Source of the DNA: Bacteroidales bacterium
GTDB taxonomy: Bacteria > Bacteroidota > Bacteroidia > Bacteroidales > P3
Direction of reading: 5' to 3'
Length of the DNA: 27,891 nucleotides
NCBI GenBank assembly: GCA_016281475.1
Contig: JAEEIS010000197.1
Location: 1-27,891, forward strand
Shown piece by piece: positions 1 to 27,891 of the stretch (positions are counted from its first letter, which is position 1; every line of letters begins with the position of its first letter). Made by a program: the position numbers and the translations under genes. The notes below the pieces were generated by a model that saw nothing but the letters and a program-made list of their open reading frames with translations, was not told the origin of the DNA and did no database searches.

Positions 1-23
1 CAGACCGTGTTCAAGACATTCTC

Positions 24-47
24 AAAAAAAAGCGGAGCTTGACTCCG
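24..47 (-). terminator. Intrinsic terminator of tRNA-Val
   Basis: Read on the minus strand, a 5-bp CGGAG/CTCCG stem with a 5-nt loop is followed by a run of eight T (plus-strand A24-A31). It starts about 10 nt after the 3' end of the tRNA, where an intrinsic terminator for a single-gene tRNA transcript is expected. Confidence 0.75.
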
Positions 48-57
48 ACCTTCTTTG

Positions 58-132
58 TGATCTGTAACAGATTTGAACTGTTGACCTCTTGCCTGTCAAG
101 CAAGCGCTCTAAACCAACTGAGCTAACAGATC
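58..132 (-). tRNA. tRNA-Val (anticodon GAC)
   Basis: The minus strand folds as a complete cloverleaf. The acceptor stem is GATCTGT paired with ACAGATC. The D arm is GCTC/GAGC with loop AGTTGGTTTA. The anticodon stem is CTTGC/GCAAG around loop TTGACAG, and the T arm is AACAG/CTGTT around TTCAAAT. Anticodon GAC reads valine codons GUC/GUU. The discriminator base is A73, and CCA is not encoded (CAA follows). It has its own promoter upstream and a terminator downstream, so it looks monocistronic. Confidence 0.93.
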
Positions 133-154
133 ATTTACTCTTGAAAAGCGGGTG

Positions 155-185
155 CAAAAGTACGAACTTTTTCCGAATTGACAAA
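155..185 (-). promoter_or_regulatory. Bacteroidota promoter for tRNA-Val
   Basis: On the minus strand, TTTG (185-182) is separated by exactly 19 nt from TACTTTTG (162-155). This matches the -33/-7 consensus TTTG-N19-21-TAnnTTTG of the Bacteroidota primary sigma factor. The expected start near 150 lies about 18 nt upstream of the tRNA 5' end. Confidence 0.8.
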
Positions 186-330
186 ATATTTTTTTTCAAA
201 AACATCGCAACTCACTGATACTAAACAAAACTTTTTTATCTACACCTATTTTAAAACGCCGATTTTTCTTCCTTTATTCCCATTTCTGACAGAATTTTCA
301 ATGAATTTACATGATTGTTCAATCACCTAT

Positions 331-419
331 TTGTGTAAACACATGTATTTCTTACACTTCCACGTATCACACGTATTCTCATGTATCTTTCAATACTTGC
401 GATACGCACCATACGTGGA
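331..419. repeat. GTAT/ATAC dyad array in the fadD1-tRNA spacer
   Basis: The 311-nt spacer 133-443 holds the tRNA promoter and this structured block and no credible gene. TCCACGTAT (359-367) is mirrored exactly by ATACGTGGA (411-419). Between and within the arms are three GTAT words starting at 364, 373 and 383, then three ATAC words starting at 393, 402 and 411, spaced 9-10 bp. A smaller dyad GTGTAA/TTACAC lies just left of it. It could be an operator array, or an RNA hairpin at the 3' end of the acyl-CoA ligase transcript. No T-run follows, so a classical terminator is not evident. Confidence 0.5.
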
Positions 420-443
420 GATTTAAACAATCAAGCAACATGC

Positions 444-2315
444 TTACTTCCGCTTGCCGAAACCGAAGTTAGGCAGGTCGACACTGCGGAAGGCGGAGAA
501 AAGCGGATTGCTGGATGCTGCCTCCTTGCCGTAGATGTCGGCTATCAGCCCTTTGTACTTCTCCTTAAGGAGGTTTCGCTTCACCTTGAGGGTCGGCGAC
601 AGCAGCCCGTTGGCGGAGGTCCACTCGTCGGTGACGAGGCGGAAGGCCTTTATCTGCTCATGCGCGGCAAAGTTGCGGTTAATCTCGTCGATGACCTTCT
701 TAAACTTCTCCTTTGTCTCAGGGAGTGCCAGCAGCTGCTCGTTGTCGCGATAGTGCAGATGATACTTCAGCGCCCAATAGTGCAGCGTGTTGAAGTTGGG
801 CGATATGATGACGGCCGCACTCTTCTCGTTCTCGCCGACCACCATAGCCTGGTCGATATACTCCGACTCGCGCAACTTGTTTTCTAGCAGCTGCGGGGCT
901 ATATACTTGCCAGCCGACAGCTTGAAGATGTCCTTCTTGCGGTCGGTGATGCGGAGGTACTTAGGCCCGGTAATGCCACCCACCATCTCGCCCACGTCGC
1001 CAGTGTGGAACCAGCCGTCGGCATCGATGACCTGCGCCGTGTATTCGGGGTCTTTGAAATAGCCCAGCATGACGTGCGGTCCGCGGGTGAGTATCTCGCC
1101 ATCCTCGGCAAACGATACCTCCACGCCACTCAGCACTGGTCCTACGGTGCCGATGCGCACGTTGCCGTGGGCGGGGTCGTTCACCGCAATGACGGGCGAA
1201 GTCTCCGAGAGGCCGTAGCCCTCGTAAATATTGATGCCCGCCGCCGCAAAGGTGCGTATCATTCGGGGTTGGATGCTGCTGGAGCCGGTGATGACAATCA
1301 GGCGGTTGCCACCAAAACGCTCGCGCCAGTGGCGGTACACCGCATGGTCGAAGAAGCGCTGCGAAATCTGGTAGCCCAGCGACACCTTCTTCAAAAGCGT
1401 ATAGTCATAACGCGCCCCATGCTTGAAGGCGCGGGTATAAATCTTCTTTTTCAGCCCACGGAAATCCTTGCCGGCGGCATACAGCTTGTCGTACACCATC
1501 TCCAGCACACGCGGCACGGCGCAGAACCCATGCGCATGTATCTCACACATATTCTGCTGTATGGTACCCATGCTCTCGGCATAGTAGATGCTCACGCCCT
1601 TGGTCTGGAAGTGGTAGTTCATGCTGCGCTCATACATGTGGTTGAGCGGCAGGAAACTGAGGATGCGGCAGTCGGAGGTCATGGGGTTCACCTTCTCGTG
1701 TGCAAGGAAGTTGGAGCACATGTTGCGGTGCGAGAGCATCACCCCCTTGGGGTCGCCCGTAGTGCCGCTGGTGTAGATGAGCGTCGCCCAGTCGTCGGGC
1801 TTCACCGACTCCTTAATCTGCTCCACGACAGGTGCGTTCTTCTCGCGGCTGGCAATGCCCGCCTTCAAGATTTCGAGCATACGGTGCTCGCCCTCGATGC
1901 TAGCCATCGTGAAGATGGTGGGCGGATTCTCCATCTTGGCAAGTGCAGGACGGATGCGGTTCAGCAACATGCCGTTGCTGACAAACACATAGCGCGCCTC
2001 GCTATGGTTGAAAATATAATAGTAGTTGTCGGCACTCAAAGTGGGATAGATAGGCACATGCACTATGCCCGTCATGGCCAACGCCATGTCGATAAAGTTC
2101 CATTCGGGGCAGTTGGCCGACATGGTGATGACGCGGTCGCCTCGTTTGAGTCCAAATTCCAACAGGCCGTAGGCCAAATAATGAGCATATTTATAGTAGT
2201 CGTGGGTGCTGTAGCGAACCCATTCGCCCTTTTCTTTACATGCCAGTATATCCTCCTTTTCCGGGAAATTGGTGACAAGGTGATCCAGCAGGTCGAAAGT
2301 ACGGGTTATTTCCAT
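444..2315 (-). CDS. Long-chain acyl-CoA ligase, AMP-forming (paralogue 1)
   Basis: The 623-aa protein belongs to the ANL adenylate-forming superfamily. It should activate a fatty acid to acyl-AMP and then acyl-CoA at the cytoplasmic face of the membrane. The phosphate-binding motif YTSGTTGDPKG is at residues 181-191. Later come YGLSET (A5), GWFHTGD (A7), TDRKKDIFKLSAGKYI (A8), and near the C-terminus SPTLKVKR, which carries the catalytic lysine. Length and N-terminal layout fit the long-chain (FAA1-like) branch common in Bacteroidota rather than acetyl-CoA synthetase. It is transcribed divergently from trkA from a -7 box at 2434-2427, with a leader of roughly 100 nt containing a hairpin. A second ligase with the same motifs lies at 16657-18429. 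The chain-length preference cannot be read from the sequence. Confidence 0.9.
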   Translation of the reverse strand: MEITRTFDLLDHLVTNFPEKEDILACKEKGEWVRYSTHDYYKYAHYLAYGLLEFGLKRGDRVITMSANCPEWNFIDMALAMTGIVHVPIYPTLSADNYYYIFNHSEARYVFVSNGMLLNRIRPALAKMENPPTIFTMASIEGEHRMLEILKAGIASREKNAPVVEQIKESVKPDDWATLIYTSGTTGDPKGVMLSHRNMCSNFLAHEKVNPMTSDCRILSFLPLNHMYERSMNYHFQTKGVSIYYAESMGTIQQNMCEIHAHGFCAVPRVLEMVYDKLYAAGKDFRGLKKKIYTRAFKHGARYDYTLLKKVSLGYQISQRFFDHAVYRHWRERFGGNRLIVITGSSSIQPRMIRTFAAAGINIYEGYGLSETSPVIAVNDPAHGNVRIGTVGPVLSGVEVSFAEDGEILTRGPHVMLGYFKDPEYTAQVIDADGWFHTGDVGEMVGGITGPKYLRITDRKKDIFKLSAGKYIAPQLLENKLRESEYIDQAMVVGENEKSAAVIISPNFNTLHYWALKYHLHYRDNEQLLALPETKEKFKKVIDEINRNFAAHEQIKAFRLVTDEWTSANGLLSPTLKVKRNLLKEKYKGLIADIYGKEAASSNPLFSAFRSVDLPNFGFGKRK

Positions 2316-2334
2316 GTTATCTCTGTTTTACTGT

Positions 2335-2400
2335 TTAATGTTCAGTGTTTAATGTTTGTGTTGGGCTGCCGCCCGCAAACCTTAAACGATAAACCACAAA
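2335..2400. repeat. Low-complexity hairpin in the fadD1 leader
   Basis: GTTTAATGTTTG and GCAAACCTTAAAC (2347-2387) form an imperfect inverted repeat around a GGGC-tgcc-GCCC core. A second GTTTAATGTTC-type half repeat lies next to it. It falls in the predicted 5' leader of the leftward acyl-CoA ligase. It resembles in style the repeat-rich spacers at 5412, 12472, 22829 and 25303. Confidence 0.55.
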
Positions 2401-2426
2401 CCAATTTTAACTATATTTTGAATTTG

Positions 2427-2434
2427 CAAAAATA
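2427..2434 (-). promoter_or_regulatory. -7 box for acyl-CoA ligase 1
   Basis: The minus strand reads TATTTTTG, a full match to TAnnTTTG. No good -33 TTTG is visible at 19-21 nt. It is divergent from the trkA box 52 bp away. Confidence 0.5.
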
Positions 2435-2486
2435 CCTCTTTTTTTTGAATTATTACATTTATTTTCTCTATATGCACATTTTTTTG

Positions 2487-2494
2487 TACTTTTG
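2487..2494 (+). promoter_or_regulatory. -7 box for the trk cluster
   Basis: TACTTTTG matches TAnnTTTG and is followed by CA, 29 nt before the trkA ATG. The -33 element is weak. The box probably drives trkA and at least the first trkH. Confidence 0.55.
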
Positions 2495-2523
2495 CACCCT
2501 CAAAAAAAAGAACCTATCGTAAC

Positions 2524-3864
2524 ATGAACATCATCATTGCGGGCGACGGAGAGGTAGGTTTCTACCTCGCAAAATCGCTGACTGAGCTGAACCACAACAT
2601 CACCGTTGTCGACCCCAACTCCGAGCTGCTCAAGCGGTTGGAGAAGGACACCGACCTCCTCACCATTGCCGGCTCCTCCACCTCGCCACAGGTGCTGGCG
2701 GATGCCAATGTGGGCGACTGCGACCTCTTTCTTGCCGTGCTGCACGACGAGAGCATCAACCTCATCAGCTGCGTCCTCGCCAAGAAACTGAAGGCCAAAA
2801 AGACCGTGGCCCGCATCACCAATGCCGAACTTTTGCTGCCCAAACATCGCGACATGTTCCGCGACCTGGGGGTCGACGAGATGGTCTGCCCCGAGCGCAT
2901 CGCCGCCAAGGAAATCACCAACCTGCTCAACAACTCGGTCGCTACCGAATTCTTCGACTTCTCCGGCGGCCTGCTCACCATGTACGTGATTCACCTCGAG
3001 GCCGACTCCCCCGTCATCAACCACAGCGTGCAGGAGTTGGTGCAGACCTACACCTCCCTCCAGGTGCGCATCGTCGCCATTCTCCGCAACGGCATGACCA
3101 TCATCCCCCATGCCGACACCGTCTTCCAACAGGGCGACCTCGCCTACCTTATCAGCCGCCCCAACCAGCTCGACACCATCAAGCAGGTGTCGGGCAAACA
3201 CGACGTGTCCATCAACAAGGCCATGATTGTAGGTGCCGGGCGTGTGGGCCGCTATGCCGCCATGACACTCGAAGACAACATACGCATCACCCTCTTCGAG
3301 GAGTCACGCCCCCGCTGCGAGGAAGCCGCCAACCTGCTCAACAACACCCTCATCATCAACGGCGATGCCACCGACATCGAGCTGCTGAAAGAAGAGGGTC
3401 TGCAGAATACCGATGCCTTTATCGCCGTCACCGACTCGTCCGAGACCAACGTGCTCACCTGCCTCCATGCCAAGAAACTGGGCGTGAAGCGCACTATCGC
3501 GCTGGTCGAAAACACCGGATTCATCAGTCTTTCGCAGGACATCGGCATCGACACCATCATCAACAAAAAGCTCATCACCGCCAGCTACATCTCGCGCTTC
3601 ATCGTCAAGGGCGACGCTGTCCGCAGCAAATGGCTCAGCGGCACCAACGCCGAGCTCATCGAGTTCAGCGTCGGCAAATGGGCTCCCGCCACCCGCCACA
3701 CCATCCGCGAGCTCAACCTGCCCCACGGTGCCACCATCGGCGGCATCATCCGTGGCAACGAGACCATCCTCCCCACCCGCGAAACACAAATCAAGGCCAA
3801 GGACAAGGTGGTCGTCTTCGCCCTCCCCATCGTGATGGAGCAAGTAGCCAAACTCTTCGAATAG
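2524..3864 (+). CDS. trkA: Trk potassium uptake regulatory subunit TrkA
   Basis: This 446-aa cytoplasmic protein is the NAD(H)-binding gating ring of a Trk-type K+ transporter. It shows two tandem RCK units. The first Rossmann motif, AGDGEVG, lies at residues 6-12 with the acidic cofactor residue D30, followed by a TrkA-C-like domain. The second Rossmann motif, VGAGRVG, lies at 236-242 with E-E near 255-260, followed by a second TrkA-C domain ending at the C-terminus. Length fits full-size two-RCK TrkA (about 450 aa) rather than single-RCK KtrA. The ATG is preceded by an A-rich stretch and a Bacteroidota -7 box. The first trkH begins 24 nt after the stop, so transporter and regulator are probably cotranscribed. 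Confidence 0.95.
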   Translation: MNIIIAGDGEVGFYLAKSLTELNHNITVVDPNSELLKRLEKDTDLLTIAGSSTSPQVLADANVGDCDLFLAVLHDESINLISCVLAKKLKAKKTVARITNAELLLPKHRDMFRDLGVDEMVCPERIAAKEITNLLNNSVATEFFDFSGGLLTMYVIHLEADSPVINHSVQELVQTYTSLQVRIVAILRNGMTIIPHADTVFQQGDLAYLISRPNQLDTIKQVSGKHDVSINKAMIVGAGRVGRYAAMTLEDNIRITLFEESRPRCEEAANLLNNTLIINGDATDIELLKEEGLQNTDAFIAVTDSSETNVLTCLHAKKLGVKRTIALVENTGFISLSQDIGIDTIINKKLITASYISRFIVKGDAVRSKWLSGTNAELIEFSVGKWAPATRHTIRELNLPHGATIGGIIRGNETILPTRETQIKAKDKVVVFALPIVMEQVAKLFE

Positions 3865-3888
3865 CACACTTTAACCCAACTCCTCCCT

Positions 3889-5409
3889 TTGTCCGCACAA
3901 TACCACAAACTGCACCTCACCGAGCTCAACCCCTATCAGCAGTTGGGCCTGCGTCAGTTCAACTTCCGACTGATTGCGCGGCTCACTGGCATGATGCTCA
4001 TCTACATGGCCATGAGCATGGCGCTCCCCCTGGCCGTGTCGATCTACACCCGCGACGGTGCCCAGTTTGCCCTTGCCTTCTCTGCCCTCATCATCATGAC
4101 GCTGGGCCTCTTCCTGCGCAACTTCGTTGGCCGCAAGGTCGACTATGGACTCAAGGAGAACGAGAGCTACTGGGTGACGCTTATCGTCTGGCTCGTCATC
4201 CCCTTCTGCGGCACCCTCCCCTACCTCTTCACCGGCGGCCTGGCCTCGTTCACCGATGCCGTCTTCGAGTCCTTCAGCGGCTTCACCACCACGGGCTCCT
4301 CAGTTGTTCCCAAGCCCGAGGAACTGCCCGAAGGGCTGCTGGTCTACCGCGCCTTCACCCAATGGATTGGCGGACTGGGGCTAATGCTCTTCGTGGTGGC
4401 CATCCTGCGCAAGCTCACCAACGGTGCCAGCCAGCTCTACGAAGCCGAATTCTCCGGCACCCAACAGCGCAAGCTCCACCCCCGCCTCGCCCGCAGCGTC
4501 ACCCGCATGTGGGCCATCTACTCCCTCATCACCCTCGTCATGATTGTCGGCCTGCTCCTCTGCCACACCCCCGTGGTCGATGCCCTCTGCCTGGCTTTCA
4601 GCACCGTCTCCACCGGCGGCTTCGTCACCCACACCAGCGGCCTCTCCATCCTCAGCAGCGGCGGGCTTGCGGTAGTCAGCCTGTTCATGTTCCTCAGCGG
4701 TGTCAACGTCGCCATCCTCTACCGCTTCTTTACCCTGCACTGGCGCGACATCGGCCGCGACGAGGAGCTGCGCGCCTATCTTGCCATCTTCTTCTTCTCC
4801 CTCTTCCTCTGCGCACTCGCCTTCCACACCGTCGGCAACGACTGGCTCATCTCCATCCACTACAGCTTCTTCCACATCGCCTCCACCATGTCCACCACCG
4901 GCTTCTTCATCCCCAAGCCCACACACTGGTCGTTCCTCGTCAGCGCCATCACCTTCGTGCTCATCATCGCGGGAGCCTCGGCAGGCTCCACCGGCGGCGG
5001 CATCAAGCTGCGGCGCATCATCATACTGCTCAAATACGTAGGCAACTACTTCACCCGCATGCTCCACCCCAACGCCGTCTTCCGCGTCAAGGTCAACGGC
5101 AAACCCGTCGAGAGCGACTACATCAACAAAATATTCGCCTTCGTGTTCCTCTACATCGCCTTCATCGTAGGCGGAGCCTTCGTGCTCACCCTCTGCGGCT
5201 GCACCATCCCCGACGCCATCTGCATGGCCGCCGCCAACATCAGCAACCTCGGCCCCTCGCCACTGATCAATAACCTCGGCGGCGACCTCGACTACACCCT
5301 CCTCCCCCGCCTTGCCAAATGGACCCTCACCCTGCTCATGCTCGCCGGCCGCCTCGAGCTCTTTGCCATCATTGCCATCGTCTCGCCCGCCTACTGGCGC
5401 CGAGGCTAA
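3889..5409 (+). CDS. trkH: Trk potassium transporter membrane subunit TrkH (copy 1)
   Basis: The 506-aa integral membrane protein belongs to the TrkH/KtrB superfamily of four M1-P-M2 repeats. The filter loops are visible in order: TTTG (residues 133-136), STGG (241-244), STTG (335-338) and NLGP (453-456). Each keeps the selectivity-filter glycine. The loop GSTGGGIKLRR (367-376) is the conserved intramembrane segment. The longest reading uses a TTG start. The first ATG (3991) would fall inside the first membrane helix and remove family-like residues (FNFRLIARLTG), so TTG is preferred. It lies 24 nt after trkA and should form the K+ pathway gated by it. A second, divergent trkH follows. Confidence 0.92.
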   Translation: MSAQYHKLHLTELNPYQQLGLRQFNFRLIARLTGMMLIYMAMSMALPLAVSIYTRDGAQFALAFSALIIMTLGLFLRNFVGRKVDYGLKENESYWVTLIVWLVIPFCGTLPYLFTGGLASFTDAVFESFSGFTTTGSSVVPKPEELPEGLLVYRAFTQWIGGLGLMLFVVAILRKLTNGASQLYEAEFSGTQQRKLHPRLARSVTRMWAIYSLITLVMIVGLLLCHTPVVDALCLAFSTVSTGGFVTHTSGLSILSSGGLAVVSLFMFLSGVNVAILYRFFTLHWRDIGRDEELRAYLAIFFFSLFLCALAFHTVGNDWLISIHYSFFHIASTMSTTGFFIPKPTHWSFLVSAITFVLIIAGASAGSTGGGIKLRRIIILLKYVGNYFTRMLHPNAVFRVKVNGKPVESDYINKIFAFVFLYIAFIVGGAFVLTLCGCTIPDAICMAAANISNLGPSPLINNLGGDLDYTLLPRLAKWTLTLLMLAGRLELFAIIAIVSPAYWRRG

Positions 5410-5411
5410 TT

Positions 5412-5451
5412 CAGAAGTAAAAAGTAAGAACTAGGAACTAAGAAGTAAGAA
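5412..5451. repeat. AAGTAAGAACTA-type direct repeats between the trkH genes
   Basis: The spacer has near-identical words: AGAAGTAA, AAGTAAGAACTA, GGAACTAA and AGAAGTAAGAA. They sit immediately after the first trkH stop. No ATG, GTG or TTG occurs in any forward frame between about 5412 and 5522. Confidence 0.55.
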
Positions 5452-5522
5452 CCCCTAACCCCAACACCCCCAAAGCCACGCAAAACCTACGCTACATACT
5501 CCGTTTCCTCGGCATCCTGCTG

Positions 5523-6929
5523 ATGGTCGAAGGCTCGCTGATACTCAACTGCCTCATTCCGGCATTCCACTTCGCCGACGGCACCGCCTCGCCCATCATG
5601 GCATCGGGCCTCTTCACCTTCAACGTCGGACTGCTGCTGCTCGTCCGCTTCCGCCGTGCCAAACGGCCCTCCGACCGCCGCGCGTCGTACCTCGTCGTAG
5701 TCGCCATGTGGATAGTGCTGCCGCTCTTCGGTACCCTCCCTTTCCTCTCCACCGGCGTGCTGCACTCCTTCGCCGATGCCCTCTTCGAGTCCACCTCCGG
5801 CATCACCTCTACCGGCGCCACCGTCTTCTCCGCCGTCGAGTGGCTGCCCTCCTCCATCCTACTGTGGCGCAGCATGACACAGTGGTTCGGCGGCTTCGGC
5901 ATCGTGCTCCTGGTCCTCGCGCTCGTGCCCTCCATGGGCATCAACAAATACAGCCTCTACACCGCCGAGGCATCGGGCGCGGACAACACCGGCAAGCAAA
6001 CCACCACCATGACCTCCACCGTGCAGCAGACCCTCGGCATCTACCTCATGCTCACCATCGCCTTCGTCTTCGCACTGTGGAAAAGCGGCATGCACGTGTG
6101 GGACGCCGTCAACGTCACCTTCACCAACATCTCCTCCGGCGGCTTCTCCATCTACAACAACAGCCTCGAACGCCTCACCAACGGCCAGCAATACATCGTC
6201 GCCCTCGCCATGCTCTTCAGCGGCATCAACTTCGCCCTGCTCTACAACTTCTTCACCTTCCACTGGGACCGCCTCCACAACAAGCTGGAACAAATCTCCT
6301 TCTACCTCATCGTCTACCTCGTTGCCGCCATCTTCGTCACCCTCGCCCTGCATTTCAACATGGGCTTCGACTGGGGCAACTCGCTCCGCTGCGGCATCGT
6401 GCAGACCATCAGCGTCCTCACCACCACCGGCTCCCTTGCCGCCGACACCCAGCAGTGGTGGGTGCCCATCACCTACCTCTTCGTCGTCCTCTCCCTCTGC
6501 GGCGGCATGGCAGGCTCCACCACCGGCGGACTCAAGGCCATGCGCGTCCTCATCCTCATCCGCAACGTGCGCAAGATACTGCGCGACCGTCTCCACCCCC
6601 GCGCCATCAACCCCGTGCGCCTCAACCACAAGCCCGTCGCCGCCGACATCATCACCAACGTCATGGTCATCTTCCTCGTCTACGCCATCGTCATCTTCCT
6701 CGGCATCCTGATGCTGATGCTCAGCGGCATCAACGCCACCGAGTCGATAGGCGCAGTCATCGCCTGCATCACCGGCTACGGTCCCGGCCTAGGCCTCAGC
6801 GGCGGCTTCGGATGCTATGCCGGCTTCACCCTCGCCGCCAAACTCATCTGCTCCTTCCTCATGGTTCTCGGCCGCCTCGAGTGCCTCACCGTCATCATCC
6901 TCTTCATCCCCGCCTTCTGGCGCAAATAG
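5523..6929 (+). CDS. Second TrkH-type potassium transporter subunit (copy 2)
   Basis: From the first ATG this is a 468-aa TrkH/KtrB-superfamily membrane protein, and a divergent paralogue of the neighbour. Filter segments are TSTG (95-98), SSGG (204-207), TTTG (300-303) and GYGP (418-421), so all four glycines persist while flanking residues differ from copy 1. GSTTGGLKAMR (331-341) is the intramembrane loop. The frame stays open upstream of the ATG to 5442 and encodes QNLRYILRFLGILL, the usual start of TrkH helix 1. That stretch contains no ATG, GTG or TTG. An ACG at 5478 is the best-placed alternative start. The true N-terminus is therefore uncertain by about 15 residues. It is probably cotranscribed with trkA and trkH. 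Confidence 0.88.
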   Translation: MVEGSLILNCLIPAFHFADGTASPIMASGLFTFNVGLLLLVRFRRAKRPSDRRASYLVVVAMWIVLPLFGTLPFLSTGVLHSFADALFESTSGITSTGATVFSAVEWLPSSILLWRSMTQWFGGFGIVLLVLALVPSMGINKYSLYTAEASGADNTGKQTTTMTSTVQQTLGIYLMLTIAFVFALWKSGMHVWDAVNVTFTNISSGGFSIYNNSLERLTNGQQYIVALAMLFSGINFALLYNFFTFHWDRLHNKLEQISFYLIVYLVAAIFVTLALHFNMGFDWGNSLRCGIVQTISVLTTTGSLAADTQQWWVPITYLFVVLSLCGGMAGSTTGGLKAMRVLILIRNVRKILRDRLHPRAINPVRLNHKPVAADIITNVMVIFLVYAIVIFLGILMLMLSGINATESIGAVIACITGYGPGLGLSGGFGCYAGFTLAAKLICSFLMVLGRLECLTVIILFIPAFWRK

Positions 6930-6950
6930 ACCCCTCCCTTAATCAAAAAT

Positions 6951-7105
6951 TTCTCTCCCTTACCGATTTCTACCGTTTCTTACGGTTCCCTACCGCATTG
7001 TACCGATTTCTACTAATGATAAGACTCTTTAAGGCTCATATAGCGATAAAGGAGCTGACAAGAAGACTTGAAAACTCGGCGGTTGTCGGGAGCCTCGTAG
7101 GATTC
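6951..7105 (+). repeat. 10-bp-periodic intergenic repeat element, copy 1
   Basis: Five consecutive 10-nt units of the form TACCGNTTYC run from 6961 to 7010, with a sixth degenerate unit beginning TACT at 7011. A pyrimidine-rich lead (CTCTCCC) precedes them. The 3' part runs through GTCGGGAG (7085-7092). The same architecture occurs in the other orientation at 26825-26980, with the same unit order and the same 74-nt distance from TACT to GTCGGGAG. It occupies most of the 262-nt spacer between trkH copy 2 and ftsE, ending about 60 bp before the ftsE -7 box. Confidence 0.75.
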
Positions 7106-7163
7106 AACAGGGAGAAGTTTAAAAAAAATCCGCTCGCACGCCTGTTATTACAGAAAAAAGTAG

Positions 7164-7171
7164 TACTTTTG
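7164..7171 (+). promoter_or_regulatory. -7 box for ftsE-like gene
   Basis: TACTTTTG followed by CA matches TAnnTTTG. A partial -33 (CCTG, 7141-7144) stands at the right 19-nt spacing. The leader to the ATG is only about 15-20 nt. Confidence 0.6.
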
Positions 7172-7191
7172 CAATTTGAAATATTGTATCT

Positions 7192-7902
7192 ATGGAAACC
7201 CCTATCATATCACTCAAAGATGTGACTATCAGCCATGACGAAGGTCCGCTGCTGACCCACGTGAACCTCGAAGTCCCCGCCAAAGAGTTCGTATACCTCA
7301 TTGGCAAGAGCGGCGCGGGCAAGACATCGCTGCTGCGCACCCTCTATGCCGACCGCACTATCGACCACGGCGAGGCCACGGTGTGCGGATTCGACTTGGC
7401 ACATCTCAAACGGAGGCAGATACCGATGCTGCGCCGCAAGGTGGGCATCGTGTTTCAGAACTTCCGACTGCTGAAAGACCGCAACGTATACGACAACCTG
7501 GCCTTTGTGCTCCGCGCCACGGGCTGGAAGCACGCCGACATCGACCCTCAAATCAGGCAGACACTCGAGGCGGTGGGCATCGCCGACAAGGCGACAGCCT
7601 CCATCCACCACCTGTCGGAGGGCGAACAGCAACGCGTAGGCATAGCCCGCGCCCTTATCAACAATCCCAGCCTCATCCTTGCCGACGAGCCGACGGGCAA
7701 CCTGGACCCCGCCACCTCGTCCGACATCATGCAGCTGCTGGTCAACATCAACCAGCAGACCGGCACCACGATGCTCATCTCGACCCACGACTTTATGATG
7801 ATCGACAAGTACCAGTCGCGCCTGTTGGTCTGCGAGAACGGCACCGTCACCGACCCCGCTGCCGAGGACCCAAACAGCAAAAATTGCAACACCGCACAAT
7901 AA
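7192..7902 (+). CDS. ftsE: FtsE-like ABC transporter ATPase
   Basis: This 236-aa ABC ATPase has Walker A GKSGAGKT (38-45), a Q-loop segment FQNFRLLKDRNVYDNL beginning near residue 88, Walker B LILADEP (161-167) with D-loop GNLD, and H-loop STHD (H199). The Q-loop block 'FQ-x-x-x-LLxDRxVxxN' is typical of FtsE, the cytoplasmic ATPase that works with FtsX on peptidoglycan hydrolases during division. The ABC signature reads LSEGEQQRV (141-149) instead of LSGGEQQR, a Gly-to-Glu change at its third position. No ftsX is adjacent in this window, so an orphan ATPase of the MacB/LolD type remains possible. An OmpA-domain envelope protein follows 68 nt downstream. Confidence 0.82.
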   Translation: METPIISLKDVTISHDEGPLLTHVNLEVPAKEFVYLIGKSGAGKTSLLRTLYADRTIDHGEATVCGFDLAHLKRRQIPMLRRKVGIVFQNFRLLKDRNVYDNLAFVLRATGWKHADIDPQIRQTLEAVGIADKATASIHHLSEGEQQRVGIARALINNPSLILADEPTGNLDPATSSDIMQLLVNINQQTGTTMLISTHDFMMIDKYQSRLLVCENGTVTDPAAEDPNSKNCNTAQ

Positions 7903-7970
7903 AACAACACAAACCGCGTTATCACGGAATAAAAAAAATAACGAATACTAAGACCTTATCAACACATACG

Positions 7971-9044
7971 ATGAAGAAGCGTCTCTTAATAATCTGTCTG
8001 GCAGCACTCTTTATGGTGCCTGCCACCAATGTGCAAGCACAGTACCGCAAGAAGAAACAAACCACCGAGATTGTCCGCGAGGGCAACAACAAACGCCTGT
8101 GGCTCCGTAGCAAGGCCGACACCAACTGGCATCCCACGCCCGGGGGCCTGTATGAGCAGGTGACACTGCCCGAACTGAACAAGAAGGGCAAGAAAACCGA
8201 GCCCATCATCGACCTCGGCGGCAAGCACAAGGTGCGCGAAACAGCCTACGACACGGTGTGGAAGTTCACCGCCTTCGACGGCAAGACGTTCTATTATATC
8301 AATTACAACTACAACGACTTCCGCCCATTGAAATGGCTGAAGGACAACCAGCGCGACTGGGGTACCTTCGACCCCGTGATGGACTACCTGACCACGGCGG
8401 GCCGTATACCGATGCACATCTGCGCCATCTACGCTGTCAACCCCACCATCACCGACCAGGACCAGCACGACGAGATTGCCGCCAAAGCACAGATGGAGGC
8501 CCTCATATCGCTCGACTACCTGCGCGACATCTTTATCGAGAAGGAGATGAAGAACAAAATCAGCTACAAGGTGGCCGAAATCGACTGGCGCTACTGGAAG
8601 GATGCGTCGTACTTCACCGACCCGCAGCCCACCGACGACCTCATCCGCGTGGGGCTGATTGTGGACTTCAGCTCGAAGAAGGTGGACCTGCTGCCCAGCG
8701 CCGCCAAGGACGCTAAGAGTTTTGCCGACATCAAGTTCCTCCCCAACGACGCCACCATTCAGAACTCCTATATCCCCGAGCTGGACAATCTGGCCAGCTA
8801 CCTAAAGCAGGAATCGGGGCTGGAGGTGCTGCTGACGGGCTACTGCGACAACGTGGGCACCGAGACCTACAACATGGGCCTGTCGCGCCAGCGTGCCGTG
8901 GAAATCAAAAAGGCACTGATGCAGCGCGGCATCGCCGAGAACCGCATCGAAGTGATTGCCAAAGGCGAGGATGACCCCGTGGGCGACAACAACACCTACA
9001 GCGGACGGCTGGCAAACAACCGTGTGACAGTAGTAATCCAGTAA
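7971..9044 (+). CDS. OmpA-family envelope protein
   Basis: The 357-aa precursor has a signal peptide (MKKRLLIICLAALFMVPATN followed by VQA, cleavage likely before Q24). The C-terminal ~110 residues form an OmpA/MotB-like peptidoglycan-binding domain. They carry the family signature, in which YNMGLSRQRAVEIKKAL is followed by the GI..NRI block and a terminal NNRVTVVIQ. Residues ~25-240 form a unique region rich in aromatic residues with no family I can name (FYYINYNYNDF, DWRYWKD). It probably anchors an outer-membrane or periplasmic structure to the cell wall. The ATG at 7971 was chosen because a signal peptide begins exactly there; the frame is open far upstream but reads as a shadow of ftsE. 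No clear promoter lies in the 68-nt gap, so cotranscription with ftsE is likely. Confidence 0.85.
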   Translation: MKKRLLIICLAALFMVPATNVQAQYRKKKQTTEIVREGNNKRLWLRSKADTNWHPTPGGLYEQVTLPELNKKGKKTEPIIDLGGKHKVRETAYDTVWKFTAFDGKTFYYINYNYNDFRPLKWLKDNQRDWGTFDPVMDYLTTAGRIPMHICAIYAVNPTITDQDQHDEIAAKAQMEALISLDYLRDIFIEKEMKNKISYKVAEIDWRYWKDASYFTDPQPTDDLIRVGLIVDFSSKKVDLLPSAAKDAKSFADIKFLPNDATIQNSYIPELDNLASYLKQESGLEVLLTGYCDNVGTETYNMGLSRQRAVEIKKALMQRGIAENRIEVIAKGEDDPVGDNNTYSGRLANNRVTVVIQ

Positions 9045-9154
9045 TCGCAATCACGTTATAACGTAATAACGACACTATCGACAACAAATCAAAATACAGA
9101 GAATTATGCGAAACAGAGGGGTCACGGATTCCTCTGTTTCTGCAATATTGGTGG

Positions 9155-10000
9155 ATGGAGGCGGTGTGCCACGGCAAGCGTTGGGACGTTGCCATCGCCC
9201 ACGACGACAGGGGCACGGTCATCGGGGCACTGCCTTACCTGATTGGGGTGAAAATGGGGCTGCGATACATCTTGCAGCCACAGCTGACGCAATATAACGG
9301 ACCGTGGTATCGGTCCGACAACACGGAGGAACGGCACAACGCCGACATCCAGTTCATAGCCCATCTGAAACACCTTCGGCTGACGCTTTTCCAACAGAAT
9401 TTCGCACCCGGAGTGAGCGACTTGGAGGGATGGAAAGGATATACTGTTGCACCACGTGTGACGTACCGACTAGAAGACATTTCCGACCCACAAAGGGTGT
9501 TCGAAGGCTTCGACAAAAGCCGCCGCCAGAGACAGATACGTCGAGCCGAACGGACGCTGAAGGCCGACCACAGTATTAGCTCGGAGGAGTTTGCGCGATT
9601 CCACACGGATTACTGGCGGTCGCGAGGGCAGAAAGACCTGCTGACAGAAGAGTTTATGGTGCGCGTCATCAATGCAGCACTCGAGCGAGAGCAGGGGGTG
9701 CTGCTGGGTGTGCGCGACAGTGAGGGGACACTGCAGGGGGCTCGGTTTGTGGCGTTCGACGCGAACTGCGGCTACGCCCTGCTGTCGGCACTGCATCCCG
9801 GACACCCTAACGGGACTTCGGCACTACTGTTCTGGCTCATCATGCAGGAGCTGTCGGGCAGGTGCCAAAGTTTCGACTTCGAGGGCAGCATGGACCCCGG
9901 CATCGCCCTCTCCTACAGCCTCTACGGCGCACAACCCACCACCTACTACCAATTGACGAGATGGGCCATCCCATTATTACGGAAACTGATGAAAATATAA
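9155..10000 (+). CDS. FemAB/GNAT-like acyltransferase
   Basis: From the first in-frame ATG the protein is 281 aa. It resembles GNAT-fold proteins of the FemAB/'Acetyltransf_6' kind. Features are WDVAIAHDDRGTVIGALPY near the N-terminus, a Q.TQYNGPW block, a basic helix FDKSRRQRQIRRAER, and a C-terminal strand-helix region with FDFEGSMDPGIA. Such proteins transfer amino-acyl or acyl groups to envelope precursors; the substrate here is unknown. The frame is open upstream to 9062 and encodes KYRELCETEGSRIPLFLQYW, which matches the normal family start. No ATG, GTG or TTG is in frame there, and an ATC at 9077 is the best-placed codon. The 9155 start is therefore probably too short by about 26 residues. 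A methyltransferase begins 8 nt after the stop. Confidence 0.75.
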   Translation: MEAVCHGKRWDVAIAHDDRGTVIGALPYLIGVKMGLRYILQPQLTQYNGPWYRSDNTEERHNADIQFIAHLKHLRLTLFQQNFAPGVSDLEGWKGYTVAPRVTYRLEDISDPQRVFEGFDKSRRQRQIRRAERTLKADHSISSEEFARFHTDYWRSRGQKDLLTEEFMVRVINAALEREQGVLLGVRDSEGTLQGARFVAFDANCGYALLSALHPGHPNGTSALLFWLIMQELSGRCQSFDFEGSMDPGIALSYSLYGAQPTTYYQLTRWAIPLLRKLMKI

Positions 10001-10007
10001 TTCTGCC

Positions 10008-10961
10008 ATGCTCAACAAGCTAAGAAACATAAACTATCAAGACCTGCCTATCAGCGACTACAGCCGCCAGTATATCCTGCGGATGCTGCCCGTGCTGGAC
10101 TACTATATGGACATCTACCACCGCAGCCTTAAGCAGATGATAGGCCAGGTGGGCAAAGCCCCCTCAGACATCACGATGGTGGACTATGGCGGCGGGCACG
10201 GGTTCCTTAGCCTTGCCGCCAAGGAGATGGGCATCGGCAGGGTGATCTACATCGACTATAATCCACAGGCGGTGAAGACGGTGCAGGCGTTGTCGAAGGA
10301 GGTCGGCAAGGGTCCCGACAAGGTTTTGCTGGGCGACGCAGGGATGCTGAGACAATGGTGTACAAACAATTGCGTCAAACCCGACGCGCTGCTGGGGATG
10401 GATGTGATAGAGCATATCTATCGGCTGGAGGACTTCTTTGCCGATGTCTATGTGGTGAACCCCAGCATTTTCATGCTTTTCACCACAGGCTCAACGCCCT
10501 ACAACCCATGGGTGGCGAGGCGGCTGCGGCGCATTATGCAGGCCGACGAACTGGGCCACGGAGGACAACCAGGGTATTTCCAACTACGCAAAAAGCACAT
10601 CCTCAAGCATTATCCAGAGATGAAAGACTGGGAAGCCGACATCTGGGCCAGGGACACGCGCGGACTGACCTACCCCGACATCCTCACTGCCGTGGACACG
10701 CACACACCCAACACGACCATTGATGCCTACAATACCTGCGACCCCGCCACGGGCAATTGGACGGAACGGATACTGACCGCCACAGAGTATCAACTGCTGG
10801 TAAGACCGTACAATGCTTTCGTCAGCGTCCGACCAGGGTACTACAACACTTATCGCAAAGGGGTCAAAGGCATCGTCTCTCGGCTGTTCAACATACTGCT
10901 ACACTTACCCTTTATCAAACTTCTGGCTCCATTTATTATTTTATCTATTCATTCCGAATAA
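10008..10961 (+). CDS. Class I SAM-dependent methyltransferase
   Basis: The 317-aa protein has a Rossmann-fold methyltransferase core. Motif I is VDYGGGHGF (58-66). The acidic ribose-binding residue is in YIDYN (D83), and GMDVIEHI follows where motif IV/post-II is expected. The C-terminal third is not typical of small methyltransferases and ends in a hydrophobic stretch (LFNILLHLPFIKLLAPFIIL), which may be a membrane contact. The acceptor substrate is unknown. It starts 8 nt after the FemAB-like gene, which suggests an operon acting on one envelope or surface-glycan substrate. That is inference from position only. Confidence 0.78.
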   Translation: MLNKLRNINYQDLPISDYSRQYILRMLPVLDYYMDIYHRSLKQMIGQVGKAPSDITMVDYGGGHGFLSLAAKEMGIGRVIYIDYNPQAVKTVQALSKEVGKGPDKVLLGDAGMLRQWCTNNCVKPDALLGMDVIEHIYRLEDFFADVYVVNPSIFMLFTTGSTPYNPWVARRLRRIMQADELGHGGQPGYFQLRKKHILKHYPEMKDWEADIWARDTRGLTYPDILTAVDTHTPNTTIDAYNTCDPATGNWTERILTATEYQLLVRPYNAFVSVRPGYYNTYRKGVKGIVSRLFNILLHLPFIKLLAPFIILSIHSE

Positions 10962-11022
10962 TCGGAAGAGTCGGAATTATCGGAATAGCCTGAAGGAAAA
11001 ACCACAATATTATAAAATTGCA

Positions 11023-11496
11023 ATGAACATCCGCCTGCTAGTTGTATCTAAGACCGACATACCCTATATTCAAGAGGGCATTGACGTGTATGTCAAACGG
11101 CTGAAGCATTATGTGAACTTTGAATTGGAAGTCATACCCGCACTGAAAGACCAAAAAGGAGCCACGCCCGACGAGATAAAAGAACGCGAGGGGGCATTGA
11201 TACTGAAACGACTGGAAGGAGCCGACCGAATAGTGCTGCTCGACGAGCACGGCAAGGAGAACACCTCGGTGGGATTTTCGCAATACCTACAAAAACAGAT
11301 GAATGCAGGGGTACGCAACCTAGTGTTCGTGGTAGGCGGAGCCTTCGGCTTCGCACCCGCAGTCTATGCCGCCGCCCACGACAAGATATCCCTCTCGCAG
11401 ATGACCTTCAATCACCAGATGGTACGCCTCTTCTTCGTGGAACAGCTCTACCGCGCCTTCACCATCCTCCACCACGAGCCGTACCACAACGAGTGA
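11023..11496 (+). CDS. rlmH: 23S rRNA (pseudouridine1915-N3)-methyltransferase RlmH
   Basis: The 157-aa SPOUT-class methyltransferase modifies pseudouridine 1915 in helix 69 of 23S rRNA on the assembled ribosome. Diagnostic features are the C-terminal trefoil-knot motifs VVGGAFGFAP and LSQMTFNHQMVRLFFVEQLY, and the terminal HHEPYHNE. The full length equals the family norm (155-157 aa). The ATG at 11023 gives the canonical start MNIRLLVVSK; the frame is open further upstream but overlaps the methyltransferase gene. The 61-nt gap before it contains TCGGAAT-type short repeats (10964-10989). Confidence 0.96.
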   Translation: MNIRLLVVSKTDIPYIQEGIDVYVKRLKHYVNFELEVIPALKDQKGATPDEIKEREGALILKRLEGADRIVLLDEHGKENTSVGFSQYLQKQMNAGVRNLVFVVGGAFGFAPAVYAAAHDKISLSQMTFNHQMVRLFFVEQLYRAFTILHHEPYHNE

Positions 11497-11530
11497 GAAC
11501 AACTCAGACTATACTTCGTTGCGCAACTTT

Positions 11531-11692
11531 ATGGAGAGCAACGGACTGACACAGGCACTGGTTACCACCATGATGGGTAGCGGACTGATGAGCCTCCCGT
11601 GGGATAATATACAAATGATGACATCGGCTTGCTACGCCTACAATGTAGGGCGCAACACGTTGTATCGCACCCAAGCGGATATAGGCTTGTAG
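11531..11692 (+). CDS. Small protein of unknown function (53 aa)
   Basis: A 53-codon frame follows rlmH by 34 nt (MESNGLTQALVTTMMGSG at the start, RNTLYRTQADIGL at the end). It looks coding: codon third positions and amino-acid composition match the neighbours, and it includes Trp, Cys and Tyr clusters. A TTG 12 nt upstream is an alternative start. It could be a genuine small protein or the 3' remnant of a longer gene, since the frame is open upstream into rlmH. Its TAG directly abuts the stop codon of the convergent PHP gene with no spacer. I recognise no family. Confidence 0.5.
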   Translation: MESNGLTQALVTTMMGSGLMSLPWDNIQMMTSACYAYNVGRNTLYRTQADIGL

Positions 11693-12466
11693 TCAGAGTA
11701 TCTTCTTCAGCGGGGCTTCGCGGAAGGCCATCGTGTCAATGTAGCGGCCCTCTTCGCCTTTGAGTGCCATGCGGAACTCGGAGAAGGTACGGTGCTCCAT
11801 GTAGATGACGTTGTAGACATCGCCAATGTTGTCGATGAAATGGGCATCGCTGTCGGTGATGAAGTTGAAACGTTTGAGGTAGGCGAACTTTTTCAGCATC
11901 TCCTCGCGCGTAGTGAAGCGGTTAATCTCCAGGCCGTCGGCCTTGAGGTCGGGCGGCACGAAACCCAGCTGGCTGGTGAGAGACGTGGTGCCCTTGTTGA
12001 CATGCGCTGGGACAAAAAGGCCGCCGATGCGGTGCACCTCCTCGTAGATGCCGTCGATGTCCACGTCGATGCCATTGAGCAGGTGGTATTGCTCCTCACC
12101 CACAATCTCGTCGTTCTCGTCGACGATGAGTTGGTAGCCGAAGCGGTCCTCATCGTTGGGGATGGGAGGCAGATGGGCATCAAGAAACTCCTGGAATTCG
12201 TCGAGCTGCTCGTCGGTCTCGAAATAGGAAAGGCAGTGCGCCTCTTCCTGCGATGTCACCTCCACTCCGCCCAGCACAAACAAGCCTTTCTCTCGTCCCA
12301 CCTTCTGCGCCACCTTGACCTGCCGGGTAGTGTTGTGGTCGGTGATGGCAATCATGTCCAGCCCACGCGCCAAGGCACGCTCCACAATAGCCGTGGGGCT
12401 CATTTCCAAGTCACCACACGGCGAGAGCACTGTGTGAATATGCAGGTCTGCCTTAAAAGGAGTCAT
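11693..12466 (-). CDS. PHP-domain metal-dependent phosphoesterase
   Basis: This 257-aa PHP (polymerase and histidinol phosphatase) protein shows the metal-binding motifs DLHIHT (H9, H11), a conserved LSPCGDLEMSP block, ITDHN (D43-H44), GVEVTS, PAHVNKG and ITDSDAHF. These fit a trinuclear-metal phosphoesterase of the TrpH/YciV-like kind. The insert DEDRFGYQLIVDENDEIVGEE and the IDVDIDGIYEEVH region match a subfamily that often neighbours DRTGG-domain proteins. Here the DRTGG gene lies upstream on the same strand, separated by a hairpin-bearing spacer. The substrate is unknown. In many anaerobes this pair accompanies [FeFe]-hydrogenase genes, but none is present in this window. Confidence 0.88.
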   Translation of the reverse strand: MTPFKADLHIHTVLSPCGDLEMSPTAIVERALARGLDMIAITDHNTTRQVKVAQKVGREKGLFVLGGVEVTSQEEAHCLSYFETDEQLDEFQEFLDAHLPPIPNDEDRFGYQLIVDENDEIVGEEQYHLLNGIDVDIDGIYEEVHRIGGLFVPAHVNKGTTSLTSQLGFVPPDLKADGLEINRFTTREEMLKKFAYLKRFNFITDSDAHFIDNIGDVYNVIYMEHRTFSEFRMALKGEEGRYIDTMAFREAPLKKIL

Positions 12467-12471
12467 GGTTA

Positions 12472-12588
12472 AATTGAAAATTAAAAAATGAAAATTGAAA
12501 GATTAACTACATACCCTGCCACTAACGTGGCACCCCTCTAAAGAGGGGACGCTGGCGCATCAAAATCTCCCAATCCTTATTTCTCAAT
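12472..12588. repeat. Hairpin spacer between the DRTGG and PHP genes
   Basis: Low-complexity AAATTGAAAATTAAAAAATG-type sequence flanks two compact hairpins: GCCAC-taac-GTGGC (12518-12531) and CCCCTC-taaa-GAGGGG (12533-12548). AAATTGA near the left edge (12473) is mirrored by TCAATTT at the right edge (12583-12589). The block could be a structured mRNA spacer or processing site, or a weak terminator, within the leftward pair. Confidence 0.6.
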
Positions 12589-12921
12589 TTACTTAATCAA
12601 TTCATAGATTTTTCCTGCGGTCTCGAAGGTCTCCATCGTGGTGCTGAGGAATGGAATACCCTCTTCGTTGCTCTGCTCCAGAGTTTCCTCTGTGGCAGTC
12701 TGACCCTTCACCAAGATAACGCATGCCAACTCCTTCAGCGAGGCAATGGCCATCACATTCTTATGCACTTGCAGGGTCACCCACACATTGCCCATCTCGG
12801 CATTGCCCATCACATCGCTCAGCAAATCGGAGACATAGCATCCCTCTATTTCACGGTCCAGGCCGTCGGCACCCGACAGCACCTTAAGATTCAGTTTCTC
12901 GACAAGTTCTTTGACTTTCAT
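12589..12921 (-). CDS. DRTGG-domain protein
   Basis: The 110-aa protein consists of a single DRTGG-like domain. MKVKELVEKLNLKVLSGADG is followed by DREIEGCYVSDLLSDVMGNA and VMAIASLKELACVILVKGQ, which is the typical fold order. DRTGG domains occur in phosphotransacetylases and as stand-alone proteins, where they are thought to have ligand-binding or regulatory roles. The ATG at 12921 was chosen because residues upstream of it are non-family and it sits 28 nt from a TATTTTTG box. It is the promoter-proximal member of a pair with the PHP protein. Confidence 0.82.
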   Translation of the reverse strand: MKVKELVEKLNLKVLSGADGLDREIEGCYVSDLLSDVMGNAEMGNVWVTLQVHKNVMAIASLKELACVILVKGQTATEETLEQSNEEGIPFLSTTMETFETAGKIYELIK

Positions 12922-12948
12922 GGTAGTATTATTTAATATTTCAAAGTG

Positions 12949-12956
12949 CAAAAATA
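12949..12956 (-). promoter_or_regulatory. -7 box for the DRTGG-PHP pair
   Basis: The minus strand reads TATTTTTG followed by CAC, a full TAnnTTTG match 28 nt upstream of the DRTGG ATG. No -33 element is clear. Confidence 0.5.
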
Positions 12957-13006
12957 CAATTTTTTTTCCACATACGCGTTATTCTTCACAAAAAAAAGAT
13001 ACAAAC

Positions 13007-13417
13007 ATGCAATTCCGTCTATCCTACACCGAAGTTGAGCAACTCTCAGAACGCAAAACTGGCAAGAAACTCCCCCTCGCCTACAGCGACACCCACACCG
13101 TGCACATTTCTTACCCGGTACCCCTGATGGGTTCAGTAGGCGTGGATATCACCGTCGACCGCATCAATGGTTCCGATGTATTTCTGTCCTTTAGCGGTGG
13201 TGCAGCCATCGAATTTATGCTCCGAACCGCACTCAACCAGACTAAGAACCGTCCCGGCATGGAGATGCTACAGATGATTGGAGGCAACCAGATACTTCTT
13301 ACCCTCAGTAAGAATCCCAATCTGGCCCCCATCTTTGAGCGCGTCACCCTCGAAGACATCTGCTTCGACCCGCAATTTATTATCATACAATTCTCGCCCA
13401 AGGCAGACCTGCTCTAA
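13007..13417 (+). CDS. Conserved-looking protein of unknown function (136 aa)
   Basis: A 136-aa soluble protein starts at MQFRLSYTEVEQLSERKTGK and ends in QFSPKADLL. There is no signal peptide or membrane segment. Alternating polar and hydrophobic stretches (HTVHISYPVPLMGSVGVDIT, DVFLSFSGG) suggest a beta-rich fold, followed by a helical region (AAIEFMLRTALNQ) and more strands. I recognise no family. It lies 5 nt upstream of an MBL-fold hydrolase, and the two are almost certainly one transcript. The upstream part of the frame is non-coding in style, and an A-rich run (AAAAAAAAGATAC) just before the ATG suits a Bacteroidota ribosome-binding region. Confidence 0.8.
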   Translation: MQFRLSYTEVEQLSERKTGKKLPLAYSDTHTVHISYPVPLMGSVGVDITVDRINGSDVFLSFSGGAAIEFMLRTALNQTKNRPGMEMLQMIGGNQILLTLSKNPNLAPIFERVTLEDICFDPQFIIIQFSPKADLL

Positions 13418-13422
13418 GAAAA

Positions 13423-14091
13423 ATGCCACTGCATTACATCTACCACAGTTGCTTCGTCTACAGCGAGGCCGATTTGCTTATCGTCTACGACTACTGGCGC
13501 GACCCCGACGGGCTGCTGCCCAAGTTCCTCGAAGAGGCGGAACGGGAAGAAAAGGAAGTGTATTTCATTGTCTCGCACTATCACGAAGACCATTTTAACC
13601 CCGACATTGTGCGCTGGTGCGAAGAGCGGAAGAACGAGCATTGGCACCTACTGCCCTCATACGACACCGTCCGCCGCAGACGGATAGACAAGAGTCTGCC
13701 CCTCGCTGTGCTGCGTTTTGGCGAGACGGTGCAGACACCCCATTTCACACTCCAAGCCTACCGTTCCACTGACGTGGGGGTAAGCACGGTCGTCACCTTA
13801 CATGACGGCGCCACCCTCTACCATGCCGGAGACTGCAACAACTGGTACTTTCCCCTCCCCTCCGACGGTGAGGACATGAGCAGCCACGTAAAAGTCACCC
13901 CGGACCAGATGGAGAAACTCTTCCTCTCCATCCTGAGAGATCTGTGCAAAGACCACCCCAGCATCGACCATGCCATGTTCCCCGTCGACCCGCGACTGGG
14001 ACAAGAGATGCTACGCGGACCCCTTCAATTTATCAAAACAATCAATGTTCGGCACTTCCACCCCATGCACTATTGCACACCCACACTCTGA
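13423..14091 (+). CDS. MBL-fold metallo-hydrolase
   Basis: The 222-aa protein belongs to the metallo-beta-lactamase superfamily. The zinc motif SHYHEDHF gives H52, H54, D56 and H57. A second metal ligand lies in YHAGDCNNW (D137), and C-terminal histidines occur in RHFHPMH. The layout fits the 'UlaG-like/hydrolase' MBL proteins of Bacteroidota and Firmicutes rather than true beta-lactamases; the substrate is unknown. The C-terminus stops soon after the last histidine motif, so it is somewhat shorter than many relatives. It forms a two-gene unit with the preceding 136-aa protein and converges on the acyltransferase gene, leaving a 39-nt gap with only a short GGTTGG/CCAATC hairpin (14111-14126). 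Confidence 0.85.
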   Translation: MPLHYIYHSCFVYSEADLLIVYDYWRDPDGLLPKFLEEAEREEKEVYFIVSHYHEDHFNPDIVRWCEERKNEHWHLLPSYDTVRRRRIDKSLPLAVLRFGETVQTPHFTLQAYRSTDVGVSTVVTLHDGATLYHAGDCNNWYFPLPSDGEDMSSHVKVTPDQMEKLFLSILRDLCKDHPSIDHAMFPVDPRLGQEMLRGPLQFIKTINVRHFHPMHYCTPTL

Positions 14092-14130
14092 CAACAGATG
14101 TGAGACGCGAGGTTGGAATTGCCAATCTAT

Positions 14131-15396
14131 TTAGGAGGCGTGACCACGCCACCGCAGTCCGTACCACACATCGCGTAAGAGCATGAAGATGCGGGGTGTT
14201 ACCCATGCGCTGAGCATACAGAGCAGAAACATACCCAATCCACAGAGGAAGCTGTGGGTAATGGCAAACACGATTAACACCACGAGGGCATTGATAAGCT
14301 GCAAAATCAAGCGGATGCCGAAATTGACCGAACTGCGAAACTGGGTGTCCTTGATGAGGCGGCGCACCAAGAGATGCGTGGGCAGGAACAGCGTCACATT
14401 GCTAATCAACCAATACTTCCAAATTGGCACGATGGCTGCCAGAGTGAGCAGCACCGCCAGCATGGCGAGAAGACTCTTGCCCGCAGTCCAGCCCTTGGAG
14501 GCAAACCATAGCGGAACACCACGACGACGGCATTCCTCGGCAAAGGCGGCACCTTGGTCGTAGAGGGCCTCACGCTGTTCGTCGGGAAGAGCGGCGACAG
14601 TTTCGCTGACGTGCTTGCGCGCTGTAAATCGGTTGAATGGGTTATTGTACAGTCCCATTTCATGGAGGGTCTCCTGCGTTTTGAGGTGACAATAGGCATA
14701 CTCGTCGTCGTAGCGGTCATGGCTTACCACATCGTGCATCTGTGCCTTGAGTGAGTCGGCGAGGGCTTTGCGCATCTGATTGAGTGCGATAGGCTCGTTG
14801 GTCTTATACTCGTCCATGAACTGGCGGACGTCGATAGGCTTGCCGATACTGGCTGAGACATTGTGGTAGGGGCACTCGTAGTGGTCGTAGTCGAGACCGA
14901 CCGGGAGGATGTAAAGAGGCTTGTCGCCCAACTCGAGCTGGGTAGCTCCCGCAATGCGGAACATGCCTTTGACCAAAGGCAACAACTGGTGGCGGTCGTT
15001 GTGACGGCCTTCAGCCATGAGGCAGAGTGGCACCCCACGCTCGATGACCTGACGTGCAGTGTTGAAAATCTCCTCGTTGCGAGAAAGCGACTCGCGTCCG
15101 TCGCGGATGCGGTAGACTGGACTGATGCGCAATCCGGTGAGCAAGATTCGCGTCACAGGTTTCTGGAATATGTCGGCACGTGCTAAAAAGACGGTCTTGT
15201 GGTTCATTGCCTGAAGGACGACTAGCGCGTCCATCAAGGCATTCTGATGGCAGGGAGCTATGATGAAATGCTCACCCCAAGGGATGTTCTCTTTGCCTCG
15301 CACGGTGAAAGTGCGATAATGGCAGCGCACGCCATAAAGCACCGTGGGAAACAGAATGCTATAAAAAAAGTTAAAATCGACCAACTTGTTTTTCAT
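14131..15396 (-). CDS. PlsC-type glycerol(phosphate) acyltransferase, membrane-bound
   Basis: The 421-aa protein has an N-terminal acyltransferase domain and C-terminal membrane helices. The catalytic motif reads HQNALMD (H50 to D56), which is H-x5-D. This spacing is the one I associate with eukaryotic Gpt2/Sct1-like enzymes, not the H-x4-D of bacterial PlsC. The substrate-binding motif is MAEGRHNDRHQLLPLVKG (128-144). Hydrophobic segments follow (LLAMLAVLLTLAAIVPIW and LILQLINALVVLIVFAITH). The likely role is acylation of glycerol-3-phosphate or lysophosphatidate in phospholipid synthesis. The ATG at 15396 is only 4 nt from a perfect -7 box, so the mRNA may be leaderless. It is divergent from the DUF4294 gene. 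Confidence 0.85.
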   Translation of the reverse strand: MKNKLVDFNFFYSILFPTVLYGVRCHYRTFTVRGKENIPWGEHFIIAPCHQNALMDALVVLQAMNHKTVFLARADIFQKPVTRILLTGLRISPVYRIRDGRESLSRNEEIFNTARQVIERGVPLCLMAEGRHNDRHQLLPLVKGMFRIAGATQLELGDKPLYILPVGLDYDHYECPYHNVSASIGKPIDVRQFMDEYKTNEPIALNQMRKALADSLKAQMHDVVSHDRYDDEYAYCHLKTQETLHEMGLYNNPFNRFTARKHVSETVAALPDEQREALYDQGAAFAEECRRRGVPLWFASKGWTAGKSLLAMLAVLLTLAAIVPIWKYWLISNVTLFLPTHLLVRRLIKDTQFRSSVNFGIRLILQLINALVVLIVFAITHSFLCGLGMFLLCMLSAWVTPRIFMLLRDVWYGLRWRGHAS

Positions 15397-15400
15397 GCTG

Positions 15401-15421
15401 CAAAAATACAAAATATTTTTG
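15401..15421. promoter_or_regulatory. Back-to-back palindromic -7 boxes
   Basis: CAAAAATA (15401-15408), five bases, then TATTTTTG (15414-15421) form a perfect 8-bp inverted repeat. Each arm is a full TAnnTTTG match, facing left toward the acyltransferase and right toward the DUF4294 gene. The rightward box has TTTC exactly 19 nt upstream (15391-15394) as a one-mismatch -33 element; the leftward box has none visible. Confidence 0.6.
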
Positions 15422-15447
15422 ACATTTTTGAGTTATACGGAAAATTT

Positions 15448-16056
15448 ATGAAGACTATTATGAAAAAGGTTCTCTTCATAGTCCTGATGGCTGCAGCCTA
15501 CGCAATGCCCTTATCCACTCAAGGACAGGTCAGTGTCGAGCGCAAGGTGCGTTTTGGCATCATTGTTGATGGCGACACAATTCCATACTACCGACTCGAC
15601 GAGGTGAAGGTGATAGAATCGGGTTCGCTGCTCAGCGAAAAGGAAATTCGCAAGAATCAAAAGCTGATTCGCAACGTAAAAAAGATGCTCCCCTACGCCA
15701 AGATTGGCAAACAACGGCTGGACGAGCTCGAGAGCCGCATTGCCGGCTTGCCCAAGCGAGAACGTAAGGCTGCCATCAAGCAGGCCGAGAAGGACCTGCT
15801 AGCCGACTTCAGCGACGAGTTGAAAGCCTGCACCATTTCCCAAGGAATGGTACTACTAAAACTGATAGACCGCGAGACAGGACGCACCTCATACGTGCTG
15901 GTTGACGAACTACGAGGCAAGATTCGCGCAGGCTTTTACCAGACTTTTGCCCGACTGTTCGGCTACAACCTCAAGAGTGCCTACGACCCCAAACACAACA
16001 AGGAGGATAACCTAATAGAGCGTATCGTATTATCAATTGAACGGGGAAAGCTATGA
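15448..16056 (+). CDS. DUF4294-type exported protein
   Basis: A 202-aa Bacteroidota protein with an N-terminal signal peptide (MKKVLFIVLMAAAYAMPLST, then QGQ). The mature part begins VRFGIIVDGDTIPYYRLDEV, the hallmark of DUF4294. It continues with a basic helical region (KNVKKMLPYAKIGKQRLDELE-like) and ends YNLKSAYDPKHNKEDNLIERIV. Function is unknown; the signal peptide puts it in the periplasm or envelope. MKT at 15448 is used as the start, though the MKK four codons later (15460) is equally good for a signal peptide. Its TGA overlaps the ATG of the following NlpC/P60 gene (ATGA), so the two are translationally coupled. Confidence 0.85.
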   Translation: MKTIMKKVLFIVLMAAAYAMPLSTQGQVSVERKVRFGIIVDGDTIPYYRLDEVKVIESGSLLSEKEIRKNQKLIRNVKKMLPYAKIGKQRLDELESRIAGLPKRERKAAIKQAEKDLLADFSDELKACTISQGMVLLKLIDRETGRTSYVLVDELRGKIRAGFYQTFARLFGYNLKSAYDPKHNKEDNLIERIVLSIERGKL

Positions 16057-16655
16057 ACGGATATTGTTTTCTACGTGCCGTGCCGATGCGTCGCGAGCCC
16101 TCCGACCGCTCGGAGATGGTGAACCAACTGCTAGAAGGCGACACTTTCGAGGTGTTGGAAAGACAGGAGAAATGGTCGCATATACGTTGTGACTACGACG
16201 GCTACGAGGGTTGGATAGACAACAAGCAATACAAAGAGGGTAAACCATCCACACATACACAGATGCCCGTTTACGCCTCCCCTAGCGAGGTGGCTTTGAG
16301 GGAATATCTTGATGTACCCTACCTATGGGGCGGCCGCACGGTGATGGGCATCGACTGCTCGGGGCTGACGCAAGTCTGCTTCAAAGCGTGTGGGATAGCC
16401 CTGCTACGCGATGCCTCACAACAGGCCACACAAGGGGCCTTGATACCAAGCCTGTCGGAGGCCCGACGCGACGACCTGTGCTTCTTCTGCAACAGCGAGG
16501 GCAGGATTATCCACGTAGGTATCTACCTAGGGGATGGGAAGATTGTACACTCATCGGGACAGGTGCGGGTAGACATGCTCACCGCTGCGGGCATCGTCAA
16601 CAACGACACCCAACAACTGACCCACACGCTCCACTCCATCCGTCGGATGGTATGA
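16053..16655 (+). CDS. SH3b-NlpC/P60 peptidoglycan hydrolase
   Basis: The 200-aa protein has an N-terminal bacterial SH3-like domain (about 5-60: LRAVPMRREPSDRSEMVNQL, then KWSHIRCDYDGYEGWI) and a C-terminal NlpC/P60 cysteine peptidase domain (about 78-199). Catalytic residues are visible: C102 in GIDCSGL, H154 in HVGIYLG, and H166 in IVHSSG as the third residue. Enzymes of this build cleave D-Glu-gamma-diaminoacid bonds in peptidoglycan stem peptides. No signal peptide is visible from this start. That is odd for a wall enzyme and may mean cytoplasmic muropeptide recycling (YkfC-like). It overlaps the DUF4294 stop by 4 nt and ends 1 nt from the convergent acyl-CoA ligase stop. Confidence 0.9.
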   Translation: MNGYCFLRAVPMRREPSDRSEMVNQLLEGDTFEVLERQEKWSHIRCDYDGYEGWIDNKQYKEGKPSTHTQMPVYASPSEVALREYLDVPYLWGGRTVMGIDCSGLTQVCFKACGIALLRDASQQATQGALIPSLSEARRDDLCFFCNSEGRIIHVGIYLGDGKIVHSSGQVRVDMLTAAGIVNNDTQQLTHTLHSIRRMV

Positions 16656-16656
16656 A

Positions 16657-18429
16657 TCACTTGAACAAGTCGGCTATCACATTCTGATAGAACGAGGCGA
16701 TATTCTTACGCTTAATCTTAAGCGTGGGAGTGAGGAACTGGTTTTCTGTGGTCCAATTGTCTGTAACGAGGTGGAAACGCTTCACCTGCTCGTGGTTGCC
16801 CAACGTGGCGTTGTATTTGTCCACCACACGCTGGTAACGTTCCAAAACGACCTTGTCTGCAACCATCTCTTCGCGGCTCTTCGCCGTGACACCGTGGCGT
16901 CCACACCAGTCCTGCAACATATCGAAATCGGGCGCAATGATGGCTGCTGCAAACTTTTCGCCCTCGCCCACAACCATCATGTCGAGGATGAAAGGCGACT
17001 CTTTGAACTTCTCTTCAATCACCTCGGGGTTGACAAATTTGCCCATCGAGGTCTTGAACATATTCTTGGTGCGGCCTGTCAGGAACATATAGCCGTCGGC
17101 ATCCAGATAGCCCGTATCGCCAGTGTGGAACCAGCCCTCCTCGTCAATCACCTCGGCGGTGAGGTCGGGAGCCTTATAATACCCCTTCATCACATTGCCA
17201 CCACGGCATTGAATCTCTTTGCTGGCAGGGTCGAAGCGCACTTCGATGCCCGGTAGCACAAATCCGACAGAGCCCACTCGGCGACCTTCTTCAGCATAGC
17301 TGTTGGTGACTGCTACCAATGGCGAGCACTCAGTGAGGCCATAGCCCTCATAGAGGTCGAGTCCAACGGCAGTAAAGAAACGTGTGAGGCGCGGCTGAAT
17401 CGAGGCTCCGCCCGACACCAACATGTGGAAATTGGTACCCAACGCCTTGCGTATTTCGGCATAGACCAATTTGTCCGCAATCGAATGTTTAATGTTGTAG
17501 ATTGCAGTACGTTTCTTGTCGTTTAACTCATACTCAAACCCCAGGTCGATTGCCCAGTCGAATATCTTTTTCTTAAACCCGGTCATCTTCTCGCCTTTGC
17601 GGAAGATTTTGTCGTACATCTTCTCAATGAAACGAGGCACTGCTGCCATCATATAGGGATTAATCTCTTGCGCATTCTCAGCCACCTTGGCGATACTCTC
17701 GGCATAGTAGATTTCCATACCGAGATACTGGTACAGGTAGTTCATCATGCGCTCGTAGATATGGCAGAGAGGCATCCAACTCAAAGCGCGGGTCCAGTCC
17801 TTGCCAGGAGACTCTTTGATGCCGAGCACGTTCAAAATGATACCGCGGTGAGCCAACATGACCCCCTTGGGCGTGCCAGTCGTGCCACTGGTATAAATCA
17901 TTGTTGCCACATCGTCAGTGGTGATGCTGTCCTTGATAGCTTGAAGTTTTTCAGGCTGGGGATTGGACTTACCCAACTCAAAGAGTTCGTCCAACTGGTG
18001 AGCTCCTTCTACCTTATTGATAACATATACCGTATTCACCTCGGGCAACTGAGGCAGGATAGAAGTGATTTTCTTATACAGGGCCTCAGTTTCCACTATG
18101 ATATAGCGCACCTCGGAATGATTCAGGATATAAAGGTACTCGCTGACGCTGATAGTGGGGTATATCGGCACAAGGACACAACCTGCCATCTGTACGCCCA
18201 TGTCAATATAGTTCCATTCGGGACGACCTGTCGAAATCAAAGCCACGTTTTCGCCTCGTGCACAGCCAAGTTGCATCAAGGCATAACTGATTTGATTCGA
18301 CTTTTCAATATATTCATCAATATAGTGTTTCTTCCATTCATTGCCCTCTTTGCGAACCAGAGAGGCGCGCTCGGGGCTAAGAGCCTTTTTACGATCTAAA
18401 AGGTCAAAAAGTCTTTTCGGTTCTTCCAT
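16657..18429 (-). CDS. Long-chain acyl-CoA ligase, AMP-forming (paralogue 2)
   Basis: A 590-aa ANL-superfamily ligase. The phosphate-binding loop is YTSGTTGTPKG (179-189). Further on are YGLTECSPL (A5), GWFHTGDTGYL (A7), LTGRTKNMFKTSMGKFV (A8) and the C-terminal LTPTLKIKRK with the catalytic lysine. Motif order and length parallel the ligase at 444-2315, so these are paralogues, possibly with different chain-length preferences. The ATG at 18429 (MEEPKRLFDLL) aligns with the N-terminus of paralogue 1 (TFDLLDHL). The longer open frame to 18573 runs through the promoter and is not coding. It is transcribed from a TACTTTTG box 27 nt upstream and converges on the NlpC/P60 gene with a single base between stops. 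Confidence 0.92.
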   Translation of the reverse strand: MEEPKRLFDLLDRKKALSPERASLVRKEGNEWKKHYIDEYIEKSNQISYALMQLGCARGENVALISTGRPEWNYIDMGVQMAGCVLVPIYPTISVSEYLYILNHSEVRYIIVETEALYKKITSILPQLPEVNTVYVINKVEGAHQLDELFELGKSNPQPEKLQAIKDSITTDDVATMIYTSGTTGTPKGVMLAHRGIILNVLGIKESPGKDWTRALSWMPLCHIYERMMNYLYQYLGMEIYYAESIAKVAENAQEINPYMMAAVPRFIEKMYDKIFRKGEKMTGFKKKIFDWAIDLGFEYELNDKKRTAIYNIKHSIADKLVYAEIRKALGTNFHMLVSGGASIQPRLTRFFTAVGLDLYEGYGLTECSPLVAVTNSYAEEGRRVGSVGFVLPGIEVRFDPASKEIQCRGGNVMKGYYKAPDLTAEVIDEEGWFHTGDTGYLDADGYMFLTGRTKNMFKTSMGKFVNPEVIEEKFKESPFILDMMVVGEGEKFAAAIIAPDFDMLQDWCGRHGVTAKSREEMVADKVVLERYQRVVDKYNATLGNHEQVKRFHLVTDNWTTENQFLTPTLKIKRKNIASFYQNVIADLFK

Positions 18430-18455
18430 TATCTTAATAATTGTTAATCGGGATG

Positions 18456-18463
18456 CAAAAGTA
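18456..18463 (-). promoter_or_regulatory. -7 box for acyl-CoA ligase 2
   Basis: The minus strand reads TACTTTTG followed by CAT, a full TAnnTTTG match. The nearest TTTG (18490-18487) is at 23 nt, slightly longer than the consensus spacing. Confidence 0.55.
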
Positions 18464-18764
18464 ACAATCTCATCCATAACGGCCGACAAAAAGGTTGCTC
18501 TCGACATGTTAAAAGGGATAAAATAATCATTTTTAGGTGGCGAATAACATAAATTTAGGGACGAAAAACACATTACTAAAATTTCACAACAATAGAAAAG
18601 GGATGAATTTCAAGCCAAGAACGGCATAAAAAGCAGACACTAGTACTTTTTTCAGTCATAGTCGTCAAAAGGAGGAAACCGATACAAACTGTATTTGGAT
18701 ATATAAAATCTAGCCTTGGTACGTTAAATTTTACCATGAGTGACGATAATTGCTTTTTTTTGTG
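18464..18764. other. Intergenic region without recognisable gene
   Basis: About 300 AT-rich nt separate the divergent ligase and holA. I see no credible ORF, RNA fold or long repeat. A near-match -7 word TACTTTTT (around 18642) could be an additional rightward start, and a short GGTA/TACC dyad (about 18718-18735) lies ahead of the holA promoter. Confidence 0.5.
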
Positions 18765-18772
18765 TAAATTTG
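18765..18772 (+). promoter_or_regulatory. -7 box for holA
   Basis: TAAATTTG followed by CA is a full TAnnTTTG match, 26 nt upstream of the holA ATG. No clear -33 element is present. Confidence 0.55.
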
Positions 18773-18798
18773 CAATTTAAAATTGATACCATACAATA

Positions 18799-19806
18799 AT
18801 GGTCGTTACAGACAAGCAACTAAAAGACAGTCTCAAAGCAGGCAATTACATGCCGGTGTACCTACTCACGGGCGAGGAAAATTACTTTATTGACCTCGTC
18901 TCAGACTATATTGAGGAGAACATCGTGGACGAGAGCCTGCGCGACTTTGACCAAACAGTTCTTTATGGCCGCGACACCGACATGCGGACCGTCATTTCTT
19001 ACGCTAAGCAGTTCCCCATGATGTCGCCGGTAAAACTTGTGTTGGTTAAGGAGGCTCAGGACATTAACCTCAAGGAATGGGACCTGCTAGCCGACTATTT
19101 GGAGCATCCCCTAAGCCAGACCTTGCTGGTATTCTGCTACCGACACAAGAAACTGGACAAACGAAGCAAAGCCTACAAGGCCATCAACGCCAAAGGCTGC
19201 ATATTTGAGCATGCACGGCTTTACGACAGCCAGTTGCCCGAATGGATAGGCACTTTCGTCAACCAGCACGGCCACACCATCACACAAAAAGGATCGGTAC
19301 TTATTGCCGAGTCTATCGGCAACGACTTGAGCCGCATAGCCAATGAACTTTCCAAGGTCTTCATTTCCCTCAACCCAGGCGATGTCATCAACGAAGACAT
19401 TATCGAGCGCAACATCGGCATCAGCAAGGACTACAACGTGTTTGAGTTACAAAACGCCATAGGTCGACGCGACGTGCTACAGTGCAACCGCATCGTAAAC
19501 CACTTTGCCGCCAACCCCAAGGACAACCCCATCCAGATGGTACTGCCCTCGCTCTACGGCTACTTCATCAAGGTGATGATATACCACCAACTCACCGACA
19601 AGGGGGAAGCTGCCAGCGCGTTGAAAATCAACCCTTACTTTGTGCGCGACTACGCAACTGCTGCCAACAACTACCCCCTCGGCAAACTTGCCTCTTGCAT
19701 CGGCTATCTCAACGATGCCGACCTACGCTCAAAAGGCATTCGCAACGCTGGTACCGTCACCGACGGAGAATTACTTAAAGAACTAGTTTTTAAAATTATA
19801 CATTAA
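18799..19806 (+). CDS. holA: DNA polymerase III delta subunit
   Basis: The 335-aa protein is the clamp-loader delta subunit, which opens the beta sliding clamp. Family features are the N-terminal segment MPVYLLTGEENYFIDLVSDYI. The AAA-like fold follows, with the beta-contact region QFPMMSPVKLVLVKEAQD, and later KAYKAINAKGCIFEHARLYDSQLPEWI. The helical collar domain is C-terminal, with PKDNPIQMVLPSLYGYFIKVM. As expected for delta there is no Walker A motif. The length is typical (about 335-345 aa). A TonB-dependent receptor gene follows after 8 nt and ung after that, so the three are probably cotranscribed. Confidence 0.93.
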   Translation: MVVTDKQLKDSLKAGNYMPVYLLTGEENYFIDLVSDYIEENIVDESLRDFDQTVLYGRDTDMRTVISYAKQFPMMSPVKLVLVKEAQDINLKEWDLLADYLEHPLSQTLLVFCYRHKKLDKRSKAYKAINAKGCIFEHARLYDSQLPEWIGTFVNQHGHTITQKGSVLIAESIGNDLSRIANELSKVFISLNPGDVINEDIIERNIGISKDYNVFELQNAIGRRDVLQCNRIVNHFAANPKDNPIQMVLPSLYGYFIKVMIYHQLTDKGEAASALKINPYFVRDYATAANNYPLGKLASCIGYLNDADLRSKGIRNAGTVTDGELLKELVFKIIH

Positions 19807-19814
19807 TTACCCTG

Positions 19815-22130
19815 ATGAAAAAAATCGCATTATTCGCAGCGATACTCTTCTGCTCCATGGCACTCCATGCACAGACCGTCAAAGGCGTGCTCACCGATGA
19901 GGAAACAGGCGAGGCTATCCCCTTTGCCAACGTGGTACTTGACGGCACTCGCTTCGGTACCGCCACCGACCTCAACGGATTCTTTCTCATAAACAAAATG
20001 CCTCCGGGCGATTACACCCTACGCGTGCGTTTTGTCGGATACCAAGAATTCACCGAATCCATCACCATCGCCAAGGGACAGACCATCGTCCGCAATATCT
20101 CGCTCAAAGCCGAGTCAAAAACACTGAAGACTGTCGTTATTACCGACAACCGCATCGAGGAGCGCAAGATACAAACCCAAGTATCCGTGGAGAAAATCAC
20201 CGCCTCGCAAATCCAGCAGATGCCCTCCATCGGCGGCACCGCCGACCTCGCGCAGTACCTCCAAGTGCTGCCCGGCATCAACTCCACAGGCGACCAAGGT
20301 GGACAATTGTATATCCGAGGTGGATCTATGATACAGAATCTCTGCCTCTTGGACGGCATGATTGTCTACAACCCCTTCCACTCCATCGGACTCTACTCCA
20401 TCTTCGAGACCGACATTATCCTGAATGCCGACATCTACAGTGCCGGCTTCGGTGCCGAATACGGCGGACGACTCTCCTCGGTGATGGACATCACCACCCG
20501 CGACGGCAACAAGAAACGCCATGCTGGCAAAATTGGGTTGAACACCTTCGGAGCCTCCCTGCTTCTCGAAGGTCCCCTCAAGAAGGAAACCTCCACCAGC
20601 CACACCACCGTCACCTATCTACTCTCCGCCAAAAACTCTTTCCTCTCCAAGACCTCCGGCCTACTCTATCCCTATTTGGACGGCACCCTGCCGTTTGACT
20701 TCCTCGACCTATACGGCAAATTATCTGTCAATTCTGGCTCAGGAAGCAAAATCAACTTCTTCGGCTTTCGTTTCGACGACGATGTCACCGGCTACCAGTC
20801 CTTGGCCGACTACCATTGGCAAAACTACGGTCTTGGCACCAATTTCATGCTGGTGACTGGCTCCAGTTCCATTCTGGAAGGCCACGTCGCCTATTCCGAC
20901 TACACCATCACCCTCAACGACTCCTCCCGACAGGACAAGCACAGCCGCATCAACGGCTTCAACATGGGGCTCGACATCACCAACTTCATCGGTGCCAACC
21001 GCCTGAAATACGGCCTCTCCATCGAATACTACCACACCGACTACAATTTCTATAATTTCCACGGTCTCAATTCAAAACAGGAAGAATTCACCAACAACAT
21101 CTCTGCCTACGGCACCTACAAGATTGCCACAGGCAAATGGCTTATCGACCCCGGCCTGCGCTACATTTTCTACTCGTCGCTCAACGCCGGTAGTATCGAG
21201 CCCCGCATTGCAGCCAAATACAACGCCACCGACCGTTTCCGACTCAAGATGGCAGGCGGTCTCTACAGCCAGATTTTCCTCGACGCACGCTCTGACAACG
21301 ACATCGTCAACCTCTTCAACGGCATCCTCACCGGCACTGGCAGCCTCAACAAGCCCACCACCTTCAGGAACAGCCCCGTCGAAAACTGCATACAACACTC
21401 CCAGCATCTGGTCGTGGGCGCCGAATACGACTTCTCCAACCACCTCACCGCCAACGCCGAGGCATACCTCAAGCATTTCAACAACCTGCTCAACACCAAC
21501 CGCAACAAGATGTACGACCGCGACGATGCCTCCTACGGCCCCACGGGTGCCTACGCCAAGCCCGAATACTACCTCACCGACTTCATCATCGAGACTGGCA
21601 ACGCCTACGGCTTCGACATCAGCCTCTGCTACGACATCGACTGGCTCTACCTCTGGGCCACCTACTCCCTTGGCTGGGTGAAACGCACCGACGAGATTCA
21701 GACCTACACTCCCCACTACGACCGCCGCAACACCATCAACCTCCTCGGCACCGTCCGTTTAGGAGAAACTCACGAATGGGAAATCAGCGGCCGCTGGAGC
21801 TACGGCAGCGGATTCCCCTTCACACAGACTCAGGGCATGTATGAGAGCATCAACTTCGACGGAGGCATCGCCACCGACTACACCCTCACCAATGGCAACT
21901 ACGGCATTGCCTACGGCGAGCTATATGCTGGTCGCCTTCCCAACTACCACCGCCTCGACCTCAGTGCCAAACGCCGCTTCTCCATCGGCAAACGCTCAAT
22001 CCTAGATGTCAACCTTAGCGTCACCAACGTCTACAATCGCAACAATATCTTCTATTTCGACCGCATCACTTACACCCGCGTCGACCAGCTTCCCATCCTC
22101 TGGAGCGCAGGCATGACGTTCAGTTTCTAA
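19815..22130 (+). CDS. TonB-dependent receptor with N-terminal carboxypeptidase-regulatory-like domain
   Basis: The 771-aa outer-membrane protein has a signal peptide (MKKIALFAAILFCSMALHAQ). A carboxypeptidase-regulatory-like beta-sandwich spans about 21-107 (VKGVLTDEETGEAIPFANVV, DLNGFFLINKMPPGDY). A TonB-receptor plug spans about 115-240 (ADLAQYLQVLPGINSTGDQG, LYIRGGS, YSAGFGAEYGGRLSSVMDI). A beta-barrel follows and ends with the aromatic C-terminal signature AGMTFSF. There is no SusD partner nearby and the protein is smaller than typical SusC (about 1000 aa). It therefore belongs to the shorter, orphan TonB-dependent receptor class; its ligand is unknown. The position between holA and ung, with 8- and 12-nt gaps, ties it transcriptionally to replication and repair genes. 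Confidence 0.92.
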   Translation: MKKIALFAAILFCSMALHAQTVKGVLTDEETGEAIPFANVVLDGTRFGTATDLNGFFLINKMPPGDYTLRVRFVGYQEFTESITIAKGQTIVRNISLKAESKTLKTVVITDNRIEERKIQTQVSVEKITASQIQQMPSIGGTADLAQYLQVLPGINSTGDQGGQLYIRGGSMIQNLCLLDGMIVYNPFHSIGLYSIFETDIILNADIYSAGFGAEYGGRLSSVMDITTRDGNKKRHAGKIGLNTFGASLLLEGPLKKETSTSHTTVTYLLSAKNSFLSKTSGLLYPYLDGTLPFDFLDLYGKLSVNSGSGSKINFFGFRFDDDVTGYQSLADYHWQNYGLGTNFMLVTGSSSILEGHVAYSDYTITLNDSSRQDKHSRINGFNMGLDITNFIGANRLKYGLSIEYYHTDYNFYNFHGLNSKQEEFTNNISAYGTYKIATGKWLIDPGLRYIFYSSLNAGSIEPRIAAKYNATDRFRLKMAGGLYSQIFLDARSDNDIVNLFNGILTGTGSLNKPTTFRNSPVENCIQHSQHLVVGAEYDFSNHLTANAEAYLKHFNNLLNTNRNKMYDRDDASYGPTGAYAKPEYYLTDFIIETGNAYGFDISLCYDIDWLYLWATYSLGWVKRTDEIQTYTPHYDRRNTINLLGTVRLGETHEWEISGRWSYGSGFPFTQTQGMYESINFDGGIATDYTLTNGNYGIAYGELYAGRLPNYHRLDLSAKRRFSIGKRSILDVNLSVTNVYNRNNIFYFDRITYTRVDQLPILWSAGMTFSF

Positions 22131-22142
22131 CCCCGTATTCTC

Positions 22143-22823
22143 ATGATCAACCCCAAGATTGATGCCTCGTGGCTCGAAGTGCTCCGACCCCAGTTCGAAG
22201 CACCCTATTTCGCTCAGTTGAAAGAGTTTCTCGTTGCCGAACGCCAGCAATACGTCTGCTACCCCAAAGGGGGCGACATCTTCGCCGCCTTCGACCGCAC
22301 CCCCTTCGACAAGGTCAAAGTGGTCATCCTCGGACAAGACCCCTACCACGAGCCGGGGCAAGCACACGGGCTCTGCTTCTCCGTGCCTGCCGGCATCGCT
22401 GTACCGCCCTCATTAGTCAACATCATCAAGGAAATCAATAGCGACCTCGGCACCAACATACCCCTCACCTGTGGCAACCTCACCGGCTGGGCCGACCAAG
22501 GGGTGCTGCTGCTCAACGCCACGCTCACCGTCCGCGCCCATCAGGCCGGGTCGCACCAGCACCGTGGCTGGGAGCTCTTTACCGACGCCGCCATTCAAGC
22601 CCTCTCGCAGCAGCGCACAGGCATCGTCTTCCTGCTCTGGGGCAGCTTCGCCATCAGCAAGGCGCAGTACATCGACCGCACCCGCCACCACGTCCTCACA
22701 GCCCCACATCCGTCGCCGCTGTCGGCCTATCGCGGATTCTTTGGCTGCCGCCATTTCTCACAGTGCAACGCACTCCTGCAGCAACAGGGACTCACACCTA
22801 TCGATTGGACCAAAATACAATAA
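22143..22823 (+). CDS. ung: Uracil-DNA glycosylase, family 1
   Basis: The 226-aa base-excision repair enzyme removes uracil from DNA. Motif A is [13 protein letters not shown] with the water-activating D66. The uracil-binding segment is [27 protein letters not shown], interrupted here only by normal family variation. Motif B is [13 protein letters not shown] with H189. Length matches the family (about 220-230 aa). The ATG is 12 nt after the receptor stop. The gene converges on an MBL-fold gene across a hairpin. Confidence 0.97.
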
Positions 22824-22828
22824 TAGAA

Positions 22829-22883
22829 GGAAGTTAAAAAGGACAATCCATTTGCGACAATGCATTTGTCCCTTTTAACTTCC
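22829..22883. terminator. Bidirectional hairpin between ung and the MBL gene
   Basis: An 18-bp inverted repeat (arms 22829-22846 and 22866-22883, one mismatch, 19-nt loop) starts with GGAAGTTAAAAAGGACAA. It fills the gap between convergent stops at 22823 and 22901. A further half-copy AACTTCC follows at about 22890. Position and symmetry suggest a two-way terminator. Confidence 0.65.
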
Positions 22884-22900
22884 CAATTTAACTTCCTCTT

Positions 22901-23542
22901 TTATACCAGGAATCCGTTATACCGACGCTCATCTCCGATAGTGCTGATTTCTCCATGACCGGACAGCACCTGATACTCGTCGGGCAATACCATTATTCTA
23001 TTGCGTATTTTCTCTATCAGCAAGGGGTAGCTGCCTCCAGGCAGGTCGGTGCGTCCGATGCTGCCGCAAAACAGCGCGTCGCCCGTCAGCACCATCTGCG
23101 CATCTTTCAGCACATAAGCCATGCTTCCCGGGCAATGGCCCGGCACATAGCGGCATTCCACCTCCCCCTCGCCAATCTTCAGCACATCATTGTCTTCGAT
23201 AAAATCGCACACCAAGCTGTCCATTGCCGTCACGCCGAAGCCCATCATCGAGCCATACGCCTCTGCCTGCTTCAGCAGCTTCACGCCGTCGCGATGCAGC
23301 GTCACAGGCAGTTTATACCGCTCACACGCCTCCCGCAGCCCGGCAATATGGTCCACATGCGCGTGTGTCAGCATTATCCTCACCACCTTCAGGCCGTTCT
23401 CCTCGACAAAGCGCACCAACCTCTCATCCTCATACGATGACTCCGCACACGGGTCCACCACGGCGCACTCTTTCGTCGCCTCGTCCCACACCACATAGCA
23501 ATTGGTCTGGAAATGGTTGAAAACAAACTGCTTTACCTTCAT
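22901..23542 (-). CDS. GloB-like MBL-fold hydrolase
   Basis: A 213-aa metallo-beta-lactamase-fold protein of the glyoxalase II-like group. Motifs are THAHVDHIAG (H60, H62, D64, H65), VPGHCPGSMAYVL, LTGDALFCGSIGRTDLPGGS and LSGHGEIS. This places it with the small 'YcbL-like' hydrolases that act on thioesters such as S-lactoylglutathione, or related substrates. Two starts are possible. MKVKQFVFNHFQTNCYVV (23542) is the standard family N-terminus. MVTMKVKQ (23551) overlaps the lysS stop as TGATG and would couple translation. Either way it follows lysS directly on the minus strand. Confidence 0.9.
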   Translation of the reverse strand: MKVKQFVFNHFQTNCYVVWDEATKECAVVDPCAESSYEDERLVRFVEENGLKVVRIMLTHAHVDHIAGLREACERYKLPVTLHRDGVKLLKQAEAYGSMMGFGVTAMDSLVCDFIEDNDVLKIGEGEVECRYVPGHCPGSMAYVLKDAQMVLTGDALFCGSIGRTDLPGGSYPLLIEKIRNRIMVLPDEYQVLSGHGEISTIGDERRYNGFLV

Positions 23543-23550
23543 AGTGACCA

Positions 23551-25269
23551 TCAGCCGTTTATCCAACTCTCCACCGCCTCCTTCTGCACGGGCGGGATGT
23601 CGAGTTTATTCTTCTTTCTCAAGCCGTTGAGGTCGTTATACAGCTTGTTGGGGTTGGCCTCCTTCAGCTGTGCCAGCGTGTTCACGCCTGCCTTGCGCAG
23701 CATAGGCACCCATTCGGCTGCCACACCGTGCTGCACAAACTCTTCGTCCGTGGTCACCACAGCCTTCTTCTCCGGCTTCATCTGCGGGAACAGCAGCACA
23801 TCCTGAATGCTCTGCTCGCCCGTCATCATCATCACCAGACGGTCGATACCGATGCCCATGCCCGACGTGGGCGGCATGCCGAACTCCAGCGCGCGCACGA
23901 AGTCCATATCGATAAACATCGCCTCGTCGTCGCCCTTCTCGCTCAGGCGCAGCTGGTCTTGGAAACGTCCCAGCTGGTCAATTGGGTCGTTCAGCTCGCT
24001 ATAGGCGTTAGCCAGCTCCTTGCCGTTGACAAACAGCTCGAAACGCTCCGTCAGATTCGGGTTGTTCCTATGCCGCTTGCACAAAGGCGACATCTCTATC
24101 GGGTAGTCGGTCACAAAGGTCGGCTGTATCAGCGTATGCTCGCATTTCTCGCCGAAGATGGCATCCACCAGCTTGCCCTTGCCCATCGTCTCGTCCGTCT
24201 CCACGCCCAGGGCCTTGCAGGTCTCGCGCAACTGCTGCTCGTCCATGTTCTCCACGTCGTAGCCCGTCTGCTCCTTAATCAGCTGGCACATCGGCACTCT
24301 GCGGAACGGGGCCTTAAAGTCAATCTCGTTGCCCCACACCATCACCTTCGTCGTGCCGTGTAGCCGCATGGCTATCCTGTTCAGCATCGTCTCCACGAAG
24401 GTCATCATCCAGTTGTAGTCCTTATAGGCCACATATATCTCCATGCAGGTAAACTCCGGATTGTGCGTGCGGTCCATGCCCTCGTTGCGGAAATTGCGGC
24501 TAAACTCATACACACCCGCATATCCGCCCACGATAAGCCGTTTCAGATACAGCTCGTTGGCGATACGCAGATACAGGTCGATATCCAGCGCGTTGTGGTG
24601 CGTAATGAACGGTCTTGCCGCCGCGCCGCCGGGGATGCTCTGCAGCACCGGCGTGTCCACCTCCAGGTAGCCCTGCTCGTTGAAATACTCGCGCATCGTG
24701 TTCACAATCACCGCCCGCTGCTCAAACACCTTGCGCACCTGCGGATTCACAATCAGGTCCACATAGCGCATCCTATAGCGCTGCTCGGGGTCGCTGAACG
24801 CGTCATACACCACGCCGTCCTTCTCCTTCACTATCGGCAGGGGGCGCAGGCTCTTGCTCAGCACCGTCAGGCTCTTCACGTGAATCGACGTCTCGCCCAT
24901 TTGGGTGACAAACACATAGCCCTTCACGCCGATGATGTCGCCGATGTCCAGCAGGCGTTTAAACACCGTGTTGTACATCGTCTTATCCTCGCCGGGGCAA
25001 ATCTCGTCGCGCTTGATATACAGCTGGATGCGCCCATACGAATCCTGCAGCTCCACAAACGAGGCCGCGCCCATGATGCGGCGGCTCATAATGCGGCCCG
25101 CGATGCTGATATCCTGATACAGCGTATTGTCCTGCGGGTACTTCTCCAATATCTCGCTCGACTTCACGTTCACCTCATACAATGCTGCGGGATAGGGGTC
25201 GATGCCCAGCTTCTTCAGTTCGTTCAGCGAGTTTCTACGTATTTGTTCTTGTTCGGTCAGTTCTGCCAT
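23551..25269 (-). CDS. lysS: Lysyl-tRNA synthetase, class II
   Basis: This 572-aa enzyme charges tRNA-Lys in the cytoplasm. It has an N-terminal OB-fold anticodon-binding domain (GRIMSRRIMGAASFVELQDS near residue 57). The class II catalytic domain shows motif 1 with TPVLQSIPGGAAARPF, motif 2 FRNEGMDRTHNPEFTCMEIY, and motif 3 GMGIGIDRLVMMMTG with QDVLLFPQMKP. Beyond motif 3 is a ~70-residue C-terminal extension (about residues 500-572, ending AVESWING) that E. coli LysS lacks and that Bacteroidota enzymes have. A TACTTTAG word 6 nt upstream of the ATG (25282-25275) is a one-mismatch -7 box. Alternatively lysS is read through from tRNA-Gln. Confidence 0.97.
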   Translation of the reverse strand: MAELTEQEQIRRNSLNELKKLGIDPYPAALYEVNVKSSEILEKYPQDNTLYQDISIAGRIMSRRIMGAASFVELQDSYGRIQLYIKRDEICPGEDKTMYNTVFKRLLDIGDIIGVKGYVFVTQMGETSIHVKSLTVLSKSLRPLPIVKEKDGVVYDAFSDPEQRYRMRYVDLIVNPQVRKVFEQRAVIVNTMREYFNEQGYLEVDTPVLQSIPGGAAARPFITHHNALDIDLYLRIANELYLKRLIVGGYAGVYEFSRNFRNEGMDRTHNPEFTCMEIYVAYKDYNWMMTFVETMLNRIAMRLHGTTKVMVWGNEIDFKAPFRRVPMCQLIKEQTGYDVENMDEQQLRETCKALGVETDETMGKGKLVDAIFGEKCEHTLIQPTFVTDYPIEMSPLCKRHRNNPNLTERFELFVNGKELANAYSELNDPIDQLGRFQDQLRLSEKGDDEAMFIDMDFVRALEFGMPPTSGMGIGIDRLVMMMTGEQSIQDVLLFPQMKPEKKAVVTTDEEFVQHGVAAEWVPMLRKAGVNTLAQLKEANPNKLYNDLNGLRKKNKLDIPPVQKEAVESWING

Positions 25270-25302
25270 AGATGCTAAAGTATTCTTTATTATTAATAAG
25301 AA

Positions 25303-25383
25303 TTGAGAGTTGGAAATTTAAAGTTGAAAATTATCTGGACGCGCATCCAACTTTCAACTCTCAACTTTCAACTCTCAACTTTT
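25303..25383. repeat. TTGAGAGTTG hairpin with 14-bp tandem repeats
   Basis: TTGAGAGTTG (25303-25312) is complementary to CAACTCTCAA at 25355-25364 and again at 25369-25378. The right arm is two exact 14-bp repeats of AACTTTCAACTCTC (25349-25362 and 25363-25376). It separates tRNA-Gln from lysS on the minus strand. It may be a terminator or processing hairpin for the tRNA, and two alternative folds are possible because the right arm is duplicated. Confidence 0.65.
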
Positions 25384-25385
25384 TT

Positions 25386-25458
25386 GTTGTCCAACCAGGA
25401 CTCGAACCTGGACTGACAGAACCAAAATCTGGAGTGCTGCCATTACACCATTGGACAA
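25386..25458 (-). tRNA. tRNA-Gln (anticodon TTG)
   Basis: The minus strand folds with acceptor stem TTGTCCA/TGGACAA and a D arm around GTGTAATGGCAGCAC. The anticodon loop TTTTGGT gives anticodon TTG (glutamine CAA/CAG). The T arm is CCAGG-TTCGAGT-CCTGG. The anticodon stem CAGA/TCTG closes four pairs cleanly and the fifth is a C-T mismatch. The discriminator position is C by this reading rather than the usual G. CCA is not encoded. Confidence 0.92.
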
Positions 25459-25546
25459 TCAACAATCATTTATTTCTCTCGCAAAAACATGAGCCACAAT
25501 CAACAACACTCAAAAACACCTCAACATGTCTCAGATTTTGAGGATG

Positions 25547-25577
25547 CAAAGATACGACTTTTTTTTCAATCAGCAAA
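25547..25577 (-). promoter_or_regulatory. Bacteroidota promoter for tRNA-Gln
   Basis: On the minus strand TTTG (25577-25574) is followed after exactly 19 nt by TATCTTTG (25554-25547), a full consensus. The predicted start is about 80 nt upstream of the tRNA. Confidence 0.8.
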
Positions 25578-25599
25578 AAAACTTTCATTTTTCTTTTTC

Positions 25600-25639
25600 G
25601 AGAGCGCGTGCCTTCGGCACGCCGGAGGCACGCACTCTC
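25600..25639 (-). terminator. GC-rich hairpin after the lipoprotein gene
   Basis: GAGAGCGCGTGCC (25600-25612) pairs with GGCACGCACTCTC (25627-25639) with one G-U-compatible mismatch. The loop itself holds a smaller GTGCC-ttc-GGCAC hairpin. It lies 10 nt past the stop of the leftward lipoprotein gene and upstream of the tRNA-Gln promoter, so it probably ends the lipoprotein transcript. No T-run follows. Confidence 0.55.
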
Positions 25640-25649
25640 AAAAATGCCT

Positions 25650-26435
25650 TTACTCAAACACCAGCTCGTGGCCTTCTGTTCCGAGGACGACGGTGCACAC
25701 GGCGTTGCGCTCCACCATCACCTCGTTGCCATCCTTCAGGTTCTTGGTGCAGACGCGGCCGTCAGCCGTAGTCATCTCCACCGTGAAGGTGTTGAAACAG
25801 CCGGGAGCCACGTAGAACCACAAGTCCGCACCCTCCGTGAAGTCGACAGACAGGTCATTCACCTCCACGCTGCGCACCGACCTCTCGGTGGGCGTAAGCA
25901 CCGGGAAGGGGTAGTTCGACACCTCAAACACGCCCGTCATATAGCGGTTGCTGTCGGCCGTGCTAACCACCACCTTGCGAATCTTCTCCGGCGAGACTAG
26001 GTGCAGGCGGACGATGCCGCAGACGGCCTTCAGCGCCATCACGTCGGGGGCCTTCTCGGTCGTCTCGCCATAATACACCATACCGTTGTCCAGCTGCCTA
26101 TCCCACTGGTAATTGCTGATATCCACGAGTCCCGCGTCAGTCACGATGGCGTTGGACATGTACACCGCGCGCACCACCCCCTTCGGGTCGGCAGGGGTTT
26201 CGCACACAATCTCGTAGCCCTCCTCGCCTTTCACCAGGCTCGGGGTCGACACCTCCATGCCGTCGTCCCACATGGCAATCAGCACATCCGTGTCCAGCTT
26301 GGGCTGTTCTTCCATTCCGTTCAGCGGCTCAACCGTCACAGCATACTTTTTAGGCTGCTTTTGGCCGCCATTACACGATACCATGCCTGCCACCACGGCG
26401 GCAAGCATCACAAAAACAAATACTCTATTCTTCAT
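25650..26435 (-). CDS. Fimbrillin-like surface lipoprotein
   Basis: The 261-aa precursor has a lipoprotein signal peptide (MKNRVFVFVMLAAVVAGMVS, lipobox ending at C21). The mature protein is acidic and beta-rich. The order fits the two-sandwich fimbrillin/FimA-like fold of Bacteroidales: LKAVCGIVRLHLVSPEKIRK, VVVSTADSNRYMTGVFEV, LWFYVAPGCFNTFTVEMTTA and NEVMVERNAVCTVVLG. The match is by pattern only, and no pilus operon is nearby, so a stand-alone surface or periplasmic lipoprotein is equally possible. The ATG at 26435 was chosen because the lipobox signal begins there. It has a consensus promoter 22 nt upstream, preceded directly by a strong terminator. Confidence 0.75.
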   Translation of the reverse strand: MKNRVFVFVMLAAVVAGMVSCNGGQKQPKKYAVTVEPLNGMEEQPKLDTDVLIAMWDDGMEVSTPSLVKGEEGYEIVCETPADPKGVVRAVYMSNAIVTDAGLVDISNYQWDRQLDNGMVYYGETTEKAPDVMALKAVCGIVRLHLVSPEKIRKVVVSTADSNRYMTGVFEVSNYPFPVLTPTERSVRSVEVNDLSVDFTEGADLWFYVAPGCFNTFTVEMTTADGRVCTKNLKDGNEVMVERNAVCTVVLGTEGHELVFE

Positions 26436-26456
26436 AATACAAAAAGTTTTGACGTG

Positions 26457-26487
26457 CAAAGATAACACTTTTTTTCGACATAGCAAA
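26457..26487 (-). promoter_or_regulatory. Promoter of the lipoprotein gene
   Basis: The minus strand shows TTTG (26487-26484), 19 nt, then TATCTTTG (26464-26457), a full consensus. The -33 element overlaps the T-run of the terminator at 26485-26523. Confidence 0.8.
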
Positions 26488-26523
26488 AAAAAGCGGGCAG
26501 CCTAAAGAACAAAGGCCGCCCGC
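26485..26523 (-). terminator. Strong intrinsic terminator without an assigned upstream gene
   Basis: On the minus strand a 10-bp stem (GCGGGCGGCC with GGCTGCCCGC, one G-U pair) closes an 11-nt loop and is followed by eight T. The G-U pair would be an A-C mismatch on the plus strand, so the signal is leftward. No recognised gene ends here. Confidence 0.85.
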
Positions 26524-26682
26524 CCAAAAAAAGCATTACGATGAAACACTTATATCTTGATAACCATAAAAAAGGAATCAGCCCAGCCTCCAACCACGAA
26601 TTTCCTCATCATCCGATTTACCAAAATACAATCCAACCTCACTCATATCAACACTTTAACCTCACTCAGCATTCACTCTTTT
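26485..26682 (-). ncRNA. Predicted ~200-nt leader or small RNA
   Basis: A consensus-like promoter (26718-26689, leftward) and the intrinsic terminator at 26523-26485 bracket about 200 nt with no known gene. The predicted RNA would begin near 26682. It carries an 11-nt direct repeat TGAGTGAGGTT (minus strand of 26658-26668 and 26635-26645). It also holds a 22-codon ORF at 26646-26578 (starting MSEVGLYFG, ending WRLG) upstream of the terminator. The downstream lipoprotein gene is in the same orientation. The RNA may therefore be an independent small RNA, a small-protein mRNA, or an attenuated leader. I found no match to 6S, SRP or tmRNA features. Confidence 0.4.
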
Positions 26683-26688
26683 CATTTG

Positions 26689-26718
26689 CAAATATAGCAA
26701 CATTTTTTGACATACAAA
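26689..26718 (-). promoter_or_regulatory. Predicted promoter of the orphan RNA
   Basis: The minus strand reads TTTG (26718-26715), 18 nt, then TATATTTG (26696-26689) followed by CA. The -7 box is a full match and the spacing is one short of the consensus range. Confidence 0.5.
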
Positions 26719-26824
26719 ATTTTAATTTATTTTCTTAATAAATTTTAATAAGTTTTAAAATTACACCTAAATATTTTCACTTTTCACCATCCGGCAATCC
26801 TCCACACCCCACACGCAGCCCCAT

Positions 26825-26980
26825 ATCCGTACAGCCTGACTCCCGACTTACTTCAACCTATTGCCACCCAATTGAAGGTCCTTCTTCGCCATAGGAGCGA
26901 TAAAGGGTCCTGCTATCAGTAAAAATCGGTAGAAATCGGTAGGAAGGCGTAAGAAGCGGTAGGAATCGGTACGGGAGGGA
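26825..26980 (-). repeat. 10-bp-periodic intergenic repeat element, copy 2
   Basis: Read on the minus strand: a pyrimidine lead TCCCTCCC (26980-26973), then five 10-nt units from 26971 to 26922 (TACCGATTCC, TACCGCTTCT, TACGCCTTCC, TACCGATTTC, TACCGATTTT) and a sixth beginning TACT at 26921. GTCGGGAG follows at 26847-26840. Unit order, including the odd TACG third unit, and the 74-nt spacing both match copy 1 at 6951-7105. It lies about 110 bp upstream of the leftward promoter at 26718. Confidence 0.75.
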
Positions 26981-26999
26981 AAAAAAAGAATATAGCCGG

Positions 27000-27190
27000 A
27001 GGTATGCGGGATCGACGACGGAACGAGCATGGGATGCCACCACCAGAAAGGCGGAAGTGGGATGGAGGTGTGACGGACGTTGGACGGAGGGTGGAGCGAG
27101 GGGGATGCAGAGGTGGGGCGAGGGAGGGGGTGTCGAACACGGCAGGAGGCAGAGCGGAAGCAGGGTTTGAAGGGGGCGGAGGGGAGTGTT
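27000..27190. other. G-rich, strand-asymmetric spacer
   Basis: About 190 nt upstream of the TonB-family gene have a strongly purine-rich plus strand dominated by G. Two clusters could form G-quadruplexes: 27100-27130 (G-runs of 5, 4, 3 and 5) and 27163-27184 (runs of 3, 5 and 4, with GG between). Frames across it translate to low-complexity Pro/Ser/Arg or Gly/Arg sequence and look non-coding. Together with the element at 26825 it fills most of the 886-nt gap 26436-27321. Confidence 0.55.
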
Positions 27191-27228
27191 AAAAATAGTT
27201 GTTTTTGCGATTTTTTTACAACGGAATG

Positions 27229-27258
27229 TTGATAATTCAAAAAAAAATAGTAATTTAG
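27229..27258 (+). promoter_or_regulatory. Promoter of the TonB-family gene
   Basis: TTG (27229-27231) is followed after exactly 19 nt by TAATTTAG (27251-27258), one mismatch from TAnnTTTG. The leader to the ATG would be about 60 nt, AT-rich. Confidence 0.6.
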
Positions 27259-27321
27259 CGGTTGAAAAAAGATGCCAAAAAGACATCAAAAAACGTAAAC
27301 AACAATTTAAAATTCAACAAT

Positions 27322-27891
27322 ATGGAAGCAAAGAAAACCCCAAGGGCAGACCTCGAAAATCGCAGAGGACTGTATCTGGAAATCGGCTTGGTGGTGATTT
27401 TGGCTGCCGCTCTTGTCGCCTTCAACGTGCGTTCGTACGAGAAGGAAGTGAAGGAGGTCAACCTTCGCGCACTGGACATGGAGATTGACGCCGACGTCAT
27501 CCAGACCGACCAGCCCGACGAACCACCACCACCACCCGAAGAGCCCGAGCAGGTTGTCACCGACCTGACGGTTGTCGAGAACGACGCTGAGCTGACCAAT
27601 GAGGTCGGTATCATCGACGCTGGCGACAACGCCAACCAGGCTCAGGAAGAGGTTATCAAGGTGGAGGTTGAGGAAGAGGAGGAAGTTGCGGAAGAGGAGG
27701 TGTTCCTCGTTGTGGAGGAAGACCCCGAATTCCCCGGAGGCCTCGGTGCGCTGTCGCAGTTCATCGCGGACAACATCAAGTACCCGCAGCTCGCCAAGGA
27801 GAACAACATCACTGGTAAAGTGTTCGTCTCCTTCGTGGTTGAGAAGGACGGCAGCGTGGGACAGGTGAAGGTGCTTCGTGACATCGGCGGC
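27322..27891 (+). CDS. TonB-family energy transducer (3'-truncated by window end)
   Basis: 190 codons run to the window edge without a stop. The protein starts MEAKKTPRADLENRRGLYLE. Its one N-terminal transmembrane segment (about 16-36, EIGLVVILAAALVAFNV) fixes it in the inner membrane. A periplasmic spacer follows with PDEPPPPPEEPEQ and a Glu/Val-rich acidic stretch (about 112-130). The beginning of the TonB C-terminal domain (PEFPGGLGALSQFIADNIKY, then NITGKVFVSFVVEKDGSV) contacts receptor TonB boxes. It should transmit proton-motive force from ExbB/ExbD to outer-membrane receptors such as the one at 19815. The ATG at 27322 is supported by the promoter and leader and by the typical start of Bacteroidota TonB proteins. 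Confidence 0.93.
   Translation, partial: MEAKKTPRADLENRRGLYLEIGLVVILAAALVAFNVRSYEKEVKEVNLRALDMEIDADVIQTDQPDEPPPPPEEPEQVVTDLTVVENDAELTNEVGIIDAGDNANQAQEEVIKVEVEEEEEVAEEEVFLVVEEDPEFPGGLGALSQFIADNIKYPQLAKENNITGKVFVSFVVEKDGSVGQVKVLRDIGG

Follow-up and report, generated by a model that had tools for sequence, protein, structure and literature searches.

We describe a family of short repeats in which about half of the copies studied abut an opposite-strand promoter of the sigma-ABfr type at one exact distance, 20 nt. The family is limited to one lineage, a small clade of Bacteroidales, with one large expansion in one member. A promoter lock of this exactness suggests a portable control site and not neutral junk, and the explanation we prefer, to which we give about even confidence and which is drawn from phase and register, is that this modular repeat acts as a portable promoter-control module, its array serving as an operator with several binding sites. 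Two copies lie in the stretch of DNA analyzed here (the window), 27,891 nt of contig JAEEIS010000197.1 from a Bacteroidales bacterium (GCA_016281475.1).

Both window copies consist of TACCG-headed units with an exact 10-nt period and a tail terminating in GTCGGGAG (Table 1), confirming the repeat reported in the initial annotation, with element bounds that shift slightly from those first given. A five-unit pattern with up to three mismatches had three matches in the window (two of them overlapping), all in the two arrays, against an expectation of 0.00 from 100 dinucleotide shuffles. Tandem Repeats Finder at a minimum score of 30 listed copy 2 (period 10, score 54) and did not list copy 1. Ungapped identity between the copies is 89/132 over the element and 45/54 over the array plus TACT; the initial annotation gave about 47 of 60 identical bases over six units by hand count. 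The tails alone align at 61% (shuffle mean 46%, maximum 52%), and the start-to-start distance from TACT to GTCGGGAG is 74 nt in each copy, as had been noted. The proposal of one ancestral element behind both copies is upheld. The atypical TACG unit is indeed third in both, but this is no rule of the family because TACGG units take other ranks in the relative G001. The weak hairpins of the window copies are not significant alone by the shuffle test. Elsewhere in the window, a TrkA-type gene and then a tandem pair of TrkH-type genes occupy 2524-6929, a perfect 14-nt tandem of CAACTTTCAACTCT, 7-nt based, stands at 25348-25382, and further 7-nt based arrays begin at 2327, 5413, and 12471.

Table 1. 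Positions of repeat features and of the ftsE promoter box in the window
Feature	Position	Strand	Remark
Copy 1, whole element	about 6950-7092	+	
Copy 1 pyrimidine edge TTTCTCTCCCT	6950..6960	+	5' of array, as in other copies
Copy 1 array, five 10-nt units	6961..7010	+	unit starts 6961, 6971, 6981, 6991, 7001
Copy 1 degenerate sixth unit	from 7011	+	head TACT
Copy 1 weak hairpin	7025..7053	+	at the family hairpin's place; 24/60 shuffles as good
Copy 1 tail	7011..7092	+	ends in GTCGGGAG at 7085-7092
ftsE -7 box TACTTTTGC	7164..7172	+	retained in relatives without array
Copy 2, whole element	about 26987-26840	-	
Copy 2 T-tract and pyrimidine edge	26972..26987	-	5' of array
Copy 2 array, five 10-nt units	26922..26971	-	units from 26971 down to 26922
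Copy 2 degenerate sixth unit	from 26921	-	head TACT
Copy 2 weak hairpin	26879..26907	-	at the family hairpin's place; 6/60 shuffles as good
Copy 2 tail	26840..26921	-	ends in GTCGGGAG at 26847-26840

The second TrkH protein of the window is 92% identical to that of G479, 89% to G404, 87% to G469, and 86% to G001, which places the window in the group of these four genomes. When 190 genomes of the family of G001, an uncultured Bacteroidales bin of 2.4 Mb, were scanned with TACCGNNTNNTACCGNNTNNTACCG allowing one mismatch, G001 gave 406 matches (253 + 153), G479 26 (16 + 10), and G469 six (2 + 4); G418, G486, G489, G404, and G189 had one each and 182 genomes none, with the reversed control pattern at 0 or 1 per genome and strand. 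The two window copies therefore belong to a small repeat family, as had been suspected. A looser pattern (up to two mismatches) across 393 genomes of the order returned 301 matches in G001 and at most eight in any other, and the 192 genomes with at least one match were at a level like that of the control. G001 alone stood out among 59 genomes of the genus.

An exact-pattern scan of genome contigs found 10 loci, one in G001 and the others in Flavobacterium, Blautia, an Alphaproteobacteria bin, Caballeronia, and, five times, a single Lentisphaerae bin. Allowing two mismatches gave 52 matches in the Lentisphaerae bin and three to seven in each of the other four. The Lentisphaerae bin, SIG92 (G003; L003, L005, L008, L012), carries a separate dispersed repeat in which 3-10 called units of 10-nt TACCGTTTGT form an array, with opposite-sense CGG-bearing repeats ahead of it; the theme is similar in another phylum, a likeness that need not mean kinship. 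Among viral contigs, two loci were found by one pattern and five by another. The two loci (L001 8850-9070 and L002 1-240) are of another kind, with iteron-like direct and inverted repeats of GTACCGATTT and GTACCGAAA, and the five are TACCG arrays with no family tail by eye in the approximately 270 nt viewed of each. Copy 1 had no match in the annotated phage collection, and no description of such an element was found by title and abstract start in the open PMC subset.

The anatomy of the family is clearest in G001, sampled as 47 stretches totaling 751 kb with 46 called arrays; these stretches were picked mostly for known matches, so the per-copy shares are not genome averages. A typical copy, roughly 150 bases in size, has nine 10-bp units, each made of TACCG and a 5-nt word, and behind them GGGG, then a hairpin, then CGG repeats of 11 nt. 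Exactly nine units are present in 26 of the 46 arrays, the numbers found being 4, 6, 7, 8, 9, 10, 11, 13, 14, and 17. TACCACAT opens 11 arrays, eight of them called at nine units and three at eight plus a degenerate ninth (by eye). The 5-nt words come from a limited set, including CATCT (69), CATTC (65), CATTT (49), AAACT (34), ATTCT (28), and ATTCC (20), with ATTGG (24) mostly in the last unit, and their order varies between copies. Phase is strict, as had been claimed: successive TACCG words in the 751 kb lie 10 nt apart 299 times, 20 nt apart 27 times, 9 nt twice, and 11 nt never, and the control word GCCAT occurs 10 nt apart once. The GGGG-hairpin-CGG tail is lacking in a few G001 copies, for example the first copies of L139, L140, and L148. 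The hairpin was better than all 60 shuffles in 42 of the 57 copies long enough to score, many of these being near-identical G001 copies; its sequence varies among subfamilies and species and the pairs are kept. When nine whole elements were folded as RNA, each strand in turn, the structures were stable but did not agree with one another. A motif scan meant to find tail pieces remote from any array proved too loose, its 171 matches including the reverse strand of known copies and coding DNA. None of the 60 copies lies within a called gene (simple gene caller; 84% of the sequence coding).

At both window loci an array is present in the same intergenic region of G001 (L125, between trkH and ftsE, and L124 for copy 2). 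The short left flanks at trkH-ftsE are weakly similar, with only 7 of 2000 shuffles aligning as well, so the insertion there is probably common to the window and G001; the flanks of copy 2 and L124 are not alignable up to the array. The tails tell a different story from position. Copy 1 and L125 tails are 45.5% alike (null mean 44.7) and copy 2 and L124 tails 45.3% (null mean 45.0), whereas four G001 tails compared with one another are 81-93% alike. Across genomes, the copy 1 tail and the G469 tail L172 score 54.5 (shuffle maximum 53.8), and the G479 tail L166 is 60-65% alike to G001 tails. A tail is thus closer to others in its own genome than to its partner at the corresponding locus, the pattern of concerted evolution or repeated replacement.

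The central observation concerns the 5' side of the array. We collected 60 arrays (46 from G001, eight from G479, three from G469, one from G486, and the two window copies), of which 59 had sufficient sequence on the 5' side; no array was called in the G404 stretch or in one G469 stretch. The sigma-ABfr promoter has TTTG at -33 and TANNTTTG at -7, according to the part of PMC7366714 available to us. With GCAAANNTA as the strict -7 box and distance counted as the nucleotides between the TA of the box and the first unit, 27 of 59 copies (21 in G001, four in G479, two in G469) have an opposite-strand -7 box (TANNTTTGC) at exactly 20 nt, two have one at 30 nt, and none has one at 19 or 21 nt, against a background density of 1.6e-4 boxes per bp and strand. 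At this distance the first array unit takes the -33 position. Non-locked copies, with both window copies among the boxless ones, have a background score at 20 nt.

A whole-genome scan of G001, G479, G469, and G404 (GCAAANNTA, gap of 5-34, two intact units, double matches merged by hand), which misses locked copies whose first or second unit deviates from TACCG, found 35 loci, the gap being 20 nt in 32 of them, 30 nt in two, and 21 nt in one. By genome these are 26 at 20 nt and one at 30 in G001, three at 20 and one at 30 in G479, three at 20 and one at 21 in G469, and none in G404; the reversed-pattern control gave 0. Nine of the loci lie beyond the stretches analyzed earlier, and eight of these are at 20 nt (seven of seven in G001, one in G469), the ninth being the G469 locus at 21 nt. 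The 30-nt cases, L149 (G001:C55) and L165 (G479:C47), are orthologous and count as one event; their six-unit array and promoter region are unchanged by eye between two species whose downstream proteins are 90% identical.

Generic G001 promoters, represented by 135 TANNTTTGC boxes that precede an ORF, favor T, T, T/C at positions -23 to -21 counted from the box, where a locked array places GTA. Lock-specific conservation mostly stops about nine positions past the array, the farther spacer being generic but for a few positions. A run of A5/T5 is found in the spacer of 16 of 27 locked copies and 82 of 135 generic promoters, and the lock is independent of this tract because it holds also where the tract is missing. 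The commonest locked box is TACTTTTGC, the commonest generic one TATCTTTGC. A second TANNTTTG box occurs within 75 nt downstream in eight of 27 locked copies, so that the main promoter may be other than the locked one, and at L163, before an arginine deiminase gene, a further gene-proximal promoter is shared with G469, which is array-less there. The locked promoter may therefore be supplementary in some genes.

The orientation of the lock is opposite to that proposed in the initial annotation, where the element was to precede a promoter in its own orientation. Among 20 trkH-ftsE regions of relatives (those of 30 loci where ftsE was found), an array is present only in that of G001 (by eye), and the ftsE promoter region is recognizable by eye in most of the array-less ones; the ftsE -7 box is judged independent of the element because array-less relatives keep it. 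At this position in G404 (L088) a different pyrimidine-rich repeat of the CACCTCC type takes the place of the array (by eye). A same-strand box within 400 nt beyond the tail is present in 21 of 60 copies, and its distance scatters between 102 and 361 nt. The orphan RNA proposed downstream of copy 2 has no Rfam family at gathering score, and the window yields no known structured RNA at that score beyond two tRNAs. The earlier interpretation thus stands for ancestry, family, and phase and falls for the own-orientation promoter. Random placement relative to promoters, which it had named as the mark of a neutral repeat, describes about half of the copies studied, the association with an opposite-strand promoter at exactly 20 nt holding in the other half or so.

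As a multi-site operator, the array would be read by a putative DNA-binding protein that recognizes CGGTA once per helical turn. The first CGGTA site would replace the -33 box and further sites would stack upstream on the same face, the 20-nt register being kept because other spacings would break the putative contact between this protein and RNA polymerase. Where the array end lacks a promoter, as in both window copies, the copy would serve as a carrier or a decoy or would be a remnant. The operator reading thus applies to the family and not to these two copies. It is supported by the exact 10-nt phase, the box at exactly 20 nt in sampled copies and scan loci alike, the GTA placed over generic T, T, T/C positions, the persistence of the lock in spacers without an A-tract, the unchanged L149/L165 pair, and the restriction to sequence outside called genes. 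It is weakened by the boxless half of the copies, the second downstream boxes, the single locus at 21 nt, and a lineage-limited expansion with in-genome homogenization that fits a selfish repeat equally.

The neighboring genes weaken it further. An ORF was found beside 24 of 29 locked copies by the rule used and for five none, and 19 of the 24 were scanned (L127, the first copies of L131 and L148, L154, and L165 were left out). Eight of the 19 were assigned to a family (AhpC-TSA/redoxin, Lyase_1 with a fumarase C end, HD_4, LemA, galactokinase, arginine deiminase, YitT, and glyoxalase) and 11 to none; none of the 19 is a DNA-binding protein. These genes show no common theme, and no coherent regulon was seen. 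The gene on the lock side runs away from the array in 23 of the 28 locked copies that have a called gene there, as the lock predicts, and does not in five. Neither a binding protein for the array nor a mobilizing enzyme for the element was found in this analysis.

The main rival, which we hold possible though short of favored, is a mobile repeat without regulatory function, the lock being a product of the insertion mechanism: either a putative enzyme would insert it at the -33 edge of promoters, or a -7 box would be part of the element's own end, with a spacer that has since diverged. Lineage-limited expansion, mixed target genes, and the second boxes downstream of locked copies all agree with this, as do copies that adjoin plain A/T tracts, and the end of lock-specific conservation about nine nucleotides past the array would put the edge of the element inside the promoter spacer. 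A carried box is harder to reconcile with spacers and beyond-box sequences that differ between copies with near-identical tails, which implies that the element was copied without its box and flank. The Y1 transposase (PF01797), looked for as the mark of a RAYT, is absent from G001, G469, and G404, which are bins and perhaps incomplete, G001 being in many contigs; G479 has two PF01797 matches. Neither terminal inverted repeats nor a target-site duplication was evident by eye, the partner regions of several G001 copies in G479 and G469 being too diverged to define an insertion point.

A role at the RNA level, whether in loading Rho at a pause or in forming the 3' end of an mRNA, is unlikely. On the TACCG strand about 90 nt of G-poor, C-containing, largely unstructured sequence is followed by a hairpin, and this composition and the kept hairpin would suit such a role, as would six non-locked copies that lie between same-direction genes in the array's own direction, with copy 1 directly behind trkH. 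Against this, recognition of RNA calls for no strict 10-nt phase and no constant distance of 20 nt from a promoter on the other strand; the array strand of a locked copy points away from the start of the adjacent gene, and 0 of 29 locked copies lie between same-direction genes in the array's direction.

Dispersal of the operator of MraZ itself through the genome is improbable to a still greater degree. Other Bacteroidales (G208, G356, G226) have AAAAGTGGTA three times at 10 bp before mraZ, and the first unit reads GTGGTA on the other strand in 11 G001 copies, but the mraZ promoters of G404, G507, G418, G468, and G463 have 10-bp-spaced TGG boxes and not CGGTA. The mraZ start was readable at 10 of 20 loci, those of G001, G479, and G469 not among them. 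Three copies of TACCACTTTT directly upstream of an apparent mraZ at L047, L048, and L053 (G208, G293, G226) are probably the MraZ operator of those Bacteroidales; three copies at L076 1500 (G435) stand beside a tRNA-like sequence and a -7 box and not mraZ (by eye). Finally, a gene fragment coding for a repeat peptide can be set aside almost entirely since, although some ORFs from a mechanical listing run through the arrays, each added 10-nt unit changes the reading frame, unit numbers vary from 4 to 17, and all 60 copies are outside called genes in sequence that is mostly coding.

With many copies, all those studied intergenic and under about 200 bp, the family is a dispersed modular intergenic repeat. 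The tandem module of BOX elements is about 45 nt, longer than the 10-nt unit here and without helical phase, and we know of no base-exact promoter register for BOX. Insertion of Correia elements can create or affect promoters, and their terminal inverted repeats carry promoter parts; unlike these, the family has its box beyond the edge of conservation and showed no clear terminal inverted repeat. In the Escherichia coli MraZ operator the boxes are spaced at 10 bp. Like the family, BOX of Streptococcus pneumoniae is a short interspersed modular repeat with variable tandem central units, a predicted stem-loop, and a possible effect on neighboring genes, and the Correia elements of Neisseria are miniature repeats, as far as the excerpt of PMC3049150 goes. 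The GTAG/CGTC palindromic REP sequences share high copy number, intergenic position, and a short hairpin with families differing in the stem, and differ in having 20-40 bp units and no 10-bp array in the portion of PMC3733652 consulted. MraZ operators, as outlined in part of PMC8475190, also set tandem boxes beside a promoter; 10-bp tandem boxes next to a promoter were found here in locked copies only, and the core differs from the TGG boxes of the family's own readable mraZ promoters. The TAACTGA repeats of Beggiatoaceae and some Bacteroidetes likewise form many intergenic short direct-repeat arrays beside genes without a functional theme, but have a 7-nt unit, lie mostly just upstream of start codons, and were given a proposed RNA-level role in the section of PMC4679880 available.

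The lock bears on what occupies -33 in Bacteroidales promoters, a position at which one study found no box in another Bacteroidetes member, as told in the part of PMC7366714 at hand. At dozens of sites members of this family are in register with the promoter core to the exact base. Small dispersed bacterial repeats are usually taken for neutral sequence or RNA hairpins. In its fullest form, a mobile operator, the repeat would have brought phased sites, mostly nine, to the -33 position of some thirty promoters, belonging to diverse genes of a single genome, with exact register kept and copies homogenized; we regard this as a real possibility that falls short of even. If true, a spreading repeat would have wired many genes to a single regulator within one lineage. 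The family thus offers a testable case: either a repeat has rewired regulation as it spread or, should the lock derive from insertion, a novel integration mechanism reads promoters.
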